Source of the DNA: a virus
Direction: 5' to 3' (one strand)
Length of the DNA stretch: 40,835 nucleotides
IMG/VR virus record: IMGVR_UViG_3300035698_005033
Span: 1-40,835 of that record
Part shown: positions 1 to 40,835 of the stretch, piece by piece
Position numbering within the stretch: position 1 is the stretch's first letter
How the letters are laid out: the number at the start of each line of letters is the position of its first letter
Translations under genes and position numbers: made by a program
The notes under the pieces: model-generated
The model's input: only the letters and a program-made list of their open reading frames with translations
Told to the model about the DNA's origin: nothing
Databases searched by the model: none

Positions 1-2083
1 CAGCCGCAGTCCAAGAGGGTGCGGAAGAAGTCCCGTTAGAAGTTAAGACATAGGTTGAAGTTCCGTTCGCCAACTCCTGAACATCTCCGCTTCCATCTGA
101 ATAAAATGTTTTCCAATTTCCCTGATAGTCAAAGTCAGCTAAGGTTACATTCGAATAATCTATTTCATTGTCAGATACAGAACCAGTATTTAAAGCCCCA
201 TTAGCGTCTAAATCAGTAGCTGCTCCGAAATCTCCTGCGTCTGGCACATCATCATTCATATCGTCTACCACAAAATCAAATGCGTTATTAACATCGTCAT
301 AAGTAATTGTAATCCGAGTATTTACACTATCAGCGTCTTTTAAAAGAAGATTAACATAATCGTCAACTTCTTCTTGAGTCAAGGTTGCTGAAATATAAGC
401 AGCTGAAGTATTTTCTGCCTCTGTCCAGACATCAAATCCGCCCTCAAAAGCCCCTGAAGCATCTACTCCGATTATCGCATGTCCTGAAGTTGCATTAGCT
501 CCATTAGAGGCAAGAGCAGTAGCAGTTCCTGCATTTCCCGTGCAGGTTGAACAAGTAAGTGTATTAGTAATATCTGCGTCAACTACATTAGTCCAACTCC
601 AATTATGCAGGTCGGTATCAACCTCAATAGTCGCATTAGATAAAATCGCAGAAGTTCCGCCTGTAATAGTAAGGACACTTGAAGTTGCTTCTGTTAGATT
701 CCCTTTGTTTATATTTATATCAAAGCTATCATTAGGGTCTTCTACTATGCTGAAAGTAGTTCCGTCAAAATCAAGGTTAATCGCATTTGCACTCTGGTCT
801 GCTCCGTTTATTTCAAGGTTAGCAAAAGTATTGGTATCGGTATAATTTCCAGCATTTATATTTACTGCCCCTAAATCAGAAGTCCAATCTAAATGCTCAT
901 TAGCTGTAAAGTTTAAAAGTGAATCGTGGTCTATCTCTCCTAAGGTTAATCCTACTGTATCTCCAGTTAAGCTAATGCCAGTAGAGGTGGCTAAGTTGGT
1001 GTCATCGCTTATATCTACCTGCCCTAATGTTACAACCTGCCCAGACTGACTTAAGTAATTATAAGTCGTGGTATTCAAAGACATAGCGTCGTGTAATTCT
1101 GAATCATTTGCCAAACTCACACTCCAAATCGCCTCCATTTCTCCTTGTGTATCTATCTCGGTTTTTAAATAGTAATTAGTGGCAGAAGCATTCCATATCG
1201 GGTCAGATTCGGTTTTCAGCCAAGCATCTACATCTCCAGCTACTATCGTAGAATCTGCGTCCAAATAAATCTTGTCCACATAAGCATTAGCCCAATAAAC
1301 CCCTGCATATCCAAGATTAAAATTAGAATCGCTATAAGGATAAAAATGAGTATTAACCTGAACTCCTGTTTCCCCCGATAAATTATCTAAGTAATCAATA
1401 TATCCTACTGTCGCGTAAACCTCATTCCACCTTTTAGCATCGCTTCCCAAGTCGTCAGTATTGTTAGTATCAGAAATCAAAGAAGTATTTATGGCAACCG
1501 AAGATAAGTTTGAAAGAGAAACATCAGCCTTGCCTACCAGCTGACCCGTAGTAGCAAATCCTTCCCCACTCCAATCTCCCCAAGAATAAGCAGTAGCCCA
1601 CTCAGTAGTTGAAGCCGACAAAGGAATAATATAACTCCCATTTAAAGAGAAAACTCCCGTAGAGGTTGAATAATCAATCCCCGTAATAGTTTCCGAGATG
1701 GATTCTCTTGCCCTTGTGTTTGTAAAATAAAGATTAGTCCCCTCCGTTAAATCTCCCGTGTCTTTGGTAGTCAGCCAGTAGTCAGCACTTGTCGTTGACC
1801 AGCCTCCTGCTCCTGCACCACAATCGCTTCCCGTTCCTGTAACAACCCCATTGCTATCTACGTGTAAACATTGCGTAGAGCCACTAATCCCTGAAATTGT
1901 CAAGTTAACAGTATCGGTGTCTGTAGCGTTAATGTTTATAATCCTGTCAGTTGTAGAACCTACCCCGTAAGTTGAAATCGTAGGAACAAGGTAGTCATCA
2001 ATCGGAAACCAATAACTCCACTGCCCGAAAACGAGTAAAGGAATAAACAAACCTATTAAAATTAAACTTATGATTTTTTTCAT
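1..2083 (-). CDS. secreted phage fibre-like protein, 3' end outside window
   Basis: Translating the minus strand from ATG 2083 gives an uninterrupted frame of 694 codons running off the left edge, so the C-terminus is missing. Residues 1-20 look like a signal peptide (MKKIISLILIGLFIPLLVFG). The rest is rich in Thr, Ser, Asn and Asp. It has a fibre-type segment near residues 115-130 (TNLYFTNTRARESI) and a LGYAGVYWANAYVD segment, both typical of long phage or environmental-bacterial fibre proteins. The start overlaps the upstream stop as ATGA, so translation is probably coupled. If the genome is circular, the 3' end is the fragment at 40497-40835. The fibre or adhesin role is inferred from composition and position; the signal peptide is unusual for a virion protein. 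Confidence 0.75.
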   Translation of the reverse strand, partial: MKKIISLILIGLFIPLLVFGQWSYWFPIDDYLVPTISTYGVGSTTDRIININATDTDTVNLTISGISGSTQCLHVDSNGVVTGTGSDCGAGAGGWSTTSADYWLTTKDTGDLTEGTNLYFTNTRARESISETITGIDYSTSTGVFSLNGSYIIPLSASTTEWATAYSWGDWSGEGFATTGQLVGKADVSLSNLSSVAINTSLISDTNNTDDLGSDAKRWNEVYATVGYIDYLDNLSGETGVQVNTHFYPYSDSNFNLGYAGVYWANAYVDKIYLDADSTIVAGDVDAWLKTESDPIWNASATNYYLKTEIDTQGEMEAIWSVSLANDSELHDAMSLNTTTYNYLSQSGQVVTLGQVDISDDTNLATSTGISLTGDTVGLTLGEIDHDSLLNFTANEHLDWTSDLGAVNINAGNYTDTNTFANLEINGADQSANAINLDFDGTTFSIVEDPNDSFDININKGNLTEATSSVLTITGGTSAILSNATIEVDTDLHNWSWTNVVDADITNTLTCSTCTGNAGTATALASNGANATSGHAIIGVDASGAFEGGFDVWTEAENTSAAYISATLTQEEVDDYVNLLLKDADSVNTRITITYDDVNNAFDFVVDDMNDDVPDAGDFGAATDLDANGALNTGSVSDNEIDYSNVTLADFDYQGNWKTFYSDGSGDVQELANGTSTYVLTSNGTSSAPSWTAA

Positions 2084-2973
2084 ACCCACGCTACTATAAT
2101 TACGACCCCACTTCCAGTTGGACTTTGGAAGTAAATCGTCTTAGTTGTTAAATCTAATCCTCCTTTCTCGTCAAAATTGCCCGCAGGAATAGGAATATAA
2201 TCTACACTACTCCAATCGTTCCCGTGAGTAGCCATACAGTATTTAAGCACAGCCCTATGGGGATTTAGCTTATTGCTTCCCATAGCATAAATCTTAAACC
2301 TCTTTGTATGGTCTGGCAGAAGTTGGGAGTATTCCGTATCAGCAATAGTCAAAGCAACATTGTAAATGTGTATTCCTGTCGCACTTTCTAAAAGGTTAGC
2401 CGTAGCATTCTGTTTGTTCTTGATAAATACCCTGCTCGGACTTCCTCCAATTATCCCTCCTGCTTTTCCTTTTTCTTCCACTCCACCCTTAGCTTCATAT
2501 CCTTTTCCCCGATATGTAAGAATAACAGGCAACGGCTTTTTATAAGTAATCCCGTTCCAAAAAGTTTTCAAATCGCTGATAAAGTCCGCCATCTTCTTTA
2601 TTCCTAAAACCTCTAAAACCTTCGGAAACTTAATGTCGCTTGCCTTAACATTAACAGGCGTAGGATTAACTACTATCTTCGGTTGAGGAATATCCCTTAC
2701 AATAACCTTCGGCTCGGGAACTTTTATTATAGGAGGAGAAACATTTATCTGCGGTTCAATTTTAATCTGCTCTATCGCTTTTATTAATTTCTTCTCATCA
2801 ATAAGAGGTTTGAATAAATCCCTGATAACATCTAATGCCATCATCTTTCTTCCTTTCGCATCTTTTATTTTCTTCACCTCTTTTTTGAAAACCTCAATCT
2901 CTCCCTCGCCAACCCCCGAAGTATTTAAAATATCCTCCAACTGCTTTTCAATTGTTTCTATTTCATTTGGCAT
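2080..2973 (-). CDS. hypothetical virion-associated protein
   Basis: This 297-residue protein has three visible parts. An N-terminal charged, coiled-coil-like region covers about 1-75. A proline-rich linker covers about 75-120 (repeated P-x-[IV] steps such as PPIIKVPEPK and PQPKIVVNPTP). The C-terminal part, about 140-297, is probably beta-rich and ends in a hydrophobic strand (GVVIIVAWV). The start lies 11 bases inside the end of the portal-MuF gene, and the stop overlaps the fibre gene by 4 bases, so all three are likely cotranslated. A structural role such as fibre adaptor or head accessory is inferred only from this position. I do not recognise the family. Confidence 0.7.
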   Translation of the reverse strand: MPNEIETIEKQLEDILNTSGVGEGEIEVFKKEVKKIKDAKGRKMMALDVIRDLFKPLIDEKKLIKAIEQIKIEPQINVSPPIIKVPEPKVIVRDIPQPKIVVNPTPVNVKASDIKFPKVLEVLGIKKMADFISDLKTFWNGITYKKPLPVILTYRGKGYEAKGGVEEKGKAGGIIGGSPSRVFIKNKQNATANLLESATGIHIYNVALTIADTEYSQLLPDHTKRFKIYAMGSNKLNPHRAVLKYCMATHGNDWSSVDYIPIPAGNFDEKGGLDLTTKTIYFQSPTGSGVVIIVAWV

Positions 2974-5900
2974 TTAAAGTGTCCCTTATTTCTACTTTTA
3001 ATTTAGACAACTCCTTCCTTTGTTTCAGCAAGAACTCCTGAGCTTCGTCCATCTCATTCCATTCTGCTGACTTCTTTCTCAAAAGCTTTGAAGCCAAAGA
3101 ATCCCTTTTAATGATAGGATTTCTTGGAGGTTTAAAAACATTAACAGTTTCAAAAGCATCTCTCAAACTTTTAGGCATACCCTCTATTGCGGGTTTATCT
3201 ACCTCCTTATTCATAATCTCAACCCATAACCCCCGACAGTTAGCGTGTATCTGGTCGTTGTGAGTAAATGGGTCGCTTTTTTTGAAAACCCTCCCATCGA
3301 TAGAAAGGCAATAATTACAATTATGCACCAGTATCCCATTTGCAAAATAAGTCCTATCGTTCGCTACCGAAAGATTATAAACTATCGCTTGTTTTACTTG
3401 ACTAATTGTGCTATAATTAAGTTGATGACTAAATACATTTGCAAGTTTTGTAAAAAATCCTTTGTTCCTAAATATCCTTATGATAAATATGGGCGTATTC
3501 CTCAATACTGCTCTCTTAAATGCTTTCATAAAAATAATAGAACAGGAAAATATATTAGATGTAAAACTTGTGGCAAATTGGTATATTCTCCTAAAACAAG
3601 ACCTCGTATATATTGCAGTATGACTTGTCGAGATAAACTGAAACATACCACTAAGATATGTCCGAACTGTAAAAAAGAGTTTCAAGTTCCAATCTCTAAT
3701 GCTGACAGGTATAATTTTTGTAGTAGAAAATGCAAAACTGCTAAAACCATTTACAAAAAATGTCTTCGCTGTGGAAAGATAATTAGACCAAGAGGAAAAA
3801 GAAAAGATATTAAATTTTGCTCTGAAAACTGTCGCCGTCCTCCCGTTTTTTCTATCTGCATTCATTGTGGTAAATCTTTTAGAGTTACTCCTACAGTCTA
3901 TAAATCTCGCAGATTCTGTTCCATATCTTGCTACAGAAAATATCGGGGTGAAACTTCTATTGAAAAGAAAGTTAGAGAAATTTTGGATAAACTCAAAATC
4001 AAATATATTCAAGAAAGAAAAATTGGCAGATATTCTATTGACTTTTTTCTTACAGACTATTGGATTGCTTTGGAAGTTGACGGCTCTTATTGGCATAAAA
4101 ATCCTGAAAAGGACACTCGCAAAAACTCGTATCTTGCTAAACACAATATCAAGGTTATTAGAGTTCCAAAATTGATGATAAAATCTGATGAGATTACAAA
4201 GCAATTTATTCTTTCTGAAATTAACAAACTTATCCCCAATCCTTAAATTCATTGCTATTACCCAACCTTTACCTTTCACCCAAAATGGATGTTCAGCTGT
4301 AACGGTTATTTTTTTTCGCCCAATTTTCAGATCTACCATTTGTCCATCATATCTTCTTTGCATTGCTACCGATACTTTCTCTATTCCCTTATGCGTAAAA
4401 ACCTTATCGCCTACTTTTATATCCTCGATATTCCTATCGCCATCTATAGTGCTAATTTTTGTTCCAGTTGGAAAACAAGTAACCGAGTCTAAAATCTCAC
4501 TTCTCTGTAAGGCATAAATCTCTTTCTCGTAAACATCAAAAGAAGCTCGCCTTCCCTGATTGACAGCACTCCCTATTGTAATTGCAGGCACGTTATATCC
4601 TATCCTTTCCGCCTCCCTCCTGATAGCCGTTATAATCCCTGCTAAAGTTTCCCTCAAAGCTTTCTTCTGTTGCAAAGAAGTCAACAAAGATAGCTTTCCG
4701 CTTTTCATTAAATCGTTTGCCATTATATCTGTCAGGTTATCAGCACTCCTTGTTATATTCCGTAAAGCCTCCCTTGTAGTAGGAGGAACGGCTTTTTTCA
4801 TCTCGTGAGAAGCTATCATCTTCCCATACTCAAACATATCCTTACTTGTATTATAAACTTCCTTCCGATAGTCCTTTTGGTAAGCGACAACAATCTCTTT
4901 TAATGCCTTGCTTTTCTCTGCTCCATCTTTTATCTCTAAAACCCTCTGCATATCGTTTATCAGCCTATCGCTTGAAGATTTCAAAACTCCTGTAATAGAT
5001 TTCCTAAGTTTCTTTTCCGCTACATCCATCTTTGACTGAATGTCTTTGAAGTTAACCTTCTTCTCCGCAAATGTCAGCTCCCTCCAAGTAATGAACTCAC
5101 TCACTTTTCTTTCTGCCATCTTCTCTTTCTCCTCTATCTCCTTTTTCTTCGGAACAGCCTTAGTCTTTTCCTTTTCTTCTTCCTCTGGCTTCTCTGGTAA
5201 GTTCATCAATTCCCTAACCCTATCCTCTAACTTCTCGTCAGGAGTAATTATTCCCTGTTGCGTAAGACTCGACAACGCCTTCGCAATCTTGTCATATTCT
5301 ACTGCTCCAATCTTGGCAAACTTTAATTGAGGATATTCCTCCACCGTATAATTCAAATCTACTAACTGCCGAACAGCATACTTATTTATAATATCACAGC
5401 ATTGCCTTGCGATTGCAGTTAAGTTATTATGGAAAACTGTCGAATGGTCTTGACTTAAAGCTCTCGACCCAGTATTTCCAGAACCCAAATCCAGAAATTG
5501 AGCCAGAACGCTTAAGAGGATTTCCCTATTGTATCTTTTAATTGTCGCTGTCGGATCTTTTAATGTTTTCGCTTTCATATCTGTAAATCCCATTTCCCAG
5601 CCATTTGGAATAATAACATACCCCCATTCGTTAGCCCTAACATTTTTTAAAAGTTCCTCCGCTCTCGCTTTATCCCTATCAGTATGTTTTGTTGGCAACA
5701 CAATATAAGGAATGCCCAATCCCTGACGTTCAAAAGCCATAGCATTTATTTTCTCCGTGTGCTTCTTGTAATACCAAGACCTGTAAGCACTCCTCAAAAC
5801 AGAACTGCCTAACCAGTTATCCCCTTCCTTCCTATGTGTAAATATAATAAGTTTTTCTATCGGTATTGAAATACTCCCTCCATCTTGCAATTGCTGGACT

Positions 5901-6394
5901 ATCCCATCTTTGCCATTCTCCGTTTGCCATTTCGAAATCGACGCTTGCTTTCGAGGAGCAAACTTCCTCCAGCCAATCATTTCCCTTCCGTTAAACTTTA
6001 CAGGCTTGAAAACTTTTTCAAACACGCTAAACCCAAAAGGAAGCATCAGTAATGCTTGCCTTAAAAAGTCGTCCCACGTAATCGACATATACTCAAATAG
6101 ACATTGAGAAATGAACTCTGCTACATCTTTATCTTTTTTCTCCTCTGATATTGGCTCTACATACCACTTAGTTGCCCTAATCGGCAACTCGCAAGCCAGT
6201 AAGGAAGCCTTAATCACGCCATCACTCTTTTTCATCTTGTCGTAAGTAATAATAGCACTCGAACCAGTTAAAGCCGTAACATAATCCTCATCAATAATAT
6301 GACCACCGAAAATTGTAGTGCCCGACTCCCCTAATTCCCTACTTCCAACAGTAGGGGTTTTAAATATCTTTTTGATATTATCAAATATCTTCAT
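2963..6394 (-). CDS. portal-MuF fusion protein interrupted by an intein
   Basis: The 1143-residue precursor joins a Mu gp29-like (DUF935-type) portal, about residues 1-400, through a Glu/Lys-rich linker to a MuF/SPP1 gp7-like head morphogenesis domain, about 430-639 and 1026-1080. An intein occupies residues 640-1025. Removing it joins DSVT to CNYC and restores the MuF signature C-x2-C...DGR...H.NCRG, giving a mature protein of about 757 residues. The portal forms the dodecameric DNA gate; MuF proteins are minor head proteins taken in with it. The gene follows the large terminase, as expected. A promoter-like site at 6419-6446 precedes it. Fusion of the two normally separate genes is uncommon. 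Family calls rest on motifs and order. Confidence 0.88.
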   Translation of the reverse strand: MKIFDNIKKIFKTPTVGSRELGESGTTIFGGHIIDEDYVTALTGSSAIITYDKMKKSDGVIKASLLACELPIRATKWYVEPISEEKKDKDVAEFISQCLFEYMSITWDDFLRQALLMLPFGFSVFEKVFKPVKFNGREMIGWRKFAPRKQASISKWQTENGKDGIVQQLQDGGSISIPIEKLIIFTHRKEGDNWLGSSVLRSAYRSWYYKKHTEKINAMAFERQGLGIPYIVLPTKHTDRDKARAEELLKNVRANEWGYVIIPNGWEMGFTDMKAKTLKDPTATIKRYNREILLSVLAQFLDLGSGNTGSRALSQDHSTVFHNNLTAIARQCCDIINKYAVRQLVDLNYTVEEYPQLKFAKIGAVEYDKIAKALSSLTQQGIITPDEKLEDRVRELMNLPEKPEEEEKEKTKAVPKKKEIEEKEKMAERKVSEFITWRELTFAEKKVNFKDIQSKMDVAEKKLRKSITGVLKSSSDRLINDMQRVLEIKDGAEKSKALKEIVVAYQKDYRKEVYNTSKDMFEYGKMIASHEMKKAVPPTTREALRNITRSADNLTDIMANDLMKSGKLSLLTSLQQKKALRETLAGIITAIRREAERIGYNVPAITIGSAVNQGRRASFDVYEKEIYALQRSEILDSVTCFPTGTKISTIDGDRNIEDIKVGDKVFTHKGIEKVSVAMQRRYDGQMVDLKIGRKKITVTAEHPFWVKGKGWVIAMNLRIGDKFVNFRKNKLLCNLIRFYHQFWNSNNLDIVFSKIRVFASVLFRIFMPIRAVNFQSNPIVCKKKVNRISANFSFLNIFDFEFIQNFSNFLFNRSFTPIFSVARYGTESARFIDCRSNSKRFTTMNADRKNGRTATVFRAKFNIFSFSSWSNYLSTAKTFFVNGFSSFAFSTTKIIPVSIRDWNLKLFFTVRTYLSGMFQFISTSHTAIYTRSCFRRIYQFATSFTSNIFSCSIIFMKAFKRAVLRNTPIFIIRIFRNKGFFTKLANVFSHQLNYSTISQVKQAIVYNLSVANDRTYFANGILVHNCNYCLSIDGRVFKKSDPFTHNDQIHANCRGLWVEIMNKEVDKPAIEGMPKSLRDAFETVNVFKPPRNPIIKRDSLASKLLRKKSAEWNEMDEAQEFLLKQRKELSKLKVEIRDTLNAK
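3389..3417 (+). promoter_or_regulatory. promoter for the antisense endonuclease
   Basis: The plus strand reads TTGTTT, a 17-base spacer, then TATAAT with an extended -10 (TGcTATAAT). The -10 ends 7 bases before the ATG at 3425, so transcription would start at or next to the start codon. It lies inside the coding sequence of intein block F on the other strand, so splicing-domain codons and promoter share the same bases. The call is by consensus match only. Confidence 0.7.
3425..4246 (+). CDS. antisense homing endonuclease, zinc repeats plus Vsr/EDxHD-like nuclease
   Basis: This 273-residue protein is read on the strand opposite the intein. Residues 1-170 hold five tandem C-x2-C ... [FY]CSxxC units, each about 30 residues, that look like treble-clef or zinc-ribbon DNA-binding fingers. 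Residues 172-268 resemble Vsr/DUF559-type nucleases: a helix with TSIEKKV, then RYSIDFFL with the likely catalytic Asp, ALEVDGSYWH, and a final strand IKVIRV. Such EDxHD enzymes are known homing endonucleases associated with split inteins and introns. The ATG at 3425 is chosen because the finger repeats start there and a promoter lies just upstream. There is no clear Shine-Dalgarno, so the mRNA may be leaderless. A homing role is inferred from position and fold. Confidence 0.88.
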   Translation: MTKYICKFCKKSFVPKYPYDKYGRIPQYCSLKCFHKNNRTGKYIRCKTCGKLVYSPKTRPRIYCSMTCRDKLKHTTKICPNCKKEFQVPISNADRYNFCSRKCKTAKTIYKKCLRCGKIIRPRGKRKDIKFCSENCRRPPVFSICIHCGKSFRVTPTVYKSRRFCSISCYRKYRGETSIEKKVREILDKLKIKYIQERKIGRYSIDFFLTDYWIALEVDGSYWHKNPEKDTRKNSYLAKHNIKVIRVPKLMIKSDEITKQFILSEINKLIPNP

Positions 6395-6414
6395 TGTTAA
6401 ATTTCTGACCCTTA

Positions 6415-6636
6415 TTAAATAATAGCTCTTCCAAAACCTTTGTCAAGTCTTAAAGTTCTTTCTGCTCTCATATGACAACTTCTACATAAAGATATTAAGT
6501 TTTCATCTCTATCATCTTTTCCTAATCTCCACGGCTTTTTATGGTGAACATCTAATTTCTTTTTTGCTCCACAATTTTGACAAGTATATCTATCTCTTTT
6601 TACAGCAAGATTGTAAAGTCCCTTAAAATTCAGCTG
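6415..6636 (-). pseudogene. HNH endonuclease fragment without a start codon
   Basis: An open frame of 73 codons follows the terminase stop on the minus strand. It encodes an HNH domain: RYTCQNCGAKKKLDVHHKKP, then NLISLCRSCHMRAE, i.e. two C-x2-C pairs and the HH/N/H core. No ATG, GTG or TTG precedes the domain in frame; the frame opens at a TGA at 6637-6639, and only CTG at 6631-6633 could serve. It overlaps the last bases of the large terminase in another frame. It may be the N-terminally truncated remnant of a homing endonuclease, or an unusual coupled gene. HNH proteins beside terminases also assist packaging in HK97-like phages, so function is not excluded. Confidence 0.6.
6419..6446 (-). 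promoter_or_regulatory. possible promoter upstream of portal-MuF
   Basis: The minus strand reads TTGACA (6441-6446), a 16-base spacer, then TATTAT (6419-6424). It sits in the 3' end of the HNH fragment, about 25 bases before the portal ATG. It would boost portal expression independently of the terminase transcript. Consensus match only. Confidence 0.45.
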
Positions 6637-9082
6637 TCAAAAGCCCAGCTGTCAGAGGCTTTTCCTCCCCTCCCTGATGTTGCTCTATAAAATGAGAAAT
6701 ACTCGAACCTGCAAAAGTAAGCATTAAAGCATCTGCTACATCAGGACTCGGCAAACCTCTTTTCTTCATATCCTTTTTTGACTCTATTAGTATCTGCCCT
6801 TTCTTCTCCGAACTGAACTTGTATTTCATATTCGCTACCTCGTAAAAGTCGTCGTCTTTCGGCAAGTCCGCTTCCTTAATCCAGTCCCTTACTTTCCAGT
6901 AAGCTTCCGCCCTAATGTTATAGAATCTTTCTGTGTCCTCTGCCGTCCCTCCAACAGCAATGCCGTTAACATCATACCTCCCCACAACCGTCCCATTTTT
7001 AGTATACTCCTTTTCGTGCAACCTGTCGACAACCCCAGCCCCAATTCCTATAACATCAACAAAAACATCTTCAGGTTCTATCCCCTCCTCGTCCATTATG
7101 TTTACAGTCCTGCCAACAGTCTGCATTAAATCTTCCTTCGCATAGGTTTCCTTTCTGATAACTTTCTTTCCCTGCCTAACGACAAACGCTATCTTATCAT
7201 CTCCAAATCTTGCAGGGTCAACCCCTAACCTTTTTCTTCCTTCCGCTTCTACTGTCCTGTTAAATGCTCTCTCTACATCGTCAACTGGAATAAGAGTATC
7301 TTTCTCTGACTTCGGAAAATCCCCTTTTACTTTTATCAAATACAGATTACTATTCAATCCATATTTCCTCGCCATTTCCTCAGGATAGCTTGGCGACATC
7401 AATCCCGGAATAATTATCTTGTTGTATCTTACATTCGGAATATCCGTATCTTGAATGTGAATCTTATAAACCCCTTTTGTAGAAAACAACTTAGCAAATG
7501 AACCAGAAGTCCTATAAGGGTTTCCACCCACTAAAAGCTGAGAACCCTCTGAAGCAAGTATTCCGTCTATCGAGCCGAAGATTTCCTCTTTCACTCCCGA
7601 ACCCTCATCAACAACAACTAATGTCCTTCCTGTCTTAGAATGAAATCCCAGCATTCTTTCCGCAACCTCCGAAGCATCGCTCTCCTTTCTTGTAGCCAAT
7701 CCTATCGCATACCAGTTTTCGCTAAGCTCTAAACTTGTCGCCAATAATTTCCCTCCAGTTGCTCTTGGAAAAATACTCTCCATCTTTACATAAGCTCCCC
7801 TCAACTCTCTCCATAAAATTTCTTTGACCTGCGTCCAACTATTTCCGTTCCAATGATACTTGCCATTTCTCCTTACAAGAACAACCCCAGAAGGCACAGT
7901 TACACAATAAACAAACCCTGAATAATCTTTTTGATACCAATGCTTCTTGTATGATTGAACTTCTTTCCCTCTTTTATTCCAAAACCCAATAACATATTTT
8001 GTATGTTTTCCCCAAGAACCTTCAGGACTCCTTGAGTCAAGATTAACAACATATCCAGCCTTGACACATAACTCCTGTAAATCATCTGCTAATCCCTTAG
8101 AACTTGTAAAAAGACGGGTTGACCCATTCTTATCCATATGCCCATCTCCTTTCCAAAAACCATACAAGAACTTTTTAATTGACTCTTTGCTGGATTCTTT
8201 TATCCAAACAGGTATTCTCTTAGTAATCGCCTTACCATATACAACAAATTCCTTTGCCAATTCCTTGTTATAAATCTCCCAGTTACAGATTCCATTTTTA
8301 CCTTTATACTTGTGCCACTTCGGTAACCAGTCTTTGTTTCTTTCGAGCAAATTATCCACATAATCTATGTAATTCTTTTGTGTTAAACAAACCCTATATT
8401 TTCTGCTCTTTGGATTAAATTCAGAATGCCCGTCAGCAAACCAAAATCCATAAAACTCCATCTTGTCTAAGCTTCTCTCTTTTCCTATCCAGTCTGAATC
8501 TCTCTTGAATCTCCAACCCTCTCTATTAAAAATATCCTTCGCTTCTTTAACTTGCCACTTACCCTCGTATCCATTCCTGCCTCCCAATTTCAACTTTGTA
8601 TAACATCTATGATTGGGAGTAACTAAAAAATCAAGTAATTGACTTTTAAATCCAACCATCTTTCCTTTGTAATAGGTTTTTATTATCCTCTCTGGTTTAA
8701 CAAACTCAAGACTCTTGCCTTCTTTCAGCTGAGCTACTTTATCTTTACTGCTTAAATTCTTGAAATACTTCCACCCATTATCCGTTAAAATCTCTGTCTT
8801 TTCGTCGTAACACGGTGCAGTTGTTATAACAATACTGTCGGGATTCCTAAGCAAAAAAAGCAAAGCTATCCTCGCTAAGATAAAACTTTTCCCCGAAGCG
8901 TGGCAACTCCTAATAGCTGTTATTTTATTATGGTCTATTAAAACTGATTTTACTGCCTCTCTTTGTTTAGACCACAATCCATACTTACATCTAAAAAAGA
9001 ACTCAATCGCCTCAATTGGTTTTTTTAGCTTATCTGCTATCCAGTCCTTTGTTTCTTCTTCGTTTTTCATTATCTTCTTCAC
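6623..9082 (-). CDS. terL: terminase large subunit with intein
   Basis: The 819-residue precursor carries an ATPase domain with Walker A SCHASGKS (residues 59-66) and Walker B VVVDE (489-493), a GGNP segment near 519, and an RNase H-like nuclease with acidic residues D622 (GVDPA), D676 (VFVDVIG) and D781/D784 (SPDVADA). The protein translocates and cuts DNA during head filling. An intein at residues 91-414 splits the conserved TAP-S motif between the Walker boxes. The mature protein would be about 495 residues, a normal size. The GTG at 9082 has AAGG a few bases upstream; ATG at 9070 is an alternative start. The gene overlaps the small subunit gene by about 50 bases. Confidence 0.95.
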   Translation of the reverse strand: MKKIMKNEEETKDWIADKLKKPIEAIEFFFRCKYGLWSKQREAVKSVLIDHNKITAIRSCHASGKSFILARIALLFLLRNPDSIVITTAPCYDEKTEILTDNGWKYFKNLSSKDKVAQLKEGKSLEFVKPERIIKTYYKGKMVGFKSQLLDFLVTPNHRCYTKLKLGGRNGYEGKWQVKEAKDIFNREGWRFKRDSDWIGKERSLDKMEFYGFWFADGHSEFNPKSRKYRVCLTQKNYIDYVDNLLERNKDWLPKWHKYKGKNGICNWEIYNKELAKEFVVYGKAITKRIPVWIKESSKESIKKFLYGFWKGDGHMDKNGSTRLFTSSKGLADDLQELCVKAGYVVNLDSRSPEGSWGKHTKYVIGFWNKRGKEVQSYKKHWYQKDYSGFVYCVTVPSGVVLVRRNGKYHWNGNSWTQVKEILWRELRGAYVKMESIFPRATGGKLLATSLELSENWYAIGLATRKESDASEVAERMLGFHSKTGRTLVVVDEGSGVKEEIFGSIDGILASEGSQLLVGGNPYRTSGSFAKLFSTKGVYKIHIQDTDIPNVRYNKIIIPGLMSPSYPEEMARKYGLNSNLYLIKVKGDFPKSEKDTLIPVDDVERAFNRTVEAEGRKRLGVDPARFGDDKIAFVVRQGKKVIRKETYAKEDLMQTVGRTVNIMDEEGIEPEDVFVDVIGIGAGVVDRLHEKEYTKNGTVVGRYDVNGIAVGGTAEDTERFYNIRAEAYWKVRDWIKEADLPKDDDFYEVANMKYKFSSEKKGQILIESKKDMKKRGLPSPDVADALMLTFAGSSISHFIEQHQGGEEKPLTAGLLTAEF
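7841..8812 (-). other. LAGLIDADG intein in the large terminase
   Basis: The 324-residue intein begins at Cys (CYDEKTEILT) after ITTAP and ends HWNGN before Ser+1 (SWTQVKEI). Block B is LVTPNHRCYT. Two LAGLIDADG-type helices are visible, FYGFWFADGH near precursor residues 210-219 and FLYGFWKGDGH near 305-315, so this intein carries its own in-frame endonuclease. The penultimate residue is Gly rather than His, a variant known in other inteins. The insertion point in the TAP motif is a familiar intein site in phage terminases. It contrasts with the neighbouring MuF intein, whose endonuclease is on the other strand. Confidence 0.93.
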
Positions 9083-9548
9083 TAACCTTTCTAAACATTT
9101 CTATTAAAGTTAATTCACCAAACTTTCTTACAAAGAGGCCTGAATCAAATTTAACCTCAAATAATTTCTTCCTTGCTTCTACTAAAGTCTTTAAGGCTCT
9201 AATTACATCCTTGTCTGAAGCAGAAAAAACCGCAGGAGTAATTTCTAATTCGCCAGAGTCTAATGTTTTTTGTCTTTCAGGCTTTCCTTCTCTTGATATA
9301 ATCTTCCAACACTCTAACTCTATCTCTTGGTAAGCATCCTCCATTTTTGCTACTTCCTCTTTTAGAACTTGCTTGTCTATCAATTCAAGGTTCTCTTTTC
9401 TTACTTCTTTACGAAGCCTTAAAGCAACATCTTTATTCACGTTTAAAATCTTGGCAAGCCTATATTTACTTGCTCTTGGCATTCTAACTAAAATAGCTCT
9501 TATTTTCTCCTTAATCTCTGCTGTTCTTTCTTCTGTAAATTTACCCAT
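9030..9548 (-). CDS. terS: probable terminase small subunit
   Basis: This 172-residue protein has an N-terminal helix-turn-helix-like segment, about residues 8-50 (RMPRASKYRLAKILNVNKDVALRLRKEV), followed by helical charged sequence suited to oligomerisation. It lies directly upstream of the large subunit, overlaps it, and is the first gene after the strong promoter at 9605-9632. Small terminases recognise the packaging site on phage DNA and hand it to the large subunit. Sequence alone would not prove the call; position and the HTH support it. Confidence 0.75.
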   Translation of the reverse strand: MGKFTEERTAEIKEKIRAILVRMPRASKYRLAKILNVNKDVALRLRKEVRKENLELIDKQVLKEEVAKMEDAYQEIELECWKIISREGKPERQKTLDSGELEITPAVFSASDKDVIRALKTLVEARKKLFEVKFDSGLFVRKFGELTLIEMFRKVSEEDNEKRRRNKGLDSR

Positions 9549-9604
9549 TGTTTTTCAAGGTAGCCCTTATTAGCCTATTTTAAACCGACATTAGCTTGTA
9601 ATTT

Positions 9605-9632
9605 ATTATATTATAAATAGCATTTTTGTCAA
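9605..9632 (-). promoter_or_regulatory. strong promoter of the late operon
   Basis: The minus strand reads TTGACA (9627-9632), a 16-base spacer and TATAAT (9605-9610), a full match to both sigma70 boxes. The expected start near 9598 gives a leader of about 50 bases before the small terminase ATG at 9548. A second TATAAT overlaps at 9610-9615. No terminator is visible between the early genes and this site, so late genes may also receive read-through. Confidence 0.8.
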
Positions 9633-9649
9633 CATCCCAACCTACAAAA

Positions 9650-10588
9650 TTACTTAACTATTCCCTTTTCCTCTTTTTGTATAGTAACCTTTGGAATCTT
9701 GTGTCCTTTCTTTTTGTTAATTATTTTCTTCTCCTCCATTCTCTCGGTAAAACTCTTGCCTCCGAAATCATAGTCATTCCTCTCTAAGCAGAAAAACCAA
9801 TCTGCCTCGTCCATCTTTATTCTATCATAATTCATAGAAGAAAGAAGCTTGAGAAGTAGAAATCTTGCCCTCTTGCTAAACCTTAGAATAAACATTGGTA
9901 TTCTTTTCAGCCTTTTCCATTTCCTTTTCATCTGGATTGAAGATTCCCTTTCCAAAAAAATATCAATAACCCTTCCTATCTCTTTGACAGTGTTAAACCT
10001 TAATTGAGATCTGCTTATTTCTGGCAAAATATCCTGAAGCCGATACTTATAAGCACCATCAAACTCCAACACCAGCATTAAAAGGTTTCTCATCTTCTCT
10101 GAAACTCCCCTGATTTCGTCGTCTTCTATCTCGTTAAGAACCTTATCAGATGCCTGAAAAACCTCTTTAACCGATACGCAAAACTTATTTCTCTTGGGGA
10201 TTAACTTCCCTATCGGCTCGTAAGCTATCTTGAAATAGTATTCTGATATTTTTAGGAACTCTTTCTTGGCTCTCTTTCTCGAAAACAAAAAAAGGATAAC
10301 AGCCCAAGCTATCATCACTTTACTTTTGAATACATCAAGAAGAATCCAGAAAGCGTCTTTTGAAATATCCAACTGCTTCACCATTCTTATCTCGGGGTGT
10401 CCCTTGTAAAGATAACTGCAACCCAACAACTTGCTGAACACTCCTCCACTTTCAGGCTTTATAATCTTTTCCACAATCCCCACGCAGTTCGGTTGGTTTC
10501 CATAAGCACCAATGATAAGTTTCATATTGCCTTTCATCTCCTCAATCTTTTTCTTGATGTCTGGACTTGTTTCAGTTTTGTTTTCCAT
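9650..10588 (-). CDS. hypothetical protein, last early gene
   Basis: This 312-residue basic protein has no motif I recognise. A hydrophobic stretch near residues 86-102 (VMIAWAVILFLFSRKR) could be a membrane segment or buried helix. The C-terminus is very Lys-rich. It overlaps the end of the gene before it and is the final gene before the late promoter, so it could act at the early-late switch or packaging start, but nothing in the sequence shows this. Confidence 0.6.
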   Translation of the reverse strand: MENKTETSPDIKKKIEEMKGNMKLIIGAYGNQPNCVGIVEKIIKPESGGVFSKLLGCSYLYKGHPEIRMVKQLDISKDAFWILLDVFKSKVMIAWAVILFLFSRKRAKKEFLKISEYYFKIAYEPIGKLIPKRNKFCVSVKEVFQASDKVLNEIEDDEIRGVSEKMRNLLMLVLEFDGAYKYRLQDILPEISRSQLRFNTVKEIGRVIDIFLERESSIQMKRKWKRLKRIPMFILRFSKRARFLLLKLLSSMNYDRIKMDEADWFFCLERNDYDFGGKSFTERMEEKKIINKKKGHKIPKVTIQKEEKGIVK

Positions 10589-10778
10589 TTTTTTGCTCTG
10601 CTTCGAGAATCTTTGTTACGTCAATTATCCTCAAAGAAGGTATTATCCCGTTATCTGTTATTTCCAGATAGGCATTCCAATCACATCTGTATTTCCTCAC
10701 CAGTTCCCTGTGTTCCTTACTAAAACTCTTTGCCCGTGCCTTCTGGTCATCTTTGAACATTCTACTTAAACTAATCAT
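10572..10778 (-). CDS. small hypothetical protein
   Basis: A 68-residue charged protein with an N-terminal helix rich in Lys and Arg (RMFKDDQKARAKSFSKEHRELVRKY) and a second half with a short hydrophobic strand. It overlaps the next gene by 17 bases and abuts the resolvase gene upstream, so it belongs to the same transcript. The family is not recognised. Confidence 0.5.
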   Translation of the reverse strand: MISLSRMFKDDQKARAKSFSKEHRELVRKYRCDWNAYLEITDNGIIPSLRIIDVTKILEAEQKNGKQN

Positions 10779-11133
10779 ATTTTTTGTTTATGTTAATTAT
10801 TATTCTCGGATTCTCTTTGTCGACAAATTTACGAATTGTCAGCATTTGAATCTGCTTATCATCTTCGTAAACTATTCCCTCTAAAGAATCCAGCACCAGC
10901 TTGCTGTAATTATCAACATCACGCCTTCGCTTGTCTTTGAAAAACAGGATCATCTCCATATCACAGTCGCCTGACATAACTTTTCCCTCATACTGCTTTC
11001 GGGCTTCTGACTGGTATAACTCTTTTCTCTCTTTTCCCCGCTTTGTCATATACCTTGTCGGAAACCTACCTCGACAAGCCGACCTGTAAATAAGCTGGGT
11101 GCTAAGAGGTTGCCCTGAAAAAATAATCTTCAT
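10771..11133 (-). CDS. rusA: RusA-like Holliday junction resolvase
   Basis: The 120-residue protein carries the RusA signature in its C-terminal half: KRRRDVDNYSKLVLDSLEGIVYEDDKQI, quoted here in parts as DVDNYSKLVLDSLEG and YEDDKQI. It has the conserved Asp residues that bind metal and the lysine needed for cleavage. These enzymes resolve four-way junctions and branched DNA before packaging. The ATG at 11133 is preferred over 11154 because it overlaps the upstream stop as ATGA and starts the first beta strand (MKIIFSGQPLS). It sits among other DNA-metabolism genes of the early operon. Confidence 0.9.
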   Translation of the reverse strand: MKIIFSGQPLSTQLIYRSACRGRFPTRYMTKRGKERKELYQSEARKQYEGKVMSGDCDMEMILFFKDKRRRDVDNYSKLVLDSLEGIVYEDDKQIQMLTIRKFVDKENPRIIININKKYD

Positions 11134-11369
11134 TTTTCTAATACAGTTACCCAACCTCGTCTTAATAATAAAACTTCTTCCCCTTTTTTATAATCCTGAA
11201 ATGCTATACCGTCAAAACGATTATCACTTCTTTGAACTCTACGACAATATCCATTCCAAAGAATGATACAAATATCTCCTCCCCTGATATTTTCCCTCGC
11301 AATTCTAAAAATAGGGGGATTTTCTAATAGCTCTTTTAATCTTTTATGAGTAATTATTATTGTTTTCAT
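11130..11369 (-). CDS. small hypothetical protein
   Basis: A 79-residue protein, probably mostly beta after an N-terminal helix (ITHKRLKELLENPP), ending in a basic strand (EEVLLLRRGWVTVLEK). It overlaps rusA by 4 bases and the upstream gene by 4 bases, so it is translationally coupled to both. No family recognised. Confidence 0.55.
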   Translation of the reverse strand: MKTIIITHKRLKELLENPPIFRIARENIRGGDICIILWNGYCRRVQRSDNRFDGIAFQDYKKGEEVLLLRRGWVTVLEK

Positions 11370-11629
11370 ATTGATAATACTCTTTTAAAAAAGTTTTTAA
11401 TCCTCTGCCACAAACTTATTCTCCTAATAGAAACTGGCTCTTTTTCAGGCAAATCTTCGCTGTCAGCGAACTCTGTAAGTATCCCTAAAAATCGATTCAG
11501 TATATCTGTCTTAATAGCTGTCAATGGCTTTCTTAAAACCAAAATATCATTTCCACAATAGCACCTGACCCAAGCGTGCCTTCTTCCTGCTGTAATTTTA
11601 ACTATTTCTTTTATCTCTATTTTTGACAT
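11366..11629 (-). CDS. small hypothetical protein with amphipathic C-terminus
   Basis: An 87-residue protein. The N-terminal half contains RCYCGN and short beta strands; the C-terminus is an amphipathic basic helix (SLWQRIKNFFKRVLSI) that may touch membrane or nucleic acid. It overlaps the following gene by 4 bases. No family recognised. Confidence 0.5.
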   Translation of the reverse strand: MSKIEIKEIVKITAGRRHAWVRCYCGNDILVLRKPLTAIKTDILNRFLGILTEFADSEDLPEKEPVSIRRISLWQRIKNFFKRVLSI

Positions 11630-11630
11630 A

Positions 11631-11837
11631 TTATTTTACTAATTCGTCAATCTTTTTGATAATCCAATCTACTGCTTGTCTGTATTGTTTAGAAATTACT
11701 TCATCTCTTTTCTTAAACAATCCCTCTCTTAATTCAATCAATGCTCTATCTGAAGTATCGGAATATAAGAACTTTTCAAAATCTTCATCTGTTCGGCACT
11801 TTTTTAATTCCTCTATTTTTTCTTTTATTTTTGACAT
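11631..11837 (-). CDS. small helical hypothetical protein
   Basis: A 68-residue, highly charged, helical protein (SKIKEKIEELKKC at the start, AVDWIIKKIDELVK at the end), probably a small coiled coil. It is one base upstream of the next gene. About 110 non-coding bases separate it from the HNH gene above, suggesting the HNH gene was inserted between operon members. Confidence 0.5.
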   Translation of the reverse strand: MSKIKEKIEELKKCRTDEDFEKFLYSDTSDRALIELREGLFKKRDEVISKQYRQAVDWIIKKIDELVK

Positions 11838-11924
11838 CTCGTTATTTTTATAGTGTAATAATTTAGCTTTATTTTCGTCATAATAAGTAAGAGGACTCTT
11901 GACTAAAACTAAAATTTATTTTGT

Positions 11925-11949
11925 GCTACTTGTTAAAAGTAGCTTTTTT
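11925..11949 (+). terminator. intrinsic terminator read on the plus strand
   Basis: The plus strand has a 7-bp stem GCTACTT / AAGTAGC with a 5-base loop, followed by six T. In the minus direction the hairpin is not followed by a T-run. It lies right after the 3' end of the HNH gene at 11948-12382. No plus-strand gene lies upstream, so it would stop antisense transcription entering that gene. Confidence 0.55.
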
Positions 11950-12382
11950 ATTTAAACTCCTTAATCACCTTACCAATTTTCACCATTTCTTTATAAGAAA
12001 ACCAATCTCTTTTAATAAAATTACATCTCTTACAAGCCAAAACCATATTTCCTATTTTATAACCATTATTATTATCTTTTCTATCAACTTGTAATCTTTC
12101 TTTGAGGGGTAATTGCCCACAATAAACACATCTTTTTTCTTGCTTATTATACCATTCTGAAAATTCCTCTTTAGATATTTTCCGTTTTTTTCCTCTTTTA
12201 AGATAAGTCCAAATTCCTATTGGAGTTTGCTCCCACCTTTGAATACATTCTTTACATCTTGAATTTCTACCACTTGAAAGATGTTTAGCTTTCTTAAAAA
12301 AAATTAAAGGAAACCATTTTTTACATTGAGAACATTGCTTTTTTCCATTTTTGATAATTTGCTTTGGTCTTCCTTTTGTCAT
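11948..12382 (-). CDS. HNH homing endonuclease
   Basis: The 144-residue protein has an N-terminal zinc-binding part (QCSQCKKWFP and RCKECI) and a C-terminal HNH domain: RCVYCGQLPL, then LQVDRKDNNNGY and NMVLACKRCNFIKRD. The second domain has paired C-x2-C and the Asp-Arg/Asn/Asn core of the VDRxDNxxGY subclass common in phage homing endonucleases. It has its own promoter-like site and interrupts a run of short early genes, as free-standing homing genes do. Confidence 0.88.
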   Translation of the reverse strand: MTKGRPKQIIKNGKKQCSQCKKWFPLIFFKKAKHLSSGRNSRCKECIQRWEQTPIGIWTYLKRGKKRKISKEEFSEWYNKQEKRCVYCGQLPLKERLQVDRKDNNNGYKIGNMVLACKRCNFIKRDWFSYKEMVKIGKVIKEFK

Positions 12383-12396
12383 TATTGTAGCTTATC

Positions 12397-12426
12397 ATTA
12401 TCCGCTACAAAAGTCAAGGTGGTAAA
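12397..12426 (-). promoter_or_regulatory. promoter for the HNH gene
   Basis: The minus strand reads TTTACC (12421-12426), an 18-base spacer and GATAAT (12397-12402), with the ATG at 12382 about 8 bases after the expected start. The inverted repeat TGTAGC / GCTACA lies across the -10 and start region and could be an operator or small hairpin. Confidence 0.45.
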
Positions 12427-12435
12427 CCAGCTTTT

Positions 12436-12531
12436 TTATTTCAACAGAAGATAAATCTTATATCCCAAGATAGCAAAGTAGATAGCGAAAACTATCTTAG
12501 TAAGTTGAATGAATGTTTCTGCTTTTGTCAT
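12436..12531 (-). CDS. single-span membrane micro-protein
   Basis: A 31-residue protein with one hydrophobic segment (IVFAIYFAILGYKIYLLL) after a short polar N-terminus. Its ATG overlaps the stop of the zinc protein upstream as ATGA, supporting real translation. Function unknown; such short membrane proteins are common in phage early regions. Confidence 0.5.
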   Translation of the reverse strand: MTKAETFIQLTKIVFAIYFAILGYKIYLLLK

Positions 12532-12686
12532 TGTTTCTTTTTATTTTTATAACGTCTTGCTATTTGCCGTCTTCTCTCTGCTTGACAATCAAAATCTCCA
12601 CAAGTAATCTGCTTTTTTTTATTAGTTTTAAATTCTTTCCCGCAAATTATACAATTCTTTTTGTAAAGACTTTTTGTTATTTTCAT
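12528..12686 (-). CDS. small zinc-finger-like protein
   Basis: A 52-residue basic protein with C-x2-C (NCIICGKEF) and a second Cys pair spaced C-x4-C (TCGDFDC), followed by an Arg/Lys-rich tail. This resembles a single treble-clef or MYM-like finger. It starts inside the end of the 72-residue gene upstream and its stop overlaps the membrane micro-protein. A nucleic-acid-binding role is an inference. Confidence 0.55.
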   Translation of the reverse strand: MKITKSLYKKNCIICGKEFKTNKKKQITCGDFDCQAERRRQIARRYKNKKKQ

Positions 12687-12846
12687 TTATTTTATCTTCT
12701 TCCCTTGCCTTTAGATTTAGTGGTTTTACATCCACCACGACCCCTATTGGCTCTCCTACCTTTTCCAGAGCTGTCGTGTTTTGGTTTTCTTCATAGCATT
12801 GTATTAGGTTTATAGTTTTAGCTTCCTGCAATATATCCAAAGCCAC
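12628..12846 (-). CDS. small hypothetical protein
   Basis: A 72-residue protein starting at GTG, with a helical first half, a central beta-prone stretch (EPIGVVVDVKPLNLKA) and a polar helical end. It overlaps the following zinc protein by 59 bases, a long overlap, so one of the two starts could be wrong. No family recognised. Confidence 0.4.
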   Translation of the reverse strand: MALDILQEAKTINLIQCYEENQNTTALEKVGEPIGVVVDVKPLNLKAREEDKINENNKKSLQKELYNLRERI

Positions 12847-12850
12847 TATT

Positions 12851-13231
12851 TCATAATTTATATTTATCTTTTATTTTTTGAATTTGTTGGTTAAGTTTTT
12901 CATTTATTATTTTTACACAAACATTAAATCCAGTATCTAATACAGATAAGATTCCTCCTCTACCATTACTTCCTTTTTCTTCCATCTTCAACCCCTCTAA
13001 ATCCTTTACAATCTTCTGCTTATAAAAATCTGCTACTGTCTTTGCTGTTAAGAGGTTCACTTTCTTTCTGCGAGCAAAACACTCGTTGTCTTTTTCTTCT
13101 AATATAATCTCAATAGCAAAAATCAAACTTCCTAAATAACCGCTGATTGTTTCATTTTTTGGTTCCCCATTACCAAATTTTATCTGTATGTTTCTTTTCC
13201 AATCTTTTGTTTTGTTTGTATTTTTAGACAT
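12851..13231 (-). CDS. hypothetical protein
   Basis: A 126-residue protein with a basic N-terminus, a central hydrophobic stretch (YLGSLIFAIEIIL) and a helical C-terminus (VKIINEKLNQQIQKIKDKYKL). It lies three bases after its upstream neighbour in the same operon. No family or motif recognised. Confidence 0.55.
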   Translation of the reverse strand: MSKNTNKTKDWKRNIQIKFGNGEPKNETISGYLGSLIFAIEIILEEKDNECFARRKKVNLLTAKTVADFYKQKIVKDLEGLKMEEKGSNGRGGILSVLDTGFNVCVKIINEKLNQQIQKIKDKYKL

Positions 13232-13234
13232 AGT

Positions 13235-13486
13235 TTACTTGTTACATAATTTACCACCTACCCCCGCTATAACCTTTATTTCTTCAATCCTTCCCCCACT
13301 ATCAGTTTTTAATCCTTCCATTTCGGCATCTCCAAATCTTTGGAATTGCCCATCTTTAAACTTTATTAAAATTTTTATTGCCTGCCCATCTCTTCCCTTT
13401 AAATAAACCTCACCATCTTCTTTTCTTTCCAGCCATAATTCAATAGTATGTTCTTTTTTAGATTCACCTTTGATTTTGAATTTCAT
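13235..13486 (-). CDS. small beta-rich hypothetical protein
   Basis: An 83-residue protein made of short alternating strands (HTIELWLERKEDGEVYLKGRD, given here as HTIELWL and EVYLKGRD) with a Gly-rich end (VIAGVGGKLCNK). Its start lies 23 bases inside the gene upstream. No family recognised. Confidence 0.55.
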   Translation of the reverse strand: MKFKIKGESKKEHTIELWLERKEDGEVYLKGRDGQAIKILIKFKDGQFQRFGDAEMEGLKTDSGGRIEEIKVIAGVGGKLCNK

Positions 13487-13955
13487 TGTTTTGTTTTATT
13501 ACTTTTATAGTTTTTATTTGTCGACCAAAAGTTATTGCCTCTTTCTTTGATTTCATCATCAGGTCTATTAAAAATTGGTATCTGCTATGTGTCCTATCTT
13601 GGCATTCCCAGACTTCCCCATCTATCAGTATCCTATCTCCAAAGTTAAACTCATTAGAGGCGAAAATCTTTTTATCAGTTTCACAGACATTTAAACCTGA
13701 AGCAGAAATACAGGGAGTATCATCACATTGTTCTCGCACGGGATTGTAAGCAGTCAAAACTCTTGTCCCTAAAACATAGGTCTTCAGATATACAGGGCTA
13801 GAGATAGCTTTTAAGGAATTTCCAGATATTATAATTATTTGAGAGGGTTCTTCTTTTCCGCAGGCTTTTAAGGGTTTCCAGAGATAGCAGACGACTAAAA
13901 TTCCAATGATGAGGAACATTGCTAAGATTAGGTTGGTAAAGGTTTTATAAGTCAT
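13464..13955 (-). CDS. membrane-anchored 3D-domain (RlpA-like double-psi barrel) protein
   Basis: The 163-residue protein has an N-terminal hydrophobic anchor or signal (residues 7-26, LILAMFLIIGILVVCYLW) and a C-terminal 3D domain: VLTAYNPV, a Cys-containing loop, ISASGL, FGDRILIDG, and the Asp-rich DRTHSRYQFLIDLM motif. Domains of this type occur in MltA/YuiC-like peptidoglycan-cleaving enzymes, where aspartates are catalytic. It would act outside the cytoplasmic membrane. Placement among early genes, far from the lysis cassette, suggests envelope remodelling rather than lysis, but this is inference. Confidence 0.8.
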   Translation of the reverse strand: MTYKTFTNLILAMFLIIGILVVCYLWKPLKACGKEEPSQIIIISGNSLKAISSPVYLKTYVLGTRVLTAYNPVREQCDDTPCISASGLNVCETDKKIFASNEFNFGDRILIDGEVWECQDRTHSRYQFLIDLMMKSKKEAITFGRQIKTIKVIKQNNEIQNQR

Positions 13956-13958
13956 AGT

Positions 13959-14216
13959 TTATATTAATCTCCGATTATGAAAATTATTCCTCTTATTTAT
14001 TATCTTTACTCTTTCACTACAATTAGGACAAACAGCCTCAGCATCTCTCTCGTTAATCCATAAAGAATCTTCAGCCAACCATTCGTGTCCACCAAAGTAT
14101 TTACCACATAGAGGACAAGGAATCCAAAAATATCCAAATAAGAAAGCATAACAACGGTGTAAAAATCTTAATACCCTCATATTGTTTATTTTTCTGATGA
14201 ATTGCTTATAGGTCAT
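13959..14216 (-). CDS. zinc-ribbon protein with hydrophobic N-terminus
   Basis: An 85-residue protein with two C-x2-C knuckles (PCPLCGKYFGG and AVCPNCSERVKI) flanking a 30-residue insert, and a basic, partly hydrophobic start (RVLRFLHRCYAFLFGYFWI). The ATG overlaps the sigma-like gene stop as ATGA. It is probably a small zinc-binding adaptor; function unknown. Confidence 0.6.
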   Translation of the reverse strand: MTYKQFIRKINNMRVLRFLHRCYAFLFGYFWIPCPLCGKYFGGHEWLAEDSLWINERDAEAVCPNCSERVKIINKRNNFHNRRLI

Positions 14217-14605
14217 TCTTTTTTTAGTCGCCAGAGCCGTCGGCAGAATATCTGCCAGACCATTTTTCTTTTGGCTAAGGTTTCCCCAAACTTATATTTA
14301 AACCAAGAAAGAAAAACCTTCTCAATTTCCCTCTCGCAAAACAAGGACTCGCCCAACTTTTCTGTCAGCTTCTCGACAATCCTGTCCTGAAAGGCAATCT
14401 TGTTTTTAGCTGTTCTCTGAATCTGCCTTACCCTTTCCCTACTGATTCCTCCCATCTTCTTGCCGATAGATTCAAGCTTTATTCCTTTTTTCCTGAGAAG
14501 AAGAACATCCTTTTCCCTTTGGGTTAATCCACGCAAAAACGGAAAGATTAAGTCTTTCGATTTCAGTTCCCTCCTTAGTATTTTGTTTATGATTCTTTTT
14601 GCCAT
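14213..14605 (-). CDS. sigma region 4-like transcription factor
   Basis: Residues 25-75 of this 130-residue protein match sigma70 region 4: LTQREKDVLLLRKKGIKLES, then IGKKMGGISRERVRQIQRTAKNKI given as SRERVRQIQRTA. That is the helix-turn-helix binding the -35 element. The remaining half is basic and helical. No region 2 is present, so it is not a complete sigma factor. Phage proteins of this kind redirect host RNA polymerase to late promoters; the late promoter at 9605 is a candidate target. That role is inferred. Confidence 0.78.
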   Translation of the reverse strand: MAKRIINKILRRELKSKDLIFPFLRGLTQREKDVLLLRKKGIKLESIGKKMGGISRERVRQIQRTAKNKIAFQDRIVEKLTEKLGESLFCEREIEKVFLSWFKYKFGETLAKRKMVWQIFCRRLWRLKKE

Positions 14606-14736
14606 TCTTCTAAATCTTTAGCTTTTATTTTATCTTTCCTCCGTTTAAAACTCGACCTAAACTTATTAACAAACTTTCTATTTTTCTTTGACCTGTGAGT
14701 CCTATGCCTATCTTTAAATTGTTTCCTCCTGCTCAT
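14587..14736 (-). CDS. small very basic protein
   Basis: A 49-residue protein (MSRRKQFKDRHRTH...) in which about half the residues are Lys or Arg. The ATG at 14736 is preferred to a further-upstream start because it overlaps the upstream stop as ATGA. It is likely a nucleic-acid-binding peptide. It overlaps the sigma-like gene by 19 bases. Confidence 0.5.
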   Translation of the reverse strand: MSRRKQFKDRHRTHRSKKNRKFVNKFRSSFKRRKDKIKAKDLEEWQKES

Positions 14737-15209
14737 ACCAAACTTTCTATGCTTTCCTTTTCCAACCTTTTCGCATAAGTTCTCCTGATTCTTAAATTCT
14801 GAAGTCCCGACCATTTCTTGTTTAGTTCCCGATATAAAACTGGGTCTGATACAATGATATAATTTACACTCATATCTCTTTTAATCTTGATAGCTCCTAA
14901 CTCCTCAAACCATCTCTCAGAAGCAACCCCATCATAGCCCTTATTCTTCTCGCACCAGTCAATAAAATCATTTTCAAATTGCCTCACGATTGCCTTCTCC
15001 TCTGGGTTATCGAGATTGAACTCTTTTCTGTCCTCCCGAGTCCCTATGTTTCCAATCCTCTTTATGTCGCATATCTTGAACATCTCGCCTCCAATCTGTA
15101 TAATATCCTGCGACTTAGGGTTTAACTGCCAATCGGCACTAACCCTCTCACCTTCTTTATTGCTGACAAGCAATGGCTTGTCCTGTCTTTTAAAATATAT
15201 TGATGGCAT
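14733..15209 (-). CDS. hypothetical protein
   Basis: A 158-residue mixed alpha/beta protein with an N-terminal beta part (DIIQIGGEMFKICDIKRIG) and a basic C-terminal helix (RIRRTYAKRLEKESI). It follows the nuclease gene by one base and is coupled to the basic micro-protein. No family recognised. Confidence 0.55.
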   Translation of the reverse strand: MPSIYFKRQDKPLLVSNKEGERVSADWQLNPKSQDIIQIGGEMFKICDIKRIGNIGTREDRKEFNLDNPEEKAIVRQFENDFIDWCEKNKGYDGVASERWFEELGAIKIKRDMSVNYIIVSDPVLYRELNKKWSGLQNLRIRRTYAKRLEKESIESLV

Positions 15210-15210
15210 A

Positions 15211-15675
15211 TTATTCTATAATTATTTCTTTATAAACTTGATTCGTTAATCTTTTTGCAATCGCTATAATTATTTCTATTGTTTCTGGGAATGCTTTAGA
15301 TGATTCTTTTCTCTTAGCTTTCCTTTCTACTCTTAGCAATAATTTATGTCCTTGATTGTAGTTAGCAGAAGGCACTCTTATTATTCCCCAATCCTCCCAC
15401 TCGTAATTAGGTTTCAATCCTTCTGGTAAAATAAGGTAGCAGAAATTGAAACTATCACGCCACCGAGCATAAGGTTTTACCTGCCTGTTTCTATTCAAGT
15501 CCTGTTGGCTTGCTTTTGCTTCTAAACAATAACTCCTTCCGTTTTCTTTTATTCCTACTGCGTCAAATAAATCTCCACGAAAACTAACTTCTTCAGCGAC
15601 TATACTGCAACCAGTATTATTAAGCCAAAGTATCGCCTCTTTTTTTAATTTTTTATGCAATTCGCTTTCTGCCAT
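15211..15675 (-). CDS. MmcB-like PD-(D/E)XK nuclease
   Basis: The 154-residue protein starts with a helix (HKKLKKEAILWLNNTGC), then AEEVSFRGDLFDAVGI and YCLEAKASQQDL. This order, an Asp after a strand then E-x-K, matches MmcB/VRR-type PD-(D/E)XK nucleases. MmcB proteins belong to a DNA repair family. Here it lies between the replication-linked genes and rusA, so a role in processing replication or recombination intermediates is likely. The C-terminal third is basic. Confidence 0.7.
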   Translation of the reverse strand: MAESELHKKLKKEAILWLNNTGCSIVAEEVSFRGDLFDAVGIKENGRSYCLEAKASQQDLNRNRQVKPYARWRDSFNFCYLILPEGLKPNYEWEDWGIIRVPSANYNQGHKLLLRVERKAKRKESSKAFPETIEIIIAIAKRLTNQVYKEIIIE

Positions 15676-15676
15676 T

Positions 15677-16048
15677 TTATCTAATTATTTGAATCTTAAA
15701 TCCTTTCTCGTAAATTGAGTAAAGGCGTTTGCTATAATTCTCAAACTCTCGCTGGCTCATCAAAATTATATGCTCTCCCTTTCCTTCTCCGTGAAACAAC
15801 CTGCCTAACCTCTGACCCTCCTGCCTTCTGCTTCCGAACAGGAAGTCAATCTCAACGATCCTCTCAATTATTAGTTTAATTTTATCATCAAAGACAGTAC
15901 TCTCAAAATTATTAGACGCAGTACCACTTTTACTCGGATAGTATCTCTCTAACTCAAATTTAATAAGTCTTCCCTGATTAGTAAGTATAAAAGGCATTTT
16001 TTCTATTTCTACTATCTGTATTATTTTTTCGTATATTTTAAGATTCAT
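15677..16048 (-). CDS. mini-protein resembling helicase motif VI (XPB-like)
   Basis: The C-terminal half of this 123-residue protein reads GSRRQEGQRLGRLFHGEG followed by HIILMSQREFENYSKRL. That is the arginine-finger motif VI and adjoining strand of XPB/SF2 helicases. No Walker A or DEAD-type box is present in it or its neighbours, so it is not a helicase alone. It may be a remnant, or a standalone piece that modulates a host helicase. It overlaps the replication protein gene by 4 bases. Confidence 0.55.
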   Translation of the reverse strand: MNLKIYEKIIQIVEIEKMPFILTNQGRLIKFELERYYPSKSGTASNNFESTVFDDKIKLIIERIVEIDFLFGSRRQEGQRLGRLFHGEGKGEHIILMSQREFENYSKRLYSIYEKGFKIQIIR

Positions 16049-16794
16049 TGTTTCTTATCCGAATAATTTTTTATCTTTTTAGGGACTTGTAATTCCTCAA
16101 ACTTTTCTGCGTTCCGAAACCAAGTCCCAATTCTCCTCCCCAACTCAAATGTTTTTTCAAACTGCCAACGCTTTTTCTTTCCCGTTCCATTCAGTTCCGA
16201 CCAGTAAGAACGAAATCTATCCAAATGAGGCTTAACTATCCCGACAGGCAATTTTCTTTTTTCCGCCTCTGCTACTACTACCCTTTCAAACTCGCCGTCG
16301 TCTTCTAAAAAGAAAATAACTAATTGGGAGGGAGTTCTTTCTTTTTTACTTTCTTTAGCATTTGTTTTTTTATATAAAGCATTTATATCTTTATCTAAAG
16401 CATTTGTTGTCTGAAAACCACTTGTTCTTTTTACAACACGGTTGTTTTTGGTGCTTCTTGTAAACCCATTAAGATAATGAATATGAATATAATGCCCTCT
16501 AATCCTTCCTTTCTCGTGCCGAATTACTGTTTCTATTATTTCTTCTTTCATTAAAAGGTTTTTAGCTTTCCTAAACCTTGTTCTTCCCCAATGAAGTCCT
16601 TGTATACAGAATTGGTCAGTAGCATAAACCTTATTTGTTATCTGCCAAGAAGCACAATAACAATAAAAATTATAAAGAGTGAAAGCATCAGTTCCTACCT
16701 TACCAAGCTTTAACAATCGTCTTGCAGTTAAAGTGTGAGTAATTATAATCTCTTTATTTAACTCATTTACAAATCGTTGTTTTTCTTTTTCCAT
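16045..16794 (-). CDS. winged-helix replication initiation-like protein
   Basis: The 249-residue protein has an N-terminal winged-helix-like region, about 20-110: ARRLLKLGKVGTDAFTLYNF, then GRTRFRKAKNLLMKEEII and a beta wing with YIHIHYLNG. A polar linker follows, about 112-155, then a helical C-terminal domain. This architecture is typical of phage replisome organisers and DnaD/O-like initiators. The gene sits behind a 280-base regulatory region with two promoters, direct repeats and a structured leader, as expected at an origin or replication control locus. The family call is tentative. Confidence 0.6.
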   Translation of the reverse strand: MEKEKQRFVNELNKEIIITHTLTARRLLKLGKVGTDAFTLYNFYCYCASWQITNKVYATDQFCIQGLHWGRTRFRKAKNLLMKEEIIETVIRHEKGRIRGHYIHIHYLNGFTRSTKNNRVVKRTSGFQTTNALDKDINALYKKTNAKESKKERTPSQLVIFFLEDDGEFERVVVAEAEKRKLPVGIVKPHLDRFRSYWSELNGTGKKKRWQFEKTFELGRRIGTWFRNAEKFEELQVPKKIKNYSDKKQ

Positions 16795-16804
16795 AGTTAT
16801 ACAA

Positions 16805-16870
16805 AACGCCGAACAGGAGGCAATCAGACAAGTCTAACTTTTCCTGTTCAGCGTTCTATGTCCGATTGCC
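16805..16870 (-). promoter_or_regulatory. bistable leader RNA before the replication gene
   Basis: In the minus-strand RNA, GGCAAUCGGAC (16870-16860) pairs with GUCUGAUUGCC (16829-16819), 11 bp. AACGCUGAACAGG (16855-16843) pairs with CCUGUUCGGCGUU (16817-16805), 13 bp. Each stem is perfect once one G-U pair is counted; in DNA each has a single mismatch. The strands are interleaved (a b a' b'), with 4 bases between a and b and 1 base between a' and b', too short for both stems together. They are probably alternative folds. The second stem ends about 10 bases before the ATG at 16794. Confidence 0.75.
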
Positions 16871-16880
16871 ATATTATTCA

Positions 16881-16908
16881 ATTTTACCAAATCCAATATG
16901 TGTGTCAA
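16881..16908 (-). promoter_or_regulatory. proximal promoter of the replication gene
   Basis: TTGACA (16903-16908), 16-base spacer, TAAAAT (16881-16886) on the minus strand. The expected start near 16874 places the first stem strand of the leader RNA within the first few transcribed bases. Confidence 0.65.
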
Positions 16909-17010
16909 GTTTTTAAAGAGTTCCTGCCTGCCGATAACTATTACTCTCCTTATGTTTTGTAGAAAGCAGTTTGAAAAGCAGTAGAACGAACAGGCACGGA
17001 CTCTATCTCC

Positions 17011-17039
17011 ATTATCTCCTTTTCTTAAAGTAGTGTCAA
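17011..17039 (-). promoter_or_regulatory. distal promoter of the replication gene
   Basis: TTGACA (17034-17039), 17-base spacer, GATAAT (17011-17016). The transcript would begin near 17004. Its leader contains an 11-of-13 hairpin (GAGUCCGUGCCUG with CAGGCAGGAACUC), the repeat AAAGCAGT twice near 16962-16980, an AAGGAG not followed by a start codon, then the proximal promoter. I see no gene in 16920-17004. Confidence 0.65.
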
Positions 17040-17049
17040 GCCCTTTTTA

Positions 17050-17069
17050 TCCACTTGTTTTCCACTTGT
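17050..17069. repeat. TCCACTTGT direct repeats one helical turn apart
   Basis: The 9-mer TCCACTTGT occurs at 17050-17058 and 17061-17069, an 11-base period. The first is preceded by TTA, giving TTATCCACT, one base from a DnaA box. The pair overlaps another weak TTGACA site. It may be an operator or part of an origin for the adjacent replication gene. Confidence 0.45.
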
Positions 17070-17076
17070 CAATATA

Positions 17077-17898
17077 TCATTTATATTCTTTTCTTACAAC
17101 TATTTTTAAATCAAATATCTTATCTAATCCTCTTTCTTTAACAATTTTATTTCTTAAATGCTTATTAGAATGCAAAGCCGTATGACACTTTCGACAAGCA
17201 TAAAGTATATTATCTATATGATGTAATGCTGGATGTTTTGGTCTTTCAGAACGAAATACAATATGATGTAAGTCAAACGCTGGAGCATTTCTGATACCAC
17301 ATTTTTCACAAGGATAATGCTCTATTGTTATATAACCCTTACTGTAAATCTTTTCAAGAAATCTTTTAGGGATTGATGCCATATCAGTATTACTATCATA
17401 GTATTTTCTTGCTGGTGGTTTTCCCTTATAATGCTTTTTTATCATTTTTTTATAATCTTCTTTTGTTAAACCAGAAAGCCAAGTTGGTTTTCCTTTACGA
17501 CTTTTACTCATTTTTCTTTTTGTTTCTTCAGAAAGATGTTTTCCTTTGTTTATTTCACTTAACTTTTTCTTTGTTTCTTCAGTATGTAGGTATCCTTTTC
17601 TTCCTTTTGAACTTTCACTTATTTTTCTTCTCCATTCTTTAGTAATTATTCTTCCCTTTAATGCCTTGCTTAAATTTCTTCTGTGTTTTAAAGAACGTTT
17701 TCTTCCCTTCAACGATTGGCTTATTTTTTTATTTCTCTTAGTCATATCTTTTTCTCGCCACATTCTTTTAGAGGCAATACTTATCTTTTTTTTAGTCTTT
17801 TCAGTATGATTCTTTAAACAATTAAGATGTCCTTTTTGAAACCCTTGTTGAGAGAAATAATTTATTCCTTTTATTCTTTTATAAATTCCTGTTGGCAT
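17077..17898 (-). CDS. NUMOD3-HNH homing endonuclease
   Basis: The 273-residue protein has several NUMOD3-type repeats, about 30-145 (KKISIASKRM, KISQSLKGRKRS, NLSKALKGR, KISESSKGRKG, KLSEINKGKH, KMSKSRKGKP), which bind DNA in GIY-YIG and HNH homing enzymes. It ends in an HNH domain: HYPCEKCGIRN, DLHHIVFRSE, NILYACRKCHTALH. The ATG at 17898 is chosen because family members start MPTGIYKR. A GTG at 17925 is possible but lies in the leader stem. The gene has its own promoter and structured leader and lies between the replication gene and a DNA-binding-like gene. Confidence 0.9.
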   Translation of the reverse strand: MPTGIYKRIKGINYFSQQGFQKGHLNCLKNHTEKTKKKISIASKRMWREKDMTKRNKKISQSLKGRKRSLKHRRNLSKALKGRIITKEWRRKISESSKGRKGYLHTEETKKKLSEINKGKHLSEETKRKMSKSRKGKPTWLSGLTKEDYKKMIKKHYKGKPPARKYYDSNTDMASIPKRFLEKIYSKGYITIEHYPCEKCGIRNAPAFDLHHIVFRSERPKHPALHHIDNILYACRKCHTALHSNKHLRNKIVKERGLDKIFDLKIVVRKEYK

Positions 17899-17901
17899 AT
17901 A

Positions 17902-17970
17902 ATTAAATAGCCCGCTTTCCTGCACGGATTACGGGCTACTTAATAATAAATCCGTGCAGGTTTATTATTT
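17902..17970 (-). promoter_or_regulatory. bistable leader RNA before the NUMOD3-HNH gene
   Basis: In the minus-strand RNA, CCUGCACGGAUU (17960-17949) pairs with AAUCCGUGCAGG (17930-17919), a perfect 12 bp. AUUAAGUAGCCCG (17944-17932) pairs with CGGGCUAUUUAAU (17914-17902), 13 bp including one G-U. The strands interleave and are 1 and 4 bases apart, so the stems exclude each other. A third option, an A/U-rich 9-bp hairpin (17970-17961 with the bases after the first strand), competes with the first stem. The second stem ends 3 bases before the ATG at 17898. Confidence 0.75.
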
Positions 17971-17971
17971 A

Positions 17972-18000
17972 ATTGTCCCCTTTTTAATCTTTCTTGTCAA
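17972..18000 (-). promoter_or_regulatory. promoter of the NUMOD3-HNH gene
   Basis: TTGACA (17995-18000), 17-base spacer, GACAAT (17972-17977) on the minus strand, inside the last codons of the gene upstream. The expected start near 17965 makes the leader RNA almost the whole 5' UTR. Confidence 0.65.
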
Positions 18001-18457
18001 GTCCATCAGGTCTTGTTTTAAAAACCTTATGGCATATTCTACACTCCCAGCAAGTTATCTGCTTAAAGGAATGTTTACAACTTTCTTTTACTCTTTGGGG
18101 TAAATAAAACTTCTTGATTTTATTCCACGACAGGTTTTTCCCCTCCTTAAACTTACTCCAATTTTCGCCGTCGGCGGAAACTATCTTGAACTTTTTGTAA
18201 AACTGCACGCACCTACTAATCTCCGAATAACTAATTCCTATATCCTCTGCTACCATTTTCAAGAACTCCATATTTCCTCTTTCGTATCTTTTATAAAGAG
18301 GGTCGTCCACTAACCTCTCTCCGATTTTTCCGTGAGCTACAATAACCTCTACCCTTGAAATCCAGATATGCTCCGTGAGAATTGCCTGACACTCGTCAAT
18401 TAAGGACTGGTATTCGTCTGATTGACGCGTAACTGACGTATCTAATGTTTTTGTCAT
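17984..18457 (-). CDS. putative DNA-binding protein with zinc knuckles
   Basis: The 157-residue protein has a helical N-terminal two-thirds. One segment (MVAEDIGISYSEISRCVQFYKKF) looks like a helix-turn-helix and resembles DUF3102/DUF1016-like regulators. The C-terminal part has Cys/His pairs (SCKHSF, TCWECRICHKVF) able to bind zinc. It starts right after the repeated leader element at 18458-18487 and follows the SSB-like gene. A partitioning or replication-control role is possible but not shown. Confidence 0.5.
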   Translation of the reverse strand: MTKTLDTSVTRQSDEYQSLIDECQAILTEHIWISRVEVIVAHGKIGERLVDDPLYKRYERGNMEFLKMVAEDIGISYSEISRCVQFYKKFKIVSADGENWSKFKEGKNLSWNKIKKFYLPQRVKESCKHSFKQITCWECRICHKVFKTRPDGLDKKD

Positions 18458-18487
18458 ATTTTTGACGCTCTAATTTAACCTCTAAGG
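18458..18487 (-). repeat. 30-bp leader element, copy 1
   Basis: On the minus strand the element reads CCTTAGAG, six variable bases, then TTAGAGCGTCAAAAAT, ending at the ATG of the gene at 17984-18457. The same element with a different 6-base centre lies at 25877-25906. It holds a direct repeat of TTAGAG with no strong Shine-Dalgarno. It may be an operator, promoter part or translation element. Confidence 0.55.
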
Positions 18488-18490
18488 AGC

Positions 18491-18531
18491 TTTTAGGGGT
18501 TGAGCTGTATTAAACTACCCAACCCCTAAAA
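18491..18531. other. 12-bp inverted repeat between two early genes
   Basis: TTTTAGGGGTTG (18491-18502) and CAACCCCTAAAA (18520-18531) form a perfect 12-bp stem with a 17-base loop, just after the SSB-like gene. The T-run is on the 5' arm, so it is not an intrinsic terminator. It may be an operator or an mRNA-stabilising hairpin. Confidence 0.6.
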
Positions 18532-18536
18532 CACTT

Positions 18537-19235
18537 CTAAAAAGGAATATCATCGACATTGACTTCCTCCTCCTCTGACTCTGAACCAGCAGAATCCTCT
18601 CCTTTCGTTTTAGCTGTCATTCGTACCTTTCTCTCCTCCACGATTTCAGTCGGGGATTTCTTTATCTTTTCAGTAATTAACTCCATTTCTTTCTCAGTTA
18701 AAGGTTTATTTTTCCGAGCAGGAATAACAGTATATTCTGTATTTTTATCCACTCCAACTCTGTTAATGTTAATGTCGTATTCAGGAATAACATCAAACTT
18801 GTATTCAGGATCTTTCGAATACTTACCAATCTGGCTGTAAATCTTCCAGCCAATCTGCAATAGTTTTATCTGTCCATCTACCCTATCTATCACATAACCG
18901 ATATACCTGACTCTCGGAACTAATCCTTTCTCGCAAAACCAACAATGATTATCTTTGCCGATACAGATATAAGACTTGTTCTGCTTCCTAATATAATGAG
19001 AGCCATAATCCTCAAAGATAGTAAGCAACCTGACTCTGTTATCTCCTTCCTTCAACTTCATATATCCTCCACTACCGATATTGTATTTTTTACCCGTCTT
19101 CTCGTAGTCTTTGAACTTGCTCATTTTATTAACCAAACCTTTTTCATCGTGCCAAATTTTCCTTCCGTCATTGTATAATTCCCAGTACCCTCCTTTTTCC
19201 TTATTTGGTTCAATGATTGGGATTTGATTTGTCAT
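18537..19235 (-). CDS. single-stranded DNA-binding protein, gp32/SSB-like
   Basis: The 232-residue protein has a compact N-terminal core, about 35-170, with strands such as NRVRLLTIFEDYGSHYI and a Cys/His cluster (CIGKDNHCWFC) recalling zinc-binding T4 gp32-type proteins. An acidic, Ser-rich tail ends in VNVDDIPF, the classic SSB tip that recruits replication and repair proteins. It coats single-stranded DNA during replication. It lies near the exonuclease and replication genes. The SD-like AAAGG is part of the recurrent GGTCG motif 12 bases before the ATG. Confidence 0.75.
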   Translation of the reverse strand: MTNQIPIIEPNKEKGGYWELYNDGRKIWHDEKGLVNKMSKFKDYEKTGKKYNIGSGGYMKLKEGDNRVRLLTIFEDYGSHYIRKQNKSYICIGKDNHCWFCEKGLVPRVRYIGYVIDRVDGQIKLLQIGWKIYSQIGKYSKDPEYKFDVIPEYDININRVGVDKNTEYTVIPARKNKPLTEKEMELITEKIKKSPTEIVEERKVRMTAKTKGEDSAGSESEEEEVNVDDIPF

Positions 19236-19253
19236 ATTTATAATCGACCTTTG

Positions 19254-19394
19254 TTATTTTGCTCTATTGATATAGATGGCCAATTCTCCTATATCTAAAT
19301 TCTCTACCTCTTGCTCATAAACATCTCTTACATTTCTTTCAATTTCATTTTTCCCAGTTGGAATATAATCATAAATAGCTTTTCCTTCTTCATC
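19254..19394 (-). pseudogene. short frame without start codon
   Basis: A 46-codon open frame (DEEGKAIYDYIPTG... ending IYINRAK) looks protein-like but is preceded by TAATAA and has no ATG, GTG or TTG in frame. An ATG sits one base downstream in another frame and reads only 21 codons. It may be a small gene that lost its start through a one-base change, or one using a rare start. The rest of the 190 bases between its neighbours holds nothing else I can support. Confidence 0.3.
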
Positions 19395-19425
19395 TTATTA
19401 TTTTGCTTTAAAGTTATTTAATTTA

Positions 19426-19689
19426 TTAGACGACCTTTAATTTATGTATTTCTTTTTGACAGTAAGGACAGATAGAAGCTTCTTTTGAAATTAACTTTTT
19501 ACAAAACCCACAAGGGATTCCACCCTCCTTACAAAAAGCATAATAAAGAATAGCCCAGAATCCAAACAAGAACCCCATTCCAAAAGCTAATCCCTGATTC
19601 TTCTCCTTTCCTTTGGCAAGAGAATAGCATATCCCTCCAGAAATAACCCAAATGACTAACATAAATAATATCCATTCCATAGTTTTCAA
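19426..19689 (-). CDS. membrane protein with C-terminal zinc ribbon
   Basis: The 87-residue protein has two membrane segments (ILFMLVIWVISGGICYSLA and GMGFLFGFWAILYYAF) and then a zinc ribbon, CGFCKKLISKEASICPYC. The ribbon probably faces the cytoplasm. Small proteins of this layout occur in bacteria and phages without assigned function; superinfection exclusion is one possibility. Confidence 0.65.
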   Translation of the reverse strand: MKTMEWILFMLVIWVISGGICYSLAKGKEKNQGLAFGMGFLFGFWAILYYAFCKEGGIPCGFCKKLISKEASICPYCQKEIHKLKVV

Positions 19690-19713
19690 CTTTAATTAAT
19701 TTATATTCGACTT

Positions 19714-19950
19714 TTAAAATACCCCTAACTCTGATAACCTTCTAAGATTCTCGTCGCTATTGACCTTTCGTTCATATGCGTCCCAGAACCTTCTCGCACA
19801 GAAGATTTGAGCCTTGTTATCCTGCTCTTTCTTAAGATGTCTGGATTCATAGACGACTTTGACGAAAATCTTTTTAGTAGTGTAAAGCATTCCTATCATT
19901 CTTTCGTTTCGCTTGCCCTTATTTATCCTGACTGGTATTTTGTCTTTCAT
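19714..19950 (-). CDS. small basic hypothetical protein
   Basis: A 78-residue basic protein, N-terminal half beta-prone (RMIGMLYTTKKIFVKVVY), C-terminal half helical (ARRFWDAYERKVNSDENLRRL). It overlaps the upstream gene by 4 bases. No family recognised. Confidence 0.5.
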   Translation of the reverse strand: MKDKIPVRINKGKRNERMIGMLYTTKKIFVKVVYESRHLKKEQDNKAQIFCARRFWDAYERKVNSDENLRRLSELGVF

Positions 19951-20270
19951 TTTTTTGCCTTAGCGTTCATTATTAAGTATTCCCCTAACGCCTGTGCCTC
20001 TGCTGAATCTAACTCGTCTGCGATAATCTTTCCAAGTCTTTTAAGAGGCATTCCTGTTGCCTCCATTCTTGTTTGGTAAATGACTCTGCTTATTTCTGCT
20101 TCCCTATAAAAAATATCCCGTTCCCTATCTTTAAGTTTCTCCTTTTCCCTTTTCAATCCAAGAATCCTCAACTCAAGAGCTGGATTCGATATTCCTGCTA
20201 TTCTTGTATCTTCCAACTCTACCATCAAAGTATAAATGTCCTTATCTAATTGTTCTAATGTTTTATTCAT
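19947..20270 (-). CDS. coiled-coil hypothetical protein
   Basis: A 107-residue almost entirely helical protein with heptad-like charged repeats (ELRILGLKREKEKLKDRERD). It overlaps the exonuclease gene by 4 bases, so the two are coexpressed and it could be an accessory of that enzyme. No family recognised. Confidence 0.55.
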   Translation of the reverse strand: MNKTLEQLDKDIYTLMVELEDTRIAGISNPALELRILGLKREKEKLKDRERDIFYREAEISRVIYQTRMEATGMPLKRLGKIIADELDSAEAQALGEYLIMNAKAKK

Positions 20271-21262
20271 AGCTTTTTGTCTGCCTTAAACTTATCTTTT
20301 AATTCTTCATTCTTCGACTTTACTTCTGGCTTGATGATATTCAGATACTTCGCAACAACCTCTGCCTGAGTCTTTCCTTTCAATCCCGTAAGTTGAGAGA
20401 TATAATTACTCCACTTAATTCTCCAATTTTCTCCAAAGCAACCATCAATCACATACTTCTTTTTGTTATACTGAAACCTTAGCTTTTTCCTCTCATCAAA
20501 TACGACCCATTCAGGCTTCTTAGGTGGAATTTTCTTTCTGATACATTGGGTAATCAACCTGACATCTTTTTCGTAAATCTCGTTTAACTTTTCATCATCT
20601 AAAAAGAGAGGAAACTCTGCCGTAGTTAAATCGTCTTTGCTGATATAGAATACCCTGCCTTCATCTAAACCCATTGCTTTCATTCCTGTAAGAGCTTGTA
20701 ATCTATGATGAGGATAAGCACTTCCAAGATAATTTTTCTTAGCCCAGAACAGCATAGAGTTAATAGACTTGATTTCAAACAAGACCGTTTTTAATCCTTC
20801 AGGATATTTCTCTGAAAGAACCTCTACCAGTTTACTCGATATTCTTTTTAGATTCGGCATTAGCTTAAATAAAAGTTCCTCACTTATTTGCCTCTTAGCT
20901 CTTTCCCAATCAGGCTTTCCTCCTGCTACGAAATCGGGTCTTACCGATATTCTTAAATGGTCTTTGTCTTCTGGAATCTCATACCATTTATTATCATAGA
21001 TAAGTAGCCCTGCCGAAACTAAAACAAACCCAACAATCCTTTCGAAGAAATTACCTGCCTCGAACTTTCGCAGGGTTCTTTCGTCATAATCGAAGTCGGG
21101 TTTGACTGCCGTCATTTTAAGATACCTTTCGTAAGGGTCTTTGCCGATTTCTGAAGCCCACAGATGATTTCTCTCTTTTAACTTTCTTTTGCTTCTTCCG
21201 AAAATCAACTGCTCGTTCCAGATACCAGTAAGACTCCACGATACTTTTTTTTCTTCCTCCAT
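20267..21262 (-). CDS. PD-(D/E)XK (Cas4/RecB-like) exonuclease
   Basis: The 331-residue protein carries the nuclease core in order: ISVRPDFVAGGKPDW (catalytic Asp near 108), TVLFEIKSINS (E-x-K near 162-164) and YPHHRLQALTGMKAMG (the QxxxY-like helix of RecB/Cas4 enzymes). The Cys residues of an Fe-S Cas4 are not evident. Phage enzymes of this fold degrade DNA ends for recombination or repair, matching the nearby SSB-like protein and RusA. A promoter-like site lies at 21306-21334. Confidence 0.8.
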   Translation of the reverse strand: MEEEKKVSWSLTGIWNEQLIFGRSKRKLKERNHLWASEIGKDPYERYLKMTAVKPDFDYDERTLRKFEAGNFFERIVGFVLVSAGLLIYDNKWYEIPEDKDHLRISVRPDFVAGGKPDWERAKRQISEELLFKLMPNLKRISSKLVEVLSEKYPEGLKTVLFEIKSINSMLFWAKKNYLGSAYPHHRLQALTGMKAMGLDEGRVFYISKDDLTTAEFPLFLDDEKLNEIYEKDVRLITQCIRKKIPPKKPEWVVFDERKKLRFQYNKKKYVIDGCFGENWRIKWSNYISQLTGLKGKTQAEVVAKYLNIIKPEVKSKNEELKDKFKADKKL

Positions 21263-21302
21263 AAAGTTTATTGTTTTTTTAATTTATAATGCGACCTATA
21301 CC

Positions 21303-21503
21303 TTAATTATTCCCGAAAGATAATAGTTTGTCAAGCCCTTTTTCATCAATCATTTTACAATCCCCACAGTTCCAACATTTATATCCAATTATACCCATCG
21401 GAACTTCCCCTCTTTTTCTATTTTTCATTCCCTTAACCACTATCTCTCTTTCCTTTTTACACTTAGGACAGATGTCCTTTTGAACTTTTAGATATTTTCT
21501 CAT
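21303..21503 (-). CDS. small zinc-ribbon protein
   Basis: A 66-residue protein with two Cys pairs, ICPKCKKE (C-x2-C) and YKCWNCGDCK, separated by about 27 residues: a classic zinc ribbon. It overlaps the ribbon-helix-helix gene by 41 bases. A transcription- or DNA-associated role is possible; nothing specific is visible. Confidence 0.6.
   Translation of the reverse strand: MRKYLKVQKDICPKCKKEREIVVKGMKNRKRGEVPMGIIGYKCWNCGDCKMIDEKGLDKLLSFGNN
21306..21334 (-). promoter_or_regulatory. promoter before the exonuclease gene
   Basis: TTGACA (21329-21334), 17-base spacer, AATAAT (21306-21311) on the minus strand, within the end of the zinc-ribbon gene. A GGTCG motif copy follows at 21292-21297, between promoter and ATG at 21262. 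Confidence 0.5.
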
Positions 21504-21642
21504 ATTCTTTAAGCATATCCGAATACTTAATTAAGTATTGCTGAATTGCTACACGGACTAATTTCGTAACAGGTATTTTTAGCTTTCTCGAAATAATGTA
21601 AAGCTGTTCCATCTGTTTTGAATCTATCTTTGGTCTATACAT
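21463..21642 (-). CDS. ribbon-helix-helix DNA-binding protein
   Basis: A 59-residue protein reading MYRPKIDSKQMEQLYIISRK then LKIPVTKLVRVAIQQYLIKY. The short strand, helix, turn (IPVTKLV) and second helix match the Arc/MetJ/CopG fold. Such proteins bind operators as dimers. It is a good candidate for an early repressor, perhaps of the inverted or direct repeats in this window; the target is not known. Confidence 0.7.
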   Translation of the reverse strand: MYRPKIDSKQMEQLYIISRKLKIPVTKLVRVAIQQYLIKYSDMLKEYEKISKSSKGHLS

Positions 21643-21677
21643 ATTCGTATGTGTTTTTAGATTTTTATTTCGACCTT

Positions 21678-21806
21678 TTAAAGTTTAAACCATAACCCTA
21701 TATATACAACTAACCAAAATATAGTTATAGCCAAGACTACTTGAAAGAAATCTATTATTTTGGTTTTTGTAGTTGAGTATGTTATTGGTTTTCTGTATTT
21801 ATTCAT
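21678..21806 (-). CDS. single-span membrane micro-protein
   Basis: A 42-residue protein with a basic N-terminus and one membrane helix (FFQVVLAITIFWLVVYIGLW). Its ATG lies 8 bases inside the gene upstream. Unknown function. Confidence 0.5.
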   Translation of the reverse strand: MNKYRKPITYSTTKTKIIDFFQVVLAITIFWLVVYIGLWFKL

Positions 21807-21927
21807 AGTTTTTAGCAAAAATTTGTCTGCTTCCATGCTTTTCTATTTTTTTATTTATCTTATCAAAATCAGAATAAAACTTTTCAACCTGTTTTAAATC
21901 CTTATATTTTCCATTAAATTTAAACAT
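21799..21927 (-). CDS. small helical hypothetical protein
   Basis: A 42-residue, Lys-rich helical protein (KDLKQVEKFYSDFDKINKKI). It fits exactly between its neighbours and is coupled to the membrane micro-protein. Family unknown. Confidence 0.45.
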   Translation of the reverse strand: MFKFNGKYKDLKQVEKFYSDFDKINKKIEKHGSRQIFAKNYE

Positions 21928-21931
21928 AGAT

Positions 21932-22135
21932 TTATTGAGCTAAAACAAGATATACCTCTTGTGCTTTACCTATTTTCGCTTCTTGACCTTTAGGTTGGTT
22001 TATCTCTTTGGTTAAATAAAATGTTCCACCACCCCACCCCCTACCCACTCCAGTTATAACATCAATTCTTTTATTGTCGTGATGATATTTCCCATCGTTC
22101 CATTTTACTTTGTCGCCTACTTTAAATTTTGCCAT
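21932..22135 (-). CDS. small KOW/SH3-like protein, first early gene
   Basis: A 67-residue protein beginning MAKFKVGDKVKWNDGKYHHD, a pattern seen in small SH3-like barrels (YodA/hypervirulence-type or KOW-like). The ATG at 22135 is preferred over a longer frame because the promoter at 22193-22221 lies between them. It is the first gene after the lysis-operon terminator. Function unknown. Confidence 0.55.
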   Translation of the reverse strand: MAKFKVGDKVKWNDGKYHHDNKRIDVITGVGRGWGGGTFYLTKEINQPKGQEAKIGKAQEVYLVLAQ

Positions 22136-22192
22136 ATTTTTTTGCTTTAAATTACTTGATATAATGTTCGACCTTTTCTCTTTCCTACTATA

Positions 22193-22221
22193 AGAATACC
22201 AAATTCCTGAAACCCTGTCAA
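22193..22221 (-). promoter_or_regulatory. early-operon promoter
   Basis: TTGACA (22216-22221), 17-base spacer, TATTCT (22193-22198) on the minus strand, located between the lysis-operon terminator and the first early gene. A GGTCG motif copy (22169-22176) lies in the leader. Confidence 0.65.
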
Positions 22222-22282
22222 GCCCTCTTTTGTCCACAGCTTCACAATACACCCCAAGATGTCAAGTCCTTCTCTTGTTTCA

Positions 22283-22310
22283 ACCAAAACAAAAACCCTT
22301 TAGTAAGGGT
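22283..22310 (-). terminator. intrinsic terminator after the lysis cassette
   Basis: Minus-strand ACCCTT, loop ACTA, AAGGGT followed by TTTTGTTTT. A further AACCAA/TTGGTT pair encloses the hairpin. It is downstream of the holin-like gene and ahead of the early promoter, so it separates late and early transcription units. Confidence 0.75.
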
Positions 22311-22352
22311 CAGTTGGTTATTTAAGAACCGAAGGATTTTTGTTATAAATCG

Positions 22353-22535
22353 TTACTCGTTAAATTTTACTTTTGGGTTGCTTCTGAAGCAAATTCCCAA
22401 GAAAGTGAGGAATCCCATTATAGGAGTAAATATGTGAGGAGGTATAAATGCTGTTATAGCTTCCACTCCTCCGACCAAGAACATTGTTAAGATTGTCCAG
22501 TTAGTTTTGCTTGATAGTATTTTTTTAAAATTCAT
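22353..22535 (-). CDS. holin-like membrane protein
   Basis: A 60-residue protein with a polar start (MNFKKILSSKTNW), two hydrophobic segments (TILTMFLVGGVEAITAFI and FTPIMGFLTFLGICF) and a short basic tail. This is the size and layout of small phage holins, which open the membrane for lysis. It follows the transglutaminase-fold gene and precedes a terminator, fitting the end of a late operon. Confidence 0.65.
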   Translation of the reverse strand: MNFKKILSSKTNWTILTMFLVGGVEAITAFIPPHIFTPIMGFLTFLGICFRSNPKVKFNE

Positions 22536-22568
22536 TGTTTTAAACGAATTAGTTGATAAACGACCTTT

Positions 22569-23102
22569 TTAAAAATCTACTTCATTTAATTTATACTGCC
22601 AGTCCCCTATCACAAGAGGCACTCCTTTTCTTATTTCCACAAACCCATCATTCTGGGTTTCAAGTAAAAATGCTTTTAAGACATTGTTTTCTTCCGCTAT
22701 AATAATATCGTGTCTATGGGGAAGTATCTCTCCTATGTTGGTTGTTACCTGAACCTTCCTCGCTAAAGCTACTGAATTGATATTATAAACTTCTGATAAA
22801 TGAGCCTTAAACTCTAAAGCATAATCATCGCAATCGTGAAATTCTGCTACATATTTCTTCCTATCTACCCAGCTGTATTTGATAATGCTTTTCATCACGC
22901 TCCAATCTATGATGGCATATCTCCTGTCTGCGAAGTATATCTTGTTTGGGTCAAACCCAAGCACTATTAAAAGACTTCTTATTTGAGTGCTACTTACTAT
23001 TCTTCTTATTTTGAGGTGGAATGCCTCTTTTAAAAACCATTGTCCTTTCTCTATTAAAGAAGAACCTAACTTTTTAAAGATTTCTATTTTTTCTGCTTTC
23101 AT
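22569..23102 (-). CDS. transglutaminase/papain-fold protein, possible lysin
   Basis: The 177-residue protein has HDCDDYALEFKAHL (likely catalytic Cys in D-C-D-D-Y-A) followed by HRHDIIIAEENN with a candidate His. This Cys-then-His order recalls bacterial transglutaminase-like cysteine peptidases. The DCDD motif is common in small phage proteins next to holins, so a cell-wall lysis role is plausible but unproven. ATG 23102 is preferred; an upstream TTG at 23168 gives 22 extra, poorly structured residues. Confidence 0.5.
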   Translation of the reverse strand: MKAEKIEIFKKLGSSLIEKGQWFLKEAFHLKIRRIVSSTQIRSLLIVLGFDPNKIYFADRRYAIIDWSVMKSIIKYSWVDRKKYVAEFHDCDDYALEFKAHLSEVYNINSVALARKVQVTTNIGEILPHRHDIIIAEENNVLKAFLLETQNDGFVEIRKGVPLVIGDWQYKLNEVDF

Positions 23103-23183
23103 AGTTTTAAAAATTATAGAGTGTGTTTGTGTATTATTGTTGAACCCTTCTCTAAAAACTGGAGTCAAAATCTTGAATGTTAA

Positions 23184-23495
23184 TTATTTAAACCAATCTT
23201 TTTTAATTGGAGTTGAATTTTCTAATCCCGACCATTTTCTTAATTCATTTGCTGAAATTTTAGTATATTTTTCAGCAAATTGAATAATAATTTCTCTTAT
23301 CTCTTGACTATAAATCTCGTCTTTCCAAATTTCATTCCTGACAATACTTTTTAATGCCCTTCTTCTTTCTTTATCTTCTATACTTGCTTCAACTAATGTT
23401 AAAAGTCTTCCAAGTAAACAATCCTTAATCTGATTAACATTATATTGAATATGAGAACTCAATAAATATAATTTATCGTTTAAAGGTTCTTCCAT
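23184..23495 (-). CDS. helical hypothetical protein
   Basis: A 103-residue, mostly helical protein (ERRRALKSIVRNEIWKDEIY and EIREIIIQFAEKYTK). The ATG is directly preceded by five to six pentamer repeats. No family recognised. Confidence 0.55.
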   Translation of the reverse strand: MEEPLNDKLYLLSSHIQYNVNQIKDCLLGRLLTLVEASIEDKERRRALKSIVRNEIWKDEIYSQEIREIIIQFAEKYTKISANELRKWSGLENSTPIKKDWFK

Positions 23496-23525
23496 AACTT
23501 AACTTAACTAAACTTGACTTGACCC
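23496..23525. repeat. pentanucleotide tandem repeat at a start codon
   Basis: Plus strand: AACTT twice, AACTA, AACTT, GACTT, GACCC, a 5-base period ending at the ATG of the gene at 23184-23495. It replaces the usual ribosome-binding site; in the mRNA it reads as repeated AAGTY. It may vary in copy number. Confidence 0.5.
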
Positions 23526-23556
23526 CAGATTTAAAAGAACTGTTTTAAAAAGTATA

Positions 23557-23616
23557 GAGATGTTTGAACAATGATTTATTGTTAAAGCCATTAAACTATG
23601 TTATAGAAAACATCTC
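23557..23616. other. nested inverted repeat in a gene-free gap
   Basis: GAGATGTTT (23557-23565) pairs with AAACATCTC (23608-23616); inside it AACAAT and ATTGTT form a second hairpin. No T-run follows in either direction. The 95-base gap around it (23526-23620) holds no gene I can see. It could protect or process the lysis-region mRNA. Confidence 0.45.
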
Positions 23617-23620
23617 CTTA

Positions 23621-23842
23621 TTAGGTTTGGCTTTTTTCATCGTCTTCTCCAGCAATCAGGTATAACGGCTTTCCGCAGTGAGGACATTTCTTTTTAAGCC
23701 CTGAGGATTTATAAGTTATCCTACATAGCCGACAATATGCTTCGTAGAATATCAGATACACTAAGGGATAACCGCATTTAGGACACCTTGCTTTAATCTT
23801 TTCTCCGCAATCGGGACAATAGAAATAAGCTAATCTTCCCAT
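23621..23842 (-). CDS. double zinc-ribbon protein
   Basis: A 73-residue protein with four C-x2-C knuckles: YCPDCGEK, RCPKCGYP, YCRLCRIT and KCPHCGKP, i.e. two rubredoxin-like zinc ribbons (DZANK-like). The start overlaps the upstream stop as TAATG. Proteins like this often act as adaptors; the specific role is unknown. Confidence 0.65.
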   Translation of the reverse strand: MGRLAYFYCPDCGEKIKARCPKCGYPLVYLIFYEAYCRLCRITYKSSGLKKKCPHCGKPLYLIAGEDDEKSQT

Positions 23843-23991
23843 TAAGAATACAACCCATTCTTGTTGTTTCTTTTCTTCTTTTTAATCGGCACAGATTCTC
23901 CCACTTCAATCTTTATCATCAGTTTTTTAGCCTCTACTGTTTCCCAGCCTTTTTCTTTCCACCTGTAAAATATCAGGTTGATGGCTTCCAT
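23842..23991 (-). CDS. small basic hypothetical protein
   Basis: A 49-residue protein with an amphipathic helix (MEAINLIFYRWKEKGWETVE) and a Lys-rich end (PIKKKKRNNKNG). It shares one base with the zinc-ribbon gene. Family unknown. Confidence 0.45.
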   Translation of the reverse strand: MEAINLIFYRWKEKGWETVEAKKLMIKIEVGESVPIKKKKRNNKNGLYS

Positions 23992-24002
23992 TATAGAGAA
24001 AC

Positions 24003-24095
24003 CTATTCTCTGTCATACATCTCTTTGATTGTTTCAGCCATTATAGATTCGAATTGTTTATCAGTTAAGATAAACTCTTCTGGTTCATCATCCAT
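24003..24095 (-). CDS. acidic micro-protein
   Basis: A 30-residue acidic peptide (MDDEPEEFILTDKQFESIMA...). It starts 33 bases after the structured RNA element and precedes two more small genes. The assignment rests on spacing and codon look only. Confidence 0.35.
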   Translation of the reverse strand: MDDEPEEFILTDKQFESIMAETIKEMYDRE

Positions 24096-24127
24096 ATTTA
24101 TCACCTATTATTAAATTGTTAAAGGAA

Positions 24128-24409
24128 GTTAGTGGATAGACGGTCGTAACAAGGTTTTTACTTTTTGTCTTCTTCCAATCTAATTCCTTCAAAGATAGAG
24201 GTAAGCCTCAATTGTGAGCTTGAAATCCAATAGCGTGGAACTCTAAGTTAGTATCACAGTTCGGCACTGTGCGGCTAAAGATGAACCCTCGTTTTGATAT
24301 TACTATCAAACACTAATCATCTCACCACTGTTGAACTAGTTATATATTGTCTCAAGAGCCCTCGAGACCATCAACTATTTTGCTATTTCAGTGGTCGTCT
24401 ATTACTAAC
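24128..24409 (-). ncRNA. candidate 282-nt structured RNA
   Basis: This gene-free stretch folds on paper into a closed multi-branch structure. The closing helix pairs GTTAGT/ATAGACG (24128-24133, 24136-24142) with CGTCTAT/ACTAAC (24396-24402, 24404-24409). Inside lie a 7-bp helix ACCACTG/CAGTGGT (24324-24330 with 24389-24395) capped by an 8-bp hairpin at 24349-24368, a hairpin at 24291-24311 enclosed by AGATGA/TCATCT (24279-24284 with 24317-24322), a hairpin at 24255-24271 and another at 24203-24221. The 8-bp hairpin is complete only with a G-U pair in the minus-strand RNA, the same direction as the late operon. I recognise no known RNA family. Confidence 0.65.
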
Positions 24410-24455
24410 ACCCTCTATCTTTCAAGGAACTAAAGTCATTGGGGAACAAAGCAAA

Positions 24456-24722
24456 TTACTTTATAAAATACTGTATTCCAAAACTTATAATGGCCACGAT
24501 CACACTAATTTTAATTGTTAGTTGCCCTATTTTGACATCAATCTTGTCTATCCTTTTGTCTAAATCTTTTGCGTTCTGCTGAGCAATAATGTAATTGCCC
24601 TTTATTAAGGTAGGGATATGGTTAGTTACCTCTATTTTAATCTCCTTAATATCGTCTTTGATATTCTGTATATTTGTCGCATTAACGGCAATGTTGATTT
24701 TATTTTGTTCTATTAATTTCAT
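24456..24722 (-). CDS. coiled-coil protein with C-terminal membrane helix
   Basis: The 88-residue protein has a coiled-coil stretch (residues 1-65, with IKDDIKEIKIEV and DKRIDKIDVKIGQL) and ends in a membrane segment (ISVIVAIISFGIQYFIK). This resembles XhlA-type haemolysin/holin accessory proteins found at the end of phage late operons. It pairs with the next gene upstream, which has the opposite layout. Confidence 0.6.
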   Translation of the reverse strand: MKLIEQNKINIAVNATNIQNIKDDIKEIKIEVTNHIPTLIKGNYIIAQQNAKDLDKRIDKIDVKIGQLTIKISVIVAIISFGIQYFIK

Positions 24723-24727
24723 ATTTT

Positions 24728-24952
24728 TTATTTAAACCCGTTATCTACAAAATAATCTTTGAGCCAACCAACATCATTCGCTACTCCCGACAGCAAAACT
24801 TTCATTTCTACAACGTCTTCATTCGTTGCGTTTACCTTTCCGTCCAAAGAAGCTAATCCTCCAAAAGCATAAGCAAACAATCCTAACATAATACTGACAG
24901 CCCAAACGAAAACTGCGAAGTCTACTTTTTTATTTTCTTTTTTCTTTTCCAT
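24728..24952 (-). CDS. small membrane protein, holin-accessory-like
   Basis: A 74-residue protein with a Lys-rich start, one membrane helix (FAVFVWAVSIMLGLFAYAFGG) and a C-terminal helical part (NEDVVEMKVLLSGVANDVGW). It lies between the fibre-like gene and the coiled-coil membrane protein. It may belong to lysis or tail-tip function. Confidence 0.5.
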   Translation of the reverse strand: MEKKKENKKVDFAVFVWAVSIMLGLFAYAFGGLASLDGKVNATNEDVVEMKVLLSGVANDVGWLKDYFVDNGFK

Positions 24953-25687
24953 TTAGCCAAAAAAATTAAGGGTATGAACTAGGTGTGTAGTTGAGCTTGT
25001 CCCTCCTACAACATCTGTGCTTAAAGCAACATTCGTTCCTGAGATAGAAGCTGTAACTGTTCTTCTGCTCGTTGTTGTTCCCTGTCCTGATGATATTAAC
25101 CCCGAAGTAAGATACGGAGGCACTAGTAAAACCTGTCCCCTCATATAATTAGTTGTCGTCCCTCCGTCTACGTTGTAAACGTTTAAAGTGCAAACAATAA
25201 ATCTTGTCCCTGTTGGAATTGCTACGTTTCCCGAAGGGGTATCTTCGGCTGTAAAATCTCCCGAAGCTGTTCCTAAATTACTCCATTCGTCTATTTCTAT
25301 TCTAATCTCTGTTGCTGACACAGCTCTACCAATACATTTTCCGTAAGTTCCTACGGGCGTTCCAACTGCTCCTGCTGTATCTGATAAATAATATCTACTT
25401 CCTGCTATCAATCCTGTGAAGCCAGTAACTATTCCTTTAACCTGAACGGCAATAGCACTTCCACTACCTCCAGCAACTTCGCTGGTAAAACCAATAAAAG
25501 CTTGAATCCTTTCGTCAACAAAACTTGCGTCGGTCTTGTAAGCATATCCGTCGGAAGCTTTGATATAAACTGCAATAGGCGTAGAAGCAATCGCTTCCCC
25601 AGCAGTCATTTGGATTGGTAACTCTCTATTTATTTCGTCAGCCGTGAGTTTATCTCCTGACGACTTTGGTCTTGCTGTATCACTCAT
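24953..25687 (-). CDS. tail fibre or decoration-like protein
   Basis: The 244-residue protein is rich in Gly, Thr and Ser. It has a segment SRYYLSDTAGAVGTPVG found in phage-associated beta proteins that read as fibre or capsid decoration, and a beta-prone C-terminus ending HLVHTLNFFG. Its position after the tail hub suggests a distal tail or receptor-binding part. The exact role cannot be fixed from sequence. Confidence 0.6.
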   Translation of the reverse strand: MSDTARPKSSGDKLTADEINRELPIQMTAGEAIASTPIAVYIKASDGYAYKTDASFVDERIQAFIGFTSEVAGGSGSAIAVQVKGIVTGFTGLIAGSRYYLSDTAGAVGTPVGTYGKCIGRAVSATEIRIEIDEWSNLGTASGDFTAEDTPSGNVAIPTGTRFIVCTLNVYNVDGGTTTNYMRGQVLLVPPYLTSGLISSGQGTTTSRRTVTASISGTNVALSTDVVGGTSSTTHLVHTLNFFG

Positions 25688-25869
25688 ATTTCTTTTACTG
25701 AAAAGAAGTTGTCTTTAAGAAAATCCTTCGGCTTCTTCTTTTCATTAAACGTATAATCTTTTTCTTCAAAAATTGCTTTCAAAACCTTAAACTTAAAGCT
25801 TAATCGACTTACGGCTCTGTAAGCATCTATTTTATCTTTTACCTCTAATGTGATTATTAACTGTTTCAT
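25684..25869 (-). CDS. small hypothetical protein
   Basis: A 61-residue basic protein starting with a strand (QLIITLEVKDKIDAYRAVS). It overlaps the next gene by 4 bases and is preceded by the 30-bp leader element copy 2 at 25877-25906. Family unknown. Confidence 0.5.
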   Translation of the reverse strand: MKQLIITLEVKDKIDAYRAVSRLSFKFKVLKAIFEEKDYTFNEKKKPKDFLKDNFFSVKEI

Positions 25870-25876
25870 TTCTTTA

Positions 25877-25906
25877 ATTTTTGACGCTCTAAGGCGTTCT
25901 CTAAGG
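25877..25906 (-). repeat. 30-bp leader element, copy 2
   Basis: Minus strand CCTTAGAG, AACGCC, TTAGAGCGTCAAAAAT, ending 7 bases before the ATG at 25869. It is identical to the 18458-18487 copy except for the 6-base centre. Here the direct repeat is longer (CCTTAGAG twice, 12-base period). Confidence 0.6.
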
Positions 25907-25934
25907 TGTTTTTATATTAAAGTCGGTCAAGTGC

Positions 25935-26513
25935 TTATGCTGATACAAACGTATACTTACAATCAACGATTAAGGTAGTAACTGCGTCCTTTACCCAAGT
26001 CTTTCCACAGATGTGCGACCATAGCTGTCCCGTGTCTGCTCCAGCTCCTCCGTCAATGAAGTTTCCAAATTCTTTGTAAGTTCCGTTGCACTCTGTTTCA
26101 GAAAAGAAAGCTGTAATATAAGCAACGTTAGCCGAAGCCGTAGCCGAAGCCGTTAAGTTCCTGTAAGATTCTGTTTCTAAGGTTGTATCTCCTGCAACAG
26201 CCGAGCAAGTCCCTGTTCCTAAAGCACAATAGGTTATTTCTCCCGTGTAAGTAAGCGTTCCTGCTAATCTTTTACAAATCGCTTCGAATCCAATGTTACA
26301 AATAACATTCGTTGTAATGCTTAACCTCCGTATCTCTCCCAAAATATAATACTTTAAAAATAAAGACCTGTCCTTCGTTTTCTTAACTAAAAAACGAACA
26401 AACATATTCCAAGCTTGTTCTAATGGATTAAGCGTTGATTGATTATAAAATCTTGCTGTAATCTCTCCTCTAACTATTGCTTTTTCTTGTAATGCTCCTT
26501 GTATTTTTTTCAT
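25935..26513 (-). CDS. tail-associated hypothetical protein
   Basis: A 192-residue protein: a helical N-terminus (MKKIQGALQEKAIVRGEITA) followed by Thr/Ala-rich beta sequence with several Cys residues (TYCALGTGTCSAVAGDTTLE). The C-terminal two-thirds resemble minor tail or fibre proteins of environmental phages. ATG 26513 is chosen because it starts 4 bases after the hub gene stop. Role unproven. Confidence 0.55.
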   Translation of the reverse strand: MKKIQGALQEKAIVRGEITARFYNQSTLNPLEQAWNMFVRFLVKKTKDRSLFLKYYILGEIRRLSITTNVICNIGFEAICKRLAGTLTYTGEITYCALGTGTCSAVAGDTTLETESYRNLTASATASANVAYITAFFSETECNGTYKEFGNFIDGGAGADTGQLWSHICGKTWVKDAVTTLIVDCKYTFVSA

Positions 26514-26517
26514 AAGT

Positions 26518-28014
26518 TTAATAAAGATAAAATGATGTTGATAGTCGACCCTCTCTCTTGGGGTCATCGTCGTCGTCAGGAAACCTTTCGGCTAAAACCC
26601 ATACAATCGACCAAGGGTCATTCCTGATAAGTTCCGTAACGTTTATTGATTGGTGGTCGGTAACTTCGCTGTGTAGCGTAATTTCCTCTGTAACGTTTAT
26701 GTCGGCGTGGTCTGTATAATACTTTTCTAAGACTTCGTTCTCTCCTATTTCTATTTTTTTAGTTTCGGCAAAAAGTAATCCCTGTAAAAAATCAATAATC
26801 CCGATTGTCCTTAATGTCGCCAACTCTACCGAATATAATGCTTCGGTATCATTTCTCATTTGAATCGTAACTCTTTGTAGTATAAAGTCCTCTGCTGTAA
26901 TACTTCTAATAGTGGAAGATATTTCTATCGTTTGTCCTGACCTTAATCCCGAAGTATATGTTCTGAAACTGCCTTCCTTTATTGAATTTTTATAAGCTTC
27001 TAATTGAGCGAGAGCATATTGCTTCGCTTCGTTGGTTGTCTTGATTGACTTGTCAATTTTTTTAAACTCATATTGTCCGTAAGTGTCGATTGAATCTTCG
27101 TCTAATACTTGAACAATAATCGGTATCAAGGGAGTTCCTGTAACCAAGACTGCTGTTCCAATCCCTACTGCTGACCCCGTAACCCGAATATACTTTTCGT
27201 TGAAGTTCCACATTACGTCGTAAGCGTCGTCAAGGTTAAGAAAATCTATCCCTACTGTCATTGCTGAACCACTAATCGTTACTATCGGGGTTTCTGAAAA
27301 CTTATAACCAAGAGCAAAAGTCTTTTTAGTTCCGTCGCCTTCAAAATGTTCTTCTCTTGTAGAACTCGCTACCTTTTCTCCTCCTCTAACTATAACAAGG
27401 TTTCTTAACTGACTTAAATCATCTAAAAGTTTCAAGCTTTCAAAAATATAATTTCCGTCATCGTCGTTAAGGTTAAAAGGGGACGGCTCTGCGTTTTTGC
27501 TAAAAAAGTGAATGTCTTTAGCGTAGTCGACATACCAACTAAAATTAACTTGTTCTGCTAACATTTGAATCGCCTCTGAAACGCTAACATAATTAAACGC
27601 TATTGAATCGATTGTTATGTCGCAGTTTACGTTCGTAGTTGTGAATCCAGCCGTATATACAGATAAAACGTTCGTTATAATTTCGTCGACTGTTTTATCT
27701 TCGTATCTTTCCGTTACCAATCTTTTATTTAAGTAATGCGTCCAATCCTTACAGTTTATTTTGAACTTTTGTAATCTTGCTCCCTCTAAGGTTTCCTCTA
27801 ATGAAATGATAATCCCAGCAAAGATTTTTGTCGCTCCGTCTAAAACTTCAATCTCGTCCCCAACGCTGGGCTTCCAAGTTTTAGTATCTCCATATTTTCT
27901 CGTTTCAAAAGAGCAAGTATTAACCCTTGCGTTCAATATATCCGTTATCCTGAAACTGCTTTGTAGTATATAGTTAGTTCTGTCATTACTTTGTATATTA
28001 ACTTGAATGTTCAT
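26518..28014 (-). CDS. tail hub / baseplate protein (gp27/gpD-like)
   Basis: The 498-residue protein begins with strands typical of tail hub proteins. It then has EDKTVDEIITNVLSVYTAGF, SVSEAIQMLAEQVNFSWYVD and DIHFF, the pattern of the gpD/gp27-like hub fold (repeated 'I..lL...g..w.vd....i.f'). It follows the tape measure gene, as hub genes do. The last 60 residues (VTEEITLHSEVTDHQSINVT) look like a repeated extension. Confidence 0.7.
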   Translation of the reverse strand: MNIQVNIQSNDRTNYILQSSFRITDILNARVNTCSFETRKYGDTKTWKPSVGDEIEVLDGATKIFAGIIISLEETLEGARLQKFKINCKDWTHYLNKRLVTERYEDKTVDEIITNVLSVYTAGFTTTNVNCDITIDSIAFNYVSVSEAIQMLAEQVNFSWYVDYAKDIHFFSKNAEPSPFNLNDDDGNYIFESLKLLDDLSQLRNLVIVRGGEKVASSTREEHFEGDGTKKTFALGYKFSETPIVTISGSAMTVGIDFLNLDDAYDVMWNFNEKYIRVTGSAVGIGTAVLVTGTPLIPIIVQVLDEDSIDTYGQYEFKKIDKSIKTTNEAKQYALAQLEAYKNSIKEGSFRTYTSGLRSGQTIEISSTIRSITAEDFILQRVTIQMRNDTEALYSVELATLRTIGIIDFLQGLLFAETKKIEIGENEVLEKYYTDHADINVTEEITLHSEVTDHQSINVTELIRNDPWSIVWVLAERFPDDDDDPKREGRLSTSFYLY

Positions 28015-28015
28015 T

Positions 28016-29479
28016 TTATTTCATAAACCTCATTTGTGTCTTTAATCGTGAGATAATCATATCTCCTATTTTCTCCGCTACGTTTTCATCTAAAAAGGTA
28101 TTGCCTTCTATAATAAGAGTAATGTTTCCTCCCGACCTTCCTGCTGGAATAATCCTCTCTCCTCCGTGAACAATAGCAGGGACAGGCGTTCCGAATGGAG
28201 CGTTTACAATCCCTCCTTGCTGAAAATGAGGCAATCCTAAACCAACTCCCCTAATAGTGCTACCGACCAATCCTCCTATTTCTCCTATAAACCCTTTCAA
28301 TCCTGTCATAAGATTCCATATATTCTGAATCTTCTCTGTAAAGAAATTAAAGACTTCCATAAAAACATCTTTAATCTCATTAAGCTGACCCACTACTGCT
28401 GTTTTAATTGCCTCCCAAATTTCTATTAAGAGATATTTTACATCGTTCCAATGCTTATAAACCTGATAAACCACCACTCCCAAAGCAACTAATGCTAAAG
28501 CAAGAATCGCAACAGGACTTACGGTTGTAAGCATCAATACTTTTAATGCTTTACCTATAACAACCAAAGCCTTAAATCCTGCAATAACGCTTGGCAAATA
28601 CCCTATCATCAGCAACATCGAACCGACTAATAAGGAGATTCCAGAAGTAAGTATCGTTATTTGAGTGATATTCTTTTTAGTTTCCTTAGGTAAAGCATTA
28701 AATTGTTTTAACAATTTACTTAAAGTATTAATAACCTGATTCATAACAGGCAAAAATCCTTCCCCAAAACCTTTTTCCGCTTCTTCGATTAATCGTGGTA
28801 ATGATGTTAGCTGTTTTCCCACCTTTCCCATAGCGGCTTCGTAAGTTCCTGCAACCTTTTTTCCTTCAGCTAAAATAACATTTAAAAATGCCTGTTTCTT
28901 TTCTACATCAGTTAAATCATCTGCCGACTTCTCTAATTCCTCTGCATAACCATCGTAAATACTATTCAAACTTTGAACTATTCCAAACTGCTTTAATAAA
29001 ACTGTATTTTGAGAAACAATAGCATAAGTCAAAGTTTCCGCCGCCTCCGAACTATTCTGTCCAGAGATAACAGCTAAGTCCTGAGCAACCCGTGCTATCT
29101 TCGAAGCCTGTGCGACATCAAGTTGACCCTGCATAAACCTAATTAAAAGTTCTCTCGCAGACTTTGTAGTGATTCCCAGCTTTTTAATGACTTCTTCCTG
29201 TTCTGCTAATACATCGCTGGAAACTCCCGATACCTTCCCTACGTTTTCTAAAACAACTCCTAAGACTTCAACCCGTGCTGAAGTCAATCCAGTTTTTACT
29301 AATAACGCTCCCAATCCTACCCCAACAGCAGTAATTCCCTTTCCCCAATCCTTAAATGCCTGTTTGTTATTATCTAACTTCTTGTTAAAAGTTCCTAATT
29401 CACCCTGAACATTTCGCAATTCACGGGTGAATTCATCTTTTAATCTAAGAACTACATTTAATTCAGAATCGTTTGCCAT
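28016..29479 (-). CDS. tape measure protein
   Basis: The 487-residue protein starts NDSELNVVLRLKDEFTRELR, the usual opening of tape measure proteins. It has long helical stretches, hydrophobic segments near 285-350 (ISLLVGSMLLMIGYL, VAILALALVALGVVVYQVY) and a conserved-looking end with HGGERIIPAG. It fixes tail length and is ejected with the DNA. At 487 residues it is short, so the tail should be short for a siphovirus. It follows the frameshifted chaperone pair, the canonical position. Confidence 0.85.
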   Translation of the reverse strand: MANDSELNVVLRLKDEFTRELRNVQGELGTFNKKLDNNKQAFKDWGKGITAVGVGLGALLVKTGLTSARVEVLGVVLENVGKVSGVSSDVLAEQEEVIKKLGITTKSARELLIRFMQGQLDVAQASKIARVAQDLAVISGQNSSEAAETLTYAIVSQNTVLLKQFGIVQSLNSIYDGYAEELEKSADDLTDVEKKQAFLNVILAEGKKVAGTYEAAMGKVGKQLTSLPRLIEEAEKGFGEGFLPVMNQVINTLSKLLKQFNALPKETKKNITQITILTSGISLLVGSMLLMIGYLPSVIAGFKALVVIGKALKVLMLTTVSPVAILALALVALGVVVYQVYKHWNDVKYLLIEIWEAIKTAVVGQLNEIKDVFMEVFNFFTEKIQNIWNLMTGLKGFIGEIGGLVGSTIRGVGLGLPHFQQGGIVNAPFGTPVPAIVHGGERIIPAGRSGGNITLIIEGNTFLDENVAEKIGDMIISRLKTQMRFMK

Positions 29480-30010
29480 TTCGTTTAGCTTTTTTTAATT
29501 GTTTTTTAATCTCTTTGTTTTCTAATCTAATCTTATCTAACAAAAGCCCTAAAAACCACTTAGGTTGTTTCATATATTGCTGATAAGTCCAGTCCATTTT
29601 CTGGCAAAGTTCTATCATTAAGAACTCTGGTGTTAGTAGCCCGATTTTATAAAGTCGCCTTGACTCTATTCGGGCATCTAAAAATCCACTTCTCCGACAA
29701 TTTTCATTACCTCAGCTTTAATAAGAAGATAGTCTTTCTTTCTCATATTTCCTATCGCTTCCATCACATTTTCTTTATTGCCGTCTATACTAACGACAAT
29801 GTTTTCTACTGCCTTTTTCTCTCTCTCTAATACAAGGGTAGCGTTTATATTATCTCCAAAACTGGCTTCTTTTCCTACAAGAGATTTCACTTTCAACATC
29901 TTGTAATAAGCTCCTCTAATCGCCCAATCTTCTTTTGCCGTAATCCAAGCTTTCAAGACAATCTTCTGTTTGCTAATAGGAGTAATAATTTCCTTAAATT
30001 CTCTTTCCAT
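29463..30010 (-). CDS. tail assembly chaperone GT, made by -1 frameshift
   Basis: The G frame ends GAT TTT TAG. A -1 slip on the five-T run (29680-29684 region) changes the next codon from TAG to TTA and opens a frame of 72 more codons (LDARIESRRLYKIGLLTPEF...) ending at 29463, giving a 182-residue protein. The extension overlaps the tape measure start by 17 bases. G and GT pairs of this kind, just before the tape measure gene, are conserved in long-tailed phages and chaperone tail assembly. The slip directly at the stop codon is the unusual point. Confidence 0.75.
29678..30010 (-). CDS. tail assembly chaperone G
   Basis: The unshifted product is 110 residues (MEREFKEIITPISKQKIVLK...), mixed alpha/beta, ending VGEVDF at the TAG. 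It lies three bases after the tail tube gene. It is the abundant partner of the frameshifted GT protein and binds the tape measure protein during assembly. Confidence 0.8.
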   Translation of the reverse strand: MEREFKEIITPISKQKIVLKAWITAKEDWAIRGAYYKMLKVKSLVGKEASFGDNINATLVLEREKKAVENIVVSIDGNKENVMEAIGNMRKKDYLLIKAEVMKIVGEVDF

Positions 30011-30012
30011 AT

Positions 30013-30990
30013 TTATATATACTTTTCAACTTCATTGATGAGGACAACCTGAATCATCTTCGAATCAGCAATCTTGAAATGAGCTTTCATATCAAGATTT
30101 TCCATTACTATTCCGTCTAAATCCTTGTCTTTCGACCAGTCCGTAATTGTAACCTTATTCAAGTCAATCGTAATCTTCGGATTAGTTGAAGCCCCTATGG
30201 TAACCGAAGATGTAATCTCAATCCTCATTGCCTTTGGCGTTCCTGCTAAAAAGAAATCCTTGTAGGTAGTTCCGTTATAGGTCTTAGAAAGACTAACAGA
30301 AACCTTCATTGACTTGTTTAGGAAATCGTCTGGATCTGAGCTTCCCAAAATGTCGTCTTTCTCTATGTCCTTGTCTATGATAATACTTGCCGACCTCACT
30401 TTTACAGCCGTTGCTGTTCCTAATTCTCCTTGAGTATCAGCAAAATACACGGAAACTTCGCTGGCAACGAACTCATTTTCAGCAATATAGGTAGGAGTCC
30501 CTGTCGCTGACTGTCCTTTCTGAGAGATTAAATCTGCCGAAAAGACAACGAACTCATTAACATCCGCACTAATTTCAAGTGTCTTTATCATACAAAGCGG
30601 ATAGTCAACTTCCGTACTATTGCGAGGGTCTTGAACATACAAGGTAATAGAAGGATGCTGATGGTCTTGTAAAACCGTAAATGTATGGGTATAGAGGGTA
30701 GCTTCAGGCGTATTAACAACAATAGCCGTTCCTATGGCGTTCAAGAATAGAAGCCCGATAGCCCTATCCCTGACAACTCCTTCTAATGTTCCCTCACCCC
30801 ACTTGCTTACGATTTTGTTTCCAGTCGAATCCTCAATCACTCCATAGCTTTGATTGTCGATAAGGACAGTTGCCTTATCTCCGAAGTCAAAACCTCTGCG
30901 AGGAATCCAGTAAGAAGAAGCAACAGGCGTTCCCCTTGAAGTTTCTCTGCCGATTCCTATTTCTATTTCTCTGCCAATTAGTTTACTCAT
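30013..30990 (-). CDS. major tail tube protein
   Basis: The 325-residue protein starts SKLIGREIEIGIGRETSRGT followed by PVASSYWIPRRGFDF, an opening seen in many phage tail tube proteins. It continues as alternating beta strands with acidic ends (SSDPDDFLNKSMKVSVSLSK). It polymerises as stacked hexameric rings. Position before the chaperone pair and after the tail terminator-like gene supports the call. The preceding 54-residue gene overlaps its start. Confidence 0.8.
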   Translation of the reverse strand: MSKLIGREIEIGIGRETSRGTPVASSYWIPRRGFDFGDKATVLIDNQSYGVIEDSTGNKIVSKWGEGTLEGVVRDRAIGLLFLNAIGTAIVVNTPEATLYTHTFTVLQDHQHPSITLYVQDPRNSTEVDYPLCMIKTLEISADVNEFVVFSADLISQKGQSATGTPTYIAENEFVASEVSVYFADTQGELGTATAVKVRSASIIIDKDIEKDDILGSSDPDDFLNKSMKVSVSLSKTYNGTTYKDFFLAGTPKAMRIEITSSVTIGASTNPKITIDLNKVTITDWSKDKDLDGIVMENLDMKAHFKIADSKMIQVVLINEVEKYI

Positions 30991-31147
30991 TTTTTATTAT
31001 CCTCCTCAATTTTTTTAAAGCCTCCTCTTGTGAAGAAGCCTTAACGCTTATCATTTTATTAGGGAAAAAGTAAGAAATCTCTCGACCCTTAGGAGCTTCC
31101 TCCTGAGATTCTACTTTATCCTTTTCCTCTCTTTTTATTTTTTTCAT
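30983..31147 (-). CDS. small charged protein before the tail tube
   Basis: A 54-residue protein, Lys/Glu-rich at both ends with a central strand (REISYFFPNKMISVKASS) and a helix (QEEALKKLRRIIKNE). It overlaps both neighbours by 4-8 bases, which supports translation. Family unknown; the location suggests a tail-assembly accessory. Confidence 0.5.
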   Translation of the reverse strand: MKKIKREEKDKVESQEEAPKGREISYFFPNKMISVKASSQEEALKKLRRIIKNE

Positions 31148-31641
31148 CTTTCTTGTAAAAAATGTGAGTCAAACCTGATGCTACCTTCCGCTGACCACAA
31201 TCCCGTAATCCTGTCAGCAGAAACTTCATTAGGGGTAGTAACCTGAATGCTTCCCACATCTGTTCTTAAATTATTATCTGCGTCTATGTTTATATTATGC
31301 CTTAAAATATAGGCTATACTCGACGTTTTTAGTTTGTAATCTGATTCCCTCCCGACCAGCTTTTCCCGAACCTGATTCAATCCTGCCGAAATTAATGCCG
31401 TCCTGTTAAAATCCTTCCTTATGTCAGCTATAAAATTAAGAAGAAGTTTTATCCTATGCTCGTCTTCGAGGTTCGAGAACTCCGTAATTTCCGTAGATTC
31501 AATGCTGATAATAACTGCTGGAATCATACTAACTTTAATGCTCCCAGTCAGCCCATTATAAAAACCCTTAATCCCAGAGGTATTGTCTTTTATTAAATCG
31601 AGGTATTTTTGAATAATTGGGTCGCGATAATCTTGTGACAT
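31144..31641 (-). CDS. tail terminator-like protein
   Basis: The 165-residue protein has the size, position and fold hints (helix RDPIIQKYLDLIKDN, then strands PAVIISIESTEI and HRIKLLLNFIADI, then a helix) of tail terminator or tail-completion proteins that cap the tail tube. It lies just upstream of the tail tube gene. Family assignment is by context. Confidence 0.6.
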   Translation of the reverse strand: MSQDYRDPIIQKYLDLIKDNTSGIKGFYNGLTGSIKVSMIPAVIISIESTEITEFSNLEDEHRIKLLLNFIADIRKDFNRTALISAGLNQVREKLVGRESDYKLKTSSIAYILRHNINIDADNNLRTDVGSIQVTTPNEVSADRITGLWSAEGSIRFDSHFLQER

Positions 31642-31642
31642 T

Positions 31643-32235
31643 TTAATATCTTATAGTTTTAGTATGTTTTTTAGAATTACAACTTCTACACAAAGGTTGA
31701 ATGTTTGAAATATAATTAGTTCCTTCATTATCTAATGCAACAATATGGTCAGTTGTCAATTTTATTTCTGGTTCTTTTCTTTTACAAGCAAGACAAGTAT
31801 AATTATATTTTCTTTTTAAATCCTGCCATTCTTTTAAAGTGAACGAACCTTCGGCATTTCTCTTTTTGTAATACTTTTTAAGACTTTGCTTTCTTCCTTT
31901 ACCGATTTTCTTTCTTTATTTTTCTCTCGCCATTCTTTATCCTGCACTCTCTTTTTCATTCTATTTTCTGGTTTTGCCATATACTCCCTTTGCTCTTTTC
32001 TAAACCTCTCTATGTTTTTAGCTCTCCAGTTCTTATTATATCTGTTTACTTTCTCTGAATTTTCTTTCCTCCATTTTCTCATATACTCTTTATGCCAATT
32101 ATGCATTCTTTCGTTAATAATCTCTCTATGTATAGATTGCCAAATTGTTTGTCTACTGACCCCAAATAAATCTCCTATCTCCTTATAGGTTTTGCCTTCT
32201 TTTCTTAATTGAAGTATTTTCTTTTTTCTATCCAT
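31643..32235 (-). pseudogene. HTH-HNH endonuclease split by a frameshift
   Basis: The first part (residues 1-133 from ATG 32235) has a helix-turn-helix (KTYKEIGDLFGVSRQTIWQS) and long basic helices. It ends SITKREMPKVRSL. One base back, the -1 frame continues as YYKKRNAEGSFTLKEWQDLK and an HNH domain (YTCLACKRKE, TTDHIVALDNEG, IQPLCRSCNSKK), stopping at 31643. Together they make one typical HTH-HNH homing endonuclease. The break is at CTTAAAAAG (31874-31882), where a -1 slip would rejoin them. It is either an inactivating indel, a sequencing error or programmed slippage. Confidence 0.8.
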
Positions 32236-32241
32236 TACTTC

Positions 32242-32271
32242 ATTTTACTACATTCCATATTAACTTGTCAA
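32242..32271 (-). promoter_or_regulatory. promoter of the HTH-HNH gene
   Basis: TTGACA (32266-32271), 18-base spacer, TAAAAT (32242-32247), only 6 bases before the ATG at 32235, so the transcript would be leaderless. It sits inside the structural operon, giving the endonuclease independent expression. Confidence 0.6.
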
Positions 32272-32279
32272 CTTCATCA

Positions 32280-32714
32280 TCAATATCTTTTATTCACTCG
32301 TTGCCATAACCCTTTATGAAAAATCTGGACAATTTCATTCTTTATTCGGTTAACCAAACGCATCATTCTCCTTCTTGGAAGCCTGTATCTCGGAAGCCTT
32401 GACTGGTGGAACTTGAAATAAGTTCTGGCGTTCCAAACCACAGCAAACATTTTCTCCGCCCGAAAGGTAAAGCTTCTTCTCATCTTTCCTGTCCTTTCTA
32501 ATATAGGCCACGGATAGAACTTTTTCCTTTTCTTCCACGGTTCTCCGATAGCCCTTCCTCTCGTATCGAATACTTCCCCTCCAAAAAACGATTTTAGGAA
32601 TTTCGAACTCTTAGTCAATTCAGGTTTGAAATCTTTGACGTTGTCGCCCAGCCCTCTTAATCTTCTTACAAGCTGAGCCTCCCCTTCAATAGACCATACA
32701 ATTTTTACAGGCAT
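32280..32714 (-). CDS. Mu gpG-like virion morphogenesis / tail completion protein
   Basis: The 144-residue basic protein carries GEPWKKRKKFYPWPILERTG followed by KMRRSF, the motif of the phage virion morphogenesis family (Mu gpG, P2 gpS-like), which acts at the head-tail joining stage. The ATG at 32714 is preferred over a TTG six codons earlier. It follows the connector-like gene, consistent with neck function. Confidence 0.7.
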   Translation of the reverse strand: MPVKIVWSIEGEAQLVRRLRGLGDNVKDFKPELTKSSKFLKSFFGGEVFDTRGRAIGEPWKKRKKFYPWPILERTGKMRRSFTFRAEKMFAVVWNARTYFKFHQSRLPRYRLPRRRMMRLVNRIKNEIVQIFHKGLWQRVNKRY

Positions 32715-32794
32715 ATTGGCTTTGAAACGCAATTAAAGAATGTCATAAACTAACTGATAATTTTGGTGGTAGAAATCGTTTACCATAATCTTAG

Positions 32795-32842
32795 AGGAGA
32801 ATAGGAGATGTCGGAGGAATTGAACACTTTTCCTATTCTCCT
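32795..32842. other. 12-bp intercistronic hairpin
   Basis: AGGAGAATAGGA (32795-32806) and TCCTATTCTCCT (32831-32842) form a perfect 12-bp stem with a 24-base loop, beginning one base after the stop of the connector-like gene. There is no T-run, so it is not a terminator. The rest of the 128-base gap shows no gene. Confidence 0.7.
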
Positions 32843-33535
32843 TTAAAACTCGTCGCTCATCCTAATAACATTATCCCCTCCGCCTTCGTCGTCATCAGCG
32901 TCTTTAGTCGTGTCATCAGGCCATCCAGAAATCTTTACCCCAGACGACTTTTGAGAAAGGACTGCTCCACTTGAATCTAATAACTCTAATTCTCCATCGA
33001 CTATCTCTTTTAGTTTTTGTTCTGCCCATTCTATCCATCTCTTTCCCCTTGTATTTTCACTCTCATCTCCGCCAGCAGAATACTCTTTGTCTAACAGCAT
33101 ACCAGCCGAATATCTCTTTTCTATTAAAACCACAATATCAGGCACAGCAGAAAGAGGTAGAGAATAAACCTCATATAATTTCGATAGAACAAAAGAATGT
33201 CCCTCATTCGCATAAATCGTAACAATATCTTCGTCTAATTTATCCCAATTATAGTCTAATGCTATCGCTGAACTGCTCGCAGGAGCATTCTTTACAGTTG
33301 TCTTCCCAGTAGAAGCAACAATAGAAGCAGGCGTTCCCACAGAAACACCGTCAATATAAACAATAATATCCTCTACATCAACAGCTCCGTTTCTGTCTTT
33401 GTCAACTAAAGGAGTATTAAGAGTATAAAAAATAGTATTAGAGCCGTCTTTAGTTCCAGTTGGGGTTTCCTGCCTTTCCTTAGAAATTAAACCAGCCTGC
33501 TCCCTTATTTCTTGATTGGAAACATAGTTACTCAT
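32843..33535 (-). CDS. head-tail connector-like protein with a Ca-binding loop
   Basis: A 230-residue protein between capsid and tail genes. Residues 46-58 (DKDRNGAVDVEDI) match a dockerin/EF-hand-type calcium loop (D-x-D-x-N-G-x-[VI]-D-x2-D). The central part has helices (HSFVLSKLYEVY, IVVLIEKRYSAGML) like Mu gp36/adaptor proteins. The C-terminus is acidic (DADDDEGGGD). Its adaptor role is inferred from position. Confidence 0.55.
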   Translation of the reverse strand: MSNYVSNQEIREQAGLISKERQETPTGTKDGSNTIFYTLNTPLVDKDRNGAVDVEDIIVYIDGVSVGTPASIVASTGKTTVKNAPASSSAIALDYNWDKLDEDIVTIYANEGHSFVLSKLYEVYSLPLSAVPDIVVLIEKRYSAGMLLDKEYSAGGDESENTRGKRWIEWAEQKLKEIVDGELELLDSSGAVLSQKSSGVKISGWPDDTTKDADDDEGGGDNVIRMSDEF

Positions 33536-33547
33536 AAGTATTACGCA

Positions 33548-33586
33548 CGGGGAGAAAAAGTCCCAGCTGGCAGTTTTTCCTCCCCG
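33548..33586. other. intercistronic hairpin
   Basis: CGGGGAG (33548-33554) plus AAAAA pairs with TTTTT and CTCCCCG (33574-33586) with one bulged C, a strong stem between two head genes. No T-run follows in the direction of transcription. It probably shapes mRNA stability. Confidence 0.6.
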
Positions 33587-33598
33587 AAAACGCTAAAT

Positions 33599-33883
33599 TT
33601 ATTCCCTCGCCATCAGCTTAACATAAGCCGTTCCGCTGGAGTATTCTGTAATCGCTACCTTAACAAACTTGTAAATATCATTTATCACAAGTTTGCCGTC
33701 AGCCGTCAAATCCCCTATCTCTACCCAGTGAGAATCGTCGCAAGAGCCGTATGCTTTAGCCGTAGCAACTACACTCTCACCGTAGAGGAAAAAGGTTTTG
33801 TTCAACAATCTTAATACCCCGACAGAAGAACTTTCAGCCGTTCCAGTTTTTTCTTCTAATAATGTGAATTGTTTTATAAGCAT
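33599..33883 (-). CDS. small head-associated hypothetical protein
   Basis: A 94-residue beta-rich protein (SSVGVLRLLNKTFFLYG, KLVINDIYKFVKVAITEYS). ATG 33883 is used because AAAAGG stands 9 bases upstream; a longer GTG start would place the start inside a hairpin. It lies between the decoration-type gene and the connector gene. Family unknown. Confidence 0.55.
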   Translation of the reverse strand: MLIKQFTLLEEKTGTAESSSVGVLRLLNKTFFLYGESVVATAKAYGSCDDSHWVEIGDLTADGKLVINDIYKFVKVAITEYSSGTAYVKLMARE

Positions 33884-33913
33884 ATTTTTGACCTTTTTAA
33901 TAATTAACTCATA

Positions 33914-33955
33914 CCTGTCCTCTTTTTTACAAGCCACAAGGTCTTAAAGGACAGG
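33914..33955. other. 8-bp intercistronic hairpin
   Basis: CCTGTCCT (33914-33921) and AGGACAGG (33948-33955) pair with a 26-base loop in the gap after the Ala/Lys/Glu-repeat gene. It is the third such hairpin between head genes. Confidence 0.55.
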
Positions 33956-33974
33956 GTGAATTAGCTATTTCCCT

Positions 33975-34235
33975 TTATTCTCCTTTCTCAGCTTTAGCTT
34001 TGGCTTTAGCTTTGATTTCCGCTACGGCTTTCGCCTCAGCTTCTTTCTCTACTTTTGCCTTAGCTTTAGCTTTCTTCTCCGCTTTCTTTTCAGCTTTTAC
34101 AGGAACGACCTCAATCGTTTCTAAAATGCCATCTTCTACCAAACCCAATCCCAGCTTGTCGGCTATTTCAATCTTGTCGCCAATTCCATAGATTCTCCCA
34201 TCGTGATTTAAGTTACTTAAAACTTTGAATATCAT
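33975..34235 (-). CDS. small protein with Ala-Lys-Glu repeat tail
   Basis: The 86-residue protein has a compact start (MIFKVLSNLNHDGRIYGIGD, then KIEIADKLGLGLVEDGILE), a layout seen in small phage head proteins of the DUF7210 type. It ends in a low-complexity helix of KAEKKAEKKAKAKAK type covering the last 40 residues. It sits just after the minor head gene. Function unknown. Confidence 0.55.
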   Translation of the reverse strand: MIFKVLSNLNHDGRIYGIGDKIEIADKLGLGLVEDGILETIEVVPVKAEKKAEKKAKAKAKVEKEAEAKAVAEIKAKAKAKAEKGE

Positions 34236-34236
34236 A

Positions 34237-34641
34237 TTAGGCGTTCATAGGAACTACAACAATGAAAAGCCAACAACTATCCGCAATTGCGTTCTGCTGA
34301 GCAATAATGTTATTGCCCTTAACTTCGTCCCAATTAGCGTCATCGATAGTTCCTACCCTTCCAATAGTTTTGTCTACTGCAATTACAATAGCATCACTAA
34401 TATCATTGGCATCATTATCTTGAACTGTAATTGTCGCCGAAGTATTGCTCGCAATAGGAATAGCCCAAGCATCTATTACCCTGACTTTTGCCTTCAAGGC
34501 ATAAGTGAAAGCACTCGCCGAAGTAGAAGTACAATCCATTACAACTAAGTAAGGAGAAACCTCATTATCAGCCGTAAACGCATAAGGATTTATGGTTCTC
34601 TGGCTGAAAATCTTCGTCATTCTTTCTTTTATGTAGCCCAT
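34237..34641 (-). CDS. minor head structural protein
   Basis: A 134-residue beta-rich protein (KAKVRVIDAWAIPIASNTSA, TITVQDNDAND) directly after the major capsid gene. The sequence resembles small capsid-accessory proteins with a jelly-roll or immunoglobulin-like fold. It lacks a definitive motif. The stop is one base before the next gene. Confidence 0.55.
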   Translation of the reverse strand: MGYIKERMTKIFSQRTINPYAFTADNEVSPYLVVMDCTSTSASAFTYALKAKVRVIDAWAIPIASNTSATITVQDNDANDISDAIVIAVDKTIGRVGTIDDANWDEVKGNNIIAQQNAIADSCWLFIVVVPMNA

Positions 34642-34658
34642 AGTAATAAAGCTTGAAA

Positions 34659-35582
34659 CTAAGCGATAGCATCCTTAATCAGATAGGCACAATCAACATC
34701 CACAGTTTCCCTGACATAACTGTCAGTAACCCTGACGAATGTTCCTTTCTCATCTTTAACAAACCAAGTATCAACCATTCGAGGTTTATTTAATTGGAAG
34801 AAATATCCAAATGAAACCTTTTTGACGGCAGGTTTAGGTTCTACATAAACCAGCCAAGCGTATTTGCCCCAGATGTAAGATAACGAGCTTGTCTGTCCTT
34901 CGTTGGCACTTTCGTAACCAGCACCGCCGATTACTACTTTTTCAACTCCGAACAAACGAGCTAATAAATCTGGACTTGCTACGCCGAATTGAGAGTACTT
35001 GATTCTGTCAATGATGTCTGGGTGGTCTAAAAGCTTATCATAGACCTGCTTCCCCAAAACAAGAACATTAGGATCTTTAAAGATATAACTGTGAATAGAC
35101 TGCTTCCCTGCTCTGATAATTCCAATCGGGTCTGAGTTAGCATAATCGCTCCATTGAGAAGTTCCTGAAAGAGTAATATTCCGAGAAAGATTTCCAGTAC
35201 TCTGCATATAAACAGCTAAATCGTACTCTTTCTCTATCAACAATCTTTCAGTTACATTTTCAACAGCGTCGATTTTAGGCGTAAGAGGTTTAGGAGCTTG
35301 GTCTACTAGTTCCACAGGAACTAACTCTTTTAAGGCGTGTTCTTTAATGACATACGCATCAGACTGCGTTAAAGCGTAGCTGATTTCGTTTGTCTTAGAA
35401 CCCATACCCCTGAGAGATTGAACTTTCCTAAACTTGCTCTTGTCATATTTGAAGTATTTACCAGTCTTTTTCTTGCTTAAAACAACAGGACAAATCTGCT
35501 CAGCAATATACTTATCGTTTTGATAAGCAATAGAAACATTGCTAAGTATAGGGTCATAACGAATATCTTGTAATGCAGGCAT
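34659..35582 (-). CDS. major capsid protein (HK97 fold)
   Basis: The 307-residue protein starts MPALQDIRYDPILSNVSIAY, then NDKYIAEQICPVV, the standard opening of gpE/Mu gpT-like HK97-fold capsid proteins. It has the expected E-loop and P-domain order, including DPIGIIRAGKQSIHS, VLVLGKQVYDKLLDHP, and a closing WGKYAWLVYVEPKPA. It forms the icosahedral shell. Its place after the protease/scaffold and decoration genes is canonical. Confidence 0.85.
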   Translation of the reverse strand: MPALQDIRYDPILSNVSIAYQNDKYIAEQICPVVLSKKKTGKYFKYDKSKFRKVQSLRGMGSKTNEISYALTQSDAYVIKEHALKELVPVELVDQAPKPLTPKIDAVENVTERLLIEKEYDLAVYMQSTGNLSRNITLSGTSQWSDYANSDPIGIIRAGKQSIHSYIFKDPNVLVLGKQVYDKLLDHPDIIDRIKYSQFGVASPDLLARLFGVEKVVIGGAGYESANEGQTSSLSYIWGKYAWLVYVEPKPAVKKVSFGYFFQLNKPRMVDTWFVKDEKGTFVRVTDSYVRETVDVDCAYLIKDAIA

Positions 35583-35583
35583 A

Positions 35584-35967
35584 TTATTTTGAAATCATAT
35601 GAATCGTGATAAGCATTTCCTGAATATCGCTCACAGCCGTACTCGCACCCTCTAACATTATTCCTATTACAGAAAGGTGGTCTGTATCACAAACTATTGC
35701 CTGACCGTTTGCATCAGAGGTAACCCTGCTTCCGAATGTTACTCCGACAGGAGTTCCACAGGAAACTTTGGTCGTCCCTAATAACCTAACAACAGCGTTC
35801 TCGCCAGTATTAGGCTTGTTCTGCAATACTCCGATAATCTCATCAGATGTAGCAGAAGCAAGAGCAATCGTGTTTTTGGCACTCATCTTGACTAAGAAAT
35901 ACTGTTTCAATCTTAAATCAGTAGCAGTTATAAAGGTTTTGTCTAAAATTCCAACTGATTGACTCAT
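35584..35967 (-). CDS. DUF2190-like head decoration protein
   Basis: A 127-residue protein (MSQSVGILDKTFITATDLRL) of the DUF2190 type: strands with ASATSDEIIGVLQNKPNTGE and VRLLGTTKVSCGTPV. Members are found next to major capsid genes and bind the shell surface. ATG 35967 is preferred to a TTG two codons earlier. The stop is one base before the capsid gene. Confidence 0.75.
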   Translation of the reverse strand: MSQSVGILDKTFITATDLRLKQYFLVKMSAKNTIALASATSDEIIGVLQNKPNTGENAVVRLLGTTKVSCGTPVGVTFGSRVTSDANGQAIVCDTDHLSVIGIMLEGASTAVSDIQEMLITIHMISK

Positions 35968-36032
35968 TTTCAAGTGTATTTTTAATCCGAAATCCGACTA
36001 AATTTCATTTCCCTCCATATTTTTTTGTAATC

Positions 36033-37379
36033 TTACGAGCTTTCGTTCTCGTAAGCTTTCGCAAGCTCTGGCTTTTCAGCTAAGACTTGGTCAAGAGCCT
36101 GTCTGTATTCCAGCTTGTCGTCTTTCTCCATCTTTGTTTTGATAAGAGAATCAAGCTGTTCAGAAGCCTTGACTGGAATCCCGCTTTCTGCACCGAGCTC
36201 CGAAAATAACTTTGCCTTCGGAAAGCCGTCTAAAATGGCTTTAAACTCTATCCTCTGTTCTTCGCTTAAGGAAAGGTAGAAACCTACCACCTTTTCACGA
36301 GATTTCGGTAGAAATAAGCCGTTAGAATTGCTCTCGCCAAAGACATAAGAATTCACGAATTTATCCGCTTGCATCTTCCTCAATTCAGTCATCGCCTTCA
36401 CTCCTTCTTCCGCTTTTTTGGATAATATGTCTAATGATTGTTTGTTTACCGCTATCACTTCACTTGACTTTTTCTTTTCTTTTGCTTCTTTTTCTTTCGC
36501 TTCTGCTTCCGCTTTTTCTTCTTCTTCTTTTTTCTCAGCTTCTAATTCTTCTTCTGTCTTTCCTTCGCCTTCTTTAAGAATATCCTTGTAATCCTCTTTC
36601 TGCTCTTCAGTTAATTCCTCTTTGTTCTCTTTCAAAAAGTCCTTTTCTTCGTCAGTTAGTTCCTCCTTGTCTTTCTTTAATAATTCTTCTAAGGTCATCG
36701 TATTATTTTCCTCAAAAATGTATTCGGACAGCACTACGCCTGCCAATCCTTTAAAATAAGGTCGGTTCGTTAATGCTCCACCGACTAACACGTTTGAATA
36801 AACTTTATGACTTTCAGGGTCTTCGTAGGTTGAGTAAAATTCTGGACTGAAGTATTTATACAGATTGTCTTTTAACAACTGTATGCCTTTCGAAGTCCAT
36901 TCTACTGTCGCCCAAAGACCTTCCCGACCTTTGTTAATTAACTGCTTGAACCAACCGACGGCAGGCAATTCTTGCTCGCCTACGGAATGACCTTCAGTTA
37001 TGGGTATGTCTTTTCTGACTCCATTGTTAAAGTTATCAACAAACTCTCCTAAGTCTTTTTCGCTAATTTTAATCTTCCCATAAACAGGGTGCTTCCAAAC
37101 TCCAACCTTGAAAATCTGAATAATGCTTTTCTTTGTTTCTTCGTCAAATTTAAGTTCTGATAAGTTGATAGGAAATATCAGCTCATTGGCTTTCCGAACC
37201 CATTTCTCTCCTACTTTCTTATAGACTTTTTTAACCGCACTCCAAGCAACCTTGTTGCATCTTTCCTCATCTTTATTGTATTGTTTCCAAGCTGAATTAA
37301 AAGCACTAATCCATATGCTAATGGCGTGCGGAGGAAGTTTCTTTATTCTGCTCGGCGGTTTATAAATTACATATGGCAT
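36033..37379 (-). CDS. ChaB domain-capsid protease-scaffold fusion
   Basis: The 448-residue protein starts with a ChaB-type domain, about 10-65 (LPPHAISIWISAFNSAWKQY...). Then comes a Mu gpI-like protease region, about 70-225: GVWKHPVYGKIKISEKDLGE, DIPITEGHSVGE and AVGWFKQL. An acidic Lys/Glu coiled coil, about 230-310, and a helical scaffold-like end follow. Mu-type I proteins cleave the scaffold and capsid during maturation. GGAGG stands 9 bases before the ATG, with a promoter at 37403-37431. The ChaB fusion is known in some phage head proteins but uncommon. Confidence 0.8.
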   Translation of the reverse strand: MPYVIYKPPSRIKKLPPHAISIWISAFNSAWKQYNKDEERCNKVAWSAVKKVYKKVGEKWVRKANELIFPINLSELKFDEETKKSIIQIFKVGVWKHPVYGKIKISEKDLGEFVDNFNNGVRKDIPITEGHSVGEQELPAVGWFKQLINKGREGLWATVEWTSKGIQLLKDNLYKYFSPEFYSTYEDPESHKVYSNVLVGGALTNRPYFKGLAGVVLSEYIFEENNTMTLEELLKKDKEELTDEEKDFLKENKEELTEEQKEDYKDILKEGEGKTEEELEAEKKEEEEKAEAEAKEKEAKEKKKSSEVIAVNKQSLDILSKKAEEGVKAMTELRKMQADKFVNSYVFGESNSNGLFLPKSREKVVGFYLSLSEEQRIEFKAILDGFPKAKLFSELGAESGIPVKASEQLDSLIKTKMEKDDKLEYRQALDQVLAEKPELAKAYENESS

Positions 37380-37402
37380 AATTGTATTCCTCCAATTACC
37401 TT

Positions 37403-37431
37403 ATAATAGTTTTTTCAAGAAACCTTGTCAA
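37403..37431 (-). promoter_or_regulatory. internal promoter of the head gene cluster
   Basis: TTGACA (37426-37431), 17-base spacer, TATTAT (37403-37408) on the minus strand, followed by GGAGG and the protease ATG at 37379. It would start the protease-capsid-tail transcript separately from the upstream secreted-protein genes. Confidence 0.75.
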
Positions 37432-37434
37432 GTT

Positions 37435-37719
37435 TTATTCTTTTATTATTAAAGTTGTAGTTCCAAGTTGAACCTCTCCTAATTCCCTTGCTGTGTAGAA
37501 AACCTTTAGTATCCCGTTATCGTAAGCTCTCTTATTCCTCCTTGCCGACAAGACGAAATTCAAGACCCTTTCCCTGCCAAAGCTCTCATACATCCTGTCG
37601 AAATCTTTGTTGGAATTGCCGATGAATTTCTTTGAGAGGTTGAATCCTATAAACAGCCCCACTATCAAGAGAAGAATCAGGAATGGCATTTTGTAGTTTA
37701 TCTCGTAGTGTAGTTTCAT
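37435..37719 (-). CDS. small membrane-anchored protein
   Basis: A 94-residue protein with one membrane helix near the N-terminus (MPFLILLLIVGLFIGFNL) and a basic extracytoplasmic or cytoplasmic part (RVLNFVLSARRNKRAYDNG). It overlaps the secreted repeat protein by 4 bases. Family unknown; it belongs to the secreted/membrane block between portal and protease genes. Confidence 0.55.
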   Translation of the reverse strand: MKLHYEINYKMPFLILLLIVGLFIGFNLSKKFIGNSNKDFDRMYESFGRERVLNFVLSARRNKRAYDNGILKVFYTARELGEVQLGTTTLIIKE

Positions 37720-39968
37720 AAGTTTGTTAGTTGTTTATCTTCTTTATATATTATCCTTCTTTCTACCCCAGCCCCGTCTTTTGTAATCCCATAATACAAA
37801 GTATGCAAAAGAGGTTTTTCACTCGTATCGTCAGTAGTCATAATCGCTTTTACCCACAGGAACTTTCCCGTCAAATCTCCTGTTGCATCAGGAATCGTTC
37901 CTTCATCGCTTACCAAGTCAAATGTCCCCGAATAGTCCGTGCTACTACTGTTAATAAGAGCATAAATCTCTATGTTTGTAGTGGCATTGGTCGTAGAAGT
38001 CCATTCTATCTGGCTGGTATCAGTATCATCTATTGTATTGACATTCAAAGAACAAGAAATCCAAGTTCCCGTCGCAGAGCCTCCTGCTCCTGTCGTTCCC
38101 TCATATACCTTTAGAATGTCAACTGCCATATCTCCTGCATACCCTCCAGAAGCTGTTATTTTAAATCTTATCTGCGTAGTCGTAACAGAAAAACTGGTTG
38201 AAGCATTGGTATAAGCAACAGCACTTCCAGCGTGTTGCTGTCCCGATATGCTCCATATCTGAAACCAACTGCTTCCATCATAAGATTCGACAGACAATTT
38301 TCCTATATTAGCCCCATACATATGATAATAGAAATCTACATATCCACAGGTAGTTTCAGAAAGCGTATAAGAAAAAGTGTCTGTATTTCCATTAGTATAA
38401 CAAGCACCGCTTGAAGTTTCTGCAAATACATAATAAGCAGAGCCATCATTTTCTTGCCCATCGTCAGGACCCGTGCTACCAGAAGGAGTTCCAAGACTGT
38501 CCCTTTGCCAACAATTTAATCCTCCATCATCTGACCAATCCCCCATACTTACTTCAAAATCTTCCGTGTCCTGTAATGATTCTCCTGTGCAACCAGCCCC
38601 AGTAACATCCATTGTCAAATCATCTCCACTCGTTACTGTGGTGGCGTGAGTTCCACAATCCCAATGAGCCTCCAAAAAAGTGGTAGTTGATACATCGGCG
38701 GTATAAAACCTTTTATCCGAGCCAGTAGAATTTCCTATGGTGGAAGTCGCTATCGCCCTAAAATGATAAATCTGAAAAGCATTTAAACTTGAAACAGTCG
38801 TCGTGACGGTAACTGTGCCTGTTGCTGTCTTTATATCTACTGAAGTCTGAGTTCCATAGGCAGTAGTAGTCCCATAGTCAAAATAGGTTGCTGTTGAAGT
38901 AGAATCTTGCTGTGTCAATGTAGCATTTAATTGGCACGAATCTCCCTCTATATTCGTAGCATCATCTGTTTCAATAGATGGACTTAAAACGGAAGCAGTA
39001 TATCCTATAAGGAATAAGTCTATACCAACATTCTCTATTTTTTGTTCAGCCACTCTACCACTATCTATCTCTGTCCAAGCGGTATTATGATACGATGAGA
39101 CATAATAACTATCATAACCAGTTTCTCCATTTTTTCTAATTGCATATTGATAATATCCTAAATAAAAGTGTAAAAATGCTCCTGTGTTACCTGAAGGAAT
39201 ATCAGAACCCATATCGACATCTACATAAGAACCCGTAGTAGCAGTAGAATAATCTATGCCATTTGTAAAAGAATCACAATTGCTTTTTAAATACCCGACT
39301 AAATAAATTTCGTGAGTGCTATATTCTGCTTTAGCTTCAAAGATTTCATTCCCATCAACCCCTATAAACCAACCTTGTATGTGTCCACCCAATATATCGT
39401 AATATCTCTCATCTGTTGAACCATTTTCCCTTATGCCCACCTCCCTACCAGCATTAACATTGTCATTCCACACATAAAGAAGTGCAAAAAGTGAAGTATC
39501 TCCTCCTGTATCTGAAGAAATATCAATGTCCGTCCAAGACGTATAACTTGCAGGTTTTTTATCAACTGAATTAGTAAAAAATGAGGCTTCTGTATCGGTA
39601 AAATATCCTACCAAATAAACATAGTTAGAAGCTGTGCTGTCTATATAAGCCTCAAAAATATCATTAGAATCAATCCCGATTGCCACAAAAGAATGACTCT
39701 TTGCCTCAGAATAACAACTAGTTATAGAATCTGTTGAGCCATTCTTCCTGACTCTTAAAAGATACCTGAAATTAACACTGGTGTTTACCACTTCAAGCAT
39801 CACGCCTGCCGTATTCCCAGCATCTACATAGGCAGACACATCTACATCTATCCAAGCATCTGCTGTTGCAGGGGATATGTCTACCCTTGTCACTGGGATT
39901 ATTGCCTCTGCTTTCCCAGAAAGCAATAACATAATGCCTATAAGGATTATGAATAATAATTTTTTCAT
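37716..39968 (-). CDS. large secreted adhesin- or fibre-like repeat protein
   Basis: The 750-residue protein starts with a clear signal peptide (MKKLLFIILIGIMLLLSGKA, cleavage after AEA). Three repeats of about 100 residues follow (to about 335), each with an IDVDVS/TDIDIS strand, 'R.NGSTD' and 'YLVGY' motifs. An FN3-like domain comes next, about 340-425 (TSVDIKTATGTVTVTTTVSS ... YHFRAIATS), then a Cys-containing jelly-roll-like region (DCGTHATTVTSGDDL, FYYHMYGANIGKLSVE). Such proteins are typical of surface adhesins. Why a phage exports it is unclear. Confidence 0.65.
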   Translation of the reverse strand: MKKLLFIILIGIMLLLSGKAEAIIPVTRVDISPATADAWIDVDVSAYVDAGNTAGVMLEVVNTSVNFRYLLRVRKNGSTDSITSCYSEAKSHSFVAIGIDSNDIFEAYIDSTASNYVYLVGYFTDTEASFFTNSVDKKPASYTSWTDIDISSDTGGDTSLFALLYVWNDNVNAGREVGIRENGSTDERYYDILGGHIQGWFIGVDGNEIFEAKAEYSTHEIYLVGYLKSNCDSFTNGIDYSTATTGSYVDVDMGSDIPSGNTGAFLHFYLGYYQYAIRKNGETGYDSYYVSSYHNTAWTEIDSGRVAEQKIENVGIDLFLIGYTASVLSPSIETDDATNIEGDSCQLNATLTQQDSTSTATYFDYGTTTAYGTQTSVDIKTATGTVTVTTTVSSLNAFQIYHFRAIATSTIGNSTGSDKRFYTADVSTTTFLEAHWDCGTHATTVTSGDDLTMDVTGAGCTGESLQDTEDFEVSMGDWSDDGGLNCWQRDSLGTPSGSTGPDDGQENDGSAYYVFAETSSGACYTNGNTDTFSYTLSETTCGYVDFYYHMYGANIGKLSVESYDGSSWFQIWSISGQQHAGSAVAYTNASTSFSVTTTQIRFKITASGGYAGDMAVDILKVYEGTTGAGGSATGTWISCSLNVNTIDDTDTSQIEWTSTTNATTNIEIYALINSSSTDYSGTFDLVSDEGTIPDATGDLTGKFLWVKAIMTTDDTSEKPLLHTLYYGITKDGAGVERRIIYKEDKQLTNL

Positions 39969-40507
39969 CTTATCTGTATTTCAATTCCTTTGTCTTTGAA
40001 ATCTTGAATTTTTTGTAGAGCATCATCGCTTTTCCTTCCGACGAAACTCTCTTGTTCGTCATATTTAAAATTATATTTTTCTTCTGGTATTCTCTTTGCT
40101 AAAACTTGCTTTAAATTCTCCTCGTGAAACTGGACAGTGTAAATGTCCCAAATCAACCCGTGTAGTTCATTGAATTGAGCCTTATTCTCGTCTAAAGTCA
40201 TTAAAACATCATATTTTTGGAATGGCTTACTCTGTCCATATATCCAATAACAATAATAGGCGATTGAAAGTTCATCTGCTATCTGATTGAATTTCACATC
40301 AATCTTCTTCCTTAGTTCTCCAAATTGAACATTCTCAAAGTTTCTCTCTGGAACTATGTAACAATTCTTCGAAGGATACCACTCTGGCGGAGTTAATATC
40401 GGTAGAACCTGAGCTAAAGCAAACCCTCCCACCACCAAAACAATGATTTTCTTCCATTGTTTTTTAACCCAATTCCAAACCTGTTGTAATTTTTCTTTAA
40501 TCATCAT
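39965..40507 (-). CDS. membrane-anchored hypothetical protein
   Basis: The 180-residue protein has a basic N-terminus (KEKLQQVWNWVKKQWKKI), one membrane helix (IVLVVGGFALAQVLPIL) and a soluble helical C-terminal part with paired Cys/Tyr segments. ATG 40507 is chosen because it overlaps the upstream stop; a start 14 codons earlier reads through the end of the fibre gene. Family unknown. Confidence 0.55.
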   Translation of the reverse strand: MMIKEKLQQVWNWVKKQWKKIIVLVVGGFALAQVLPILTPPEWYPSKNCYIVPERNFENVQFGELRKKIDVKFNQIADELSIAYYCYWIYGQSKPFQKYDVLMTLDENKAQFNELHGLIWDIYTVQFHEENLKQVLAKRIPEEKYNFKYDEQESFVGRKSDDALQKIQDFKDKGIEIQIR

Positions 40508-40835
40508 AAGTAAAATGAATACAGATTGATACCCAAGTAGGAGTTCCACTCACCGAAGTTACTATTAAGTCTATCTCGCTATCGGCAGAGATTGAAGCAT
40601 CTGAAAAAGTAGTAGTCGATGTTTCTCCAGAAGCAGGGGATAAATCTGTCCCCATAATGTCTGCTGGTGAGCCATCGTCCTCTTGTAAATCGAAATTGAC
40701 CGTTTGGTCTGATTCTGCCCATATTTTAGTTATCGTAATAGCTTTCGGATATCTCCATAAAGATTTAAGGTCGTCAGAGGCAGTTGGATCTTCAATGTAT
40801 TTACAATCGCTACCCGTGTAAAGCTCAACATCAGC
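40497..40835 (-). CDS. C-terminal fragment of a fibre-like protein
   Basis: The minus-strand frame from the right edge to TAA at 40497-40499 encodes 112 residues (ADVELYTGSDCKYIEDPTAS..., AITITKIWAESDQTVNFDLQ..., ending CIHFTYDD). The composition matches the C-terminal domain of secreted fibre proteins such as the one at 1-2083. In a circular genome it would be the 3' end of that gene, though the junction in this window is out of frame by 2 bases. The start is outside the window. Confidence 0.6.
   Translation of the reverse strand, partial: ADVELYTGSDCKYIEDPTASDDLKSLWRYPKAITITKIWAESDQTVNFDLQEDDGSPADIMGTDLSPASGETSTTTFSDASISADSEIDLIVTSVSGTPTWVSICIHFTYDD

Follow-up and report, generated by a model that had tools for sequence, protein, structure and literature searches.

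The portal-MuF gene of this virus contains an intein, and the opposite strand of the intein's middle encodes a complete endonuclease gene. The window, meaning the whole stretch of DNA that was analyzed, is the 40,835-nt virus record IMGVR_UViG_3300035698_005033 (36.5% GC). The element is very likely a mobile intein built of two genes that overlap on opposite strands; the nuclease would be made independently and home to intein-less MuF genes. An earlier note had suggested that a complete antisense endonuclease gene separates nuclease expression from extein translation, and the comparative evidence supports this. By function, the element is most likely a mobile intein that lacks the defining in-frame endonuclease. 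The features are as follows.

2963-6394, minus strand: portal-MuF precursor ORF, 1143 aa, open across the entire antisense gene
3317-3319, minus strand: Cys+1 codon; the intein precedes the first Cys of the MuF CxxC motif
3320-4477, minus strand: intein, 386 aa, from Cys1 to His-Asn and followed by Cys+1 (sequence; AF2 and Foldseek matches to inteins)
3320-3394, minus strand: C-terminal half, with splicing blocks F and G; pLDDT about 80-92, conserved in 18 inteins
3395-4183, minus strand: intein linker, which for the most part is the nuclease gene translated from its antisense strand
4184-4477, minus strand: N-terminal half, with splicing blocks A and B; modeled as a Hint fold at pLDDT about 80-94
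3389-3417, plus strand: promoter-like site TTGTTT-17-TATAAT, ending 7 nt before the ATG
3425-4246, plus strand: antisense homing endonuclease gene, 273 aa, ATG 3425 to TAA 4246, codon-aligned with the intein frame
3440-3931, plus strand: five Cys4 fingers (CxxC...CxxxC, from sequence), a putative DNA-binding array
3947-4243, plus strand: Vsr/EDxHD nuclease domain with E180, D206, E217, D219, H224 and D230

The minus-strand ORF at 2963-6394 matches the Portal_Mu profile (E=1.5e-53). With the intein removed, the MuF tail has a weak match to Phage_Mu_F (E=0.0016), which is below the curated cut-off. The host gene had been called MuF; the MuF tail is present, but the gene is a portal-MuF fusion rather than MuF alone. 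The terminase gene (window 6623-9082, minus strand) has an intein of its own with an in-frame LAGLIDADG domain, and a small HNH-like reading frame beside it (window 6400-6620, minus strand) was spotted by eye only.

The intein corresponds to residues Cys640 to Asn1025 of the precursor, with coordinates exactly as the earlier note gave them. Blocks A (CFPTGTKIST), B (TAEHPFW) and F/G (VYNLSV...FANGILVHN followed by C) are all intact, as had been described. The sequence has the features of a class 1 intein, which are Cys1 with block A, TxxH in block B, a C-terminal His-Asn, and Cys, Ser or Thr at +1. It is also inserted in frame into a conserved motif and has intein-less relatives, as expected of an intein. 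Pfam Intein_splicing matches at 1.3e-7 in the window, below the curated cut-off, and the copy in a Salmonella phage is above it. Modeled in full by AF2, the intein has confident regions only at its ends (residues 1 to about 98 and 362-386); linker residues 102-361 (260 aa) have a pLDDT <50 and are predicted to be disordered. The model retrieves intein structures and intein-like domains from the PDB (E=5e-8 to 1e-3), and the best matches of the N-terminal half are the 2lwy intein-like domain (E=5e-8) and the gp41-1 intein (E=9e-7). AF2 and the PDB matches thus recover the Hint fold from the two ends only; therefore, the splicing information seems to lie at the ends and the sense-frame middle is probably filler. 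An intein of this kind is likely to be capable of protein splicing. A split intein with the nuclease between its halves is ruled out in the window by the single 1143-codon ORF, a group I intron was rejected since no intron family matches within 2900-6700 (E up to 1), and a hidden HEG insertion of the ShiLan type is ruled out by the splicing domains and the antisense nuclease.

The nuclease gene sits between the splicing halves: it stops immediately beyond the block A-B half, and 30 nt separate its ATG from the F-G half. The opposite strand encodes a 273-residue protein with five Cys-rich fingers and, by profile, PDB and Foldseek matches, a Vsr/EDxHD-like nuclease, as had been read from the sequence. 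The C-terminal domain matches DUF559 (1.1e-6) and PDB 3r3p, the catalytic domain of I-Bth0305I (3.7e-7). The AF2 model has a pLDDT of 85 and a pTM of 0.46, so the domains are reliable and their arrangement is not. The best PDB match of this model in Foldseek is also 3r3p (E=3.9e-5, TM 0.77 to the target), and the next nuclease matches are NGO0050 and then Vsr. Compared by structure and profile, the protein has a known homing endonuclease fold, that of I-Bth0305I, and it combines the E..D..ExD..WH..D core with the Vsr-like fold of the EDxHD homing endonucleases. Residues E180, D206, E217, D219 and H224 are invariant in 45/45 antisense clusters and D230 in 44/45; the Cys ligands of the last four fingers are invariant in 44-45 of the 45 cluster representatives. 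The nuclease probably cleaves the intein insertion site. The earlier note would have given up its reading if there were no homologues outside antisense MuF inteins and no nuclease fold; there are many outside relatives, and the fold is that of a solved nuclease.

The layout recurs at the same MuF site. Almost no close relatives came up when either the nuclease or the portal-MuF protein was the only query, so alignment-based scans were needed. A mini-intein query retrieved L004/L005/L006, L007 and L003, and the nuclease and intein alignments retrieved L019, L033, L034, L036 and L037/38. The best 80 of 409 relatives found with a seven-sequence nuclease alignment were kept, and 78 sequences (77 loci and the window) were sorted. 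Among these best 80 of 409, the nuclease is antisense to an uninterrupted intein-bearing ORF in 57 loci and the window, which form 45 nuclease clusters at 90% identity. The nested layout, which the earlier note proposed to look for in metagenomic MuF genes, is found in at least 45 nuclease clusters. In 57/57 covered antisense loci, the nuclease gene has matches to the N and C intein profiles on either side of it, on the other strand, and all antisense loci that were sorted are codon-aligned with the intein frame. The insertion precedes the first Cys of the MuF CxxC in 44/44 cluster representatives besides the window, although the insertion-site script left the N-side of L132 unresolved. The GC content of antisense-layout loci ranges from 32 to about 70%. 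Searches of genome contigs gave no relative with the nuclease alignment and mostly unrelated Hint proteins with the intein alignment. L002/L029 were dropped because the match is confined to one finger, and H11 (Microcystis MaeS) and the plasmid matches H91-H93 are ordinary free-standing genes.

The element also occurs in other states. Locus L003 has the same MuF site with no intein, and its DNA is 74% identical to the window across the joined flanks; it appears to be an intein-less relative rather than a proven recent recipient allele. Together with Gordonia phage Spooky, which also lacks the intein, and the decayed copy in L007, it represents the stages expected of a homing cycle. Free-standing relatives in L066, L085, L100, L104, L119 and L128 are located directly 3' of intein-less MuF genes and are convergent with them. 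In the nuclease tree, nested and free-standing states interleave, with at least 4 changes forced by strong branches; for example, free-standing L066 is sister to nested L073 (support 100/96). The position of the window in this tree is not firm, and a single origin of the antisense state is not apparent from it. The interleaved states would fit repeated exchange between adjacent and nested positions, in either direction. Collaborative homing is a precedent for such exchange (PMC2988022).

The free-standing genes also bear on what the nuclease is for. It could mainly serve another role, for example excluding competing phages with an intein-less MuF or spreading only itself, so that intein homing would be incidental. 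This is unlikely. The convergent position directly 3' of intein-less MuF genes suggests that cutting may pay without an intein, but homing explains at least equally well why the nuclease is paired so exactly and recurrently with an intein at one site and why free and nested states are interleaved, and the roles are not exclusive.

A second lineage, at another MuF site, is present in cultured phages. Match H89 pointed to gp5 of Gordonia phage Malisha, which occupies the MuF position and has its intein at a different site (HDN followed by CKC). Its antisense gene encodes a helix-turn-helix (HTH) and a Vsr-like nuclease, which has matches in 127 phage records. In 7 of 8 further records examined from these 127, the nuclease is antisense, codon-aligned, free of forbidden codons and inside an annotated head-position gene (Aaphi23 ORF42, Fosterous gp12, Klebsiella KpTDp1, P. 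aeruginosa BR313c, Salmonella SaI_NFG_5577, Idiomarinaceae 1N2-2 ORF8 and Vibrio H2). The eighth, Acinetobacter IME285, has a free-standing nuclease next to MuF with 12 forbidden codons. Gordonia phage Spooky, on the same host, has a related gp5 that lacks the intein; its identity to Malisha gp5 is 91.7% over the upstream 30% of the query and 67% across the joined junction.

The intein and nuclease frames share codon boundaries; therefore, a stop in the intein frame requires a TTA, CTA or TCA codon in the nuclease gene. These codons encode only Leu (TTA/CTA) and Ser (TCA) and can all be replaced by synonyms, so the codon-aligned register imposes no amino-acid compromise. None of the 273 nuclease codons in the window is TTA, CTA or TCA, though TTA is the commonest Leu codon of the phage. 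The probability that all 12 Leu and 18 Ser codons avoid antisense stops is about 8e-6 under phage codon usage, and the probability of the stop-free antisense frame in L005 is about 4e-5. The remaining two antisense registers have 11 and 28 stops, and the longest open plus-strand stretch across the other genes tested in the window is 127 codons. The 45 intein-flanked antisense clusters have 0 of these codons in 12,864, where the third positions of each gene would predict about 300 in total, a zero that is partly built in since the first sorting demanded an open antisense frame. In 11 free-standing clusters of the same nuclease family there are 47 vs 59.5 expected. When antisense clusters are recognized by intein flanks alone, the sense frame is broken only in L118, so the open sense frame is not absolute.

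It is very unlikely that the endonuclease gene is a dying passenger that recently landed backwards in a mini-intein and that the open sense frame is luck. Free-standing relatives occur, and decay is visible in L007, where the 3' end of the nuclease is kept antisense and an internal deletion preserves the intein frame. Against this, both frames are kept in 45 divergent clusters, the stop-free frames of the window and L005 are improbable by chance, the catalytic residues are invariant, and the nuclease is under purifying selection, clearly in one close pair and less strongly in three divergent pairs. The clean contrast in dN/dS, which does not depend on how the loci were sorted, is from that one close pair, L069 and L080 (89.6% identical DNA), with 0.14 for the nuclease and 1.00 for the sense frame over it. 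The three divergent pairs (66-71% identity) have values of 0.24-0.45 for the nuclease vs 0.81-1.26 for the sense frame. This contrast suggests that the antisense protein is under selection, whereas the sense stretch is kept free of stops but is not conserved.

The opposite reading, in which the sense-strand middle works as an intein domain and codon usage incidentally gives rise to the antisense ORF, is extremely unlikely. Nearly all copies keep the sense frame open, and helices are predicted in it at low confidence. However, its pLDDT is below 50 and the Hint fold comes from the two ends without it; the linker of L069/L080, the one close pair, is kept open yet is unconserved as protein; and positional conservation (0.60/0.64/0.38) tracks the codons of the nuclease, which has a nuclease fold and residues. 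These observations bear out the earlier claim that the middle carries no in-frame endonuclease and that the nuclease is on the opposite strand. An assembly chimera, which had been raised as a concern, can be dismissed as next to impossible, since three metagenome assemblies (L004/L005/L006) contain the portal-MuF ORF of a relative, including intein and antisense gene, without a single difference, and the layout is present in many independent lineages and in isolate phage genomes.

The reading as a mobile intein with an independently made nuclease is also consistent with promoter-like signals. The window has an extended -10 sequence (TGcTATAAT, 3409-3417), and TGnTATAATTARGTTG-ATGAC is common to the window and its relative L005. 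In the window, TGnTATAAT alone is a weak signal given the AT-rich DNA (6 vs 2.5 expected), and a two-hexamer promoter scan of the window region is not above chance. The claim is based instead on a test across lineages. Sigma70 matches upstream of the antisense start are within the best 10% of random 90-nt windows from the same locus in 33/36 clusters (combined Fisher P about 5e-33 across the 36), by a test that used the consensus only and start codons picked by rule. For example, L077/L034, from a 61% GC phage, have TTGACG-17-TATAAT followed by AGGAG and then ATG, and L080 has TTGACT-17-TGnTATAAT upstream of the antisense start. The promoter-like sites fall inside the C-terminal coding part of the intein. 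A Tyr-His in the sense frame of the linker is common to many inteins, and its DNA overlaps the -10 box. The promoter type suggests that the nuclease may be expressed early relative to a presumably late MuF gene.

The element may therefore work as follows, where we infer splicing, cleavage, target site, timing and homing from sequence. Portal-MuF, presumably late as a structural gene, would be made with the 386-aa intein. The two intein ends would form the Hint fold and splice out, and the 260-residue middle would be a tolerated disordered filler. A promoter of the host sigma70 type in the C-terminal coding part of the intein would drive the nuclease independently of portal-MuF. The finger-array EDxHD nuclease would bind an intein-less MuF allele and cut it at the conserved CxxC-coding site, and repair from the intein-bearing copy would move intein and nuclease together. 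It is somewhat more likely than not that such dual-coded inteins are a widespread, undescribed class, each with a transcriptionally autonomous HEG on the opposite strand (sometimes on the same strand in another frame) that has a host-type promoter and is expressed earlier than the host gene. The class would have been rebuilt repeatedly by free MuF-adjacent nucleases that entered mini-inteins at the same target, as a form of collaborative homing among protein-splicing elements.

Related nucleases are found in other layouts. In L111:4386-5834 and L137:4822-5628, the nuclease is inside a MuF intein on the same strand in another reading frame; the intein frame is open across 424 and 269 nuclease codons, respectively, where synonymous permutation averages 26 and 14 stops. 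In L138:4026-6841 and L139:3729-5799, the N-half of the intein is fused in frame to the nuclease and the C-half is in a separate overlapping ORF. L118:3402-6740 has an antisense nuclease between an N-half ORF and a C-half ORF, with a broken sense frame and 14 forbidden codons, and is either a natural split intein or a product of decay. A two-gene split intein layout is possible in L118, L138 and L139. MuF-type proteins in L020:1205-3532 and L044:3575-5587 have the conventional layout, an intein with an in-frame Vsr-like nuclease. In L142:2108-4397 (Mycobacterium phage Camster gp54-57), a related Vsr-like nuclease is antisense between two "DNA methylase" pieces, and gp55 as annotated is the ORF antisense to this nuclease.

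These inteins break the textbook rule that the endonuclease of an intein is part of the intein protein. They are a natural case of a long, fully nested antisense overlap in which one product is apparently selected and the other merely kept open. They account for long stretches of annotated phage minor head proteins that had been unexplained. Such nucleases are hidden by annotation pipelines, which call only the long ORF. The recurrence of the layout in dozens of unrelated phages, cultured ones included, suggests that a class of mobile intein has been overlooked. Homing by an antisense endonuclease is directly testable, since cultured phages carry the layout and Spooky lacks the intein on the same host. 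No published intein with an antisense endonuclease was found in open-access full text, which does not cover the Gosselin et al. 2025 preprint on non-canonical architecture.

Canonical inteins with an in-frame endonuclease, such as PI-SceI and the near relatives L020 and L044, share the Hint fold, Cys1, TxxH, HN and Cys+1 with the window intein, and in both the nuclease coding region is between blocks B and F. In canonical inteins the nuclease is a domain of the intein protein, whereas the window nuclease is encoded on the other strand and has its own promoter-like signals. Dassa et al. 2009 reportedly described split inteins and fractured genes with an EDxHD nuclease in phages. Those systems also tie a Vsr-like EDxHD nuclease to a phage intein, but there the nuclease is between two genes, and in the window it is nested antisense in one uninterrupted ORF. 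The EDxHD endonuclease I-Bth0305I (PDB 3r3p; PMC3943268) has the same catalytic domain fold and residues; however, it belongs to a group I intron, an RNA host, and has other DNA-binding modules in place of five Cys4 fingers. I-DsqI and I-DirI are antisense HEGs in nuclear group I introns (PMC9548176). They too are opposite to the host-gene strand, with a separate transcript where the window has only promoter-like signals, but in an intron the opposite frame need not be translatable, and these are His-Cys box nucleases of eukaryote rDNA. The ShiLan domain is a same-strand, out-of-frame HNH in a phage methylase without splicing domains (PMC11855218). It resembles the window in that a nuclease is hidden in another frame of an uninterrupted host ORF, although the window has a true intein and a nuclease on the opposite strand. 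L111 and L137, with the nuclease on the same strand in another frame within an intein, are intermediate between ShiLan and the window.
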